Assembly: GCF_012910905.1 (NCBI RefSeq)
Contig: NZ_WTVN01000005.1
Coordinates: 62,001-126,000, forward strand
Reading direction: 5' to 3'
DNA: 64,000 nt
DNA from: Aromatoleum toluvorans
GTDB taxonomy: Bacteria > Pseudomonadota > Gammaproteobacteria > Burkholderiales > Rhodocyclaceae
The notes below the pieces were generated by a model. It had not been told where the DNA came from, made no database searches, and saw only the letters and a list, made by a program, of their open reading frames with translations. Shown here in pieces: positions 1 through 64,000 of the stretch; within the stretch, counting starts at the first letter, position 1; every line of letters starts with the position of its first letter. A program made the position numbers and the translations under genes.

Positions 1-327
1 GTCCGGCTGGTAGCGCAGGTAACGGGCGACGAGTTCCGGCGACGGTTCGAAGCGTTCGACGTCGCCGATCAGCGTCATGCGCGCCCCGGCCTGGATGTTG
101 CCATTCTCGGCGCCGACGACGGACAGGCTCGCGCGCGGGTCGGCGAGCAGGTTCTTGGTGTGCTCGGCGAGCAGGCTGATGCAGAACAGCGGGCGGTGCG
201 CCTCGTCGACGACGCAGGGCAGCGCGGTTGCGTACGGGTAGCCGGCGAGCTGCGTCGAATGCGTCGCCAGCGTGGCGTGCCCCGCTTCGTGCAGCAGGTG
301 GATGGCGGGGGCGACGGAGAGGTTCAT
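1..327 (-). CDS. Pyridoxamine 5'-phosphate oxidase-like FMN-binding protein (3' end outside window)
   Basis: The first 109 codons are visible and the gene runs off the left edge. The start MNLSVAPAIHLLHEAGHAT is followed by a split-barrel pattern: a segment ending in YPYATALPCVVDE, then PLFCISLLAEHTKNLLADPRASL, which matches the FMN-binding beta-barrel of the PNPOx/HugZ-like family (substrate loops and 'HTxNLxxDPRASL'). Such proteins bind FMN or heme; the substrate cannot be told from this fragment. It may be a HugZ-type heme-handling protein, since those share this N-terminal barrel, but the diagnostic C-terminal part is not in the window. Family assignment is fairly sure, function is not. 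Confidence 0.7.
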   Translation of the reverse strand, partial: MNLSVAPAIHLLHEAGHATLATHSTQLAGYPYATALPCVVDEAHRPLFCISLLAEHTKNLLADPRASLSVVGAENGNIQAGARMTLIGDVERFEPSPELVARYLRYQPD

Positions 328-405
328 GTCCGTCACTCTGTCGCCCCCGCCTGCCGGCGTCAATGAGTTATTTCTCCTCCGCGCCGAAATCGCCTCCTGC
401 GCCGC

Positions 406-1638
406 TCACAGGGATTTCAGGAATTCGACCAGGTCGGCCTTCTGCTCCGGCGTCAGACTCAGTATGAACTGCCTGTCGTAATGGTTCACGACATCCAGCA
501 GCGTCCTGGCGCTGCCGTCGTGGAAGTACGGCGGATGCTGCCACAGCGCACGCAGCGGCGTGGTGCGATACATCTTGGTCGCCGAGCGCTGCGCATAGGC
601 GGGGTCCATCCCCGTCTCGGCGGCGGCGTGCAGCCGCGGCGTGTTCGCGTCCGGGCCGTTCTGCACGTCGGTATAGGTCGGCGCCATATGGCACGTCCCG
701 CAGCGCCCCACGCCGTTGAAGATCACCTCCCCGCGCTGCGCCGCCGCGTCATTCACCGTTCCCTCCGGCGGCCGGGGCGCCGGCAGGCTCAGCTGGTAGG
801 CTAGCAGTTCAGGCAGCTTCGGCGTGACGAGATCCGGCGGCGTCTGTACGACGGATATGCCCAGCCGCGGATCGGAGAAATTGCCGTGCCCGCCCATCTG
901 CGTCACCGCGACGTAGGCATTCCAGTAGGAGACCGGACCGTCGCCCGTATAGATCTCGAAGGGAACGCCCGCAAGGCCGTAGGCCGGCGGGATCACGACC
1001 GGCCCGTTGATGCCGTCGATGTTGAACCGCGGATCGTAGCGACCGGGCCCCCAGGAGTTGTAGACGGCCTTCTGGTCGGCCGTGAGTGCCGGCGACAGCG
1101 CGATGATCGCGCCCGGGTTGAGGTCGTGATTCGGCCAGCCGTCGAGCCGGTTGCCTATGCCCGGCGCCACCGAGTTGTCGACGGTCGAATGACACAGCGC
1201 GCAGGTCACTCCTACCCGCTTCAGCACCCCGCCTTCGACCTTGCCGACGACGCCGACGACGGCGTCGCGCCGCAGCAACTCCACCGTTGTCGCAGGATCG
1301 GTGAGATCGCTCCGGGCGAGGAAGTTCGGCGGCAGCCTGGTCGCGTCCACCTTCAGTCCGACGGAAAGCGCCGTCAGCGGGCTCACGGCCGCCGGGATCA
1401 CCTCGTGCATCCGCAGCGTGTCGGTCCACTGCTGCTCGTCGCCGAAGGTGTCGAAACGGAAGATGTGCTGCCCCTGATTCCGGTTGCCGCCGGGCATCGC
1501 GTCGGACAAGGCCGGCGTCGATGACAGGCCAAGGGCCACGGCCGCCGCGACAGCCGACAGGGTAAAGGCCGACGCCGCCACGATGCGGCGCCGTGCCGGC
1601 TTCCGCGCTGCGGAAGCGGAATCGATGCGCTTGTTCAT
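406..1638 (-). CDS. Exported two-heme cytochrome c family protein
   Basis: A 410-residue protein with a twin-arginine-like or Sec signal region (RRR at residues 17-19, then a long hydrophobic stretch to about residue 41). Two covalent heme sites are visible, CALCH at 146-150 and CGTCH at 313-317. The second half (RGEVIFNGVGRCGTCH, then YFHDGSARTLLDVVNHYD) resembles the C-terminal domain of di-heme cytochrome c peroxidase/MauG relatives, with 'YFHDGS' a familiar motif. It should act in the periplasm as an electron-transfer or peroxidase-like enzyme. The ATG at 1638 was chosen because a GAGGAGG ribosome site lies just upstream; an upstream in-frame ATG would lack this and would hide the signal peptide. 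Exact substrate unknown. Confidence 0.75.
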   Translation of the reverse strand: MNKRIDSASAARKPARRRIVAASAFTLSAVAAAVALGLSSTPALSDAMPGGNRNQGQHIFRFDTFGDEQQWTDTLRMHEVIPAAVSPLTALSVGLKVDATRLPPNFLARSDLTDPATTVELLRRDAVVGVVGKVEGGVLKRVGVTCALCHSTVDNSVAPGIGNRLDGWPNHDLNPGAIIALSPALTADQKAVYNSWGPGRYDPRFNIDGINGPVVIPPAYGLAGVPFEIYTGDGPVSYWNAYVAVTQMGGHGNFSDPRLGISVVQTPPDLVTPKLPELLAYQLSLPAPRPPEGTVNDAAAQRGEVIFNGVGRCGTCHMAPTYTDVQNGPDANTPRLHAAAETGMDPAYAQRSATKMYRTTPLRALWQHPPYFHDGSARTLLDVVNHYDRQFILSLTPEQKADLVEFLKSL

Positions 1639-1747
1639 GATGCACTCCTCCTCGGCCGGAAGAGGCATCGTCACGCAGGATGCGGCGCACCCCCTCCACT
1701 TGCTGCCGATTAGATGGAGTGCGCGATCGAAAGGTTACAGTGGCCGT

Positions 1748-2149
1748 TCAGCGCTTGACCTCGAGCAGTTCGACGACGAAGGTCAGCGTGCTGTTGGGCG
1801 GGATCGTCCCGGGGATGCCGCGCGCACCGTACGCCGTCTGCGGCGGACAGGTGATGCGCACCGACCCGCCCGGCTTCATCAGCTGCAGCACCTCGGTCCA
1901 GCACGGGATCACCCCGCCGACCGGGAACTCGGCCGGCTGCCCGCGGCTGTAGGAGCTGTCGAACTCGCGCCCGTTCGAGAGCGTGCCCTGGTAATGCACG
2001 CGCACGACGTCCGTCTTCGTCGGCGCGGTGCCGGTCCCTTCCTTGTAGCGCTCGATCGTCACGCCGGACGGCAGGGTCTCCGCCTCCGGACCGGCGGCCG
2101 CGGCCGAGAGTGTGAAACCTGCAAGCAAAACCGCGACGTATGCACGCAT
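1748..2149 (-). CDS. Periplasmic FKBP-type peptidyl-prolyl cis-trans isomerase
   Basis: A 133-residue protein with a signal peptide (residues 1-18, ending in SAAAAG) and one FKBP domain: VRVHYQGTLSNGREFDSSY, then IPCWTEVLQLMKPGGSVRI and PPNSTLTFVVELLEV. These are the standard FKBP core motifs, so it should catalyse proline isomerisation in folding proteins of the periplasm. Length is that of a single-domain FkpA/FklB relative lacking the dimerisation arm. GGAGGG precedes the start. It is transcribed away from the Mrp operon, leaving about 190 bp between them for divergent promoters. Confidence 0.9.
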   Translation of the reverse strand: MRAYVAVLLAGFTLSAAAAGPEAETLPSGVTIERYKEGTGTAPTKTDVVRVHYQGTLSNGREFDSSYSRGQPAEFPVGGVIPCWTEVLQLMKPGGSVRITCPPQTAYGARGIPGTIPPNSTLTFVVELLEVKR

Positions 2150-2338
2150 CGGGACTTCCCTCCTGTGATCGGTGACGAAAAAGCCAATTCGCGTAATTTA
2201 AGTCGAAAACGCACCCGCGTGCATCACATCGTCGTCCGCTGCGCCGGGCGGGGCTCATCATGCGGGAGATTCGTATGCAGCATATCCGGGCAGGATGGGC
2301 GCCGGGAATGGCAATGTTCGGCTGATAGAATGGCCGCC

Positions 2339-5227
2339 ATGGAGCTGGCGCTGATTTTCTTCCTCCCCTTCGCGGGCAGCCTGTGCGCTGCCTTTCTGCC
2401 GTCCAACGCGCGCAACGCCGAAGCGTGGCTGGCGGGCTTCGTCGCGCTGGGCACCACGCTCGTCATCGCCGCCCTCTATCCGCAGGTGAGTGCCGAGGGC
2501 GTGGTGCGCCTGAACGTGCCCTGGGCGCCCGCGCTCGGCCTGGACATCAGCCTGCGCATGGACGGCTTCGCGTGGCTGTTCGCGCTGCTGGTGAGCGGCA
2601 TGGGCACGCTGGTCGTGGTGTATGCGCGCTACTACATGTCGCCGACCGATCCGGTCCCGCGCTTCTTCTCCTTCCTGCTCGCCTTCATGGGCGCGATGCT
2701 GGGCGTGGTGCTGTCCGGCCACCTGATCCAGATGGTGATGTTCTGGGAGATGACGAGCCTCGCCTCCTTCATGCTCATCGCCTACTGGCACCACCGCGCC
2801 GACGCGCGGCGCGGGGCGCGCATGGCGCTGACGGTCACCGGCGCGGGCGGCCTGGCGCTGTTCGGCGGCGTCCTGCTGCTCGGCCACATCGCCGGCAGCT
2901 ACGACCTCGACGCCGTGCTCGCGGCAAGCGCGCAGATTCAGGCGCACCCCTGGTACCCGGCGGTGCTGGCGCTGGTCGCGCTCGGCGCGCTCACCAAGAG
3001 CGCCCAGTTCCCCTTCCATTTCTGGCTGCCACACGCGATGGCGGCGCCGACGCCGGTGTCGGCCTACCTGCATTCGGCAACCATGGTCAAGGCGGGCGTA
3101 TTCCTGCTCGCGCGCCTGTGGCCGATCCTGGCCGGCACCGATGCGTGGTTCTGGATCATCGGGGGCGCGGGGCTGTGCTCGCTGGTGCTGGCCGGTTACC
3201 TGGCGATGTTCCAGCAGGACATGAAGGGGGTGCTGGCCTATTCGACGATCAGCCACCTCGGCCTGATCACGCTGCTGCTCGGGATGAACAGCGAACTCGC
3301 GCTGGTCGCCGCGGTGTTCCACATCGCCAACCACGCGACTTTCAAGGCCTCGCTGTTCATGGCCGCCGGCATCGTCGACCACGAGACCGGCACGCGCGAC
3401 CTCGGGCGCCTGTCCGGCCTCTCCCGCGCGATGCCGATCACCGCCGCACTGGCGGCGGTGGCCGCGGCGGCGATGGCCGGCGTGCCGCTGCTCAACGGCT
3501 TCCTGTCGAAGGAGATGTTCTTTGCCGAGACCATCTTCCTCGACCGCCCCGACTGGCAGCGCATCGCGCTGCCGCTCGCGGCGACGCTGGCCGGCGTGTT
3601 CAGCGTCGCCTATTCGCTGCGCCTGATCCACCAGGTCTTCTTCGGCCCGCCGGCCCGCGACCTGCCGCACGTGCCGCAAGAGCCGACGCGCTGGATGCTG
3701 CTGCCGAGCGCGCTGCTGGTGGCGGCCTGCGTGCTGGTCGGCGTGATCCCGGAGCATGTCATCGGCGACTACCTGCGCACCGCGACCGACGCCCTTCTCG
3801 GCGCCGACGCGCCCGCCTACAGCCTGGCGGTGTGGCACGGCTTCACCACGCCGCTGCTGATGAGCGTCGTCGCCCTGTGCGGCGGTTCGCTGCTCTACGC
3901 CGTCGCGTTCGCGCGGCGGCGCGCGACGACGGTGCCGCTGCTCGAAGCCATCGACGGCCGCAGGATCTTCGACGCGCTGATGACGGGCGTCACGAGCGGC
4001 GCGGAATGGGCCATGCGGCGCCTGTCGTCGCACCGCCTGCAGATGCAGATGATGCTGCTCTTCGCGGTGGCGCTCGGCGGTGCGGCGCTACTGGCGCTGT
4101 CCGGCGGCATCGGCTGGGGCACGCGGCCGACGCTTCCGCTCGACCCCGCGTTTGCGCTGCTGTGGGTGATCGGCGGTACCTGCGCGCTCGCCGTCGCCTG
4201 GCAGGCCAAGTATCACCGCTTGGCCGCCGTGGCCTTCGCCGGCGGCGCGGGGCTGGCCACCAGCCTGACCTTCGTGTGGCTGTCGGCGCCGGACCTCGCG
4301 CTGACCCAGCTCACGGTCGAAGTCGTCACCACCGTGCTGATCCTGCTCGGCCTGCGCTGGCTGCCGCGCCGCGACGAACGCATCGCCGGCCGCGGCGGCA
4401 CCAGCCCGCGCCTGCGCCGGCTGCGCGACGTCCTCGTGGCGGGCGCCTGCGGCCTGGGCATCGCCGCCCTCGCCTACGCGGTGCTGACCCGCCCCGGGGT
4501 GGACGGCCTCGCCCCCTTCTTCGTGCAGGCGTCGCTGCCGCAGGGCGGCGGCCTCAACGTCGTCAACGTCATCCTGGTCGATTTCCGCGGCTTCGACACC
4601 TTCGGCGAGATCACCGTGCTGGGCATCGTCGCACTCACCGTGTTTGCGCTGCTGCGGCGCTTCCGCCCGGCGCCCGAGAGCATGCCGCTGCCGCGCCAGC
4701 AGCGCGAGCAGGCCGCCGCCGGCGACGCGCCGCCGTCGCGTGTCCACGGAGGCGAGCTCCTGCCCGCCGGCCTCATGATGCTACCCGCCGTGCTCGCCCG
4801 CCTGCTGCTGCCGCTGGCGATGCTGGTGTCGCTGTTCTTCCTGCTGCGCGGCCACAACGCGCCGGGCGGCGGCTTCGTCGGCGGCCTGGTGCTGGCCACG
4901 GCGGTGATCCTGCAGTACATGGTCGGGGGCACCGCATGGGTGGAATCGCGCCTGCGCATCCATCCCCTGTACTGGATCGCGGCCGGCCTGCTGGCCGCCG
5001 CCGTCGCGGGGATCGGCGCCGCGCTGGCCGGTGCGCCCTTCCTCACCAGCAAGGCGTGGCACGGCGAACTGCCATGGATCGGCGAGCTGCATCTGTCGAG
5101 CGTGCTGGTGTTCGACCTCGGTGTGTACATGCTGGTGGTCGGCGCGACGGTGCTGATGCTCGTCGCCATCGCGCACCAGTCGCTGCGCAGCCACCCCCAC
5201 AAATCCGTTCCGGGAGCCCTGCGCTGA
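2339..5227 (+). CDS. mrpA: Na+/H+ antiporter subunit A fused to subunit B (MrpAB)
   Basis: A 962-residue multi-pass protein. Residues about 1-790 are the MrpA/NuoL-like proton channel: MELALIFFLPFAGSL start, conserved HFWLPHAMAAPTPVSAYLHS near residue 225-245 and ENG-like LLNGFLSKEMFF later. A polar linker leads to a C-terminal MrpB domain (LLRGHNAPGGGFVGGLVLA, about residue 835), normally a separate gene. This A/B fusion is known in proteobacterial Pha/Mrp systems. It works in the inner membrane as part of the Mrp complex exporting Na+ against H+ influx. An ATG three codons earlier (2330) is also possible. It opens the operon, and its TGA overlaps the next ATG. Confidence 0.95.
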   Translation: MELALIFFLPFAGSLCAAFLPSNARNAEAWLAGFVALGTTLVIAALYPQVSAEGVVRLNVPWAPALGLDISLRMDGFAWLFALLVSGMGTLVVVYARYYMSPTDPVPRFFSFLLAFMGAMLGVVLSGHLIQMVMFWEMTSLASFMLIAYWHHRADARRGARMALTVTGAGGLALFGGVLLLGHIAGSYDLDAVLAASAQIQAHPWYPAVLALVALGALTKSAQFPFHFWLPHAMAAPTPVSAYLHSATMVKAGVFLLARLWPILAGTDAWFWIIGGAGLCSLVLAGYLAMFQQDMKGVLAYSTISHLGLITLLLGMNSELALVAAVFHIANHATFKASLFMAAGIVDHETGTRDLGRLSGLSRAMPITAALAAVAAAAMAGVPLLNGFLSKEMFFAETIFLDRPDWQRIALPLAATLAGVFSVAYSLRLIHQVFFGPPARDLPHVPQEPTRWMLLPSALLVAACVLVGVIPEHVIGDYLRTATDALLGADAPAYSLAVWHGFTTPLLMSVVALCGGSLLYAVAFARRRATTVPLLEAIDGRRIFDALMTGVTSGAEWAMRRLSSHRLQMQMMLLFAVALGGAALLALSGGIGWGTRPTLPLDPAFALLWVIGGTCALAVAWQAKYHRLAAVAFAGGAGLATSLTFVWLSAPDLALTQLTVEVVTTVLILLGLRWLPRRDERIAGRGGTSPRLRRLRDVLVAGACGLGIAALAYAVLTRPGVDGLAPFFVQASLPQGGGLNVVNVILVDFRGFDTFGEITVLGIVALTVFALLRRFRPAPESMPLPRQQREQAAAGDAPPSRVHGGELLPAGLMMLPAVLARLLLPLAMLVSLFFLLRGHNAPGGGFVGGLVLATAVILQYMVGGTAWVESRLRIHPLYWIAAGLLAAAVAGIGAALAGAPFLTSKAWHGELPWIGELHLSSVLVFDLGVYMLVVGATVLMLVAIAHQSLRSHPHKSVPGALR

Positions 5228-5574
5228 TGGAAATCGTGTTCGCGCTCGCCATCGGCGTGCTGGCCGGCTCGGGCATCTACCTGCTGCTGCGCCCGCGCAC
5301 CTTCCAGTTCATCATGGGGCTGTCGCTGCTGAGCTACGCGGTGAACCTGTTCATCTTCGGCATGGGCCGCCTGCGCACCGGCGCGGCGCCGGTGATCGAC
5401 CCGGCCCGCGGTGCCGATCCGGCGCTCTACGCCGACCCGGTGCCGCAGGCGCTGGTGCTCACCGCCATCGTCATCGGCTTCGCCGTCACCGCGCTCTTCC
5501 TCGTCGTCCTGCTCGCCGCGCGCGGACTGGCCGGCACCGACCACGTGGACGGCCGGGAGCCGGAGCGCGAATGA
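5227..5574 (+). CDS. mrpC: Na+/H+ antiporter subunit C (MrpC)
   Basis: A 115-residue, three-helix membrane protein homologous to NuoK: MEIVFALAIGVLAGSGIYLL, FIMGLSLLSYAVNLFIFGMG, and DPVPQALVLTAIVIGFAVTA, the last being the hallmark of MrpC/NuoK (PxxQALVLTAIVI). It forms part of the core membrane arm of the Mrp antiporter. The start overlaps the mrpA stop by one base (TGATG), a sign of translational coupling. Confidence 0.95.
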   Translation: MEIVFALAIGVLAGSGIYLLLRPRTFQFIMGLSLLSYAVNLFIFGMGRLRTGAAPVIDPARGADPALYADPVPQALVLTAIVIGFAVTALFLVVLLAARGLAGTDHVDGREPERE

Positions 5575-7178
5575 TGCAGCATCTGCCCATCCTGCCGATC
5601 CTGTTGCCGCTGCTGGCGGGCGCGCTGCTGCTGTTCGCGAGCGAGACGCGCCACCGGCCGCGCGCGCTGCTCGCCCTCGGCGCGACGCTGGCGCAGCTCG
5701 CGACCGCGCTCGCGCTGCTGGCCTGCGCCGACGGCCGCATCGCCGCCCCGTGGCCCGGCGAGCTGGGCGTCTACGCCCTCGGCGACTGGGCCGCGCCCTT
5801 CGGCATCGTGCTGGTGGTCGATCGCCTGGCCGCGCTGATGCTCACGCTCACCGCCACGCTCGGCCTCGCGGCGCTGGTCTACGCGCTGGCGCGCTGGGAA
5901 CGCGCCGGCAGCCACTTCCTGTCCCTGTACCAGTTCCTGCTGATGGGCCTGAACGGCGCCTTCCTCACAGGCGACCTGTTCAACCTGTTCGTGTTCTTCG
6001 AGGTGCTGCTCGCCGCCTCCTACGGCCTCGCGCTGCACGGCTCGGGCGCGCCGCGCGTCAAGGCGGGCCTGCACTACGTCGCGATCAACCTCGTCGCATC
6101 GCTGATCTTCCTGATTGCCGCCGCGCTGATGTACGGCGTCACGGGCACCCTCAACATGGCGGAGCTGGCGCTGCGCGTGCCGCAGCTCGCGGCGGGCGAG
6201 CGCACGCTGTTCGACCTCGGCGCGCTGCTCCTCGGCATCGTGTTCCTCGTCAAGGCCGGCGCCTGGCCGCTCAATTTCTGGCTGCCGTCCACCTACGCCG
6301 CGGCGGCCGCGCCCGTTGGCGGCCTGTTCGCGATCCTCACCAAGGTCGGCGTGTACGCCTTGCTGCGCTTCTCCGTGCTGCTGCAAGAGGCCGGCGCGCC
6401 GGCGCCCTTCGAGGGCGACTGGCTGTTCTACTGCGGACTGGCGACCATCGCCGTCGGCACGCTGGGCGTGCTGGCCGCGCAGAAGCTGGACCGGCTCGCC
6501 GGCTTCCTGGTCATCGTCTCCTCCGGCACGCTGCTCGCCGCCTTCGGCTTCACCGGCACGACACTGACCGGCCCGGCGCTGTACTACCTCGCCAGCTCGG
6601 TGCTCGGCAGCGGCGCCTTCTTCATGCTGATCGAAATGGCCGAACGCAACCGTGCGGTCGCCGCGGACCTGCTGGCGATCAGTTTCGAGGCCTTCGGCCT
6701 GCAGGACCGGCACGAATCCGAGCATCCCGACGAGATGGCCGGCGTCGCCATTCCGGCGGCGATGGCCTTCCTCGGCCTGGCGTTCATCTCCTGCACCGTC
6801 GTGCTCGCCGGCCTGCCGCCGTTCTCCGGCTTCGTCGCCAAGTTCGCCCTACTCAAGGCCGCCATCGCCGCGCCGCCCGCGGCCCCCGCCCTGCACGCGA
6901 ACCTGCTCTTCGCGGCACTGATACTCTCCGGGCTGGCGGGTCTGATCGCGCTGTCGCGCCTGGGCATCCGGGTGTTCTGGAGCAGCGAGCGGCCGACGCC
7001 GCGCCTGCAGTGGCTGGAAGCCGGCCCGGTGGCCGCGCTGGTGCTGCTGTGCGCGGTGCTGGCCTTCGGCGCGGGGCCGGCGATGGATTACTTCGAGGCG
7101 GCCGCGCGCTCGCTGCACGATACGTCGGCCTACGTCGGCGTGGTGCTGCCCGAAGCCGCCGCGGGAGGCGCGCCATGA
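5571..7178 (+). CDS. mrpD: Na+/H+ antiporter subunit D (MrpD)
   Basis: A 535-residue polytopic protein of the NuoM/NuoN-like antiporter family. Visible landmarks are GDLFNLFVFFEVLLAASYGL (conserved Glu in the proton path), KAGAWPLNFWLPSTYAAAAA (Lys and the NFWLP motif) and LAGLPPFSGFVAKFALL. It is the second proton-channel subunit of the Mrp complex. The start ATG overlaps the mrpC TGA (ATGATG; two adjacent ATGs are possible). Length is slightly above the roughly 500 residues typical of MrpD, owing to an insert near residues 380-395 (HESEHPDEMAG). Confidence 0.95.
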   Translation: MMQHLPILPILLPLLAGALLLFASETRHRPRALLALGATLAQLATALALLACADGRIAAPWPGELGVYALGDWAAPFGIVLVVDRLAALMLTLTATLGLAALVYALARWERAGSHFLSLYQFLLMGLNGAFLTGDLFNLFVFFEVLLAASYGLALHGSGAPRVKAGLHYVAINLVASLIFLIAAALMYGVTGTLNMAELALRVPQLAAGERTLFDLGALLLGIVFLVKAGAWPLNFWLPSTYAAAAAPVGGLFAILTKVGVYALLRFSVLLQEAGAPAPFEGDWLFYCGLATIAVGTLGVLAAQKLDRLAGFLVIVSSGTLLAAFGFTGTTLTGPALYYLASSVLGSGAFFMLIEMAERNRAVAADLLAISFEAFGLQDRHESEHPDEMAGVAIPAAMAFLGLAFISCTVVLAGLPPFSGFVAKFALLKAAIAAPPAAPALHANLLFAALILSGLAGLIALSRLGIRVFWSSERPTPRLQWLEAGPVAALVLLCAVLAFGAGPAMDYFEAAARSLHDTSAYVGVVLPEAAAGGAP

Positions 7179-7663
7179 GGCGTCCGCCGCTCGTCCCGCT
7201 GCTGCCGGCGGTGCTGCTCGCCGTGTGGCTCCTGCTCAACGACAGCGTCGCGCCCGGCCACGTCGTGCTCGGCGCCGTCTTCGCGTGGCTGGTCAGCGCC
7301 GCCGTGGCGCGGCTGCGCCCGCTGCCCGCGTGGCCGCGCCGCCTGCATGTCGCGATCGGCCTGTGCTGGCATGTCTTCGTCGACATCGTGCGTTCCAACA
7401 TCGGCGTCGGACGCGTCGTGCTCGGCGCCGCGCGGCGCCAGCCGACCATCGGCTTCCTGCAGATCCCGCTGCAACTGCGCGACCCGCACGGCCTGGCGAT
7501 GCTGTCGATCATCATCACCGGCACGCCCGGCACGGTATGGGCCGGACACGACCCGGCCAGCAACACCCTGACCCTGCACGTGCTGGACCTGCAGGACGAG
7601 GAAACCTGGATCCGCACGATCAAAGACCGCTACGAGCGCCCCCTGATGGAGATCTTCGAATGA
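7175..7663 (+). CDS. mrpE: Na+/H+ antiporter subunit E (MrpE)
   Basis: A 162-residue protein with N-terminal transmembrane helices (PPLVPLLPAVLLAVWLLLND) followed by a soluble domain containing IGFLQIPLQLRDPHGLAMLS and IIITGTPGTVWAGHD, typical of MrpE. It is needed for assembly and activity of the Mrp complex but has no known catalytic part. Start overlaps the mrpD stop (ATGA) and its stop overlaps mrpF, so the gene is tightly coupled within the operon. Confidence 0.93.
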   Translation: MRRPPLVPLLPAVLLAVWLLLNDSVAPGHVVLGAVFAWLVSAAVARLRPLPAWPRRLHVAIGLCWHVFVDIVRSNIGVGRVVLGAARRQPTIGFLQIPLQLRDPHGLAMLSIIITGTPGTVWAGHDPASNTLTLHVLDLQDEETWIRTIKDRYERPLMEIFE

Positions 7664-7941
7664 ACGCCATCCTCCCCTTCGCCGTGAACTTCGGGCTCGC
7701 CTGCTGCTCCGTCGGCATGCTGTGCGCCCTCGTCCGCCTGCTGCGCGGCCCCGCCGCCCAGGACCGCATCCTCGCGCTCGACACGCTGTACATCAACGGC
7801 ATGCTGACGATCCTGATGCTGGGCATCGGCTCCGGCGCCGCCATCTACTTCGACATCGCGCTGCTGATCGCGCTATTCGGCTTCATCGGCTCCACGGCGA
7901 TGGCCAAGTTCCTGCTGCGCGGCGAGGTGATCGAGCCATGA
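7660..7941 (+). CDS. mrpF: Na+/H+ antiporter subunit F (MrpF)
   Basis: A 93-residue, three-helix membrane protein. The motif RLLRGPAAQDRILALDTLYIN is characteristic of MrpF (RGPxxxDRxLAxD). It belongs to the cation-exit end of the Mrp antiporter. It overlaps both flanking genes by ATGA. Confidence 0.93.
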   Translation: MNAILPFAVNFGLACCSVGMLCALVRLLRGPAAQDRILALDTLYINGMLTILMLGIGSGAAIYFDIALLIALFGFIGSTAMAKFLLRGEVIEP

Positions 7942-8258
7942 GCGCGGCCGACGTTCCATTGTGGGCCGCGCTGCCGGCCGCCCTGCTGCTGATCTGCGGC
8001 GGCCTGCTGGCGCTCGTGGGCTCGCTCGGCCTGTTGCGCCTGCGCTCCTTCTTCGCCCGCATCCACGCCCCCACGATGGGCAGCACGCTCGGCGCCGGCT
8101 GCGTCCTGATCGCCTCGATGCTCACCTCGACGGCGCTGGCGCAGCGCCCGGTGGTCCATGAGCTGCTGATCACGCTGTTCATCCTCGTGACCGCACCGAT
8201 CACCACGATGCTGCTGATGCGCGCCGCGATCCTGCGCAGCGACCGGAGCGAGAGCTAA
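7938..8258 (+). CDS. mrpG: Na+/H+ antiporter subunit G (MrpG)
   Basis: A 106-residue, three-helix membrane protein with the MrpG signature GSLGLLRLRSFFARIHAPT and a last helix ITLFILVTAPITTMLLMRAA. It completes the mrpAB-C-D-E-F-G operon, which is therefore intact. The gene ends only 7 bp before the convergent SRPBCC gene, leaving no room for a conventional terminator between them. Confidence 0.93.
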   Translation: MSAADVPLWAALPAALLLICGGLLALVGSLGLLRLRSFFARIHAPTMGSTLGAGCVLIASMLTSTALAQRPVVHELLITLFILVTAPITTMLLMRAAILRSDRSES

Positions 8259-8265
8259 GGCAGCG

Positions 8266-8712
8266 TCAATCCGGAATCTCCGGCTCGACGAGCCGCGCCA
8301 GATGGTCGAGCGACTCCTGCCAGCCGAGGTAGCAGAACTCCGTCGGAATCGCCTCAGGGATGCCTTCCTGCACGACGTTCATTTCCGCCCCGCAGGCCAC
8401 CGCGCGCAAGGTGACCGTCGTCACCATCTCGCCGGGCAGATCGGTGGAATCGAACTTGTCGGTGTAGCGGATGCGCTCGTTCGGCATCAGCTCCAGATAG
8501 CTGCCGCCGAAGGAATGGCCGTTGCCGGTGCTGAAGTTCCTGAATGCCATCCTGAAAGTGCCGCCGACCCGGGCATCCAGGTGGTCGACCTTGCAGGTGA
8601 AGCCGTTGGGCGGCAGCCATCGGGCGAGGGCCTCCGCATCGAGGAAGGCACGGTAGATTTTCTCGGGTTTTGCACGCAGCACGCGGTGCAGGCGGACGGT
8701 ACCGGTCGGCAT
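8266..8712 (-). CDS. SRPBCC (START-like, AHSA1-type) domain protein
   Basis: A 148-residue single-domain protein: VRLHRVLRAKPEKIYRAFLD then ALARWLPPNGFTCKVDHLD, the beginning of the AHSA1/START-like helix-grip fold, and a C-terminal helix YLGWQESLDHLARLVEP. Members bind hydrophobic ligands or act as co-chaperone-like or polyketide-cyclase-like proteins, so the ligand here cannot be predicted. Neighbours give no functional hint. Family assignment is confident. Confidence 0.85.
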   Translation of the reverse strand: MPTGTVRLHRVLRAKPEKIYRAFLDAEALARWLPPNGFTCKVDHLDARVGGTFRMAFRNFSTGNGHSFGGSYLELMPNERIRYTDKFDSTDLPGEMVTTVTLRAVACGAEMNVVQEGIPEAIPTEFCYLGWQESLDHLARLVEPEIPD

Positions 8713-8983
8713 GATCTCTCCTTTCGTTGGGGCTCGACGTCGCGGCTGTCGTCGCCGCTTCCCATACCTTAGTCGACCGCCGGTGCAGCAGGTCGGCCGT
8801 TACGGAAATTTTCCGGTGACCATCGCGGCTCCCGCGCAGGAACCATCTCTTTTTCGCCGGTGTCTCCACGCGATATGGGACACCATCGCAAGGGCTGTCG
8901 CCCCCTCGCGGCGGTCGAACGCTCCACCGGCGAAAACTTCACTGAGTTCGCCGCCCCACACCGTATCGCCGAAGCAGAACAAC

Positions 8984-9895
8984 ATGAAGCTTGATGCGGA
9001 AAGCAAGGCCAGAATCGCGTTCGCCGTGTTCCTGCTGCTCCTGGCGGCAGGCGGGCTCGGCTGGTACCTGCTGTCGGCCGCTCGCTACACGCTCTACCAA
9101 ATCCGGACGAACGACCCGGTCTCGGGGCTGATTCCCGATGCGCCGGTCGAATACCACGGCGTGGACGTCGGCAAGGTCGAGCGCGTCGACCTGGTCGACG
9201 CGCGCTCGATCCGCGTGGTGCTCGCCGTCCGCGCGGACGCCCCGGTGAGCGCGGCGACCGTCGCGACGATCACGAGCCGCGGGGTCGCGACGCGCGGATT
9301 CACCGGCTACGTCTACATTGCCCTCGAGGATGCCGGCACGGCTTCCGGCCCGCTCGTCGCGCGCCCCGGCGAGCCGTACCCGACCATTCCGACGACCGCG
9401 TCGAAATCGATGAGCCTCGATCTGCTGATCAGCCAATTGAACGACAACGTCCAGTCGCTGACCGGACTCGTCCACGGCCTGCTCGACCGCGACACGATCG
9501 CCGCGCTGAAGGAATCGGCGGACAACCTGCGGCAAGTCACGAAAACGCTCGCGGACAACAACGCCCGCCTGAACACGCTGATCGCCAACGGCGAGGCCGC
9601 CAGCCGCCGGCTGCAGCCGCTGCTGCAATCGAGCCAGCACACCATCGACTCGTTGCAGCCGCTGGTGCGCTCGAGCCAGGACCTCGTCGCCACGATGCAG
9701 CCGCTGGTGCGATCGAGCCGCGACACGGTCGATGCGCTGCAGCTCCAGCTGGTGCCGCAAGCCTACCGCGTGCTCACGCAGCTCGACGAGCTGACGGTGT
9801 CGCTCGACGGCATCGCCGACAAGGTCAGCAGGGACCCCATCTCGGTCATCCGCGGCGCCCCGGCGCGGCGCCCCGGACCGGGGGAGCGGCCATGA
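8984..9895 (+). CDS. MlaD-family MCE protein (lipid transport substrate-binding component)
   Basis: A 303-residue inner-membrane-anchored protein. Residues 8-30 form one transmembrane helix (ARIAFAVFLLLLAAGGLGWYL). The MCE domain follows at about 35-120 (DPVSGLIPDAPVEYHGVDVGKV; then GVATRGFTGYVYIALE). The rest is a predicted long helix containing a 14-residue tandem repeat. Such proteins form hexameric rings or tubes that carry lipids between membranes, normally with an MlaF ATPase and MlaE permease. Neither partner gene is adjacent; only the auxiliary lipoprotein follows, overlapping by 4 bp. The start at 8984 gives a correct membrane anchor; longer upstream reading has no domain content. 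Confidence 0.85.
   Translation: MKLDAESKARIAFAVFLLLLAAGGLGWYLLSAARYTLYQIRTNDPVSGLIPDAPVEYHGVDVGKVERVDLVDARSIRVVLAVRADAPVSAATVATITSRGVATRGFTGYVYIALEDAGTASGPLVARPGEPYPTIPTTASKSMSLDLLISQLNDNVQSLTGLVHGLLDRDTIAALKESADNLRQVTKTLADNNARLNTLIANGEAASRRLQPLLQSSQHTIDSLQPLVRSSQDLVATMQPLVRSSRDTVDALQLQLVPQAYRVLTQLDELTVSLDGIADKVSRDPISVIRGAPARRPGPGERP
9611..9736 (+). repeat. 42-bp tandem repeat (3 copies) inside the MCE gene
   Basis: Three in-frame 42-bp units start at 9611, 9653 and 9695. They encode LQPLLQSSQHTIDS, LQPLVRSSQDLVAT and MQPLVRSSRDTVDA, i.e. a 14-residue (two-heptad) repeat suited to a helical tube or coiled coil. A weaker fourth unit (LQLQLVP...) follows. Confidence 0.85.
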
Positions 9896-10500
9896 CGGGC
9901 GCGCGCCGCGCTGCGCTGTGCATGATGCTGGCGGTCGCGCTCTCGGGCGGTTGCACGCTGCTCGCCCCGCCAGGCCCCGAGCCCGACAAGGAGATGCTGA
10001 CCGCGATTCCGTCCGACCTCCCGGCCCGTCCGCGGCGCGGCGCAACCCTGCTGGTCTTTCCGCCCGAGGCGAACGCGATCTACGACACGGCGCTGATGGC
10101 CTACATGGACCAGCCCGGCCGCATCGCCTATTTCAGCCGCACCGAATGGGCCGCACGGCCCCCGCAGATGCTCAGGGCGCTGCTGCTGCGGACCCTGGAC
10201 CGATCGGGCTATGTCGGCGCCGTCGTCACGCCGCCGTTCGCGGGACGCATCGGCTGCGCGCTGCGCACCGAGATCGTGGCGTTCGAACAGGACTTCACCA
10301 CCGAACCACCGGCCTTCCACCTCGCGCTCCGGCTCAGCCTGATCCCGGCCGGGGACGGCGCCGCCATCGCCACCCGGGAAGTCGAGCTGCGCGAACCGCT
10401 GGCCGAACGCACGCCGCACGGCGGCGCCGTCGCCGCCAACGCGGCTATCGCGAAGGCGCTGAAGGAAGTGGCCGAGTTCGTGCACGCCCACGCGGGCTGA
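9892..10500 (+). CDS. ABC-type transport auxiliary lipoprotein (PqiC/DUF330-like)
   Basis: A 202-residue lipoprotein with signal peptide and lipobox LSGGC (Cys at about residue 22). The body (LLVFPPEANAIYDTALMAYMDQPGRIAYFSRTEWA split over residues 52-86, then PPQMLRALLLRTLDRSG) matches the family of auxiliary outer-membrane lipoproteins that accompany MCE transporters, such as PqiC. It probably docks the MCE protein to the outer membrane. The start overlaps the MCE stop (ATGA), so the two are co-translated. Its 3' end overlaps the convergent cytochrome b561 gene by 56 bp. Confidence 0.82.
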   Translation: MTGARRAALCMMLAVALSGGCTLLAPPGPEPDKEMLTAIPSDLPARPRRGATLLVFPPEANAIYDTALMAYMDQPGRIAYFSRTEWAARPPQMLRALLLRTLDRSGYVGAVVTPPFAGRIGCALRTEIVAFEQDFTTEPPAFHLALRLSLIPAGDGAAIATREVELREPLAERTPHGGAVAANAAIAKALKEVAEFVHAHAG

Positions 10501-11071
10501 GACCGTCGGTACGCGCGCGGGCAGGCAGCATCTTCCGCAGCGTCTCGTCGCGCAGCACGAAATGATGCTCCAGCGCCGCGCCGACATGCAGGGCGACCAG
10601 CAGCGTCAGCGCATAGCCCAGCCACTGGTGGAGCGCCAGCAGGAAGCGGAACAGGTATTCGTCGTACCGGACCAGGTCCGGCAGGTAGAACAGGCCGAAG
10701 AACGACACCGGGATGCCCGCCGCCGAAGACATCACCCAGCCCGTGACGGGCTGCGCGAACATCAGCGCGTACAGGCACAGGTGCACGAAGCGCGCCACCA
10801 CCTGCTGCCATTCCGGCAAGCCCTCGACCAGCCGCGGCAGCGCGTTGCCGACCCGCCACGCGAGCCGCAGCCCCGCGAGCATCAGCGCCAGGATGCCGAG
10901 CTCCTTGTGCAACAGCACCAGGCGGATCTTCGTCTTGTCGAAACCGACGTCGGGCAGTTGCGCCGCGTAGAGGCCGAGCACGACAAGCCCCGCCAGGAGT
11001 CCGGCCATCCCCCAGTGAAGGGCCATCGCCACGATGCCGTAGCACTGCTTCGTGTTGCCGAATTGCGCCAT
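10445..11071 (-). CDS. Cytochrome b561 family protein
   Basis: A 208-residue, four-helix membrane protein. Heme-ligand histidines are visible in VAMALHWGMAGLLAG (helix 1), RLVLLHKELGILALML, and the pair LLALHQWLGYAL and LLVALHVGAALEHHF. This is the classic b561 pattern, so it likely passes electrons between quinol and a periplasmic acceptor. The start at 11071 follows GGAGGG and gives a proper N-terminus (MAQFGNTKQCYG). The last 20 or so residues are Arg/Pro-rich and lie over the end of the convergent lipoprotein gene, so the tail may be non-functional extension. Confidence 0.88.
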   Translation of the reverse strand: MAQFGNTKQCYGIVAMALHWGMAGLLAGLVVLGLYAAQLPDVGFDKTKIRLVLLHKELGILALMLAGLRLAWRVGNALPRLVEGLPEWQQVVARFVHLCLYALMFAQPVTGWVMSSAAGIPVSFFGLFYLPDLVRYDEYLFRFLLALHQWLGYALTLLVALHVGAALEHHFVLRDETLRKMLPARARTDGLSPRGRARTRPLPSAPSR

Positions 11072-11171
11072 CGCCGCGATGCCCTCCGGAGAACCGCCAC
11101 CGCAGTTCGACATGCACGCCCCCGCAAAGCTCCCGCCCGGTCGCTCGCGGCGCCTGTCCGCGCGGGAAAAA

Positions 11172-11432
11172 ATGAAAGTTTCGTTTATACGCGAACCATT
11201 CCGCCAGGACCCCGCTGGCGCCGGCATTCTGGAACGACCAGATGAACGATCGCACCGTGCTGGCCACAAAGCTGGCGAACTCGGCGATGGAAGCGCTGGC
11301 CGACCACCTCCATCCGGAGTTCCATCCCGTCATCGGCAAGCTCAAGGACATGCCCTCGGCATGGTGCTGGCGATGAATCCGGGCGCCGCGGTCGTGGCGG
11401 TGATCGCGCTGTACGCTACGCTCGCTGCGTAG
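11172..11432 (+). pseudogene. dgkA: Degenerate diacylglycerol kinase (dgkA) remnant
   Basis: Pieces of the small membrane enzyme DgkA can be read, but in different frames. IREPFRQD (from 11172, frame a) matches the N-terminal AAFRQE region. LANSAMEALADHLHPEFH and GKLKDMPSA (from 11242, frame b) match the catalytic core, in which family members read NSAIEA(V/L)VDRI...H...GRAKDMGSA. MVLAMNPGAAVVAVIALYATLAA (frame a, ending 11432) matches the last helix. About 15 residues between the first two blocks are missing and there is another frameshift near 11358. The gene cannot make an active kinase. It marks the left edge of the AT-rich island. Confidence 0.72.
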
Positions 11433-11925
11433 CGAATCAGCTTTACTTGGGTGGGGCGAGATATCGTGACTACAGGCTACGGGCGACGGGTTGTCGGCCG
11501 GAGCGGCCAGCCGGTTGGCGCCTACTTTACGGCGGCAATATGGTCTATTGCCGGCATTCATCTCAGTGCTAGAGCTGCGCAGCCGGGTCTGAAAGACGAA
11601 ATCGTCGAATATCAGGCTGGCCTCATCCATCCCGTTCGGTGGCGATGCCGGCAATCAGTGGATAAGCAAAGCCTCTAAGTCGTATACAGACGTTATCCGG
11701 GTGACGAGGTATGCTCACCTTTTGAGTGACAGCGACATTTCAGTTATCCCGATGCCACTGTGGTTGTCGGTTCATCTTCACTGGCGATGACATTTCCACT
11801 CGGATCTCGCCTCTAGAACTATACTTCTGACTCGGATTCATAAAATTGGCGCAAACAGCTTCGATACTCGTGCGTAGCATCGGCTGAGAACCACGTAGAT
11901 CGATACTCTTTCTATAAATTACACA
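11433..11925. other. Gene-free, AT-rich left part of island
   Basis: Nearly 500 bp without a convincing intact gene. It starts with a small inverted repeat (CGCTACG...CGTAGCG, 11414-11434), then drops in GC relative to the flank. It contains only the possible integrase tail listed separately. AT-rich sequence just upstream of 11926 (ATACTCTTTCTATAAATTAC) may hold the promoter of the abortive-infection gene, with TATAAA as a candidate -10. Confidence 0.5.
11650..11790 (+). pseudogene. Possible C-terminal fragment of a tyrosine recombinase (integrase)
   Basis: One frame reads SYTDVIRVTRYAHLLSDSD before a stop at 11788-11790. 'xxxRYAHLxxD' is the usual sequence just around and after the last catalytic region of phage-type tyrosine recombinases. 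No preceding HxLRH or LGH box is readable and no start exists, so if real this is a relic of an integrase that once lay here. The match is short and could be chance. Confidence 0.28.
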
Positions 11926-12798
11926 ATGAAGACTTCGCGTCTGATCTATTTCGTCCTGATCGCATTAACCTCAATGCTGGTTGTTGTCGGATTTTATTTT
12001 TATAGTTTTCATGGTCCGCTAAGCACATCCAATTCAGACTGGGGGACCTTTGGTGACTATTTTGGCGGAGTCCTTAATCCGTTGTTTGGTTTTCTAAGCT
12101 TGATGGCGATTTTGGCTACAATCACATTGCAGAGCGCCGAAATGGACCTAACTCGCAAAGAGTTAGAGCGCGCCGCTAGGGCGCAAGAGAAATCTGAAAT
12201 GGTGCTTAACGCCCAAGCGAAAACTCAAGAAAGGCAGCAGTTTGAAGGAACGTTCTTCTCTCTCCTCAATGAGCACAACAAGGCGCTGCAGGAAATCTCC
12301 AGCCCTGACCTCGGAGCCCGCAAAGGGTTAAGTCGCGTTGATGATTTGTACGGCGATGTCTTTTACATGACACTCAACCTTTCACAGTCAAGATCCGCCT
12401 TCGCGCAAAGCAACCGTCTGTGCGGGAAGTATTTCAGGATCTTGTATCAGATCTTAAAGTTTATCGCGGTTGAGTGCCCCGACGGATCCGTCGGGGAAGA
12501 ATTTGGATCTGAAGGCATAAAGGGATCATCTGTAGCACGTTCGGAAAAAATGTACGCGAATATGGTTCGAGCATTCATTCCGGACAAGGCTCTCCAACTG
12601 CTCGCAATAAACTGCGCATGCGACTCGCCCGTTGATGCGTTCTGGAAATTCAAACTTCTTCTCGAGCGCTATGAATTCTTAGAGCACATGCCATTCGATA
12701 TTGAAGACCATAAAGGATCTCAATTAATGGAATTGACAAATATTTACGAGCGATCAGTTTTTGGATCGACCATCTATTTACCCGATGATGATACCTAG
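11926..12798 (+). CDS. Putative phage abortive infection protein (AbiC-like, membrane-anchored)
   Basis: A 290-residue protein. Residues 6-28 form a transmembrane helix, and 42-68 (TFGDYFGGVLNPLFGFLSL onward) a second hydrophobic segment with the 'FGDxxGGVLNPxFxFLS' motif common in the putative AbiC family. A coiled coil covers about 70-105. The soluble part begins FEGTFFSLLNEHNKALQEI and ends with ALQLLAINCACDS...FKLLLERYEFLEHMP, which resembles the family's conserved C-terminal block (L..ElllL.yN......f..l...Y.lf). Members are thought to stop phage by killing or arresting the infected cell; this is known only as a family label. GC content is far below the surrounding genome, consistent with transfer. 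Family call from memory of motifs, not a search. Confidence 0.7.
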   Translation: MKTSRLIYFVLIALTSMLVVVGFYFYSFHGPLSTSNSDWGTFGDYFGGVLNPLFGFLSLMAILATITLQSAEMDLTRKELERAARAQEKSEMVLNAQAKTQERQQFEGTFFSLLNEHNKALQEISSPDLGARKGLSRVDDLYGDVFYMTLNLSQSRSAFAQSNRLCGKYFRILYQILKFIAVECPDGSVGEEFGSEGIKGSSVARSEKMYANMVRAFIPDKALQLLAINCACDSPVDAFWKFKLLLERYEFLEHMPFDIEDHKGSQLMELTNIYERSVFGSTIYLPDDDT

Positions 12799-13089
12799 TT
12801 TTCGCGTTGAAGGCTTATTTTTCCATTCATCAAAGAACCCGCTTTGGGCGCGGCGACCTGACGGGGTGACATCTGACGTTGGGATCTAAAGCGGGATCGA
12901 CGACAGCATTAAAGGACGCTGGATCTGAACACATTTCGTACGCACCATCCTCTGCTTCGAGCGCCCTGGTGAGACGCCCTACCGCCACACTTCACAGCAC
13001 GTGCGCATCTGGCCAAAAGTCACAAGTTTGCGCCCTCTTTTTCAGACTTTTGCACTCCATCTGGCCTTCTCGCCCAAACAATCAAGAAT

Positions 13090-14880
13090 ATGCGTATATC
13101 AATTTCTCCGTACTGCATACATCTGGCGACTGTTGTTGTTCCGATAGCGCTCATGCTTGCATTGATACTATCGACCGGGCCGCAAATTCAGAACTATGCT
13201 TTATCACTTTTAAACAGCGGAAACCCTTCGATTTACGCTTCAGTCTATGGCGAAGAACTCATCAAATTTCCAAGATTAATGACATGGATAAGGGCTGGAT
13301 TCGAGTGGCAGTTCCTCTTGGCAGGAGCTGCGGTCGCTTTTGTTTGTGTTAGGCAATCCGCGCCCCGCATGCTTGCGTGGCGAGTTAGCGTCGCCACGTT
13401 CATGATTCTGTGTCTCGTTGATGCTGCAAACGCTGTTGTCACCGGGTCGGCGACGCTAGACTTTCTTGTGAAGAATCTTGTATCAAACGGCATAGGCGCA
13501 GTATTTTTGGGCGCACTTGTTCTAAGTTTTCTGCGTGCAGCTGATCTCCTCTACTCAAACTTGGAAGTTGGCGCTTTTTCTAAGCGTCTGACCGCCTCAC
13601 TGGCAATCCTCATCGCAGGATTTCTCACGTCTTGTTCTGTATATTACGTTTGCGAGTTGTTATTTAGCCCACGACCAACTGAAATCAAAGCTTACTTCGC
13701 CACGCCATCGAGTGGAACCATCGTGCCAAGACTATCTAATGAACTGGGCTCACCCAGCAAGGAAGGTCGTGTGCCATTTTCTTTCTTTTCTAGTCTTGCA
13801 ACTGCCGGGAATGCAACTTGGACAAACATCAATGGTGATTTGCAATTGACGCTATTGCAAGAAAAAGCCTCACAGAAATATCACGTGGATATTCATCTCA
13901 TTTCAGGCTGCAATACTTTTGACGCAATAAATGGGTTAGATTTCAGCAGGCCATGGATGACCTTTGATGAGGTTACCACTCTGCAGGCATCTACTGATAC
14001 TGGCATCACCCAGTTCTTAGCGGGCTCGCTTCAGGGGCATCATACGAAAATCAAAGTGGATTCCGGAAAGGTCGGATTTTTTGATTTCAAACGCGACTCA
14101 CAGTCTAATTCTCTATCACTTACACAATTTGTCGGAGATGACGCCCACCTCGAGCTATCTAGCTACGCTGATGACCTGCTGTTCGCCTTTTCCGCCTCAT
14201 TCTTGAACAAGAAAAATGATGAGTTGGCCAACTCTCCACGTTTCCTTAATTTGAAAATTGATAAGACGACGTATGTCATACAGTTTGTCCCACCCTTGAA
14301 ATCACCCTCAAACAAAGAAGTGACGTGCAAGGTGCTCGAACAAGACGGGCCGGCCAAGAACTCGCAACGAAGCTACGTTGAAATCGATGGCCGGGGACTG
14401 CTTCCGGGAGTATTGCTTAGGCTTCGGCCTAGCGACTTATCTGGAATTCGAAGGGTGCCCGCTGAAACGACTCTTCGAGTTCAAGGTGCAGATGGTTGGA
14501 TAGCGGTTCACGGACTAGAGATAGATAGCGTAGCCGGACAACCCCTCGGGCACCTGAAGATGTTTCATGTCAGAGGGAATATTCTCAACTTCATACTCGA
14601 CGAATCGTCAACCGCCGTCCAACCGTTCGATACGTACACAGCTATCGGAGAGTTGCAAGGTAATTTTAGCGCTGATGGAAACCTGCTCTTTTCCGGTCGC
14701 GCCGATAGCTTATGGAAAGGTAATGTAAGGGCGAATCTCACCAGATGGGAAAGACTGTCATGGGAGGCTAAAGTCTTTCTGCTCGGATTGCTTGGGTCGT
14801 TCGTCACCTTCATGGGCTCTTTGTGTTCTCGGTGGCTTCGTGAAAACAGACCGATTTCTTGGATTACGTACGCAAATTAG
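13090..14880 (+). CDS. Unknown 596-residue membrane protein of the AT-rich island
   Basis: I do not recognise this protein. Five predicted transmembrane helices lie in the first third (about residues 9-29, 72-88, 94-113, 127-150, 166-192). Residues about 195-555 form a large, mostly beta-type, non-membrane region without recognisable motifs, and one more helix lies at about 562-583 (LGLLGSFVTFMGSLCSRWL) before a short charged tail. This suggests a big extracytoplasmic or cytoplasmic sensor-like domain held between membrane anchors. It follows the AbiC-like gene by 291 bp, in which I see no gene, so it may have its own promoter. Codon use and base composition match that neighbour and differ from the genome, indicating a shared foreign origin. 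Coding is likely given the length in AT-rich DNA. Confidence 0.6.
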   Translation: MRISISPYCIHLATVVVPIALMLALILSTGPQIQNYALSLLNSGNPSIYASVYGEELIKFPRLMTWIRAGFEWQFLLAGAAVAFVCVRQSAPRMLAWRVSVATFMILCLVDAANAVVTGSATLDFLVKNLVSNGIGAVFLGALVLSFLRAADLLYSNLEVGAFSKRLTASLAILIAGFLTSCSVYYVCELLFSPRPTEIKAYFATPSSGTIVPRLSNELGSPSKEGRVPFSFFSSLATAGNATWTNINGDLQLTLLQEKASQKYHVDIHLISGCNTFDAINGLDFSRPWMTFDEVTTLQASTDTGITQFLAGSLQGHHTKIKVDSGKVGFFDFKRDSQSNSLSLTQFVGDDAHLELSSYADDLLFAFSASFLNKKNDELANSPRFLNLKIDKTTYVIQFVPPLKSPSNKEVTCKVLEQDGPAKNSQRSYVEIDGRGLLPGVLLRLRPSDLSGIRRVPAETTLRVQGADGWIAVHGLEIDSVAGQPLGHLKMFHVRGNILNFILDESSTAVQPFDTYTAIGELQGNFSADGNLLFSGRADSLWKGNVRANLTRWERLSWEAKVFLLGLLGSFVTFMGSLCSRWLRENRPISWITYAN

Positions 14881-15130
14881 GTGGCATTTTCTTGCATCCC
14901 AGTGCGAGCGCCAGAGCATGATGGGGTTTCTAGTCTAGGTTGTAGAGGGATTTGAGTCGCGCTCTACCGTTTCGCGAGAGTGATCACTGCCGTTTAAGTC
15001 CGCGGCGCACTGAATGGCAGCAATGGAGCGCGCTACGGGCCTTTGCGGTTGGGAAGCTGAACGACGGCTCAGGCCGAGAAGCCGGCGCAGACCCGCAACA
15101 GTCGACCACCCGGTCCCCTGGTTCAGAATT
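14881..15130. other. Gene-free right edge of island
   Basis: No gene, tRNA or clear attachment site could be found in this stretch. Composition returns from AT-rich to the GC-rich background at around 15000, which is taken as the right border of the island. Confidence 0.45.
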
Positions 15131-15159
15131 GAAAACGCCCGGACTAGCCGGGCGTTTTC
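15131..15159. terminator. Bidirectional rho-independent terminator after glmS
   Basis: Twelve-base-pair stem GAAAACGCCCGG / CCGGGCGTTTTC around a five-base loop, A-rich on one side and T-rich on the other. It lies 65 bp beyond the glmS stop and separates glmS from the island. Confidence 0.85.
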
Positions 15160-15224
15160 ATGAGGCCATCCAGTTTTCGACTTTAATCGTCAGGAGGAGG
15201 AGGAACAGCGGGCAAAAGTCCTCC

Positions 15225-17051
15225 TCACTCCACCGTCACCGACTTCGCCAGGTTCCGCGGTTTGTCGACGTCAGTCCCCTTCACCAGCGCCGCATGGTAG
15301 GACAGCAGCTGCAGCGGCACGACGTGCAGCACCGGCGACAGCATCCCGTAGTGCTCGGGCATGTGCAGAATGTGCACGCCTTCGGACTCGTGGATCTCGC
15401 TGCCCGCATCGGCGAAGACGTACAGCTCGCCGCCGCGCGCGCGCACTTCCTGCAGGTTGGACTTGAGCTTTTCCAGCAGTTCGTCGGCCGGCGCAACCGC
15501 GATGACAGGCATTTCCTTGTCAACCAGCGCGAGCGGGCCATGCTTGAGTTCGCCGGCGGCGTAGGCCTCGGCGTGGATGTAGGAGATCTCCTTCAGCTTC
15601 AGCGCGCCTTCCATCGCGATCGGCCAGTGCTGGCCGCGGCCGAGGAAGAGCGCGTGCTGCTTGCCGGCGAAGCGCTGCGCCCAGCGCTCGATCTCCGGCT
15701 CGAGTTCGAGCACTTTCTTCACGGCGACCGGCAGGTGGCGCAGCGCGGTAAGGTACCGCGCCTCGTCCGCTTCCGGCAGGCGGCCGGCGAGCTTCGCGAG
15801 CGACAGCGTCAGCAGCGCCAACGCGGCAAGCTGGGTCGTGAAGGCCTTGGTCGAGGCGACGCCGATCTCGGGGCCCGCGCGCGTGATGAAGCGCAGCGCG
15901 GCCTCGCGCACGATGGCCGACTCGGGCACGTTGCAGATCGCCAGCGTCCGCTGCATGCCCTGAGCCTTCGCGTGCTTGAGCGCCGCGAGCGTGTCGGCGG
16001 TTTCGCCCGACTGCGAGATCACGACCACCAGCGTGCCAGGATGCGCGACCGATTCGCGGTAGCGGTACTCGCTCGCGATCTCGACGCTGCACGGCAGCTT
16101 CGCGATCGCCTCGATCCAGTAGCGCGCCACCAGGCCCGCGTGGTAGCTCGTGCCGCAAGCGAGCACGAGCACGCGCTCGACCCCGCCCAGCAGCTCGGGC
16201 GCGCGGGTGCCGAAGAGCTGCGGTGTCACCGATCCGCCGCCGGCGATGATCTCCAGCGTATTGGCGAGCGCCTGCGGCTGCTCGAAGATTTCCTTCTGCA
16301 TGTAATGGCGGTACTGGCCGAGCTCGACCGCGTCGGCGGACAGGCTCGACACGTGCATCGGGCGCTCGACCGGCGTGCCGTCCGGGCGCGCGATGCGGTA
16401 GCCGTCGAGGCGCAGTTCGGCGATGTCGCCATCCTCAAGGTAGATCACCTTGCGCGTGACCTGCAGCAGCGCCGCCGTGTCGGACGCCGCGTACATCCCG
16501 TCCTCGCCCACGCCCAGCAGCAGCGGCGCGCCGTGGCGCGACACGATCACGCGCGCGGTGTCGGATTCGCACACCACGCCGATCGCGTAGGCGCCGACGA
16601 GTTCGTTGGTCGCCAGGCGCACCGCCTCGAAGAGGTCCGGCTGCGTCGCGAGCTTGCTGTGCACCAGGTGGGCGATCGCCTCGGTGTCGGTCTCCGACGC
16701 GAACTCGTAGCCCTGGGCCATGAGGCGCTGCTTGATCGACTCGAAGTTCTCGATGATGCCGTTATGCACGACGGCAAGGCCCGCCGATACGTGCGGATGC
16801 GCGTTGCGCTCGGACGGCACGCCGTGCGTCGCCCAGCGCGTGTGCGCGATGCCGATGCCGGCGTCGAGCTTCTTCTCCTCGGCACGCGCCGCGAGTTCGG
16901 CGACGCGGCCGGCCGCGCGCACGCGCTGCAGCCCGCCGTTGAGCACCGCCAGGCCGGCGGAATCGTAACCGCGGTATTCGAGCTTGCGCAGGCCTTCGAG
17001 GAGGACGGGGACGACGTTCTGCGTCGCGATGGCAGTGACGATGCCGCACAT
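15225..17051 (-). CDS. glmS: Glutamine--fructose-6-phosphate aminotransferase
   Basis: A 608-residue enzyme making glucosamine-6-phosphate from fructose-6-phosphate and glutamine, the first step to UDP-GlcNAc for peptidoglycan and LPS. The N-terminal nucleophile is Cys2 (MCGIVTAIA), followed by the glutaminase motifs [16 protein letters not shown] and HTRWATHG. Two SIS sugar-isomerase domains follow ([39 protein letters not shown]), ending with the canonical NLAKSVTVE. It lies 15 bp downstream of glmU in the same operon. Confidence 0.98.
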
Positions 17052-17066
17052 GATGCTTTCTCCGAC

Positions 17067-18425
17067 TTACTTCTTCTTCACCGGCCGCTTCCAGCCGGCA
17101 ATGGTGATCTGCCTGGCCCGCGACACGGTGAGCTGCTCCGGCGGGGCGTCCTTGGTGAGGGTCGTGCCGGCGCCCAGCGTCGCCCCGCGGCCGACGCGCA
17201 CCGGCGCGACGAGCTGGGTGTCCGAGCCGATGAACACGTCGTCCTCGATGATGGTGCGGAACTTGTTCGCGCCGTCGTAGTTGCACGTGATCGTGCCGGC
17301 GCCGATGTTCACGCGCTGGCCGACGTCCGCATCGCCGACATAGGCGAGGTGGTTGGCCTTCGAATGGTCGGCGATCGCGCTGTTCTTGACCTCGACGAAA
17401 TTGCCCAGATGCACGTCGTCGCCCAGCGTCGTGCCGGGACGCGTGCGCGCATACGGGCCGATCACGCACTCGCGGCCGGTGACCGTATCCTCGACGTGCG
17501 AGAACGCTGCGATGCGGGTGCCGGCGCCGATGCGGGCGTTGCGGATCACGCAGTGGGCGCCGATCCGCACGTCGTCGCCGAGTTCGACGCGCCCCTCGAA
17601 CACGCAGCCGACGTCGATCTCGACATCGCGCCCGCATTCGAGCTCGCCGCGCACGTCGATGCGCGCCGGGTCGAGCACCGTCACGCCCGCTTCCATCAGG
17701 CGCTGGGCGATGTTGCGCTGATGGATGCGTTCGAGTTCGGCGAGCTGCGGCTTGCTGTTCACGCCCAGCGTCTCCCACACCGCATCCGGCTGCACCGTGA
17801 CGATCTCGACGCCCTCGGCGACCGCCAGCCCGATGATATCGGTGAGGTAGTACTCGCCCTGGGCGTTGTCGTTGCCGATGCGTCCCAGCCAGTCGCGCAG
17901 GCGCGCCACCGGCGCGACGAGGATGCCGGTGTTCACTTCGCGCACGCGGCGCTGCTCGGCGCTCGCATCCTTCTCTTCGACGATGCGCGTGACCTGGCCT
18001 TGGTCGTCACGCAGGATGCGTCCGTAGCCGGTCGGATCGGCGAGTTCCACGGTCAGCAGCGCGAGCTTGCCGCTGCCCGCCGCCGCCTGCAGGCGACGCA
18101 GCGTCGGCGCGCCGATCAGCGGTACGTCGCCGTACAGCACCAGCGCCATCTCGCCGTCGCTGAGCTCCGGCAGCGCCTGCTGCACGGCGTGCCCCGTGCC
18201 CAGCTGCGGCTCCTGGCGCGCCCAGCGCAGCCCCGCATCCTGCAGCCGCTCACGCACCACTTCGCCGCCGTGGCCATACACCACGCAGATGCGCGACGCG
18301 TCCAGCGCCCTCGCCGCAGCGATCACGTGCGCCAGCATCGGACGCCCGGCAATCGGCTGCAGCACCTTCGGCAATACCGAACGCATACGCTTGCCCTGCC
18401 CGGCCGCGAGAATCACGACTTCCAT
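17067..18425 (-). CDS. glmU: Bifunctional GlmU: glucosamine-1-P acetyltransferase / GlcNAc-1-P uridylyltransferase
   Basis: A 452-residue enzyme that acetylates glucosamine-1-phosphate and then makes UDP-GlcNAc. The N-terminal nucleotidyltransferase domain has [17 protein letters not shown]; the C-terminal left-handed beta helix shows hexapeptide repeats and the active-site segment [20 protein letters not shown], with YVGDADVG and [10 protein letters not shown] after it. Start at 18425 preceded by GGAG. Together with glmS it supplies cell-wall amino sugar. Confidence 0.98.
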
Positions 18426-18555
18426 GAACACTCCGTTCTGATCCAGACCGGCGCCGATTCTAGCACGTGCGCCCCACCGCTTCCGCCCGGCGCCGGAACG
18501 CTGTCGCGCGGATCGCACATGGATGACGCAGCGCAAACCTGTTTTTACAACATGT

Positions 18556-18585
18556 CAGACAACGTTTTGATAACGCGACTAAAAT
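18556..18585 (+). promoter_or_regulatory. Possible sigma-70 promoter for the MaoC-Pta/ackA operon
   Basis: CAGACA (18556-18561) and TAAAAT (18580-18585), 18 bp apart, lie 34 bp upstream of the ATG at 18620, in an AT-richer patch of the glmU/maoC-pta divergent region. Only by eye. Confidence 0.35.
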
Positions 18586-18619
18586 ACGGTTTTTGCACTG
18601 CAACCGGAATACACCAATC

Positions 18620-20032
18620 ATGGATCGCGACGCCAACCAATTCATCCAGAACCGCGTCTTCGACGAGATCCAGGTGGGCGACCGCGCCCAGCTCGTGCGT
18701 ACGCTGCGGCCGGACGACATCCACCTCTTCGCCGTCATGTCCGGCGACGTCAATCCGACCCACGTCGACCCCGAATTCGCGCGCTCCGGCCAGTTCCGCG
18801 AAGTCGTCGGGCACAGCATGTGGGGCAGCACGCTGATCTCGACCATCCTCGGCACCGAGTTCCCCGGCCCCGGCACCGTGTACGTCTCGCAGGGCCTGAA
18901 TTTCCACCGCCCGATCACGATCAGCGACACGCTCACGATCACGGTCACCTGCCGCGAGAAGTTCGAACACAACCACCACATCGTGTTCGATTGCCTCGCG
19001 CTCAACCAGGACGGCCTGAAGGTCATCGACGGCGTCGCCGAAGTGCAGGCGCCCACCGAAAAGATCAAGCGCAACCGCGTCCATCTGCCCGCGGTGACGA
19101 TCTCCGACCGCGAGCTGCGCTACGGCCACCTGCTGTCGATCACTGCCGGCAAGGAGCCCATCCCGATCGCGGTCGCACATCCGTGCGACGCCGAGTCGCT
19201 GCGCGGCCCGATCCAGGCGGCGCAGGCCGGCCTCGTCATCCCCGTGCTGGTCGGCCCCGAAGCGAAGATCCGCGCGATCGCCGAACAGGAAGGCATCGAC
19301 CTGCACGACGTGCGCATCGTCGACGTCGCCCACAGCCACCTGGCGGCCGAGACCGCCGTGGCGCTCGCGCGCGACGGTCACGTCGAAGCGCTGATGAAAG
19401 GCTCGCTGCACACCGACGAACTGATGGGCGCGGTGGTCTCCAAGACCGGCGGCCTGCGCACCGCGCGCCGCATCAGCCACGTGTTCATGGCCGACGTCCC
19501 GACCTACTCGCATCCGCTGCTGATCACCGACGCGGCGATCAACATCGAGCCGACGCTCGAAGACAAGGTCGACATCATCCAGAACGCGATCGAGCTCGCC
19601 CAGATGATGGGCCTGCCCGAGCCCAAGGTCGCGATCCTGTCGGCGGTGGAGACCGTTACGTCGAAGATCCGCTCGACGATCGACGCCGCGGCGCTGTGCA
19701 AGATGGCCGACCGCGGGCAGATCAAGGGCGGCCTGCTCGACGGCCCGCTCGCCTTCGACAACGCCGTGTCGCTGGTCGCCGCCAAGACCAAGGGCATCCG
19801 CTCGCTGGTCGCCGGCAACGCCGACATCCTCGTCGTGCCCGACCTCGAATCCGGCAACATGGTCGCCAAGCAGCTCGAATACCTCGCCAATGCCTTGATG
19901 GCCGGCGTCGTGCTCGGCGCGCGGGTGCCGATCGTGCTCACGAGCCGTGCCGACACCGCCGAAACGCGCGCCGCATCGTGCGCGATCGCGCAACTGATGG
20001 CGCACAAGAAGCGCGAGGCGCGTGTCGCATGA
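18620..20032 (+). CDS. MaoC hydratase-like / phosphate acetyl(butyryl)transferase fusion
   Basis: A 470-residue protein with two domains. Residues about 10-150 are a MaoC hotdog dehydratase-like domain (DIHLFAVMSGDVNPTHVDPE; GHSMWGSTLIS), and about 165-465 a phosphate acetyl/butyryl transferase domain (IPIAVAHPCDAESLRGPIQA; MKGSLHTDELMGAVV; IKGGLLDGPLAFDNAVS). The transferase converts acyl-CoA plus phosphate to acyl phosphate. Coupled to the overlapping ackA, it forms an acetyl-phosphate/ATP route. The hydratase half may be active or only a substrate-channelling domain. Start 18620 is the first ATG; a TTG at 18593 is in frame but less likely. Confidence 0.9.
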   Translation: MDRDANQFIQNRVFDEIQVGDRAQLVRTLRPDDIHLFAVMSGDVNPTHVDPEFARSGQFREVVGHSMWGSTLISTILGTEFPGPGTVYVSQGLNFHRPITISDTLTITVTCREKFEHNHHIVFDCLALNQDGLKVIDGVAEVQAPTEKIKRNRVHLPAVTISDRELRYGHLLSITAGKEPIPIAVAHPCDAESLRGPIQAAQAGLVIPVLVGPEAKIRAIAEQEGIDLHDVRIVDVAHSHLAAETAVALARDGHVEALMKGSLHTDELMGAVVSKTGGLRTARRISHVFMADVPTYSHPLLITDAAINIEPTLEDKVDIIQNAIELAQMMGLPEPKVAILSAVETVTSKIRSTIDAAALCKMADRGQIKGGLLDGPLAFDNAVSLVAAKTKGIRSLVAGNADILVVPDLESGNMVAKQLEYLANALMAGVVLGARVPIVLTSRADTAETRAASCAIAQLMAHKKREARVA

Positions 20033-21213
20033 AGGCCGTTCTCGTCATCAACGCCGGCTCGAGCAGCCTCAAGTTCGCGCTCTTTCCGATCGAACCGGTA
20101 CTGGCCGACTCGCCCGCGCTGTCGGGACAGATCGAGGGCATCGGCGCAACCCCGCTCCTGTCGGCCAGGGACGCAGACGGGCATTGCTACCAGGAACCCG
20201 TCCTGACCTCGGGCAGCCAGACCGAGCAGCACCGCGACGCGCTCAACCACCTGTTCCGCTGGCTCAGCGCCCACAATCCCGACCTCGACGTCGTCGCGGC
20301 GGGACACCGCATCGTGCACGGCGGCGAGCTCTACAGCGCCCCGGTGGTGCTCAACGAGTTCGTGCTGCGCGATCTCGAAAGCTTCATCCCGCTCGCGCCG
20401 CTGCACCAGCCGCACAACCTGCGCGCCGTGCGCGCCATCGCCGCGCTCACGCCCGAGATCCCGCAGGTCGGCTGCTTCGATACCGCTTTCCACCGCACCC
20501 AGTCCGCGCTCGCGCAGACCTTCGCGCTACCGCGCGCGATCAGCGCGGAAGGCGTGAAGCGCTACGGCTTCCACGGCCTCTCCTATGACTACGTCGCGCG
20601 CCGCCTGCCCGACGTCATCGGCGAGCGGGCAAACGGCGCGGTGCTGATCGCCCACCTCGGCAACGGCGCCTCGATGTGCGCGCTGCGCGAAGGCAAGAGC
20701 GTTGCCACGACGATGGGCTTCACCGCCGTCGACGGCCTGATGATGGGCACGCGCACGGGCAGCCTCGACCCCGGCGTCCTGCTCTACCTGATGGAGCAGA
20801 AAGGCATGGACGCGAAGACCCTGACCAACCTGCTGTACAAGGAATCCGGCCTGCTGGGCGTTTCCGGCATCAGCCAGGACATGCGCACGCTGCTTGCCTC
20901 GGACTCGCCACATGCGCGCGAAGCCGTCGATCTCTTCTGCTACCGTATCGCACGGGAAATCGGTTCGCTCGCCGCAGCGGCCGGCGGACTCGATGCGCTG
21001 GTGTTCACCGGCGGGATCGGCGAACGCGCGGCAGCGGTACGCGAGCGTGTCGCGCAACTGTCGGCGTGGCTGGGCGTCGCGATCGACCCGGAAGCGAACG
21101 GCGTGCACGCCTTGCGCATCGACGCCCCCGACAGCCGCGTGGCGGTCGCCGTCGTGCCCACCAACGAGGAAGGCATGATCGCCCGTTACACACTGGAGCG
21201 CCTCGCGCACTGA
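20029..21213 (+). CDS. ackA: Acetate kinase
   Basis: A 394-residue acetate/propionate kinase that transfers phosphate between acyl phosphate and ADP. Motifs: VLVINAGSSSLKFALF at the start, GHRIVHGGELY, GCFDTAFH, YGFHGLSYDYVARR, HLGNGASMCA, and FTGGIGERAA near the end. The start overlaps the preceding transferase gene by 4 bp (ATGA), so the Pta-AckA pair is translationally coupled. A strong terminator follows at once. Confidence 0.97.
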   Translation: MKAVLVINAGSSSLKFALFPIEPVLADSPALSGQIEGIGATPLLSARDADGHCYQEPVLTSGSQTEQHRDALNHLFRWLSAHNPDLDVVAAGHRIVHGGELYSAPVVLNEFVLRDLESFIPLAPLHQPHNLRAVRAIAALTPEIPQVGCFDTAFHRTQSALAQTFALPRAISAEGVKRYGFHGLSYDYVARRLPDVIGERANGAVLIAHLGNGASMCALREGKSVATTMGFTAVDGLMMGTRTGSLDPGVLLYLMEQKGMDAKTLTNLLYKESGLLGVSGISQDMRTLLASDSPHAREAVDLFCYRIAREIGSLAAAAGGLDALVFTGGIGERAAAVRERVAQLSAWLGVAIDPEANGVHALRIDAPDSRVAVAVVPTNEEGMIARYTLERLAH

Positions 21214-21232
21214 GCGCCGGCGCGCAGCAACA

Positions 21233-21260
21233 AAAAGGGCGACCCGCGGGTCGCCCTTTT
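21233..21260. terminator. Rho-independent terminator after ackA
   Basis: A perfect 13-bp stem AAAAGGGCGACCC / GGGTCGCCCTTTT with a two-base loop. It is symmetric, so it can serve ackA on the plus strand and transcripts arriving from the gltD side. Confidence 0.9.
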
Positions 21261-21283
21261 CATTTCATACGGCCGGAACCGGA

Positions 21284-21352
21284 TCAGCGCGGCAGGACCG
21301 ATTCGCCCATGAGGAACTGGTCGACCTCGCGAGCGCATTGCCGGCCTTCGCG
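21284..21352 (-). pseudogene. Relic of a second gltD 3' end
   Basis: This 69-bp stretch encodes, on the minus strand, [22 protein letters not shown] and a stop, identical to the last 22 residues of the intact gltD whose matching DNA is 21411-21479. The two DNA copies differ at roughly 11 of 69 positions, and all changes are silent. Homology stops abruptly at the upstream side. So this is the tail of a diverged gltD that was selected as protein before being lost, not a fresh duplication. Confidence 0.8.
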
Positions 21353-21354
21353 CC

Positions 21355-21376
21355 CTGCGGGCCGGCCGGCCCGCAG
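21355..21376. repeat. 22-bp perfect palindrome between gltD and its relic
   Basis: CTGCGGGCCGG followed directly by its exact complement CCGGCCCGCAG. It lies at the break between the relic and the sequence following the real gltD stop; a second small inverted repeat (CCGCCCGTGGGCGG) is close by. It could be a terminator stem or a recombination scar. Confidence 0.6.
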
Positions 21377-21410
21377 TCGTCCACACCCGCCCGTGGGCGG
21401 TCCGCGTCGT

Positions 21411-22874
<1,464 letters not shown>

Positions 22875-22877
22875 TTT

Positions 22878-27554
<4,677 letters not shown>

Positions 27555-27653
27555 CACGTTCTTCCTCGACACAACACGTTTGCCGGCAAACCGGCGTTGA
27601 TCGGGCGACGGCAACGCCGCATGCAAATAACGCACCAAAATTGTGCAGGCGTC

Positions 27654-27684
27654 AAAAAAAGCCGGGTGCGCGCGCACACCGGCT
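27654..27684 (-). terminator. Rho-independent terminator between dgt and gltB
   Basis: On the minus strand, AGCCGG-TGTGCGCGCGCACC-CGGCT forms a long GC stem followed by seven T residues. It lies about 120 bp beyond the dgt stop, so it should end the pilM-to-dgt transcript, leaving gltBD on its own promoter in the roughly 100 bp that follow. It could alternatively act as an attenuator in the gltB leader. Confidence 0.8.
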
Positions 27685-27801
27685 CCTTTCGGCCAGTGTT
27701 GCACACACGGCCACTGCTTACCTTTCAGGCGGACTTAGAAATATACCCGCGCAAAACCCGTGTTTCAAGATTTTTTTGCAGCGCGGTAAGCCTATGATGC
27801 T

Positions 27802-28926
27802 TCAATGAATTTCGCCGACGGCGAAGAGGCGGCGGTGCTCCTTCATCGCGTAGCGGTCGGTCATTCCCGCGACGTAGTCGGCGATCGCGCGCGGCGTATC
27901 GGCGCGTGCGCGCACCTGGTACTGCGGCGGAAGCAGGCGAGGATCACTCATGAAGGCACCGAACAGGTCCTGGATGATGCGTCGGGCCTTGTCGGTCATC
28001 CGCAACACCTGATAGTGCGCGTAGAGGTTCTGGCGGAGGAAGGTCTTCAACTCACGCAGCCGCGGCGCAAGCGCCTCCGAATAGGCGACCAGACGCGCCG
28101 CACGGTGCACGTCGGCGAGCGACTGCACGCCCGCCTGCACGATATTCGCGCGCGTCGTCGCAATCAGATCGAGCACCATCTCGTTGATCATGCGCCGGAT
28201 CGTCTCGTGAATCAGCCGACGTCCGCCCAGCCCCGGCCATTGCGCCTCGGCATCACGCCGCGCGCCGGCGAAGATCGCGATGTCGTCGAGCTGTTCGAGC
28301 GTGATCAGCCCGGAACGCAGCCCGTCGTCGATGTCGTGGTTGTTGTACGCGATCTCGTCGGCCAGATTCGTGAGCTGCGCCTCGAGGGACGGCTGCCCGC
28401 CCTCGAGAAAGCGCTGCCCCAGTTCGCCGAGTTCCCGGGCACGTTCGCGCGAACAATGCTTGAGAATGCCTTCGCGGGTCTCGTAACACAGGTTGAGCCC
28501 GTCGAACGCCGCGTAATGCTCTTCGAGCTCATCCACCGTGCGCAGCGACTGCAGGTTGTGTTCGAAGCCGCCGTAGTTCTTCATGCACGCATTGAGCGCA
28601 TCCTGGCCGGCGTGGCCGAACGGGGTATGCCCCAGATCGTGGGCCAGCGCAATCGCCTCGACCAGGTCCTCGTTGAGTTGCAGCGCACGCGCCACCCCGC
28701 GGGAAATCTGCGCGACCTCGAGGCTGTGCGTCAGCCGCGTGCGGAAAAGGTCGCCTTCGTGATTGACGAACACCTGCGTCTTGTATTCGAGCCGCCGGAA
28801 CGAGTTCGAATGCACGATGCGATCGCGGTCGCGCTGGAATTCGCTGCGAATGCCGGGTGCGGGCTCGGCATGCACGCGCCCGCGCGAGCTCGATTCAGTG
28901 ACGGCGTAGGGTGCGAGCGCGCTCAT
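27802..28926 (-). CDS. dgt: dGTPase-like dNTP triphosphohydrolase
   Basis: A 374-residue HD-domain enzyme that splits deoxynucleoside triphosphates to nucleoside and triphosphate. Metal-binding motifs are [15 protein letters not shown] (H of the HD set) and [16 protein letters not shown], then [29 protein letters not shown] near the N-terminus is typical of the dGTPase-like type 2 group. Start overlaps the aroB stop by 4 bp. It probably keeps dNTP pools in balance; some relatives act in phage defence, but the context here is housekeeping. Confidence 0.93.
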
Positions 28927-30005
28927 GCGCAGCGCGCGTCAATGGCGGCCGCGATCGCCTCGGGCGTCGCGTCGGCATGGATGACGGCCTGCCCGATGCC
29001 GCGCAACAGAATCAGGCGCAGGCGTCCGGCCTCGACCTTCTTGTCGTGCGCCATCAGCTCGAGATAGCGGCCCGCCCCCAGGCGCGGCCCCTGCACCGGC
29101 AAGCCGGCGCGGCGATGCAGCGCCTCGATCCGCGACACCTCCGCGGCCGGGAGCCACCCGAGCCGGCATGACAGCTCGGCCGCCATCATCGTTCCCGCGG
29201 CAACGGCCTCGCCGTGCAGCCAGGCGCCGTAGCCCATGCCCGTCTCGATTGCGTGGCCGAAGGTATGACCCAGATTCAGCAGGGCGCGCTCGCCCTGCTC
29301 GGTTTCATCCGCCGCAACGACCTCGGCCTTGTTTACGCACGAGCGCTCGATGGCGAACGCCAGCGCCTCCGGCTCGCGGGCCACCAGACGCTCGATGTTC
29401 GCTTCCAGCCAGACGAAAAACCCGGGATCCCTGATCAGCCCGTACTTGATGACCTCGGCGAGGCCCGCAGCCAGTTCGCGATCCGGCAGGGTATCGAGGG
29501 TGCCGGTGTCGGCGAGCACCAGTCGCGGCTGATAGAAGGCCCCGATCATGTTCTTGCCGAGCGGGTGATTGATTGCCGTCTTGCCGCCGACGGAGGAGTC
29601 CACCTGCGACAGGAGCGTCGTGGGAATCTGGATGAACGGCACGCCCCGCTGATAGGTCGCCGCGGCGAATCCCGTCATGTCGCCGACCACCCCCCCGCCC
29701 AGCGCCAGCAGCGTCGTCGAACGTTCGCAGCGCTCGGCGAGCAGGGTATCGAAGATCAGGTTGAGGGTTTGCCAGTTCTTGTGTTCCTCGCCATCCGGCA
29801 GCGTCACCGCATGGACACGCACGCCGCACTCACGCAGCGCCGCCTGCAGGGAATCCAGATAGAGCGGCCCGACGACATCATTGGTGACGATCGCGACGCG
29901 CGGCGTCTTGAGAAAGGGGAGAATCAGCGACGGATCGCCGAGCAGTCCACTGCCGATGTTGATCGGATAGGAGCGCTCACCCAGAGCCACGTTGAGAGTA
30001 CGCAT
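28923..30005 (-). CDS. aroB: 3-dehydroquinate synthase
   Basis: A 360-residue enzyme of the shikimate pathway, converting DAHP to 3-dehydroquinate with NAD and a divalent metal. Motifs: [55 protein letters not shown], and [18 protein letters not shown] (metal-binding histidines). It follows aroK by 1 bp, the usual pairing. Confidence 0.97.
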
Positions 30006-30006
30006 A

Positions 30007-30522
30007 TTACTTCTTGAAGTTGTCGACGGCCTTTTCGATCATGCGCACCATCCCGCCGGGGTTGCCGCGACCGCCATCGACGATGATGTCCGCGACGGCA
30101 CGATACAGGGGGTCGCGCTCGCGATAGAGTGTTTCGATCCGCTCGCGCGGATTGGGGACCTGGAGCAAAGGGCGATTGCGGTCATGTCGGGTGCGTTCCC
30201 ACAGAACCGGCGTCGGCACGTTCAGGTACACCACGATCCCGCGCTCGGCCATGAGCGCGCGGTTGGCCGGGTTGAGAACCGCTCCGCCCCCGGTGGCCAG
30301 CACCAGGTCGGATTCCTGCGTCAGCTCGTCGATGAGCTGAGTTTCGCGCCGCCGAAACCCTTCCTCGCCCTCGATTTCGAAGATCGTCGCAACCTTGACC
30401 CCCGTGCGGGCCTCGATCTCATGGTCGCAATCGACAAAGCGCAAGTGGTGACGCCGGGCATACTCACGACCTACCGTGGTCTTCCCGGCGCCCATCATGC
30501 CAACCAGAATCACTAACACCAA
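30007..30522 (-). CDS. aroK: Shikimate kinase
   Basis: A 171-residue kinase that phosphorylates shikimate. P-loop [16 protein letters not shown], shikimate-binding [13 protein letters not shown] and GGGAVLNP, and lid arginines in [11 protein letters not shown]. There is no upstream ATG in frame: the start is TTG at 30522 or GTG at 30519 or 30513, so the exact N-terminus is uncertain by up to three residues. It lies 61 bp after pilQ. Confidence 0.95.
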
Positions 30523-30583
30523 ACCGGCATCCGATACGTAATGCCGCCAACTATACAGGCGAACGGGCTTGCCCGTCTGCCGA

Positions 30584-32758
30584 TCACTTGAGCGTCAGGG
30601 CGTCGGACACGATCCGCGGCGTCAGGAACACCAGCAGCTCGCGGCGCGACGACTGCGTGTTCGTCGAACGGAACAGTGCGCCGAGGTACGGGATCTCGCC
30701 AAGCAGCGGCACGCGATCGACGTTGGTGGTTTCCTCTTCCTCGAACACGCCGCCGATCACGACGGTGCCGCCGTTCTCGACCATCACTTCGGTCGTCACG
30801 CTCTTCTTGTCGATCGGCGGGTTGCCCAGGATGCTGCGCGAGAAGTCCGCCCGGTCCTTGCTCACCTCCACCTTCAGCTGCACGCGGCCGTCGGGGGTGA
30901 TCTGCGGACGCACCTTCAGCATGAGCACCGCGTCCTTGAAACTGACGGTCGGCGGCTCCGTACCGCTCGACGGCGTGACGTACGGAATCTCCTGACCCTG
31001 CTTGATCGTCGCCTCGACCTGGTTGGCGGTAAGGATGCGCGGACTCGACACCACCCGGCCACGGCCGTCGGTCTCGAGCGCCGCCAGTTCCAGATTCAGG
31101 AAGCGCGTAAGGGACTTGTTGAACAGCGTCAGATTCAGGGATCCGAACGGATTGTTCGGCAGGAAGCCGTTGCCGCTCACGACGTCCTCGCCGACGCGAT
31201 GGATGATCGTGTTGATCGCCGCGTTGCCGCTGGTGTCGATCGCGCCGGTGGCCGGGTTGACGCTGCCGAACTCGGCCGAACCGGCTCCAAGTCTTGCGCC
31301 TCCACCGAGGCTCCGCACGCGGCGATCGCCATACCCGAGACGGACGCCCAGATCGCGGGCGAAATCCTTGTTCGCCTCGACAACGCGCGCTTCGATCATG
31401 ACCTGCCGCGGCGGAATGTCGATTTCCTTGATCAGGTTCGCAAGCGCGGCGAGGCGGCTCCCGACATCGGTGATGAACAGGCGGTTGCTGCGCTCATCGA
31501 CGACGACACTGCCGCGCTTGGACAGCATCGTCTGGTCCTTGCTCTTCAGGAAGTCGAAGATTTCCTTGGACTTGTGATAGTTGATCTGGAAGCTCTCGGT
31601 CTGCAGCGGCTCCAGATCCCCGATCTGCGCCTTCGCTTCGAGTTGCAGCTTCTCGCGCGTCGCAAGCTCCTCACCAGGCGCGATCCAGATGACGTTGCCG
31701 GACTTGCGCATGTCCAGGCCCTTGGCCTGCAGGATGATGTCGAGCGCCTGGTCCCAGGGCACATCCTTCAGACGCAGCGTCAGATTGCCCTGCACCGAGT
31801 CGCTGGTGATGATGTTGAAGTTCGTGAAGTCGGCGATGACCTGCAGCACCGAACGGACATCGATGTTCTGGAAATTCAGCGAGAGCTTTTCGCCCTTGTA
31901 CTGGCCGCGGCTTGCCCCCTGGACCAGCTTGTTCGGATCCTCGACGACGCGCCGCACTTCCAGCACGAACTGGTTGTCGCTCTGGTAGGCGTTGTGCTCC
32001 CACTTGCCATTGGGCGTCACGACCAGGCGGACGTTGTCGCCCTGCTGTTGCGCGGTCATCGAAGTCACCGGCGTGGCGAAATCGGTGACATCGGAGCGGC
32101 GGCGCAGATGTTCCGGCAGCGAGGTCTTCAGGAACTCGACGACGAGATTGCCGCCCTGCTGCCGAATGTCGATGCCCGCGTCGGGATTCGCGAGCTGCAC
32201 GACCACGCGCCCTTCGCCGTCCTTGCCGCGCCGGAAATTGATATCGCGGATGCTGCTGCCGTCGGCGGCCGCCGCGTCACGCGTGGGCGCGGCGAAATTG
32301 GCCATCGCCTGCGACACCTGCGTCGTCGTGGCACCGGCGGTGGCCGCGCTACCGAGGGAGATGATGACGTCGCGGCCTTCGATGCGCGACTCGAACGGCA
32401 TCACCCTGGTGACGTTGAGCACCAGCCGCGTACGGTCGCCGGACTGGACGATGTTTGCGCTGCGCAGCTCCCCCTGCTCGATTGCCTGCACGCTGCGCCC
32501 CAGGCCGTTGGTCGTGCCGGGGAAATCGAACGCGATCCTGGCGGGATTCGCGACGCTGAAGCTCGCCGGAGGCGCAGCGAGCGGATCCTTGAGCGTGAGC
32601 TTCAGGTGGACCTGGCCGCCCTGCTGCGACACCTCGAGGTTTTCGATGCGATTCGTCGCGGCCTGGCTTGCAGGCGCCGTCTGCGCAAGCACGGCGGCGC
32701 CGGGAACAGCCAGGGTGAACGCCGCGACGAGCAGCGCAATCATGCGTTTGTTGTTCAT
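30584..32758 (-). CDS. pilQ: Type IV pilus secretin PilQ
   Basis: A 724-residue outer-membrane channel for type IV pili. Signal peptide to about residue 25, then AMIN domains that bind peptidoglycan (two Val/Phe-rich repeats, about 35-270), an STN/N0-type domain (SLNFQNIDVRSVLQVIADF), an N1 domain, and the secretin core (PRQVMIEARVVEANKDFARDLGVR; VPLLGEIPYLGALFRS; RRELLVFLTPRIV). ATG at 32758 overlaps the pilP stop. Confidence 0.97.
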   Translation of the reverse strand: MNNKRMIALLVAAFTLAVPGAAVLAQTAPASQAATNRIENLEVSQQGGQVHLKLTLKDPLAAPPASFSVANPARIAFDFPGTTNGLGRSVQAIEQGELRSANIVQSGDRTRLVLNVTRVMPFESRIEGRDVIISLGSAATAGATTTQVSQAMANFAAPTRDAAAADGSSIRDINFRRGKDGEGRVVVQLANPDAGIDIRQQGGNLVVEFLKTSLPEHLRRRSDVTDFATPVTSMTAQQQGDNVRLVVTPNGKWEHNAYQSDNQFVLEVRRVVEDPNKLVQGASRGQYKGEKLSLNFQNIDVRSVLQVIADFTNFNIITSDSVQGNLTLRLKDVPWDQALDIILQAKGLDMRKSGNVIWIAPGEELATREKLQLEAKAQIGDLEPLQTESFQINYHKSKEIFDFLKSKDQTMLSKRGSVVVDERSNRLFITDVGSRLAALANLIKEIDIPPRQVMIEARVVEANKDFARDLGVRLGYGDRRVRSLGGGARLGAGSAEFGSVNPATGAIDTSGNAAINTIIHRVGEDVVSGNGFLPNNPFGSLNLTLFNKSLTRFLNLELAALETDGRGRVVSSPRILTANQVEATIKQGQEIPYVTPSSGTEPPTVSFKDAVLMLKVRPQITPDGRVQLKVEVSKDRADFSRSILGNPPIDKKSVTTEVMVENGGTVVIGGVFEEEETTNVDRVPLLGEIPYLGALFRSTNTQSSRRELLVFLTPRIVSDALTLK

Positions 32759-33270
32759 TTCCGTGCCTCCTGCTGCTCCTGCAGCAGCAATGTGCTGATG
32801 CGCTCGACCCAATCACCGTTCATGTCTTCGACCAGTTCCTTGAGGGTGACTTCCGATTCCGTGATCGCGGTCACCAGCCCGAAGTTCTGGCCCATGTAGT
32901 TGCCGACCCTGACCTGGTGGAGGTTCTGGTCGGCCTTCACCAGCGCGTGCACCTTCCGGTTCTGCTTGATCACGCCGACCAGTTGCAGGGACTCGAGCGG
33001 GAAGGCTTCGAGAGGCTCGCGCCGACGGTCGAGATCGGGACCGCCACGACGGGATGTCTTCGTTTCGGGCTCGATGCGGCCCTGCAGGAAGGGGTCGGAA
33101 GCACCTTCGGCTTCATACTTCACGACCGGAGCGGGTTTCATTTCGGGCAGGGGCTTGATCGTTCCGGTCATGCCCTTTTCCTGCTCGGCCATCCATCCCT
33201 GGATGTCCTCCTGGTCGCTGGAGCAGGCTGTCAGGACGAGAGCGCTTGCAAGTATCAGAAGGCGTTTCAT
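32755..33270 (-). CDS. pilP: Type IV pilus lipoprotein PilP
   Basis: A 171-residue lipoprotein: MKRLLILASALVLTACSS carries the lipobox (Cys16). The C-terminal beta domain (FPLESLQLVGVIKQNRKVHA; VRVGNYMGQNFGLVTAITE) is the standard PilP fold that contacts PilQ and PilNO. It links the inner-membrane alignment complex to the secretin. Confidence 0.95.
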   Translation of the reverse strand: MKRLLILASALVLTACSSDQEDIQGWMAEQEKGMTGTIKPLPEMKPAPVVKYEAEGASDPFLQGRIEPETKTSRRGGPDLDRRREPLEAFPLESLQLVGVIKQNRKVHALVKADQNLHQVRVGNYMGQNFGLVTAITESEVTLKELVEDMNGDWVERISTLLLQEQQEARK

Positions 33271-33277
33271 GGCGTTC

Positions 33278-33946
33278 TCACTTGCCTCCCTTTGCCTTCG
33301 CGGCCTTTTCCTGCGCTCGCTTCTGCGCAAGCTCCTCTTCGTCGAGATAACGATAGGTGATGGCCTTGGCCTCGAGCTTGAGCATGCCGTCCTTCTGCGC
33401 TTCGATCGCCACGTTGTCGAGCGTCACGATGCGCGGCATGTGGGCGACGTCCTCCGCAAACGCACCGAGGTCGTTGTAGGCCCCGACGATGCGCACATCG
33501 ATCGGCATCTCGGCGTAGAAATCCTTGACCACGTCGACACCGGGCTTGAACAGCTCGAACTGCAGGCCACGGCCGACGCCCGCCTGGTTGATGTCGGAGA
33601 GCAGCGAATCCATTTCCGCCCGGTTGGGCAATTGCTTCAGCAGCGCACCGAACTGGCGATCGATCTCTTCGAGTTGCAGCTTGTACGCATCGAGATTCAC
33701 GGCCTGCGCCTTCTTGTTCCGCCAGTCCTCGCGCAACTGCACTTCTTCGGCCTCGCGCTGCTCGAGCAGCGCCACCTGATCGCGCCAGTCGAACCACCAT
33801 GCCAGCGCAAATACGGCGGCCAGCAGGGCAATGAACACCGCGATGCGCGGTGCGAGTGGCCAGGCGCCCGGATCGTTGGGATCGAGGCCCTTGAAATCCT
33901 GCGAGAGGCGCTCGAAGTCGATACTCTGGAGTTTGCCGAGCTTCAT
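33278..33946 (-). CDS. pilO: Type IV pilus assembly protein PilO
   Basis: A 222-residue inner-membrane protein with one transmembrane helix at about 33-52 (APRIAVFIALLAAVFALAWW), a coiled coil, then a ferredoxin-like periplasmic domain (LLKQLPNRAEMDSLLSDINQ). Forms heterodimers with PilN in the alignment complex. The Lys-rich tail (KAAKAKGGK) is a small addition. ATG overlaps the pilN stop. Confidence 0.95.
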   Translation of the reverse strand: MKLGKLQSIDFERLSQDFKGLDPNDPGAWPLAPRIAVFIALLAAVFALAWWFDWRDQVALLEQREAEEVQLREDWRNKKAQAVNLDAYKLQLEEIDRQFGALLKQLPNRAEMDSLLSDINQAGVGRGLQFELFKPGVDVVKDFYAEMPIDVRIVGAYNDLGAFAEDVAHMPRIVTLDNVAIEAQKDGMLKLEAKAITYRYLDEEELAQKRAQEKAAKAKGGK

Positions 33947-34515
33947 TTCCTGGCCCCTTGATCGCCTTCGGCCTTGGGCCCTTCGATACCGATGTTCAGC
34001 GCGAAGTCGCTGACCCGGCGCTTGTTGACCGACGCCGCCTTGACCTCGACGAGGCCGGGATTCGCGAGCCACGGCGATTCATCGAGGCTGCGCATCAGCG
34101 CCGACACGCGCGAGTTGGACTGCGAGTAGCCGAGCAGCGCGATCTTCGGTCCCGTCTGCTTGATGGAGCGCAGATACACGCCGTCCGGAACGCGCCGGGC
34201 GAACTCGTTCATGACGTTCACCGCCTGGGCACGCGTCGTCTGCAGGGATTCGATCACCTGCTTGCGCGCGAGCAGGGCATCGATCTGCTCACGCAGGCGC
34301 TTGATCTCGGCGATCTGCGTATCGAGCTTGGCAATCTCGCTCTTGAGGAAGTCGTTGCGACGCTCCTGATGTTCGACATAGCCGGCGATGACGGTATGCA
34401 CGAGCACCCCGACGAGCAGGCCGGCAACGACCATCGCGGCGGACACGACGTAGAACTGCTGGCGCCGTTCGCGGCGCTTGAGTTCGCGATGGGGCAGCAG
34501 GTTGATTCGAATCAT
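33943..34515 (-). CDS. pilN: Type IV pilus assembly protein PilN
   Basis: A 190-residue membrane protein. The cytoplasmic start MIRINLLPHRELKRRERRQQ holds the INLLP motif that binds PilM, followed by a transmembrane helix at about 22-45, a coiled coil, and the periplasmic fimbrial assembly domain. It overlaps pilM by 4 bp. Confidence 0.96.
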   Translation of the reverse strand: MIRINLLPHRELKRRERRQQFYVVSAAMVVAGLLVGVLVHTVIAGYVEHQERRNDFLKSEIAKLDTQIAEIKRLREQIDALLARKQVIESLQTTRAQAVNVMNEFARRVPDGVYLRSIKQTGPKIALLGYSQSNSRVSALMRSLDESPWLANPGLVEVKAASVNKRRVSDFALNIGIEGPKAEGDQGARK

Positions 34516-35588
34516 GAATCGAATCTCCGGAGCGCCAGACCGCAGGCCACCATCAGCGACGGGGCATCGGCCAGCAGGTTCTTGGGTCGCACACGCGACG
34601 ACAGCGACATCCCGACGAAGGGATTCGCGACGATGGCCGGGACCTGGGTGCGGCCCGCGACGACATCCGACAGACCGGGCATCACCGAGCAGCCGCCCGC
34701 GAGGACGATGTGGTCGACCTGGTTGTACTGGGTGGACGTGAAGAAGAACTGCAGCGCCCGCGATACCTCGAGCGCGAGACTGTCCATGAACGGCCGCATC
34801 AGGTCACGCTCGTAGTCTTCGGGCAGGCCGCCGGTGCGTTTGGCGGCCTCGGCGTCCTCGACGCTCATGCCGTACTGCCGCGCGATTTCCTGCGTGAGCT
34901 GCATGCCACCGAAGGCCTGCTCGCGCGCATAGAGCTGCTGGCCGTTGCGCAGCACGCTGACGTTCATGACATTGGCGCCAATGTCGATCACCGCGACGAT
35001 CTTGTCGGCGCCGCCGCCCGGCAACTGCCTGGCGACGAGTTCGAATGCCGCCTCGGCGGCAAAGGACTCCACGTCCATCACCACCGCCTTGAGGCCGGCG
35101 GACTCGACCACCGCCACGCGGTCCTCGACCTTTTCCTTGCGGGAAGCGGCAATCAGGACCTCGACCTCCTCCGGGCTGCCCGGCGACGGACCGACGACCT
35201 GGAAGTCGAGATTGACTTCGTCGAGGGCGAAGGGAATGTACTGGCTCGCCTCCGACTCGACCTGAAGCTCCATTTCCTGGTCGCGCAGACCGCCCGGCAG
35301 GATCATCTTCTTGGTGATGACCGCGGACGCCGGAAGCGCCACGGCGACCTGCTTGATGCCCCCGCCCATGCGGCGTACGGCGCGCATCACCGCGTCGCTC
35401 ACGCCTTCGAGATTGGCGATGTTGCCGTCGACGACGGCGTCACGGGGCAGGGATTCGATGGCGTAGCGCTCGATGCGATACGCACCCTTTTCGCCCTCTG
35501 CAAGCTCGACCATCTTCACTGATGAAGATGAAATATCGAGTCCGACCAGCTGGCGCGCCTTGGGGCGAATGAGGGAGAAGTCGATCAC
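34512..35588 (-). CDS. pilM: Type IV pilus assembly ATPase-like protein PilM
   Basis: A 358-residue actin-like (FtsA-fold) cytoplasmic protein. Nucleotide-binding segments are LVGLDISSSSVKMVEL, VIDIGANVMNVSVL and VLAGGCSVMPGL. PilM recruits to PilN and connects the pilus motor to the alignment complex. It is the first gene of pilMNOPQ and is divergent from the PBP1A gene, as is common in gammaproteobacteria and betaproteobacteria. Confidence 0.97.
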   Translation of the reverse strand: MIDFSLIRPKARQLVGLDISSSSVKMVELAEGEKGAYRIERYAIESLPRDAVVDGNIANLEGVSDAVMRAVRRMGGGIKQVAVALPASAVITKKMILPGGLRDQEMELQVESEASQYIPFALDEVNLDFQVVGPSPGSPEEVEVLIAASRKEKVEDRVAVVESAGLKAVVMDVESFAAEAAFELVARQLPGGGADKIVAVIDIGANVMNVSVLRNGQQLYAREQAFGGMQLTQEIARQYGMSVEDAEAAKRTGGLPEDYERDLMRPFMDSLALEVSRALQFFFTSTQYNQVDHIVLAGGCSVMPGLSDVVAGRTQVPAIVANPFVGMSLSSRVRPKNLLADAPSLMVACGLALRRFDS

Positions 35589-35695
35589 AAAGAAAATCCT
35601 TAAATTTCTTTATGTTAGGCGCCGATACTGAATAAGCTTGTGAGATGCTAGCAACAAAATGTTGCGAGTGTAAAGCGGGACTTTGAGGGGCGTTT

Positions 35696-35724
35696 TTGGG
35701 GCCCCGGACGGGGACCCGTATAAT
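35696..35724 (+). promoter_or_regulatory. Sigma-70 type promoter of the PBP1A gene
   Basis: A perfect -10 box TATAAT (35719-35724) with TTGGGG 17 bp before it as a weak -35. The predicted start of RNA is about 25 bp ahead of the ATG at 35757. Confidence 0.6.
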
Positions 35725-35756
35725 TGCGCTCCTGCTCTTCCTTTTCTGGACTCCCG

Positions 35757-38114
35757 ATGCGCTGGGTTTTCTACCCTCTCGCGGCACTCATCGCCCTCGT
35801 CATCCTCGGCATGGCGACCGTCGCAGCGGTCTCGGCCTTCGCATGGCCGAATCTGCCCTCACTGGACGTATTGACGGACTATCGCCCCAAGATTCCGCTG
35901 CGAGTATACACGTCAGATGGATATCTACTTGGGGAATTCGGTGAGGAGCGTCGCGTCGTCGCAACAATGAGTGAAGTGCCCGCGATCCTCAAGCAGGCCA
36001 TACTTGCGGCCGAAGACGAGCGCTTCTACGAACACCCCGGAATCGATGTGATCGGCATAGCCCGTGCGGCGGTGGCGAACGTCGTGTCGGGCGGGCGCGG
36101 CCAGGGGGCGTCGACGATCACGATGCAGGTCGCCCGCAATTTCTTCCTCACGCGGGAGAAGACCTTCAACCGGAAGCTCTACGAGATCCTGCTGGCGCTG
36201 AAGATCGAACGCAGCCTGAGCAAGGATCAGATCTTCGAGCTTTACATCAACCAGATCTACCTCGGCCAGCGCGCCTACGGCTTCTCGGCAGCGGCACGCA
36301 CGTACTTCGACAAGCCGCTGAAGGACCTCACGGTGGCCGAAGCGGCGATGCTCGCCGGACTGCCGAAGGCGCCGTCGGCCTACAACCCGGTCGCGAACCC
36401 GCGCCGGGCGACGCTGCGTCAGCAGTACGTGCTGCGGCGCATGGTCGAGGCTGGTTTCATCGACGAGAAGACCTTCGAGGCCGCCCGCGCGGAGCCGCTC
36501 GTGCTGGCGAACGGCCGCTCGGCATCGGGCCCGCTGCGCGGCGACTATGTTGCGGAAATGGCGCGGCAGCTCGCCGTCGAGCAATTCGGCGAGCAGGCGT
36601 ACGACTCGGGCATCCGCATCGTCACGACGGTGACGCGCGAGGACCAGCAGGCGGCCTACAAGGCCGTCCGCCAGGGGGTGATGGATTACGACCGGCGCCA
36701 TGGATACCGCGGCCCGGAGGGATTCGCGGACCTGGGCACCGCGAACAGGAATGACGACGAACACTTCGACGAGCTCCTTGCCGACGTGGCCGATTATGAC
36801 GACCTGCTGGCCGCGCTGGTGCTCGATGCGTCGCCGAAATCGGTCACCGTCTATCGCCACGGCGAAACCCTGAAGATCACGGGTGCGGGATTGAGCTTTG
36901 CCGCCCCGATGCTCAACGAGCGCGCGCCGCAGGCGCGGCGGGTGCGGCGCGGGGCGATCGTGCGCATCCGCGATCTCGGGGACAAGGGCTGGGAAATCGC
37001 ACAGCTGCCGGATGTCGAGGCGGCGCTGGTCGCGATCGATTCGAACACCGGTGCAGTCCGGGCGCTGATCGGTGGCTTCGACTTCAATCGCAGCAAGTTC
37101 AACCACGTGACCCAGGCGCTGCGCCAGCCGGGTTCGAGCTTCAAGCCCTTCATCTATTCCGCGGCGCTGGAGCGCGGCTATTCACCGAGCAGCGTCGAGG
37201 ACGATGCCCCCCTGTTCTTCCCGGCCGGGATCACGGGCAGCAAGGACTGGGAGCCGAAGAACTACGACGGCAAGTACGAAGGCCCGATGACCTTGCGGGA
37301 CGGGCTTGCGCGGTCGAAGAACATGATCTCGATCCGCGTGCTGCGCTCGATCACGCCCGCATATGCACAGGACTACATCACGCGCTTCGGCTTCGACGCG
37401 GCCCAGCATCCGCCCTATCTGACGATGGCGCTGGGTGCCGGCATGACGACGCCGTGGCAGATGGCGACCGGCTATGCGGTTTTCGCCAACGGCGGGTACC
37501 GGGTCGAGCCCTATGTCGTGAAGGAGATGATCGATGGCGAGGGGCACGTGGTCGCGAAAGTCGATCCGCCGGTGGCGGGCGACAGTGCGCCGCGCGTGAT
37601 CGATCCGCGCAATGCGTGGCTGATGAGCTCGATGATGCAGGACGTGGTCCGGCGCGGCACGGCGACGCGCGCGCTGGTGCTCAAGCGCGGCGACCTCGCC
37701 GGCAAGACCGGCACGACCAACGACTACGTGGATGCATGGTTTGCGGGCTACAACCCGGATCTGGTCGCGGTGAGTTGGCTCGGGCACGATCAGCCGCGCA
37801 ACCTGGGGCGCGGGGAGACCGGCGGCACGGCGGCCCTGCCGATGTGGGTGAACTTCATGCGCACGGCCCTGAAGGGCTCGCCGGAAAAATTCCCGGCGCG
37901 CCCTGAGGGGCTGCTGGCCGTGAATACCGGCTCGGGACGCGAGGAATTCATCTACCAGGAAAACCTGCCGACCGAACCCATCGTGGTTCCCGCCGGCATC
38001 GAGAATCTGCCCCCGCCGTCCGAAGCGCCCGACGACGCGCCGGCGCAGCCCCGGCCCAGTGCGGCCCCCGCCCCGGTGGTCGAGCGCGTGCCGACGCCGA
38101 TCCGGCGACCGTGA
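35757..38114 (+). CDS. mrcA: Penicillin-binding protein 1A (glycosyltransferase/transpeptidase)
   Basis: A 785-residue bifunctional peptidoglycan synthase. N-terminal transmembrane helix (residues 5-28), then the GT51 glycosyltransferase with EDERFYEHPGIDVIGIARA and GQGASTITMQVARNFFL. The transpeptidase domain has the active-site serine in PGSSFKPFIY, the SKN motif in LARSKNMISIRV, and KTGTTNDYVDAWF. An OB-like domain lies between them. The C-terminus is Pro-rich. The start was put at the ATG giving a direct membrane anchor and 33 bp after the -10 box. Confidence 0.97.
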   Translation: MRWVFYPLAALIALVILGMATVAAVSAFAWPNLPSLDVLTDYRPKIPLRVYTSDGYLLGEFGEERRVVATMSEVPAILKQAILAAEDERFYEHPGIDVIGIARAAVANVVSGGRGQGASTITMQVARNFFLTREKTFNRKLYEILLALKIERSLSKDQIFELYINQIYLGQRAYGFSAAARTYFDKPLKDLTVAEAAMLAGLPKAPSAYNPVANPRRATLRQQYVLRRMVEAGFIDEKTFEAARAEPLVLANGRSASGPLRGDYVAEMARQLAVEQFGEQAYDSGIRIVTTVTREDQQAAYKAVRQGVMDYDRRHGYRGPEGFADLGTANRNDDEHFDELLADVADYDDLLAALVLDASPKSVTVYRHGETLKITGAGLSFAAPMLNERAPQARRVRRGAIVRIRDLGDKGWEIAQLPDVEAALVAIDSNTGAVRALIGGFDFNRSKFNHVTQALRQPGSSFKPFIYSAALERGYSPSSVEDDAPLFFPAGITGSKDWEPKNYDGKYEGPMTLRDGLARSKNMISIRVLRSITPAYAQDYITRFGFDAAQHPPYLTMALGAGMTTPWQMATGYAVFANGGYRVEPYVVKEMIDGEGHVVAKVDPPVAGDSAPRVIDPRNAWLMSSMMQDVVRRGTATRALVLKRGDLAGKTGTTNDYVDAWFAGYNPDLVAVSWLGHDQPRNLGRGETGGTAALPMWVNFMRTALKGSPEKFPARPEGLLAVNTGSGREEFIYQENLPTEPIVVPAGIENLPPPSEAPDDAPAQPRPSAAPAPVVERVPTPIRRP

Positions 38115-38139
38115 CGGCCGCCGGCGGAGAAGCCGACGA

Positions 38140-38463
38140 TCAGCCGGCAGTCACCTCGACAGGGCTGCCGGACTGCTGGCTGACGAGCTGCGAGAGCAGC
38201 TCGTAGAGTTCGGTGCCGCTGCGCGTCGCGACCCAGCGCCCGGCATCGTGGCGGAAGTGGAAGCCGCCCGATTTGGCGGCGACCCAGATCTCGCGGGCAG
38301 CGGAATGGCGGTTGATGACCATCTTGCTGCCGTTCTCGAATTCGATTTCCAGCACGCCGCCGGGCATGGTCTCGATGTCCAGCTCGGCCCCGCAGGCTTC
38401 GAGCGCTGCTTCGATCCGCGCGAGCTCGGCCTCGGCCAGCGCGTTGAACGCCGATTCTTCCAT
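38140..38463 (-). CDS. cyaY: CyaY (bacterial frataxin)
   Basis: A 107-residue protein of the frataxin family: acidic first helix (MEESAFNALAEAELARIEAA), then LEIEFENGSKMVINRHSAAREIWVAA and GGFHFRHDAGRWVAT. It binds iron and tunes iron-sulfur cluster assembly. AAGGAGAG lies ahead of the start. It is divergent from lptM/lysA, a common betaproteobacterial and gammaproteobacterial arrangement. Confidence 0.95.
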   Translation of the reverse strand: MEESAFNALAEAELARIEAALEACGAELDIETMPGGVLEIEFENGSKMVINRHSAAREIWVAAKSGGFHFRHDAGRWVATRSGTELYELLSQLVSQQSGSPVEVTAG

Positions 38464-38509
38464 GTTCTCTCCTTCTGTTAGGATTTCCGTTTTTTCGATT
38501 GCCGCCACC

Positions 38510-38683
38510 ATGCGATCCATTCCGACCGCCGCCGCACTGTGCTGCGCCGCCCTTGCACTGAGCGGCTGCGGGATCAAGGGGCCGCTCTACCTGCCCCAGG
38601 TTCCGCCCGCACCGGCCAAGGCAGCCCCGCCTGCCGCCGTCGATCATAGCAAAGCCCCCACCGCTCCCGCCGACTCCAGATGA
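38510..38683 (+). CDS. lptM: LptM-type small lipoprotein (YifL family)
   Basis: A 57-residue lipoprotein with lipobox LSGCG (Cys20) followed by GIKGPLYLPQ, the short conserved motif of the LptM/YifL family, then a Pro/Ala-rich tail. LptM helps LptD fold at the outer membrane for LPS export. It overlaps lysA (ATGA) and lies beside cyaY, as in E. coli. Confidence 0.85.
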   Translation: MRSIPTAAALCCAALALSGCGIKGPLYLPQVPPAPAKAAPPAAVDHSKAPTAPADSR

Positions 38684-39942
38684 CTTCCCGATTCCCGATT
38701 CCGACCCTGACCGAGGGCAGCAACGGTCTTCAGCTTGAACAGGTCGCGCTGACCACGATCGCTGCGCAATACGGTACGCCTGTCTATGCCTATTCGCGGC
38801 GCGCCCTGACCGACGCCTTCGCGGCCTACCGCGAGGTCCTGGCCGGCCGGCGCGGTTTCATATGCTATGCCGTGAAGGCCAATTCGAATCTCGGCGTGCT
38901 GTCGGTGTTCGCGCAGCTGGGCGCGGGCTTCGACATCGTCTCGGGCGGCGAACTCGCGCGGGTGCTGGCCGCCGGCGGCGACGCGGGCAAGGTGGTGTTC
39001 TCGGGCGTGGGCAAGAGCCGCGACGAGATGCGCCAGGCGCTGAACGCGGGGATCCGCTGCTTCAATGTCGAATCGGAAGCCGAGATCGAGCGCCTGAACG
39101 CGGTCGCGGGCGAGCTCGGCAAGGTCGCCCCGATCGCGTTCCGCGTGAATCCGGATGTCGACCCCAAGACCCATCCCTACATCTCGACGGGGCTCAAGAA
39201 CAACAAGTTCGGCGTCGCGATCGATGCGGCGGCGGACCTGTATCGCCGCGCGGCGAGCCTGCCGCATCTGCGCGTGAGCGGGGTGGCGTGCCATATCGGC
39301 TCGCAGCTGCTCGACCCCGCGCCGATCGCGGAAGCCGCCGGCAAGCTGCTCGCGCTCGTCGACCGCCTTGCCGCCGAGGGCATCGAGCTCGATCACATCG
39401 ACCTGGGGGGCGGCCTCGGGATCCGGTATCGTGACGAGCAGCCGCCGAGCGTTGCGGAGTACCTCGCGCCGCTGCTGAAGCTGTTCGAGGGCCGCAAGGA
39501 GGAGCTGAGCTTCGAGCCGGGCCGCTCGCTGGTCGGCAACGCGGGCCTGCTGCTCACGCGCATCGAGTACCTGAAGCCGGGCGAGGAGAAGAATTTCGCG
39601 ATCGTCGATGCGGCGATGAACGATCTGGCGCGTCCGGCGCTGTACGACGCCTACCACGAGGTGGTCGCGGTGCAGCCGCGCACGCTGGCGGCGAAGACTT
39701 ACGAGATCGTCGGGCCGATCTGCGAAAGCGGCGACTTCCTCGCGCACGACCGCGAGCTGGCGGTCGAGGCGGGCGATCTGGTCGCGCTGCTGTCGGCCGG
39801 GGCCTACGGCATGGCGATGAGCTCGAACTACAACACGCGCCCGCGCGCGGCCGAGGTCATGGTGGATGGCGACCGCATGCACCTGATCCGCCGGCGCGAG
39901 ACGGTCGAATCGCTCTATGCGCTCGAGTCGCCGTTGAGCTGA
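38680..39942 (+). CDS. lysA: Diaminopimelate decarboxylase
   Basis: A 420-residue PLP enzyme making lysine from meso-diaminopimelate. PLP-binding lysine in CYAVKANSNLGVL; SGGELARVLAAG; HIGSQLLDPAPI; GGGLGIRY; FEPGRSLVGNAG; and GPICESGDFLA with the catalytic cysteine. The last 28 bp overlap the convergent small gene at 39915. Confidence 0.97.
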   Translation: MTSRFPIPTLTEGSNGLQLEQVALTTIAAQYGTPVYAYSRRALTDAFAAYREVLAGRRGFICYAVKANSNLGVLSVFAQLGAGFDIVSGGELARVLAAGGDAGKVVFSGVGKSRDEMRQALNAGIRCFNVESEAEIERLNAVAGELGKVAPIAFRVNPDVDPKTHPYISTGLKNNKFGVAIDAAADLYRRAASLPHLRVSGVACHIGSQLLDPAPIAEAAGKLLALVDRLAAEGIELDHIDLGGGLGIRYRDEQPPSVAEYLAPLLKLFEGRKEELSFEPGRSLVGNAGLLLTRIEYLKPGEEKNFAIVDAAMNDLARPALYDAYHEVVAVQPRTLAAKTYEIVGPICESGDFLAHDRELAVEAGDLVALLSAGAYGMAMSSNYNTRPRAAEVMVDGDRMHLIRRRETVESLYALESPLS

Positions 39943-40289
39943 GCCCTCGGGTCCACTTTTTTCCCTTCGGCTTGCGCCTCAAGGATCAGGGCGCGGCCGA
40001 AGGCCTTCCAGGCCGGTCCGCCGTGCGTGTGTACACCGGTATCGGCGCTCTCCTCCATCACGCGCAACATCAGCACGCCCAGCGCGAAGAGTTCGCCGCG
40101 CGCGCGCAGGCGGGCATCCGGGTCGGCAAGCAGGGCCTGCGTGTGGTCGGGACCACCTTGCAGGGCTTCGCGGGCGAGCTTGCGCATGACAACCGGGTTG
40201 TCCCAGTCAAGTTTGAGCAGCATCCCGCGCTTGAGGATCTCGCGCTCGAGCTCGCTGGCATCGCGGTCGAAATGCTCGAATCCGCTCAT
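39915..40289 (-). CDS. Uncharacterised 124-residue protein at end of rfb operon
   Basis: I do not recognise a named domain. It is a soluble, mostly helical protein (DASELEREILKRGMLLKLDW, then MRKLAREALQGGPDHTQALL) with no signal peptide or cysteine pair. It starts 3 bp after rfbD, so it is co-transcribed with the rhamnose genes, yet nothing in its sequence points to sugar metabolism. Coding is supported by the tight spacing and charged, helix-forming composition; the C-terminus overlaps lysA tail to tail. Confidence 0.7.
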   Translation of the reverse strand: MSGFEHFDRDASELEREILKRGMLLKLDWDNPVVMRKLAREALQGGPDHTQALLADPDARLRARGELFALGVLMLRVMEESADTGVHTHGGPAWKAFGRALILEAQAEGKKVDPRAQLNGDSSA

Positions 40290-40292
40290 GGC

Positions 40293-41186
40293 TCAGCGCG
40301 CAAGCTCTTCGAGGCAGCGGCGCAGCGCGTCCTGCCACGGCGGCATCACGATGCCGAAGCGTGCGGCGAGGCGATCCGCGGACAGGCGGGAGTTGGCCGG
40401 GCGTGCGGCCGGCGTCGGATAGGCCGATGCGGGGATCGGTTCGACGCTCGTGACCTTGAGAGCGAGTTCCGGCAACGCACTGCGGGCGGTGGCGAAGACC
40501 GCCTCGGCGAAGCCGTGCCAGTTCGTTTCGCCGGCTGACGTGAGGTTGAAGAGGCCCGATGCGAAGGCACCCTCACGCCGTTCGCGCTGTGCGCCCGCAA
40601 TGATGTGCGCCGTGGCGTCGGCGATGTTGCGCGCCCAGGTCGGCGCGCCGTGCTGGTCGGCGACGACGCGCAGCGCTTCGCGCTCGGCGCCGAGGCGCAG
40701 CATCGTGCGCACGAAGTTGCCGCCGCGCGCGGCGAACACCCAGGTGGTGCGCAGGATCAGGTGGTCGCAGCCGGACGCACGGATCGCCACTTCGCCGGCG
40801 AGCTTGCTGCGGCCGTAGGCGTTGACCGGGGCGACGGCGTCGTCCTCCGTGTAGGGGCCGGACTTGGTGCCGTCGAACACGTAGTCGGTCGAGTAGTGGA
40901 TCAGCAGAGCACCGGCCGCCTTCGCGGCGCGGGCGAGTTCGCCGGGGGCGGTGCCGTTGATCGTGGTCGCGAGCGCTTCCTCGGATTCGGCCTTGTCGAC
41001 GGCCGTGTACGCGGCGGCATTGACGATGACGTCCGGGGCCTGTTCGGCGATGAGCGCGGCGAGCGTCTCGGGGTGCGACAGGTCGCAGCGGCGACGGTCG
41101 AGCGCGACGACTTCGCCGAGCGGCATCAGGGCGCGCGCAAGTTCCCAGCCGACCTGGCCGTTGGCGCCGGTGACGAGCAGTTTCAT
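40293..41186 (-). CDS. rfbD: dTDP-4-dehydrorhamnose reductase
   Basis: A 297-residue short-chain reductase, last step to dTDP-L-rhamnose. NAD(P) motif VTGANGQVGWELARAL, VNAAAYTAVDKAES, YSTDYVFDGTKSGPY and YGRSKLAGE (catalytic Y..K). Start overlaps rfbC by 4 bp. Confidence 0.96.
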   Translation of the reverse strand: MKLLVTGANGQVGWELARALMPLGEVVALDRRRCDLSHPETLAALIAEQAPDVIVNAAAYTAVDKAESEEALATTINGTAPGELARAAKAAGALLIHYSTDYVFDGTKSGPYTEDDAVAPVNAYGRSKLAGEVAIRASGCDHLILRTTWVFAARGGNFVRTMLRLGAEREALRVVADQHGAPTWARNIADATAHIIAGAQRERREGAFASGLFNLTSAGETNWHGFAEAVFATARSALPELALKVTSVEPIPASAYPTPAARPANSRLSADRLAARFGIVMPPWQDALRRCLEELAR

Positions 41187-41728
41187 TCGAATACCTCGCA
41201 TTGCGCGAGCAGCTTGCCCTCGCGGTCTTTCGCCGACAGTTGCGGCTCGCCCGCGAGCGGCCACTCGACGCCGACCGTCTGGTCGTTCCAGGCGAGGCAG
41301 CGCTCGTGTTCGGGCGCGTAGTAGTCGGTGGTCTTGTACAGGAAGTCCGCGGACTCGGACAGCACGACGAAGCCGTGCGCGAAGCCGGGCGGGATCCACA
41401 CCTGGCGGTGGTTGTCCTCGCTGAGCTCGGTGCCCGTCCAGCGGCCGAAGGTCGGCGAACGGCGGCGCAGGTCGACGGCGACGTCGAACACCGCGCCCCG
41501 CACGACGCGCACGAGTTTCCCTTGCGGCTGGCGAATCTGGTAATGCAGGCCGCGCAGCACGCCGCGCGCAGAACGGGAGTGGTTGTCCTGCACGAACGCT
41601 GCGTCGAGGCCGGTCGCGTCGCGGAAGGCGCGCGCGTTGAAGCTCTCGAGGAAGAAGCCGCGCGCGTCGCCGAACACTTTGGGTTCGATGATCAGGACGT
41701 CGGGGATGGCAGTCGGGATCGCGTGCAT
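41183..41728 (-). CDS. rfbC: dTDP-4-dehydrorhamnose 3,5-epimerase
   Basis: A 181-residue cupin epimerase: EPKVFGDARGFFLESFNARA, QDNHSRSARGVLRGLHYQ (catalytic His), IPPGFAHGFVVLSESADFLYK. Third step of dTDP-rhamnose synthesis. Its start overlaps the rfbA stop by one base (TGATG). Confidence 0.96.
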   Translation of the reverse strand: MHAIPTAIPDVLIIEPKVFGDARGFFLESFNARAFRDATGLDAAFVQDNHSRSARGVLRGLHYQIRQPQGKLVRVVRGAVFDVAVDLRRRSPTFGRWTGTELSEDNHRQVWIPPGFAHGFVVLSESADFLYKTTDYYAPEHERCLAWNDQTVGVEWPLAGEPQLSAKDREGKLLAQCEVFE

Positions 41729-42612
41729 CAGAACACCCGCTCTTCGAGAAGGCGCAGCAGGTACTGGCCATAGCCGTTCTTCGCGAGCGGCCGGGCGAGT
41801 TCGGTAAGCTGGGCGGCATCGATCCAGCCCGCGCGCCAGGCGATCTCCTCCGGGCAGGCGATCTTCAATCCCTGGCGCTTCTCGATCGTCTGGATGAAGA
41901 GGCCGGCTTCGAGCAGGCTTTCGTGCGTGCCGGTGTCGAGCCAGGCGTGGCCGCGGCCCATGACCTGCACGTCGAGCGCGCCGGCCTCGAGGTAGTGGCG
42001 ATTGACGTCGGTGATCTCGAGTTCGCCGCGCGCGCTGGGCTTGAGGCCGCGGGCGATGTCGACGACGCGTTCGTCGTAGAAATAGAGGCCGGTGACGGCG
42101 TAGCGGCTCTTCGGCTTCGCGGGTTTTTCCTCGATGCTGATGGCACGCCCGGCGGCATCGAATTCGACGACGCCGTAGCGCTCCGGGTCATTCACCGGAT
42201 AGGCGAAGACGGTCGCGCCGTGCGCGCGCTGGCCCGCCTGGCGCAGATCGTCGGCGATCTCGTGGCCGTAGAACAGGTTGTCGCCGAGCACGAGCGCCGA
42301 GGGGCCGCCGGCGATGAAGTCCTCGCCGATCAGGAAGGCTTGCGCGAGGCCGTCCGGGCTGGGCTGCACCGCATATTGCAGGCGCAGGCCCCAGCGACGG
42401 CCGTCGCCGAGCAGCTGCTCGAAGCGCGGCGTGTCCTGCGGCGTGGAGATGATGAGGATGTCGCGGATGCCCGCGAGCATCAGGGTGCTGAGCGGGTAGT
42501 AGATCATCGGCTTGTCGTACACCGGCAGCAGCTGCTTCGACACGGCCAGCGTCGCCGGGTGCAGGCGGGTGCCGGAGCCGCCGGCGAGGATGATGCCCTT
42601 GCGTGCGCTCAT
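41728..42612 (-). CDS. rfbA: Glucose-1-phosphate thymidylyltransferase
   Basis: A 294-residue nucleotidyltransferase making dTDP-glucose. Signature [20 protein letters not shown] and [15 protein letters not shown], later [19 protein letters not shown]. First step of dTDP-rhamnose. The start MSARKG at 42612 lies 2 bp after the rfbB stop. Confidence 0.97.
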
Positions 42613-42614
42613 GT

Positions 42615-43673
42615 TCAGCGTTCTCCGTAGTTGCGCACGACCCATTCCCGGTACGCGCCGCTCTGCACGTGCGCGACCCAGTCCTGGTTCGCGAGGTACC
42701 ACGCGACGGTCTTGCGGATGCCGGTCTCGAAGGTCTCGGCCGGGCGCCAGCCGAGCTCGCGCTCGATCTTGCGCGCGTCGATCGCGTAGCGGCGGTCGTG
42801 GCCGGGGCGGTCGGCGACGTAGGTGATGAGGCGCGCGTGCGGGCCGGCGGGGTCGGGGCGTAGTTCGTCGAGCAGTGCGCAGACGGTGTGCACGATCTCG
42901 AGGTTGGGCATCTCGTTCCAGCCGCCGACGTTGTAGGTCTCGCCGAGGCGGCCGTGTGCGAGGACTTCGCGGATCGCAGCGCAGTGGTCGCCGACGTACA
43001 GCCAGTCGCGCACGTTGCGGCCGTCGCCATACACGGGCAGGGGCTTGCCGGCGAGCGCGTTGGCGATCATCAGCGGGATGAGCTTTTCGGGGAACTGGTA
43101 GGGGCCGTAGTTGTTCGAGCAGTTGGTCGTGAGCACCGGCAGGCCGTAGGTGTGGTACCAGGCGCGCACGAGGTGGTCGGAGGCGGCCTTGCTCGCGGAG
43201 TACGGGCTGTTGGGCTCGTAGGCCTTGGTCTCGGCGAAGGGCGGGTCGTCCGGGGCGAGCGAGCCGTAAACCTCGTCGGTGGAGACATGCAGGAAGCGGA
43301 AGTCGGCCTTCTCGGCGCCGTCGAGCGCGGACCAGTACGCGCGGGCGGCTTCGAGCAGCGTGAACGTGCCTTCGACGTTGGTCCGGACGAAGGCCGCGGG
43401 GCCGTGGATCGAGCGGTCGACGTGGCTTTCGGCGGCGAAATGGACGATCGCGCGCGGCCGCTGTGCGGCGAGCAAGCGGTCGATGAGCGCGCGGTCGCAG
43501 ATGTCTCCCTGCACGAAGACGTGGCGGGAGTCATCCCGCAGCGCGGCGAGGTTCTCGAGGTTGCCCGCGTAAGTCAGCGCATCGAGGTTGAGCACCGGCT
43601 CGTCGCCGGCGCGCAGCCAGTCGAGCACGAAATTGGCGCCGATGAAGCCTGCACCGCCCGTCACCAAAATCAT
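42615..43673 (-). CDS. rfbB: dTDP-glucose 4,6-dehydratase
   Basis: A 352-residue extended short-chain dehydrogenase: [76 protein letters not shown]. First gene of rfbBACD, which makes dTDP-L-rhamnose for O-antigen or exopolysaccharide. The ATG at 43673 is chosen over the preceding TTG. It is divergent from dacB, 120 bp apart. Confidence 0.97.
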
Positions 43674-43795
43674 CAAACCACCTTCAGCGGGATTTGCCCT
43701 GCACGGCAGGGCGTAAAATGCCGATCCGATCGGGATCGCGAAACGTGAAATTGTATCGCGCCCGGATAACGCCGCGCGATCGGCCCGAGGAATGC

Positions 43796-45265
43796 ATGTT
43801 GCAGGATATTGACGACCATCTCATGACGGCAGGCCGCCTGGTGCGCGTCTGCGCGGGCCTGTTGCTCGCCGTGCTGTTCGGCGCCGCGAGCGCCAGCGGG
43901 CTCCCGGCGCCGGTACAGCAGGCGCTCGACGCCGCACACGTGCCCGCCGACGGCGTCGCCGTGTGGGTGCAGGCGGTCGACGCCCCGAAGCCGCAGTTGC
44001 AGCGCAATGGCGAGCGGCCGATGAACCCCGCGTCGGTGATGAAGATCGTCACCGCCTTCGCCGCGCTGGATCGGCTCGGGCCGGCCTTCACCTGGACGAC
44101 GCGGGTGGCGAGCGACGGACCGGTCGCGGCGGGCGTGCTGGACGGCAACCTGTACCTGACGGGCGGTGCCGACCCGATGCTGAACCACGAGCGGCTGGAG
44201 CGGCTGCTGCGCCAGGTCCGCGCGCTGGGCATCACGACGGTGCGCGGCGACATCGTGCTCGACGGCTCGGCGCTCGCGCTGCCGCCACACGATCCGGCGG
44301 CCTTCGACGGGCGGGCGCTGCGGCCCTACAACAGCGGCGCCTACGGGCTGCTGATGCACTTCAACACCCTGCAGCTGCGCCTCGTGCCGGCCGCGGAAGG
44401 CCAGCTGGTGGGGCTCGCGCCTTATCCCAGCCTGACCGGGGTCGACATCGACAACCGCATCCGGACCGCGCCGGGCCCCTGCGGCGTGTGGTACGGGAAC
44501 CTCGATGCGGCGCTGGAAGCCGGCCCGGCGGGGTCACGCCTGGTGCTGTCGGGCAGCATGCCGGCGAGCTGCGGGCAGCGCGACTGGGCGACGGCGCCAC
44601 TGTCGCCCGAAGCCTTCGGGCGGGCGCTGATCTCGGCGCTGTGGGCAGAACTGGGCGGCACGGTCGAAGGCACGGTGCGCAGCGGCGTGACGCCGGGCAG
44701 CGCGGTGACGCTCGTCACGGAGACTTCGCCGCCGCTCGCCGACGTGGTGCGCGAGATGAACAAGTGGTCGAGCAACGTGATCGCGCGCCAGTTGCTCGCG
44801 ACGCTGGGCCGCGAAAGCGGTGCGAACCTGGACATGGTCGCGGGCGGTGCGGCGGCCGTGCAGGCGCAGCTCGCCGCCGATGGAATCGCGACGGCGGGCC
44901 TCGTGATCGAGAACGGCTCGGGCCTGTCGCGCATCGAGCGGGTGAGCGCGCGCGCGCTCGCGGAGATCCTGCTCGCGGCGTGGCAGCGGCCCTTCATGCC
45001 GGAGTTCATGGCGGCGCTGCCGATCGCCGGCGAGGACGGCACGGCGCGCGGGCGGCTGAACGACAGCCCGGCGCGCGGCTACGCCCACATCAAGACGGGC
45101 TCGATCAACGGCGTGAAGTCCTTCGCCGGCTATGTGCTGGATCGTAACGGCCGGCGCCATGCGGTCGTGATGATCGTGAACCACGCCGAGGCCGGCGCGA
45201 GCCAGGCCGCGCAGGACGCGCTGCTGGAATGGGTGTGGGCCACCGGCGGCGCCCCGGAGAAGTGA
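43796..45265 (+). CDS. dacB: D-alanyl-D-alanine carboxypeptidase/endopeptidase (PBP4, DacB)
   Basis: A 489-residue S13 peptidase that trims peptidoglycan in the periplasm. A signal peptide follows the start ([19 protein letters not shown]). Active-site motifs are [16 protein letters not shown] (SxxK), [13 protein letters not shown] (SxN) and [17 protein letters not shown] (KTG). GAGGAA precedes the ATG at 43796; a second ATG at 43823 is possible and would shorten the region ahead of the signal peptide. Confidence 0.95.
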
Positions 45266-45284
45266 CGGGCGCCGCGGCGGTGCG

Positions 45285-45698
45285 TCAGGCTTCCGGCATC
45301 GGCATGACGCTGCGGTCGAGCAGGTTGAGCCAGCCGCGGATCACGCGGTAGATGATCCACAGGGTCGCACCGCCGATCAGCACAAGGGCGAAGGGGATGC
45401 CGATGAGGGTGAAAACCATCCCGGCGGCGACGAGGATCCACAGCAGCGCGAACCAGAAGGTGCGGATCTGCCAGCGGAAGTGGCTTTCCAGCCAGGTGCC
45501 GCGCACGGCGCTGCGCTTCATGTAGTTGAGCACCACGGCGAGGATCGACGGCAGGCTCGCAACGAAGCTGCCGATGACCGTCGCGGAGCCGACAATGCCG
45601 GAGATGACGGCGAAGGCGTGGAGCGCGTAGATGACGTGCGCGAGGGTGACGAGGCCGTCGAGGTCGGCGGGAACGCTGTCGCTGCGGTAGTCGGGCAT
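45285..45698 (-). CDS. DUF4870-family membrane protein
   Basis: A 137-residue protein with three predicted helices (about 19-38, 46-62 and 88-118). The segment FRWQIRTFWFALLWILVAAG is like the conserved core (HxxxQxxF/W) of the DUF4870/Tic20-like family. Function unknown. It follows ubiD on the same strand by 36 bp. Confidence 0.7.
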   Translation of the reverse strand: MPDYRSDSVPADLDGLVTLAHVIYALHAFAVISGIVGSATVIGSFVASLPSILAVVLNYMKRSAVRGTWLESHFRWQIRTFWFALLWILVAAGMVFTLIGIPFALVLIGGATLWIIYRVIRGWLNLLDRSVMPMPEA

Positions 45699-45734
45699 GG
45701 CTCGCTCCGTGGTGATCGGGGTGTCGGGTGACGC

Positions 45735-47225
45735 TTACAGGCCGAGGTCGGCCCACAGCTCGTCGACGCGCTGCTTGACGGCGGCATCCATCACGATCGG
45801 GCGCCCCCATTCGCGGTTCGTCTCGCCCGGCCACTTGTTGGTCGCATCCAGCCCCATCTTGCTGCCGAGGCTCGCGACCGGGCTGGCGAAGTCGAGGTAG
45901 TCGATCGGCGTGTTGTCGACCATCACGGTGTCGCGCGTGGCGTCGACGCGCGTCGTCATCGCCCAGATCACTTCCTTCCAGTCGCGGATGTTCACGTCAT
46001 CATCGACGACGATGATGAACTTCGTGTACATGAACTGGCGCAGGAAGCTCCAGATGCCGAACATCACGCGCTTGGCGTGACCGGGGTACTGCTTGCGGAT
46101 GCTGACGACGGCAAGCCGGTAGGAGCAGCCTTCGGGCGGCAGGTAGAAGTCGATGATCTCGGGGAACTGCTTCTGCAGCAGCGGCACGAAGACTTCGTTG
46201 AGCGCGACGCCGAGCATCGCCGGTTCGTCGGGCGGCTTGCCGGTGTAGGTCGAGTGGTAGATCGGGTCGCGGCGCATCGTGATGCGCTCGATCGTGAAGA
46301 CGGGAAAGTCCGAGACTTCGTTGTAGTAGCCGGTGTGGTCGCCGTAGGGGCCTTCGGGCGCCATGTCGTCTGGGTGGATCACGCCTTCGAGCACGATCTC
46401 GGCGGAGGCCGGCACCTGCAGGTCGGAGCCGAGGCATTGCACGAGCTCGGTCTTGGCGCCGCGCAGCAGGCCCGCGAACTGGTATTCGGACAGCGTGTCG
46501 GGCACCGGCGTGACGGCGCCGAGGATGGTCGCGGGGTCGCAGCCGAGCACGACCGCGACCTTGAAGGGCTCACCGGGGTGTGCGAGCTGGTGCTCACGGA
46601 AGTCCAGCGCGCCGCCGCGGTGGGCGAGCCAGCGCATGATGACGCGGTTGGGGCCGAGTACCTGCTGGCGGTAGATACCGAGGTTCTGGCGCTTCTTGCC
46701 GGGGCCGCGCGTGACGACCAGGCCCCAGGTGATCAGCGGCGCGACATCGCCGGGCCAGCAGTGCTGGATCGGCAGCTTCGCGAGGTCGACGTCCTTGCCT
46801 TCCCACACGACTTCCTGGCAGGGCGCGGAGCGCACCTCCTTGGGCGACATGTTGAGCACCTGGCGGAAGGCCGGGAACTTCTCCCACGCGTCCTTGAGCC
46901 CCCGGGGCGGCTCGGGCTCCTTGAGGAACGCGAGGAGCTTGCCGACTTCGCGCAGCGGCGTCTGCCAGTCGCCGTCGGTGAGTTCCTCGCCCATGCCCAG
47001 CGCAACCCGCTCGGGCGTGCCGAAGAGGTTCGCGAGCACCGGCATCGATTGCGGTACGCCGCGGGTGACGGGTTTTTCGAACAGCAGCGCGGGACCGCCG
47101 GCGCGCAGCACGCGATCGGCGATCTCGGTCATCTCGAGGTGGGTATCGACGGGAATGCTGATGCGCTTGAGCTCGCCGCGCTGTTCGAGCTGGGCGATGA
47201 AGTCGCGGAGGTCGTGGTAACGCAT
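45735..47225 (-). CDS. ubiD: 3-octaprenyl-4-hydroxybenzoate decarboxylase UbiD
   Basis: A 496-residue prenylated-FMN-dependent decarboxylase of ubiquinone synthesis. Starts [20 protein letters not shown] as in known UbiD. Conserved parts: [59 protein letters not shown] (catalytic Glu/Arg region), [10 protein letters not shown]. It needs UbiX, which is not in the window. Twenty bp after pyrF. Confidence 0.96.
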
Positions 47226-47242
47226 GAAGGGGTCTGGCTGGC

Positions 47243-48058
47243 TCAGCGGTGGGCGTTGATCGCGTCGCGCGTCTCGAGGGCGACGCGGCGCGCGGCTTCG
47301 GCGTAGTCCTCGCCGCTGCCGGCGTAAAGGATCGCGCGCGAGGAATTGATCATCAGGCCGGTGCCGTTCGCGGTGCGCCCCGCCTGCATCGTCGCGGCGA
47401 TGTCGCCGCCCTGGGCACCGATGCCGGGCACCAGCAGCGGCATGTCGCCGGTGAGTTCGCGCACGCGGGCGATCTCGTTCGGGAAGGTCGCGCCGACGAC
47501 GAGGCCGAGGTTGCCGCTCGCGTTCCACTCGTTCGCGACGAGGCGCGCGACGCGCTCGAACAGGCGCTCGCCGCCGCCGACGTCGAGGAACTGCAGGTCG
47601 CTGCCGCCGGGGTTCGAGGTGCGGCACAGCAGGATCACGCCCTTGTCGGCGTATTCCAGGTACGGCTCGACGGAGTCGCGGCCCATGTAGGGATTGACGG
47701 TGATCGCGTCGGCGCGGAAGCGCTCGAAGGCTTCCGCCGCATACTGGCTCGCGGTGCTGCCGATGTCGCCGCGCTTGGCGTCGAGGATCACCGGGATGTC
47801 GGGGTGGCGCGTGTGGATGTGGTCGATCAGCGCCTCGAGCTGGTCCTCGGCGCGCTGGGCGGCGAAGTAGGCGATCTGCGGCTTGAAGCTGCACACGAGG
47901 TCGGCGGTGGCGTCGACGATGCCCTTGCAGAATTCGAGGATCGCGTCGGGGCGGCCCTGCAGGTGGGCAGGGAAGCGCGCGGGATCGGGGTCGAGGCCGA
48001 CGCACAGCAGGCTGTTGCGGCGCTGCCAGGCGGCCCGGAGGGCGGTCATGAAATGCAT
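47243..48058 (-). CDS. pyrF: Orotidine 5'-phosphate decarboxylase
   Basis: A 271-residue enzyme of the long (type 2) class, making UMP. Motifs: [52 protein letters not shown] (catalytic Lys/Asp), and [13 protein letters not shown] at 48058 or a second ATG three codons later. Confidence 0.96.
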
Positions 48059-48135
48059 GGAGGCGTCCAGTTTGGTTCGGGGCGAATGATAAGCCGGATG
48101 ACGCGCGTGCGCGCCCTCCCCCGCCACCTCCCCGC

Positions 48136-48168
48136 ACAAAAACAACGGGCCGCACGATGGCGGCCCGC
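48136..48168 (-). terminator. Rho-independent terminator after the small exported protein gene
   Basis: On the minus strand, CGGGCCGC / GCGGCCCG stem with a six-base loop followed by TTGTTTTT. It lies about 20 bp after the stop at 48188. Confidence 0.8.
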
Positions 48169-48187
48169 TGCGCCGTGATCGATGCGA

Positions 48188-48433
48188 CTACATGATCTTG
48201 AGGATCTTCATGGCTTTCCCGAGCGTATCGACGGATTCCTGATGCTTGCCGGCCTTGTGCAGGGCCTCGCCGTCGGCACGCAGCTTCTTCACCTCGGCCA
48301 TCTGCTCGGCAGACAAGGCGGGGCTCTTCGCCATCGCGTCATCGATCTTCTTCATGTCCGCGGGACAATGCATCGCGAACGCGCTGCCGGACAAAGCCAT
48401 CACGAACAGGCCTGAAATAAGGCTTTTTTTCAT
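48188..48433 (-). CDS. Small exported protein, unknown function
   Basis: An 81-residue protein with a clear signal peptide ([20 protein letters not shown]), leaving about 60 residues of charged helix with one Cys ([14 protein letters not shown]). It resembles small periplasmic proteins in betaproteobacteria but I cannot name a family. AGGAGA lies before the start, and a terminator follows, so it is a single-gene unit. Confidence 0.75.
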
Positions 48434-48512
48434 CTTGGTCTCCTAGGGGAATATGCCGCGGTTGACCCGCGTGTTACTTCGACCGCATCGGACCCGGTCG
48501 GTTCACCCTAGC

Positions 48513-49400
48513 TCAGACGGCGGGAAACACAATGTAATCACCGACGATACCGGCGAAGATGCTCGCCCCGACCCAGTTGTTGTGCAGGAAGGCCTTGAAG
48601 CAGGGGGCGCGCTCGCGCCCGCGGATCAGCGTGTAGTGGTAGCCGGCGATGCCGCAGGCCCCCAACAGGCCGGCGAAGTAGAACGCGCCCCGCCCTGCGG
48701 CGAAGCCGACGGCGGCGAACAGCGTGAACGCGATCGCATAGCACAGCATCACGGCGGCGACGTCGAAGCGGCCGAAGGTGATCGCGGAGGTCTTGATGCC
48801 GATCTTGAGGTCGTCGGGGCGGTCCACCATCGCATATTCGGTGTCGTAGGCGACAGTCCAGAAGATGTTGCCGAGGAGCAACCACCAGGCGATTGCGGGC
48901 ACCTCGCCCTGCACCGCGGCGAACCCCATCGGAATGCCGAAGCCGAACGCGATGCCAAGGTAGGCCTGCGGGATCGCGAAGAAGCGCTTCATGAACGGAT
49001 AGCTGGCGGCTAGGAAGAGTGCCGGCAGCGACAGCCACAGGACGATCGGCCGTAGTGGCAGGATCAGCAGGAAGGAGACGAGCGAGAGGGCGGTCGCGAG
49101 CAGCAGTGCCTCGCGGGTGCCGATGGCGCGCGTGGCGAGCGGGCGGTTCTTCGTGCGCTCGACGTGGCCGTCGAAGTCGCGGTCGGCGTAATCGTTGATG
49201 ACGCAGCCGGCCGAGCGCATCAGCACCGTGCCCAACGTGAAGATCGCGATCAGGTGCAGCGGCGGGAAGCCGTCGGCGGCGAGCCACAGCGCCCACAGCG
49301 TCGGCCACATGAGCAGCAGGATGCCGATCGGCTTGTCGAGGCGCATCAGCCGCAGGTAGATGGGCAGGCGGGCGGACAGGGGGAGCGGCGCAGACATCAT
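48513..49400 (-). CDS. ubiA: 4-hydroxybenzoate octaprenyltransferase
   Basis: A 295-residue membrane prenyltransferase adding the polyprenyl tail to 4-hydroxybenzoate. Polyprenyl-diphosphate motif [20 protein letters not shown] and second Asp-rich motif [18 protein letters not shown]. About eight transmembrane helices. Start overlaps ubiC by 4 bp. Confidence 0.97.
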
Positions 49401-49954
49401 TCGGGCAGGTCCAGGATCGTGGGCAGGAAGGCCTCGCTGACGAGCAGCGCGCGGCCATGCAGGCGGAACAGCGAACGACGCGCCCACACGCGGGGCGGCA
49501 TCGCCATCGGTGCGACCGCGGCAGACGCGAGATGATAGCGCGCGTCGCGGCGGTCGAGACAGGCGCAGGTGAGCGCGCGGCGGCTGATCGCCGGGTCGGC
49601 GAAGAGCGCCGCGCCGAGCGGCCGCGCGCCCATGCCGTGGAACAGGTTCCACGCGCCGCGCACGTTCGCGCGCGGCAGCAGCGAGCGCGCGAACACGACC
49701 GGCACGCCGTCGGCGATCAGCAGGACTTCGCGCAACCATGCGACTTCGCCGCGGCGCAGGCCGAGCAGCGTCGCTTCGTCGCGGTGCGGCACGGCGAGGC
49801 GCTGGCGCAGCACGCGCACCGCGAAGGTGCCGCAACGGGCGCGGATGCGCGCGGTGAGCGAGTCCGGGTCGGTGAGCCAGGGGCGCAGCGTGCGGAAGAC
49901 GGTCGCGCGCGGCGGGCGCTTCAGCCAGGTTTCTTTGTGGGGACGGGTGCGCAT
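49397..49954 (-). CDS. ubiC: Chorismate lyase
   Basis: A 185-residue enzyme that makes 4-hydroxybenzoate from chorismate, the first committed step to ubiquinone. Family features: [57 protein letters not shown], and [13 protein letters not shown]. An upstream in-frame ATG at 49981 would add nine residues; 49954 is preferred. It feeds UbiA next to it. Confidence 0.9.
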
Positions 49955-50009
49955 GGAACGCGCATGATACCGGTCGCGCAACGACTGCCCAAACCGGGTC
50001 GCGCGGCGC

Positions 50010-52058
50010 TCACGCGCGCAGCAGGCCCTCGCGACCGCCGAGCCAGCGCTCCATCAGCTGCGTCGCGACGCCCGGCGCCTCATGCAGCAGGCGTTCGGCG
50101 AGCGTGCGCGCCGGCTCCAGGAGATCGGCGTCGCCCTCCAGATCGGCGTAGCGCAGCAGCGGCACCCCGCTCTGGCGTGCACCGACGAACTCGCCCGGAC
50201 CGCGGATGCGCAGGTCCTCGCGCGCGATCGCGAAGCCGTCGCTGTGCTCGTAGATCACCTTCAGGCGCGCGCGGCCCGTCTCCGACAGCGGGTGGGCGTA
50301 GATGAGGATGCAGGCGGATTCCTTCGTGCCGCGCCCGACGCGCCCGCGCAGCTGGTGCAGCTGGGCGAGGCCGAAGCGCTCGGCATGCTCGATCACCATC
50401 AGGCTCGCGTTGGGGACGTCGACGCCGACCTCGATCACCGTCGTCGCGACCAGCAGGTGGATGTCGCCGGCGGCGAAGGCCGCCATCGTCGCGGACTTCT
50501 CGTCGGACTTCATGCGCCCATGCACGAGGCCGATCTTCAATTCCGGCAGCGCCGCGCCGAGCGACTCGAAAGTCTCGACCGCGGTCTTCAGCTGCAGCGC
50601 CTCGGATTCCTCGATCAGCGGGCATACCCAGTAGGCTTGCGCCCCGCCGAGGCAGGCATCGCGCACGCGCGCGACGACCTGGTCGCGGCGCGATTCGGCG
50701 ACGAGCTTGGTGAGAATGGGCGAGCGCCCGGGCGGCAGTTCGTCGAGCACGGTGACGTCGAGGTCGGCGTAGTAGCTCATCGCCAGCGTGCGCGGGATCG
50801 GCGTCGCCGACATCATCAGCATGTGCGGGTGCAGCGCGTCGGCGCCCTTCTCGCGCAATGCGAGGCGCTGGCGCACGCCGAAGCGGTGCTGTTCGTCGAC
50901 GATCGCGAGGCCCAGGCGCGGCAGCGTCACCGGATCCTCGATCAGCGCATGCGTGCCGACTGCGAGCAGCACGTCGCCGCTCGCGAGGCGCGCGAGTTCG
51001 GCCTCGCGCTCCTTCTTCCGCCGACTCCCCGACAGCCACGCAATGCCGACACCGAGCGGCTCCAGCCACGCGGCGAGCTTCTTCCAGTGCTGCTCGGCGA
51101 GGATCTCGGTCGGCGCCATCAGCACCGACTGGAAGCCGTTTTCGGCCGCCTGCAGCATCGCGAGCGCGGCGACGATGGTCTTGCCGCTGCCGACGTCGCC
51201 CTGCAGCAGGCGCTGCATCGGGTGCGGCGCCGCGAGGTCGCCGCCGATCTGCGCGACCGCGCGCGCCTGCGCGCCGGTGAGGTCGAACGGCAGTTGCGCG
51301 CGCAGCGCGCCGGTGAGCGTGCCGTCATCGCGCAGGAGGGGTGCGCGGCGCGTGCGGCGGGCGTTGTAGGCGCGGCGCAGCGACAGCTGCTGGACCAGCA
51401 GCTCCTCGAACTTGATGCGCTGCCACGCGGGATGCGCGCGGTCTTCCAGCGCGTACGGATCGATGTCGGGCGGCGGCTGATGCAGCGTGCGCAGCGCGTC
51501 GGCGAAAGGGGGCAGTTGCAGACCGCCGGGCAGGGGCGCGGGCAGCAGTTCGGCCGGCGGCGGGCGCTGCAGTTCGCGCCCGATGAGCTTGCGCAGCGCC
51601 GACTGCGCGAGCCCCGCGGTGGTCGGGTAGACGGGCGTGAGCGCCTGCGGCAGCGGCTCGCCAGCCTCGATCGGGTGCACGCGCGGGTGCACCATCTCGT
51701 TGCCGAAGAAGCCGCCGCGCACTTCGCCGAACACGCGTACGCGGCGGCCCGGCGCGAGCTGTTTCTGCTGCGACGGGTAGAAATTGAGCCAGCGCGCGGT
51801 GAGTGTGCCGCTCGCGTCGCGGATCTGCGCGACCAGCTGGCGGCGCGGGCGCAGCACGACTTCGCAGGACACGATGTCGCCTTCGACCTGAACCGGCGCG
51901 CCGGCCCGCGCCGCGGCGATCGGCGTCAGGCGGGTTTCGTCCTCGTAGCGCAGCGGCAGGTGCAGGACGAGGTCCTGCGGCCGGCGGATGTCGAGCTTCG
52001 CCAGCCGGCCTGCGAGTTGCGGGCCGATCCCGGCCCAGCCTGGCGTGTCCTTAGCCAA
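50010..52058 (-). CDS. recG: ATP-dependent DNA helicase RecG
   Basis: A 682-residue helicase that regresses stalled forks. N-terminal wedge ([21 protein letters not shown]), Walker [24 protein letters not shown] box [30 protein letters not shown], and motif VI region [17 protein letters not shown]. Start is TTG at 52058 inside the end of ridA; there is no ATG until well into the domain. Confidence 0.96.
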
Positions 52059-52431
52059 GCACCAGGATGGCGTCGGCCTCGACCACGCCGCCCTTGGGCA
52101 GTTCCTTCACGCCGACGGCGGCGCGCGCCGGGAAGGGCTCGGCGAAGTAACGCGCCATCACTTCATTCACCTTCGCGAAGTTCGCGAGATCGGTGAGGTA
52201 GATCGTCACGCGCACGGCGTCGGCGAGCGAGCCGCCGGCCGCTTCGGCAACCGCCTTGAGGTTCTCGAACACGCGCACGGTCTGCGCCTCGAAGCCTTCG
52301 ACCATCTGCATCGTCGCGGGGTCGAGGCCGATCTGGCCGGAGATGTAGACGGTGTCGCCGACCTTAACGGCCTGCGAGTAGGTGCCGATGGCGGCGGGAG
52401 CGTTGGGGGTCGAGATGATGCTTCGGCTCAT
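52051..52431 (-). CDS. ridA: Reactive enamine/imine deaminase RidA
   Basis: A 126-residue Rid protein that hydrolyses reactive enamines to ketones. Motifs: [40 protein letters not shown], and [20 protein letters not shown] with the conserved Arg. The stop overlaps recG, coupling the two. Confidence 0.95.
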
Positions 52432-52512
52432 TGTGAAACTCCTTTTCTTTTGATTACGGAAAGGCCCGGGCCGCAGGCCGAATGAAACGGGGCGCCGACA
52501 GAACGGGCGGGT

Positions 52513-52956
52513 TCAGCCTTCCGCGCGCAGCGTGACGTCGCAGCCCAGGCGGGTGATGATCTTCTGCAGGCCGCGGCGCTCGGCAACGTTGATCACCAGC
52601 GGCGCCATGAAGTTCGCGCGCATGCCCGCGGTCACGGGACTGCCGGCCGCACCTTCCTCCTTGCGCACGATCACGGCGACGAAGGCATCGGCGGGGTTGG
52701 CGAGCTTGAGTTGCGCGGTTTCCGCGTCGCTGAGGCTGAACTCGTAGCTGACGCCCAGGCTGTCCGGCGCGGTGATCGAGAACACCGCTTCAGGGTTGTC
52801 CAGGCTCTGCAGCAGGAACAGCGACGAAGTCGAGTCCTGTTCGTGCACCAGCGCGAAGTTCTTGCACGCTTCGAAGCCGGGCAGGCCGGCCGGGAACTCG
52901 ATCACCTTCTCATCGGGGATATCGATGCTGCCGAACACCTGACTTTCGATCTTCAT
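52513..52956 (-). CDS. fliW: Flagellar assembly factor FliW
   Basis: A 147-residue FliW-family protein: MKIESQVFGSIDIPDEKVIEFPAGLPGFE split as residues 1-29, then FSITAPDSLGVSYEFSLSD, then TAGMRANFMAPLVINVAERRG. FliW binds flagellin and antagonises CsrA. No csrA, fliC or other flagellar gene is within the window. GGAGAG lies before the start. Confidence 0.93.
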   Translation of the reverse strand: MKIESQVFGSIDIPDEKVIEFPAGLPGFEACKNFALVHEQDSTSSLFLLQSLDNPEAVFSITAPDSLGVSYEFSLSDAETAQLKLANPADAFVAVIVRKEEGAAGSPVTAGMRANFMAPLVINVAERRGLQKIITRLGCDVTLRAEG

Positions 52957-53047
52957 GGAGCTCTCCTGTGATTGATCGGCCTGCGCGCCCGGCGGGTCGC
53001 GCGCGAGGCCGGCCGGCCGCGGTTCAGCCATTCGTCCACCGCAAGGG

Positions 53048-53767
53048 CTACTTGCGCGGAGGCAAGATCATGCCATCCAGCTTGCGTTCGCGGCGAACTT
53101 TTTCCTGTGCGGCGATTGCCGACTGCCGGTCCGGATAGGGGCCGAGCACCACGCGCGCCTGCAGGTGGGCAGGATAGCCCTTGCGTTCGAGTTCGCGACG
53201 CATGCCCTCGGCGTTGCCGGTGTCGAGGAACACGCCGAGCTGGATCAGGTAGCCGGGCCCGGGTGGCGGTTCGGTGTGCAGATGCGGGGCGGGCGCGGCG
53301 GTAGGCGGTGGGGCTTCTGCTCTGTGGGCCGGCTGCGTCTCGGCTGCGGGCGGGCCGGCCTGCGCCTCGACGGGCGGAGCCGGTGCGACGGCGGGTGATG
53401 CGGCTGCCGGAGCGGGCGCAGGCGCCGCGGCGGCTTCGGCGCTGCCGGGCGCGGGCTCCACCGGGGCGGCCGGCGCCGTGTCTACAGGTGATCCTTGCCC
53501 CGCTGTGCCGGATGCGGATTCCGCCGGCGCTGCGGCGACGTCCACCGGTGGCTCGGCGGTGCGCGTCTCCGTCACGGCGGGGAGGGCAACCGGAGCCGGC
53601 GGAGCGGCGGGCGGCTCGGGCACGGCATCGTCCTCGTCGACGAGCGCCAGCGACGCGGTCAGCACGAGGGCGGCAACGGCGGCGAGCAAGGCCCGCTGCA
53701 GCCTCGCCTTGCGCGGGGCATCGACGCCGGGCGCCGCCCGGTCGCCTGCTGCGAGCGACGCGCTCAC
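53048..53767 (-). CDS. SPOR-domain membrane protein
   Basis: A 239-residue protein with one transmembrane helix (residues about 25-45, ALLAAVAALVLTASLALV), a long Pro/Ala-rich linker (about 50-165), and a C-terminal SPOR domain (YLIQLGVFLDTGNAEGMRRE; VVLGPYPDRQSAIAAQEKVR) that binds denuded peptidoglycan. Start is GTG overlapping the previous stop (GTGA). Likely located at the division septum. Confidence 0.85.
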   Translation of the reverse strand: MSASLAAGDRAAPGVDAPRKARLQRALLAAVAALVLTASLALVDEDDAVPEPPAAPPAPVALPAVTETRTAEPPVDVAAAPAESASGTAGQGSPVDTAPAAPVEPAPGSAEAAAAPAPAPAAASPAVAPAPPVEAQAGPPAAETQPAHRAEAPPPTAAPAPHLHTEPPPGPGYLIQLGVFLDTGNAEGMRRELERKGYPAHLQARVVLGPYPDRQSAIAAQEKVRRERKLDGMILPPRK

Positions 53768-54318
53768 GCTGCCGTCCCGGCGTCGCCGGCCTGGCTGCGA
53801 GCGAGCGACTGGACGAGTTCGGCCTCGGCGACGGTGATGCCGCAACGCTCGGCGATGGTTTCCGCATCCAGCCCGCGGCGTGCGAACACGAGCGCCTCGT
53901 CGTATTCGGGCGAAGCGCCGCGCGGCGCGACACTGGCATCGGCCTGTTCCTCAGGCGCCCGGATCTGCTCGCGCAACTCGTCGAGCGCGCGGCGCAGGTC
54001 CGCCAGCTCGGTGCGTTGCTGCTCGAGTTCGCGCCGCAACTGGCGGACTTCGAGCTCGTGCTGGAAGGCATCGGGCACGGGGCTCGCGCTTGCCACGGCG
54101 GGCGGCGGAAGGTCGAAGCGGTACAGCTCGCCCGCCTCGCCGGCCTCGTCTTCGTCGACCTTGCCCTCGGCGGTCCCAGGCTCGGCAATCGTCTCGCCCG
54201 GCTCCCCGCTCGCTGCGGATGCCGGAGCCCGCGGCACGCGCGAGACGCGGTAGAGCTGGTAGCCGATGTAGACCGCAAGCAGTGCGATTGCGGCGAGGAT
54301 GATTTCACGCAGTCCCAT
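53764..54318 (-). CDS. DUF2802-family protein
   Basis: A 184-residue protein with an N-terminal transmembrane helix (residues 5-22), an acidic linker, a coiled coil (about 85-125), and a C-terminal helix-turn-helix-like block EALVFARRGLDAETIAERCG...VAEAELVQSLARS, as in the DUF2802 family. Such genes often lie near flagellar/chemotaxis loci; here it precedes the SPOR gene and fliW. Confidence 0.8.
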   Translation of the reverse strand: MGLREIILAAIALLAVYIGYQLYRVSRVPRAPASAASGEPGETIAEPGTAEGKVDEDEAGEAGELYRFDLPPPAVASASPVPDAFQHELEVRQLRRELEQQRTELADLRRALDELREQIRAPEEQADASVAPRGASPEYDEALVFARRGLDAETIAERCGITVAEAELVQSLARSQAGDAGTAA

Positions 54319-54431
54319 TCGGCCTCGCGCGCGGGACAGGACAAGGATGATCGTGCATGACGGAAAGCAGCCCCGGACGGGCGCGGCGACGGAATAGTCG
54401 GGGATAATACTGGCGCCCCACTATCCCGACA

Positions 54432-55211
54432 ATGCACATGGCCTTCGACTCCACCCTCGCCCTGTTCTGGCTCAAAAAGGCGATCTCCATCGCCGTGCAG
54501 CCGCCGGTCGCTCCCCTGCTGCTGATCGCCGCCGGCCTTGTCCTGGCGGCGCAGCGGCGCCGCGTCGGTTTCGCGCTGGCATGGGCGGGCGTCGCGGCCA
54601 CGCTGCTGCTGTCGACACCGATGAGCGTCGGCTGGCTGCTGGCCGGCCTGGAGACGGCGCCGGTCGTCGACGTGGCCGGACTGCACCAGGCACAGGCCAT
54701 CGTCGTGCTCGGGGCCGGCAAGCGGCGCAACGCGCCGGAATACGGCGGCGAGACGGTCAATCGCCTGGCGCTGGAGCGCTTGCGCTACGCGGCCCGCCTG
54801 GCGCGCACGACCGGGCTGCCGGTGCTCGTCAGCGGCGGTGCGCCGACCGGCAACGTGCCGGAGGCGATGCTCATGCAGGCTTCGCTGGAAGAGGATTTCC
54901 GCGTGCCGGTGCGCTGGGTCGAGAAGGCCTCGCTCGATACGCAGCAGAATGCCCAGTTCTCGGCCGTGCTGCTGGGTGCCGCAGGCGTGCATCGCATCGT
55001 GCTCGTGACCCACGCGGCGCACATGCCGCGGGCGCAGGCGGCGTTCGAGGACTCGGGACTGCAGGTCATCCCGGCGCCGACCGCCTGGCTGGGCGGCACG
55101 GGGGCGGGCGACCAGGCGCTGGGCGAGTTGCCCGGCCCGACCTCCGCCTACGCCGGCTGGTACGCGGTGCACGAATGGCTGGGGCTGCTGGCTTACCGCC
55201 TGACGCGGTGA
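54432..55211 (+). CDS. YdcF/ElyC-like DUF218 membrane protein
   Basis: A 259-residue protein with two N-terminal helices (about 21-38 and 45-65) and a DUF218 domain: AIVVLGAGKRRNAPEYGG, LVSGGAPTGNVPEA, VEKASLDTQQNAQFSAVLL, VLVTHAAHMPRAQAAFEDSG. ElyC relatives influence peptidoglycan and lipid-carrier metabolism. Divergent from the DUF2802 gene; start at 54432 or two codons later. Confidence 0.87.
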   Translation: MHMAFDSTLALFWLKKAISIAVQPPVAPLLLIAAGLVLAAQRRRVGFALAWAGVAATLLLSTPMSVGWLLAGLETAPVVDVAGLHQAQAIVVLGAGKRRNAPEYGGETVNRLALERLRYAARLARTTGLPVLVSGGAPTGNVPEAMLMQASLEEDFRVPVRWVEKASLDTQQNAQFSAVLLGAAGVHRIVLVTHAAHMPRAQAAFEDSGLQVIPAPTAWLGGTGAGDQALGELPGPTSAYAGWYAVHEWLGLLAYRLTR

Positions 55212-55331
55212 GCGGGAACTGGCCGCCGGGAGCGGGATCACATCTTTCACGTTTGCGTTTCGATACCCGCCTGCCTATAGAAAGAAACTCAGGCGCCAAA
55301 AAAAGCGCGGCGGGCCTCACCGGAGGATGCA

Positions 55332-56225
55332 ATGACGACCGACCGCATGTCCGCAGCACTGCCCACAGTCGAAACGATTGTCGTTCCGCGCGCGAGTGAC
55401 CTCGGCGGCGGTTTCAAGGTCCTGCGCGCGCTCCCCTCCGCACAGCAGCGCATGGTCGGCCCCTTCGTGTTCCTCGACCAGATGGGGCCGGTGCAGCTCG
55501 ATGCCGGCAGCGGTCTCGACGTGCGCCCGCACCCGCACATCGGGCTCGCGACCGTGACCTACCTGTTCGACGGCGAGATCCTGCACCGCGACAGCCTCGG
55601 CAGCGTGCAGCCGATCCGCCCCGGCGAGCTCAACTGGATGACGGCGGGCAGCGGCATCGTGCATTCCGAGCGCACGCCGCCCGCACTGCGCGCGGCCGGT
55701 CCCCGCATCTTCGGCCTGCAGGCATGGGTCGGACTGCCGGAGCGCGACGAGGGGATGGCCCCCGCGTTCGCGCACCACGGCGCGGCCGAGCTACCCGTCA
55801 TCGCCGAACCGGGCATGCGCATCCGCGTGATCGCCGGCGAGATCTTCGGCGTGCGCTCGCCGGCCGAAACCCGCTCGCCGCTGTTCTACGCCGACGTCAC
55901 GCTGGTGGCGCAGCAGCGCCTGCACGTCCCGCCTGAACATGAGGAACGGGCAGCCTACGTCGTCGAGGGCGCGGTGCGCATCGACGGGCAGGCCTACCCG
56001 CCCGGCCAGCTGCTGGTGTTCGCCCGCGGCGCCGACGTGACGCTTTCTGCGCTGGGGCCGACGCGCCTGATGCTGCTCGGCGGCGAGCCGCTCGACGGCC
56101 CGCGCTTCGTCTGGTGGAATTTCGTCGCCAGCACGCGCGAACGCATCGAAGAGGCCAAGGAGGACTGGCGCGCCGAACGCTTCACGCCGGTGCCGGGCGA
56201 AACCGAACGCATCCCGCTGCCCTGA
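55332..56225 (+). CDS. Pirin family protein
   Basis: A 297-residue two-cupin protein. Metal-binding N-terminal cupin: [34 protein letters not shown], all standard pirin features. Pirins act as quercetin dioxygenases or redox-sensing regulators; the role here is unknown. GGAGG lies before the start. Confidence 0.95.
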
Positions 56226-56256
56226 CAATCACAGCCCCACTCACGAGGAAACCACG

Positions 56257-56892
56257 ATGAGCTCGATCCTGAACGAAGAAGGCCGCGACCTGCTGTTCCG
56301 CAATGCCCGCACCCACAACGCCTGGCTCGACAAGCCCGTCAGCGACGCGACGCTGCGCGAACTGTACGACCTGCTGAAATGGGGCCCGACCAGCGTCAAT
56401 TGCTGCCCCGCGCGCATCGTCTTCCTGCGCACCCCCGAAGCGAAGGCGAGGCTGCTGCCCGCGATGGCGCCGGGCAACCTCGAGAAGACGCGCAGCGCGC
56501 CGGTCACCGCGATCATCGGCTACGACGGGCGCTTCTACGACATGCTGCCGAAGCTCTTCCCGCATACCGACGCCCGCGCGTGGTTCGTCGATACGCCCGA
56601 GCTCGCCGAAGTCACGGCGCGGCGCAACAGCTCGCTGCAGGGCGCCTACTTCATCATGGCCGCGCGTGCGGTCGGCCTGGATTGCGGTCCGATGTCCGGC
56701 TTCGACCAGGCGAAGGTCGACCACGAGTTCTTCCCCGCCGCGCCGAAGGACGGCAGCGAATTCAACCAGGAGTACTTCCCGGACAGCCACGTGAAGACCA
56801 ACTTCATCTGCAACCTCGGCTACGGCGACGCGACGAAGCTCTACCCGCGCAGCCCGCGGCTCGACTTCGACGAGGCCTGCAAGCTGCTCTGA
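56257..56892 (+). CDS. Nitroreductase family protein, RutE-like (malonic semialdehyde reductase)
   Basis: A 211-residue FMN protein. LLFRNARTHNAWLDKPVSD, LYDLLKWGPTSVNCCPARIV and QGAYFIMAARAVGLDCGPMSGFD match RutE/HadB-type reductases, which reduce 3-oxo acids such as malonic semialdehyde. No other rut pyrimidine-degradation gene is nearby, so the native substrate is uncertain. Confidence 0.88.
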   Translation: MSSILNEEGRDLLFRNARTHNAWLDKPVSDATLRELYDLLKWGPTSVNCCPARIVFLRTPEAKARLLPAMAPGNLEKTRSAPVTAIIGYDGRFYDMLPKLFPHTDARAWFVDTPELAEVTARRNSSLQGAYFIMAARAVGLDCGPMSGFDQAKVDHEFFPAAPKDGSEFNQEYFPDSHVKTNFICNLGYGDATKLYPRSPRLDFDEACKLL

Positions 56893-56907
56893 GGACGCCC
56901 GCGCTCG

Positions 56908-57708
56908 TCAGGCGCCGCGGAATCCCGGTTTGCGCTTCTCCAGGAAGGCCGTGATGCCTTCGACGAAATCGCCGGTCGCGCTGCAGCGCGCGAAGGCTTC
57001 GGCCTCGTTCTGCAGCTGCGATTCGAGCTTGTCGTCGAGCGAGCCGGCGAGCAGGCGCTTGATTTCGGTGTAGGCGTAGCGCGGGCCGTTTTGCAGGCGC
57101 GCGACGAGGGCGGTGGTTTCGTCATCGAGTTCGGCGGCCGGCACGACGCGATTGACCAGGCCGAGGCGCTGCGCCTCGGCCGCGTCGAAGCGCTCGCCCA
57201 GCAGCAGCAGCTCGGCCGCCTTGCGGCGTCCCACGATGCGCGGCAGGAAGTAGGACATGCCGCCATCGGCGGGCAGGCCGATCGAGGAATAGGCGGTCGT
57301 GAACTTCACGTTGTCGGCGCAGATCGCAAGGTCGCAGCCCAGCATCAGCGACAGCCCGAAGCCGGCGCAGGCACCGCGCACCTTGGCGATCACCGGCTGG
57401 CGCAGCGATTGCAGGATCTCCACGGACGGATTCACGTGCTTCTCGACGATCGCGCGGAAGGCCACCTTGCGGGCTTCCGGCCCCAGGTGGAATTGCGTCG
57501 CGAAGTCCTTCAAGTCGCCGCCGGCCATGAAATGGTCGCCAGCGCCGGTGATCACGACGAGATCGACATCCTGCAGATCACGCAGCTTGCGCACCGTGGC
57601 GAACAGGTCTTCCATCATCTCCACCGACAGCGCGTTGAGCTGCGCCGGACGGTTCAGCGTGAGCGTGGCGACGCGGTTGTCTACGTCGAGCAGTACGGTG
57701 TTGGCCAT
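56908..57708 (-). CDS. Enoyl-CoA hydratase/isomerase
   Basis: A 266-residue crotonase. Oxyanion-hole segments are AGDHFMAGGDLKDFA and VRGACAGFGLSLMLGCDLAI; then SSIGLPADGGMSYFLPRIVG. It hydrates enoyl-CoA in fatty-acid or aromatic-acid breakdown. Downstream end of the beta-oxidation cluster but cut off from it by the inverted-repeat element. Confidence 0.92.
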   Translation of the reverse strand: MANTVLLDVDNRVATLTLNRPAQLNALSVEMMEDLFATVRKLRDLQDVDLVVITGAGDHFMAGGDLKDFATQFHLGPEARKVAFRAIVEKHVNPSVEILQSLRQPVIAKVRGACAGFGLSLMLGCDLAICADNVKFTTAYSSIGLPADGGMSYFLPRIVGRRKAAELLLLGERFDAAEAQRLGLVNRVVPAAELDDETTALVARLQNGPRYAYTEIKRLLAGSLDDKLESQLQNEAEAFARCSATGDFVEGITAFLEKRKPGFRGA

Positions 57709-57842
57709 TCCATATCCCCCTGGTTCTGATTATTCGCCGGGCCGGTGGGACGCACACGGCGCAGCGGCCTTCGATGTTGGCTTTACTTTTTTAGTATGCC
57801 TGCGTGGCGACGGGGATGTGACATCTGCGTTCGCTGTGATCC

Positions 57843-58031
57843 GGCCGGAGCGGGGGCAGAGTGCAGGCCTGAAGGTCGTGGCCTGCGGCTGCCCTCGGTC
57901 GGCGTGCCCGCCGGGGCGGCGACGCAAACTCGGCCGCTGCGCGGCCTCAAACAGGCATCGCCTTGTTTCCCCGTCGGGCACTCCGCCCTCGGCACGACCC
58001 GACAGGCCCGCACTCCGCCCCCGCTCCGGCC
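57843..58031. repeat. 189-bp element with 29-bp inverted terminal repeats
   Basis: Arms 57843-57871 and 58003-58031 are complementary at about 27 of 29 positions (GGCCGGAGCGGGGGC... / ...GCCCCCGCTCCGGCC type). The middle holds further dyads (e.g. CGGCCGCTGCGCGGCC). It lies in the 369-bp gap between the thiolase and enoyl-CoA hydratase genes, which otherwise has no gene. It could be a dispersed intergenic palindromic element or a miniature inverted-repeat element; transcribed it would fold strongly and may block read-through. Confidence 0.65.
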
Positions 58032-58077
58032 TCGCGTCGGGGTTTTTCGAGGGCCGTAAATTCCCGGGTCAGAATCT

Positions 58078-59277
58078 TTACACGCGCTCGAACACTCCCG
58101 CCGCCCCCATGCCGGTGCCGATGCACATCGAGATCATGCCGTAGCGCAGGTTCGCGTCACGGCGCATCGCGCTCATCAACGTCGCGGTGCGGATCGCGCC
58201 GGTGGCGCCGAGCGGATGGCCCAGCGCGATCGCGCCGCCGAGCGGGTTGACCTTCGCGGGGTCGAGCCCGAGCTGCCCGATCACCGCGAGCGCCTGTGCG
58301 GCGAAGGCTTCGTTGAGCTCGATCCAGTCGAGCTCGTCCTGCGCGACACCGCCCGCAGCGAGCGCGCGCGGGATGGCCTCGACCGGGCCGATGCCCATCA
58401 CCTGTGGCGGCACGCCGGCGACCGCGTAGCTGACGAAGCGCGCGATCGGCGTCACGCCGTGACGCTTGACTGCCGCCTCGCTCATCAGCAGCACCGCACC
58501 GGCGCCGTCCGACATCTGCGAGCTGTTGCCGGCGGTGACCGAGCCGCGCGCGGCGAACACCGGCTTGAGCTTCGCGAGCGCTTCCAGCGAGGCGTCCGCG
58601 CGCGGCCCCTCGTCGGTGTCGGCGACGTGCTCGATGACGCGCACCACACCGCCCTCGCCGGGCACATGGGTGCGCACGTGGTACGGCGTGATCTCGTCGC
58701 GGAAGAGGCCCGCCGCGATCGCGGCGCTGGCACGCTGGTTCGAGTGCAGCGCGAAGAGGTCCTGATCCTCGCGTCCCACCTTCCACTGCTGCGCGACCAT
58801 CTCGGCGGTGAGGCCCATGCCGTAGGCGATGCCGATGTTCTCGTGCCTGGCGAACACGGCCGGGTTGAGGCTCACCTTGTTGCCCATGATCTGCGGCATC
58901 GCGCTCATCGACTCGGTGCCCGCCGCGATCATCACGTCGGCCTCGCCGAGCCGGATGCGCGCCGCGGCGTCCGCGACCGCCTGCAGGCCGGAGGCGCAGA
59001 AGCGGTTGATCGTGATCCCCGGCACGGTGTCCGGCAGGCCCGCCAGCAGCAGGCCGATGCGCGCGACGTTCATGCCCTGCTCGGCTTCCGGCATCGCGCA
59101 GCCGACGATGACGTCGCCGATCTCCCTCGCGTCGAGCCCCGGCACCTTCGCGACCACCGCCGCCAGCACGTGCGCGAGCATGTCGTCCGGGCGCACGCTG
59201 CGGAACATGCCGTTCCTCTTGGCGACCGGCGTGCGCGTCGCGGCGACGATGTAGGCTTCCTGAATCTGTCTGCTCAT
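58078..59277 (-). CDS. Acetyl-CoA C-acyltransferase (thiolase)
   Basis: A 399-residue thiolase, the last step of beta-oxidation. Active-site cysteine in NRFCASGLQAVADAAA, then GGAIALGHPLGATGA (His) and CIGTGMGAAG (second Cys). The start follows the FadN-like gene by 27 bp, consistent with an operon. Similar to FadA/FadI proteins. Confidence 0.95.
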   Translation of the reverse strand: MSRQIQEAYIVAATRTPVAKRNGMFRSVRPDDMLAHVLAAVVAKVPGLDAREIGDVIVGCAMPEAEQGMNVARIGLLLAGLPDTVPGITINRFCASGLQAVADAAARIRLGEADVMIAAGTESMSAMPQIMGNKVSLNPAVFARHENIGIAYGMGLTAEMVAQQWKVGREDQDLFALHSNQRASAAIAAGLFRDEITPYHVRTHVPGEGGVVRVIEHVADTDEGPRADASLEALAKLKPVFAARGSVTAGNSSQMSDGAGAVLLMSEAAVKRHGVTPIARFVSYAVAGVPPQVMGIGPVEAIPRALAAGGVAQDELDWIELNEAFAAQALAVIGQLGLDPAKVNPLGGAIALGHPLGATGAIRTATLMSAMRRDANLRYGMISMCIGTGMGAAGVFERV

Positions 59278-59304
59278 GTCGTTTTCCCCATCCGTTTCCG
59301 AGGG

Positions 59305-61686
59305 TTAGTTCCTGAGGGGCTTGCCGGTTTCGAGCGTGTGCGCGATGCGCTGCTGCGTCTTCTCCTGCTTCAACAGGTCGACGAAGAGCGCGCGCTCGAC
59401 GTCGAGGATCCACTGCTCGGAGACGCGCGCATTGGTCTCGACCTCGCCACCGCACAAGGCGGTCGCCGCGGCCTTCGCGACCTTGTAGTCGTAGGGCGAG
59501 ATGAAGCCGCCTTCGGCCATGTTCACGAGCATCAGCTCGCAGGTCGCGATGCCATTGCGGCCCGCGACGGTCACAGCGCGCTGCACCTGCGGCGGCCGGT
59601 AGCCGGATTCCGCCAGCGCGCGCGCGCGGCGGATGCCGACGTAGAGCAGCTCCTGCGGGTGGAAGACGACATCGTCCGTCGGCTTCGCGAAGCCGAGCTG
59701 CACCGCCTCCAGCGCACTCTTCGCGACGGTCGCCATCGCGATCGTCTGGAAGCTGTTCTGGATGTACGGGAAGACGTCGCCGCCCGCGGCCTTCTGCGCT
59801 GCGTAGTGAGCCTGCAGCGCGAACTCCTTGCTGCCGCCGCCCGCCGGGATCAGGCCGACGCCCGCCTCGACGAGGCCGACGTAGCTCTCCAGCGCCAGCA
59901 CGCGGTGCGCCGAATGCATCGCGAACTCGCAGCCGCCGCCCAGCGCCATGCCCTGGATCGCCGCGACCACGGGCACCTGCGCGTGCTTGAGCGTCATCGA
60001 CGCGCGCAGGAACTTCGCGACGGTGCGCTCCAGCGCGTCGAAGTGCCCGGCCTTGCAGGCCGCGACGACCTGATGCAGGTTCGCGCCGACCGCGAACGGC
60101 GCGGGATGCCACAGCACCACGCCGTCGAGATCGCGTTCGGCACGCGCCATCGCCTCGAGCAGGCCGTCCAGCACCTCGTCGCCGATCGCATGCTGCTTCG
60201 ACCTGAAGGACAGGATGCCGATGCGCGCGTCCTGATCCGGGCGCGTCCATAGGCGCACGCCCTCGTTCTCCCATACGGTCTCGCCGCGCTCGGCAGGCGC
60301 CTCGCCCAGCACCTGCTCGGGGTAGAGCTGGCGCCGGTACACCGCCAGCGTCGAGCGCGGCTTCAGCGCCTTCGTCGTCGCCGAATACGAACCGCCCGCC
60401 TCGTGCACGCCCTTGCGCTCGAACACCCACGCCGGCAGCGGCACTTTCGCCATCGCCCGGCCGTGATCGATGTCGAGCTGGATCGCCTTGGCGATCTCGC
60501 CCCAGTCCGCCGCCTGCCAGGTCTCGAACGGCCCCTGCGACCAGCCGAAGCCCCAGCGCATCGCGAGGTCGATGTCGCGCGCGTTGTCCGCGATGTCCCC
60601 GAGATGCACGGCGCAGTAGTGGAACACGTCGCGGAACACGGCCCACAGGAATTGCGCCTCCAGCAGCTCGCTCGCCGCCAGCAGCGCGAAGCGCTCGACC
60701 GGGTCCTTCGTCTTCAGCATCGTCTCGACCGCGGGGATCACGTCGCCCGCGCTCGGGCGGTAACCCTGCGTCTTCAGGTCCAGCACCTGGATCTGCTTGC
60801 CTTCCTTGCGATAGATGCCGGCGCGCGTCTTCTGCCCCAGCGCGCCCTGCGCGATCAACGCCTGCAGCCACTCCGGCGACTTGAAGTGCGCATGCCACGG
60901 GTCGTCGGGCAGCGTCGCCTGCATCGTGCCGATCACGTGGGCGAGCGTGTCGAGGCCGACGACGTCGGCGGTGCGGTAGGTCGCGCTCTTGGGCCGGCCG
61001 ATCAGCGGCCCGGTGAGGCCGTCGACCTCGTCGAAGCCCAGCCCGAGGCGCGCCGTGTGGTGCATCACCGCGAGGATCGAGAACACGCCGACACGGTTGG
61101 CGACGAAGTTGGGCGTGTCCTTCGCGCGCACGATGGATTTCCCGAGCCGCGTCGTCAGCCAGCTCTCGAGCGCATCGAGCATCGCCGCGTCGGTGTCGCG
61201 CGTCGCGATCAGTTCGACGAGCGACATGTAACGCGGCGGGTTGAAGAAGTGGATGCCGCAGAAGCGCCCGCGCAGGGCCGCCGGCATGCCTTCGGCGAGC
61301 GCGTTGATCGACAGGCCGGAAGTGTTCGACGCGAAGATCGCATCGGGACGGATGAAAGGCGCGACCTTCGCGTAAAGGTCCACCTTCCACTCCATCTTCT
61401 CGGCGATTGCCTCGATGATGAGGTCGCACTCGCGCAGTTTTTCGAGGTCGGCGCCGTAGTTCGCGGCGTCGATGAAGGCCGCGCGGTCCTTCGTCGCGAG
61501 CGGCGCCGGGTCCAGCTTTTTCAGCCCGGCGAGCGCCTTGTCGACGATCGCGTTCGGCTTGCCGTCCTTCGCCGGCAGGTCGAACAGCAGCACCGGCACG
61601 TCGGCGTTCGCGCAGTGGGCGGCGATCTGCGCCCCCATCACGCCCGCGCCGAGCACCGCGACCTTGCGGATGATGAAATTGCTCAT
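59305..61686 (-). CDS. 3-hydroxyacyl-CoA dehydrogenase/enoyl-CoA hydratase (FadN-like)
   Basis: A 793-residue two-function enzyme of beta-oxidation. The dehydrogenase comes first: NAD motif VAVLGAGVMGAQIAAHCANA (residues about 8-27) and GIHFFNPPRYM, SIVRAKDTPNFVANRVG. The crotonase domain is C-terminal: IQGMALGGGCEFAMHSAHR, VGLVEAGVGLIPAGGGSKE. This order is opposite to E. coli FadB and like FadN. The thiolase follows directly. ATG at 61686. Confidence 0.94.
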   Translation of the reverse strand: MSNFIIRKVAVLGAGVMGAQIAAHCANADVPVLLFDLPAKDGKPNAIVDKALAGLKKLDPAPLATKDRAAFIDAANYGADLEKLRECDLIIEAIAEKMEWKVDLYAKVAPFIRPDAIFASNTSGLSINALAEGMPAALRGRFCGIHFFNPPRYMSLVELIATRDTDAAMLDALESWLTTRLGKSIVRAKDTPNFVANRVGVFSILAVMHHTARLGLGFDEVDGLTGPLIGRPKSATYRTADVVGLDTLAHVIGTMQATLPDDPWHAHFKSPEWLQALIAQGALGQKTRAGIYRKEGKQIQVLDLKTQGYRPSAGDVIPAVETMLKTKDPVERFALLAASELLEAQFLWAVFRDVFHYCAVHLGDIADNARDIDLAMRWGFGWSQGPFETWQAADWGEIAKAIQLDIDHGRAMAKVPLPAWVFERKGVHEAGGSYSATTKALKPRSTLAVYRRQLYPEQVLGEAPAERGETVWENEGVRLWTRPDQDARIGILSFRSKQHAIGDEVLDGLLEAMARAERDLDGVVLWHPAPFAVGANLHQVVAACKAGHFDALERTVAKFLRASMTLKHAQVPVVAAIQGMALGGGCEFAMHSAHRVLALESYVGLVEAGVGLIPAGGGSKEFALQAHYAAQKAAGGDVFPYIQNSFQTIAMATVAKSALEAVQLGFAKPTDDVVFHPQELLYVGIRRARALAESGYRPPQVQRAVTVAGRNGIATCELMLVNMAEGGFISPYDYKVAKAAATALCGGEVETNARVSEQWILDVERALFVDLLKQEKTQQRIAHTLETGKPLRN

Positions 61687-61836
61687 GCCAAATCTCCGGT
61701 CAATGCCCATGACATACCGCCGGCGCGATCGCGGCCGACGGCGAATGCTGCCTTCTTCTTTTTAGCGGATGATTGCGGCGGATGCCGCGCGAAACGGGCG
61801 GCGACCGCATGCCGCCGCCGTCCGCCGGTCAGGCGC

Positions 61837-63144
61837 TCAGAACGCCATCGAATACTGCGCGCCGAGGAGCCACACGCTGGAGTCGTATTCGCCGGTCACG
61901 CGGCCGCGGCCGTCCGCGGTCTGGTCGTTGTCGATCCTGGTCTTGGGCACGATCAGATAGGCCACGCCGAGGTCGAGCGCGTTGGTCTTGCTGAGCTTCC
62001 ACTGCGCGCCGGCGCTCAGCCAGGTGCGGTTGTTGTCCGGCAGCGACACGAGGCGGCGCTCCTTGTCCTTCACCGGTGACTGGTCGTAGGCGACGCCGAA
62101 CTTCAGCTTCCACGCGTCGTTGAGCAGGTAGTTCGCCCCGAGCGCGACGCGCCACGTGTCCTTGAACTCGGTGTGCAGGGTCTGGGCGGTCGAACCGCTC
62201 AGCACGCCGGAAGTCCGCACGATGTCGACCTGCTTGACGCTGCTCCAGCCGGTCCACGACAGGTCGCCGAGCATTTCCCAGCGGTTGTCGAGCTTCTGCG
62301 CGACGCTGACGATGAAGGTGTCGGGCAGTTCGACATCCGCTTCGGCCTTGACCGAACGCAGGGTCGGCGCAAGTCCCGCCGCCGGCCCCGCGATCTTGAG
62401 GTCGCCTTTCAGCGTGTGATCGATCTTCGAGCGGTACGACATGCCGACCTTCATCGACGGCGACAGGGTGAACAGCGCGCCGACGTTCCAGCCCCACGCG
62501 TCCGAATCGGCCTCCAGGGTCGCGGTTGTCGCGTTCAGGCCGGGCACGCGCGAGATGCTAGTCGGCAACACGGTGGCGACGCGCTTGTATTCGGCCTCGA
62601 AGCGCTGCCAGTTCAGGCCGGCGCCGATCGACACCTTGTCGTTCACGCGCCAGGCAACGGACGGGTTGATGTTGATCGACTTCAGATCGAACTTGACCGC
62701 CTGCGCGCGACCGACCCAGTCGTCGTCATACTCGGTGACGAGGCCGAAGGGGGCGCCGATCCCCACGCCGAGATACAGATCCTTGTTCAGCGCCCATGAC
62801 AGGTAGGCGTTGGGAATCGCCGCCCACGAGCCCGCGTCACCTCCGCCACCGGAAGTCGGAATGCGCGGCGCGTTCAGGACGACGGAGCCCTTGTTCTCGA
62901 AGTCGAAACTCGGCCGCACCGCCGCGACACCCACCGACACTTCGCGCGCCTGCAACTGCGTCATGCCGGCCGGATTGAAGAAGATCGTGCTCGCGTTCTC
63001 GGCGACCGCAGCCGAGCCCGCATAGGCGTTGCCGATGCCGCTAGCGTTCTGTTCGAGCAGCTGGAAGCCGCCCGCCGACGCGGCGCCGGAGCCGAGCGCG
63101 AGCAGCGCGGCGGGAAGCAGGCGGGCAATCGTCGTTTTCTGCAT
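61837..63144 (-). CDS. FadL-family outer membrane transporter
   Basis: A 435-residue outer-membrane beta-barrel protein of the OMPP1/FadL/TodX family. Signal peptide ends ASAG; the mature start GGFQLLEQNASGIGNAYAG and NASTIFFNPAGMTQL is the family's hallmark (hatch domain with NPA motif). It ends WLLGAQYSMAF, with a C-terminal Phe as in barrels. It should import fatty acids or hydrophobic compounds for the enzymes next to it. Start at 63144 follows GAGGAG. Confidence 0.93.
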   Translation of the reverse strand: MQKTTIARLLPAALLALGSGAASAGGFQLLEQNASGIGNAYAGSAAVAENASTIFFNPAGMTQLQAREVSVGVAAVRPSFDFENKGSVVLNAPRIPTSGGGGDAGSWAAIPNAYLSWALNKDLYLGVGIGAPFGLVTEYDDDWVGRAQAVKFDLKSININPSVAWRVNDKVSIGAGLNWQRFEAEYKRVATVLPTSISRVPGLNATTATLEADSDAWGWNVGALFTLSPSMKVGMSYRSKIDHTLKGDLKIAGPAAGLAPTLRSVKAEADVELPDTFIVSVAQKLDNRWEMLGDLSWTGWSSVKQVDIVRTSGVLSGSTAQTLHTEFKDTWRVALGANYLLNDAWKLKFGVAYDQSPVKDKERRLVSLPDNNRTWLSAGAQWKLSKTNALDLGVAYLIVPKTRIDNDQTADGRGRVTGEYDSSVWLLGAQYSMAF

Positions 63145-63275
63145 ATGTCTCATCTCCTCGGATATTGTCTGTGCAACTTCGGCGCTGCCATTTCCGGACC
63201 CGCAGCGCGGTCTTCCCGGCCATCTGCGCGGGCCCCGGCGCCGACGGGGTCGCGCGAAAATCGATCGAATGCCGC

Positions 63276-63683
63276 TCAGGCGGGTGGAACCGGCCGCTTG
63301 TGTCCCTGCTCGTCGAGCGCGACGTAGGTCAGCGTCGCCTCGGTGACCTTCACGACCACCGGGTTCACGACGTCGCGCTCGGCATACACCTCGACATCCA
63401 CGGTGATCGAGGTGCGGCCGACGCCGACGACCTCGGCATAGAAACTCACCAGGTCACCGACCGATACGGGCTGCCTGAAGGCGAAGGAATTCACCGCAAC
63501 CGTCGCGACCCGGCTGCGCGCGCGACGGTGGGCGGGGATTGCGCCGGCGATGTCGACCATCGACATGATCCAGCCGCCGAACACCTCGCCGGCGGGATTG
63601 AGATCGGCCGGCATCGGCATCACGCGCAGGGCCGGCTGCTTGTGCCCGGGCAGACGCACCGGCTCGGCTACGGCTTCGCTCAT
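63276..63683 (-). CDS. Acyl-CoA thioesterase (hotdog, YciA-like)
   Basis: A 135-residue hotdog thioesterase: MPADLNPAGEVFGGWIMSMVD (with the conserved Asn/Gly/Asp), VNSFAFRQPVSVGDLVSFYA. Hydrolyses acyl-CoA, probably to prevent CoA trapping. GAGGAAAC lies before the ATG. Longer starts upstream would include the end of the next gene and were rejected. Confidence 0.93.
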   Translation of the reverse strand: MSEAVAEPVRLPGHKQPALRVMPMPADLNPAGEVFGGWIMSMVDIAGAIPAHRRARSRVATVAVNSFAFRQPVSVGDLVSFYAEVVGVGRTSITVDVEVYAERDVVNPVVVKVTEATLTYVALDEQGHKRPVPPA

Positions 63684-63699
63684 CGGAGTTTCCTCATGC

Positions 63700-64000
63700 T
63701 CATCCTGCGTGGACAACAGCGCCAGGCCGCCCGGCCGGAACCTCGCCGGACGACGTTCCCCCCACTTCCGGGGCATGATACAGCGGCCCGCCGGTGAAGG
63801 GGGCGAAGCCGGTCCCGAATATCACACCGGCATCGGCGAGATCCGCATCCGCGACCACGCTGGCGTCCACGCAGCGCCGCGCCGCCGCGACGAGCGGGGC
63901 GACGATGCGTCCGGCGAGCTCCGGCGGGACGGCCCCGGCCGCGCCCTTCTGAACCTTGCCGTCCGCCCAGCGGTAGTAGCCCTGCCCGCTCTTCCTGCCC
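63700..64000 (-). CDS. 3-hydroxyacyl-CoA dehydrogenase, C-terminal part (start outside window)
   Basis: The visible 99 residues read GRKSGQGYYRWADGKVQKG at the right edge, then PLVAAARRCVDASVVADADL and IFGTGFAPFTGGPLYHA, the C-terminal dehydrogenase domain of FadB/FadJ-type multifunctional enzymes. The stop is at 63700-63702. The remainder lies beyond position 64000. It heads the minus-strand cluster leading into the thioesterase 16 bp downstream. Confidence 0.85.
   Translation of the reverse strand, partial: GRKSGQGYYRWADGKVQKGAAGAVPPELAGRIVAPLVAAARRCVDASVVADADLADAGVIFGTGFAPFTGGPLYHAPEVGGTSSGEVPAGRPGAVVHAG

Follow-up and report, generated by a model that had tools for sequence, protein, structure and literature searches.

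Does the AT-rich DNA between dgkA and glmS in Aromatoleum toluvorans encode a two-gene antiphage module, or do its two genes occupy a common site and act apart? The initial annotation of the 64,000-nucleotide stretch of DNA analysed here (hereafter the window) placed an AT-rich foreign island at positions 11433-15130, with a broken dgkA on one side and the terminator of glmS on the other, and described in it two long genes on one strand, the first AbiC-like and the second encoding a multi-pass membrane protein without a recognisable family, which were thought to work together. The drop in GC content is borne out by measurement. A 3560-bp block at 11509-15068 has a GC content of 0.486, against a mean of 0.681 outside it (sd 0.024, minimum 0.622, for 531 overlapping 3560-bp windows, none of which touches the block); in 1-kb windows, GC is 0.47-0.49 over 11.5-15.0 kb and 0.60-0.75 clear of the block. 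At third codon positions GC is 0.52 in ORF1 and 0.48 in ORF2, compared with 0.92 in glmS and 0.90 in glmU. Judged by its composition, the block is foreign DNA. Its gene content is limited to ORF1 (11926-12798) and ORF2 (13090-14880), both on the + strand as had been described and 291 bp apart; open frames in the block reach 635 codons, as against at most 213 in 200 mononucleotide shuffles. Between positions 10500 and 16000 no RNA family was matched, and the DNA of the block gave no match in a search of plasmids.

The borders of the block were set by comparison with G013, a sister genome of the same genus, which matches the window at 8216-11205 and 15069-18019 (both at 92.6-92.8%) and at 11256-11508 (85%), and whose DNA between positions 11508 and 15069 is unrelated to the block. 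Because this comparison sets the block at about 11509-15068, the earlier limits overlap the flanks: the core of the island stands, and each of its ends has to be moved inwards by some 60-75 bp of flank common to G013. On the left this flank lies 3' of dgkA (11433-11508), with similarity stopping at approximately 11508; on the right it lies outside the glmS terminator (15069-15130) and is common to four other members of the genus, G013, G010, G003 and G006, in which similarity begins at 15069 or 15072. When searched against their own genome, the two flank stretches matched nothing beyond themselves and a palindrome self-match.

Upstream of the block, dgkA (11256-11432, + strand) is indeed broken: its 5' half is gone and the remainder, split across two frames, aligns to the 3' portion of the sister gene (L089 9283-9639), which is open and encodes 118 residues. 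A protein search of 12 stretches matched dgkA in G013 only. A 48-bp remnant of the preceding gene (11204-11251, + strand) has 85% identity to L089 8871-8918 and is the leftover of a deletion; on our reading of its translation, the upstream gene would be DedA/PAP2-like in the sister. The other border of the slot is the core gene glmS (15225-17051, - strand), a 608-aa ORF named from the initial annotation and our own reading, which has a DNA match in all 17 genomes of the genus, its own included. The terminator-like element of glmS (15131-15159) is a perfect palindrome with a TTTT end, read directly from the sequence; a terminator scan gave no flag there.

Within the same edges, the DNA of G013 is also of lower GC and has other content: its genes match PDC-M71A (1.6e-99) and PDC-M71B (2e-95), a PADLOC candidate defence pair consisting of a kinase and a TPR protein. 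Because a different candidate anti-phage pair is found at the same spot in G013, the dgkA-glmS position looks, from sequence comparison, like a variable slot with interchangeable, defence-type cargo. In a relative the island gives way to different DNA, and a conserved core locus of the same low GC, which we looked for, was not found. The G013 pair shows only that the slot accepts defence-type cargo. Different defence-type cargo between dgkA and glmS in two close relatives is a pattern that helps to locate unknown defence genes from their position. Should ORF1 and ORF2 both prove to have no effect on phage, the locus would be no more than ordinary accessory DNA.

The block starts 156 bp beyond the glmS stop codon, a position that would suit a Tn7-like element, now decayed, at its glmS attachment site, as the TnsD protein of Tn7 recognises the end of glmS and Tn7-like elements seem to be rich in defence systems, according to an extract of PMC11406308. 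However, TGT/ACA ends with a 5-bp duplication are absent from the edges of the block, a 5-9 bp duplication with a 10-of-16 terminal repeat is absent from the edges both here and in G013, and the block holds just two genes. TniQ was matched in 6 of the 17 genomes of the genus (five matches above the cut-off), but the match in G016, the sole case in which a draft genome has TniQ and glmS on one contig, lies approximately 86 kb from glmS, a weak match in G013 lies megabases away, and the remaining matches are on other contigs, where contig breaks limit the comparison. We rejected a Tn7-like origin as very improbable, since the edges have neither such ends nor a duplication and no TniQ was found near glmS on the contigs searched. 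No recombinase is present among the genes of either block, and positions 11401-11960 and 14861-15230 have zero 10-mers in common; imperfect repeat pairs of 14-31 nt at the edges were also considered and look like chance. An attC pattern of our own making gave no hit in the block, but also none in two Vibrio control arrays, so that its result carries no weight.

ORF1 encodes a protein of 290 aa, residues 166-258 of which match the Pfam family PF16872 (putAbiC) with 48.8 bits against a gathering cut-off of 22, and its description as AbiC-like is upheld. Its direct matches in PADLOC are weak (AbiP, E = 0.0015; AbiC, E = 0.04 over 25 residues), so that its tie to the lactococcal proteins AbiP and AbiC goes via its relatives: among 11 aligned family members, ten match putAbiC, seven AbiP (best 3.9e-13) and five AbiC (best 1.5e-6), all at E <= 0.01. 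The members of this alignment (A4) were chosen by us from the hits; it leaves out the weaker or short hits L025, L027, L029, L036, L037 and L038, the hits in G075, G115 and G120, and all hits in phage records and plasmids. ORF1 has 24-45% identity to its aligned relatives. Two transmembrane helices are predicted from hydropathy; a long helix and a helical C-terminal part are also predicted. Invariant in all 11 members are G40, G43, D44 and G47, between the predicted transmembrane helices, and, where the second of these begins, L50 and N51. The resulting N-terminal motif, G..GD..G..LN, is common to phage and chromosomal relatives and lies outside the Pfam model; the most conserved motif of the family reads DWGTFGDY..GG..NP in ORF1. 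A structure model of moderate confidence (mean pLDDT 65.7; the structure alignment, A5, used four of seven viral relatives) gave nothing below E = 0.1 in a fold search of PDB and BFVD (best 0.36 and 0.10), and the sequence had no match up to E = 1 among PDB sequences. We regard ORF1 as a new but unremarkable addition to a known family of defence-type proteins, and infer a defence function for it. We know of no phage experiment on this gene, and a literature search on putAbiC/PF16872 and PDC-M71 found no paper in the collection searched.

ORF2, with 596 aa, lacks a recognisable family as had been claimed: its best matches in Pfam (E = 0.22) and NCBIfam (E = 0.14) are below cut-off, PADLOC and PHROGs gave none up to E = 1, and neither did PDB sequences when searched with a three-sequence profile. 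Hydropathy predicts five N-terminal transmembrane helices, a domain of approximately 370 residues and one C-terminal transmembrane helix. With six predicted helices the label multi-pass holds, but it is incomplete, as some 60% of the protein is a single helix-free stretch by hydropathy. The predicted inside loops and the C-terminus carry a net positive charge and the large domain, which is probably periplasmic, a net negative one; the topology is not clear-cut, because the loop at 28-68, predicted to be outside, is also slightly positive (+1). A single-sequence AlphaFold2 model was unusable (mean pLDDT 36.2).

Two relatives of ORF2 (P0001 and P0004) were found, one on a Rhizobium plasmid and one in G209, a genome of the same class as A. 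toluvorans. Both align with ORF2 over the full length (26% and 21% identity), all three sequences retain C182, C274 and C413, and the alignments establish distant homology. Profile searches found ORF2 in 2 of 398 genomes of the phylum (its own and G209), in 1 of 349 of the order (its own) and in 1 of 247 of the family of G209 (G209 itself). Scans with short peptide patterns, by which distant relatives are missed, gave one plasmid record (none with query P0004) and no hit in viral contigs (queries P0002, A1, P0001 and P0004), genome contigs (P0002 and A1) or phages (P0002 and P0001). ORF2 represents a rare orphan family. The G209 relative adjoins, on our reading, a filamentous haemagglutinin-like gene and a transposase-like piece; in Rhizobium, genes annotated as toxin-antitoxin-type and a gene that matches LmuA are found in the vicinity of the relative.

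Do the two genes belong together? They are adjacent on one strand, similar in composition, both predicted to encode membrane proteins and placed in one slot, all of which would suit a single antiphage module with ORF2 as a phage sensor at the envelope and ORF1 as a membrane-anchored killer or blocker; moreover, two phage contigs (L034 and L035) have a membrane-protein gene directly upstream of putAbiC. The proposal that they work together nevertheless finds no good sign in its favour. Within what was searched, the two occur together in A. toluvorans only: among 121 related genomes, ten have ORF1-like genes and one, its own, has ORF2, so that 9 of the 120 others have an ORF1 relative without detected ORF2, and PF16872 is absent from both other carriers of ORF2 (searched in the whole of G209 and on the Rhizobium plasmid only). 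Nor is ORF2 a gene found everywhere without ORF1, as it is found almost nowhere. The membrane neighbours in the phage contigs show no relationship to ORF2 (hhalign probability 0.5%), the two genes are separated by a gap of 291 bp, and an ORF1 relative on a Vibrio plasmid forms a one-gene cassette, with a copy of an array repeat of approximately 125 nt on either side and no other gene enclosed. A two-gene machine is not supported, and we consider the module quite unlikely, although this comparison comprises few cases, namely one co-occurrence and two other carriers of ORF2. Co-transcription may still occur, because the genes are in tandem and a scan revealed neither a terminator-like site in the gap between them nor any sigma-70 promoter-like site across the region.

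The reading that we favour, with some confidence, is that the site downstream of glmS is a small slot for exchangeable cargo. Its two foreign genes most likely move and function separately from each other: ORF1 would work by itself as a protein of the abortive-infection type, and ORF2 would be a distinct piece of cargo. The two N-terminal helices of ORF1 would anchor it in the inner membrane, with the motif DWGTFGDY..GG..NP between them, running into the second and probably at the outer face, and the long cytoplasmic helix and helical putAbiC domain would act inside the cell. There the protein probably engages phage nucleic acid or replication and halts infection, by analogy with what is reported for the related AbiP.

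ORF2 would sit in the inner membrane, both termini inside, and would expose to the periplasm a domain of approximately 370 residues with two conserved cysteines; our best guess for it is an action at the envelope, such as a block to phage entry. In its strongest form this guess would make ORF2 a new, very rare single-gene envelope defence family, with an inner-membrane anchor and a large disulfide-bonded periplasmic domain that intercepts phage DNA entry; it would travel as cargo of high AT content, exchanged between a plasmid of Rhizobium and the chromosomes of a different bacterial class. We regard this as unlikely. ORF2 could instead be an envelope or surface accessory passenger without a role in defence, for example in competition between bacteria, an explanation that we take to be possible but somewhat doubtful. 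The surroundings of the G209 relative and the lack of a PADLOC match point towards such a passenger, whereas the neighbours of the Rhizobium relative and the candidate defence pair in the slot of G013 point away from it, as evidence from neighbourhood only. ORF2 is in any case an uncharacterised family with conserved features, reached via the position of the slot and open to direct testing.

Among known systems, the PDC-M71 pair of G013 occupies the same dgkA-glmS slot as ORF1 and ORF2; it differs in that its genes are unrelated to them, and PDC-M71 is itself only a candidate defence system. An extract of PMC10127798 cites a reference that describes the lactococcal AbiP as anchored in the membrane and binding nucleic acid; in ORF1, two hydrophobic helices are predicted. 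ORF1 passes the cut-off of putAbiC (PF16872) and has the N-terminal motif of its relatives, with no notable difference.

Between the broken dgkA gene and the glmS terminator, GC content falls to 0.47-0.49 in a trough at 11.5-15.0 kb, against 0.60-0.75 in the rest of the window, shoulders aside (1-kb windows). Comparison with a sister species (G013) sets the edges of the foreign block at 11509-15068. Its GC is 0.486, whereas same-length windows outside it have a mean of 0.681 and a minimum of 0.622 (n = 531, overlapping); the foreign island seen in the initial annotation is thus real. Inside it, on the forward strand, lie ORF1 (11926-12798, 290 aa), which encodes a putAbiC-type (PF16872) protein, and ORF2 (13090-14880, 596 aa), which encodes an orphan membrane protein. 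Their third-position GC is 0.52 and 0.48, respectively, compared with 0.92 for glmS.

A glmS match was found in all 17 genus genomes searched, A. toluvorans counted among them, and G013 is the one with both flanks: identity to it is 92.6-92.8% over 8216-11205 and 15069-18019 and 85% over 11256-11508, and no similarity to it was detected between 11508 and 15069. Replacement by other DNA in a related genome, the check proposed initially, was borne out, as the G013 slot holds protein kinase (PF00069, 59.6 bits) and TPR (TPR_2, 30.6 bits) genes (9984-12838 of stretch L089; GC 0.57-0.58). These match the PADLOC candidate defence pair PDC-M71A (1.6e-99) and PDC-M71B (2e-95). The most useful addition of our analysis is that the sister species carries a different defence-type cargo in the same slot.

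For 11 of the 16 remaining genus genomes, the sequence on the glmS side was retrieved. G013, G010, G003 and G006 start to resemble the window at 15069 or 15072, with different DNA past this edge in each, and the G013 stretch is the only one in which dgkA was found (in G006, glmS is at a contig end and the left flank on another contig). This pattern indicates that the position beside glmS is variable, the dgkA-glmS slot as such being seen in two genomes. Neither a recombinase gene nor edge repeats nor Tn7-type ends were detected at the block, and the simplest guess is that cargo entered by homologous recombination between the flanks. The terminator-glmS interval contains a single copy of CCAGTTTTCGACTTTAAT (15170-15187), of which other genus members (G013, G003, G010, G001) have up to three near-copies.

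Upstream, G013 has thioredoxin-like, membrane, PAP2-like and DedA/PAP2-like genes and then an open dgkA (identities read from translations). In the alignment to it, the window sequence up to 11205 is followed by a 48-bp remnant (11204-11251), after which comes the dgkA 3' half. Because half a gene remains, the loss would be on the window's side, most likely as two separate stretches of about 3.6 kb and 0.5 kb. Relative to G013, these two deletions (11204-11432), just outside the island, would have taken out four genes wholly or for the most part, together with the dgkA 5' half. Some 250 bp separate the end of the loss from the island edge, and the loss looks like an event separate from that of the island.

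ORF1 and ORF2 had been proposed to work as a pair. Among 121 related genomes, ORF2 was found in one and ORF1-like genes in 10, both together in A. toluvorans alone. PF16872 was absent from the two other ORF2 carriers, G209 (same class) and Rhizobium johnstonii plasmid pRlX2 (for Rhizobium, the plasmid alone was searched). With a single example of the two genes together, the evidence, drawn from very few ORF2 carriers, leans against the pairing.

ORF2 is a rare orphan family, with two relatives found in total, on pRlX2 (26% identity, 97% of query covered) and in G209 (21% identity); all three proteins align end to end. Hydropathy predicts helices near 9-27, 69-87, 94-112, 130-148, 167-185 and 562-580, the second being under threshold in the G209 relative. 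The charges mostly fit a topology in which the two termini are inside and the large domain (about 190-555) is outside, though the first outside loop has a charge of +1. C182, C274 and C413 are conserved in all three, and C274 and C413, both within the large domain, could pair. The Rhizobium relative is locally AT-rich (GC 0.512, surroundings 0.588) and has annotated toxin-antitoxin-type neighbours and one matching LmuA (1.1e-9). The G209 relative is slightly so (0.519, surroundings 0.54) and neighbours a transposase-like piece, a filamentous haemagglutinin-like gene (both by reading) and a gene matching pVip (2.7e-9). Such surroundings are a hint of accessory or defence islands and no proof of them. 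The LmuA match (10220-11056 of plasmid stretch L016) is downstream of the Rhizobium relative, with one small gene in between, and the G209 relative reads in frame with an upstream transposase-OrfA-like start (9650-11767 of L020).

On a Vibrio alginolyticus plasmid, an ORF1 relative (37.5% identity; L110 4974-5828) is the sole full gene between two ~125-nt repeats, a single cassette in an array whose repeat family has 8 copies (60-100% identity). Repeat-bounded single genes are the layout of integron cassette arrays. This placement favours an ORF1-type gene that works alone. It is not universal among ORF1 relatives, with exceptions in genome G027 and viral contigs L034 and L035. In G027, three tandem low-GC genes (L021 6647-9687) lie within a higher-GC stretch; two are ORF1 relatives, one of which, of 327 aa, is above the putAbiC cut-off. 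In L034 (4834-6831) and L035 (4447-6846), an uncharacterised six-helix membrane protein gene precedes a putAbiC-family gene. The two six-helix proteins share 28% identity, no relation between them and ORF2 was seen, and with their putAbiC-family neighbours they make a candidate pair of its own.

ORF1 passes the Pfam putAbiC cut-off, in agreement with its initial AbiC-like assignment, and extends a known defence-type family by one member. This family is phage- and plasmid-borne, as relatives occur in 7 phage records, 29 plasmid records and 7 viral contigs; ORF1 also matches PHROGs families of unknown function (up to 2.2e-31). Its relatives often look foreign: GC is 0.41-0.49 in L021, L022, L024, L028 and L029, whose stretches average 0.61-0.66, the contrast being intermediate in L025 (0.54 vs 0.62) and small in L023 (0.52 vs 0.54) and L027 (0.61 vs 0.64). 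Of the 11 family members selected for the alignment, 10 matched the putAbiC model, seven AbiP and five AbiC. Hydropathy and the alignment place two hydrophobic helices at the N-terminus of the family, separated by a conserved motif that extends into the second helix, and the predicted ORF1 structure is all-helical with a very long helix at 39-125 (pLDDT 65.7). AbiP has been described as a membrane-anchored protein that binds nucleic acid, and PdpSau, which comes from a Staphylococcus prophage and has a similar predicted structure, as stalling phage replication and affecting the membrane (PMC10127798).
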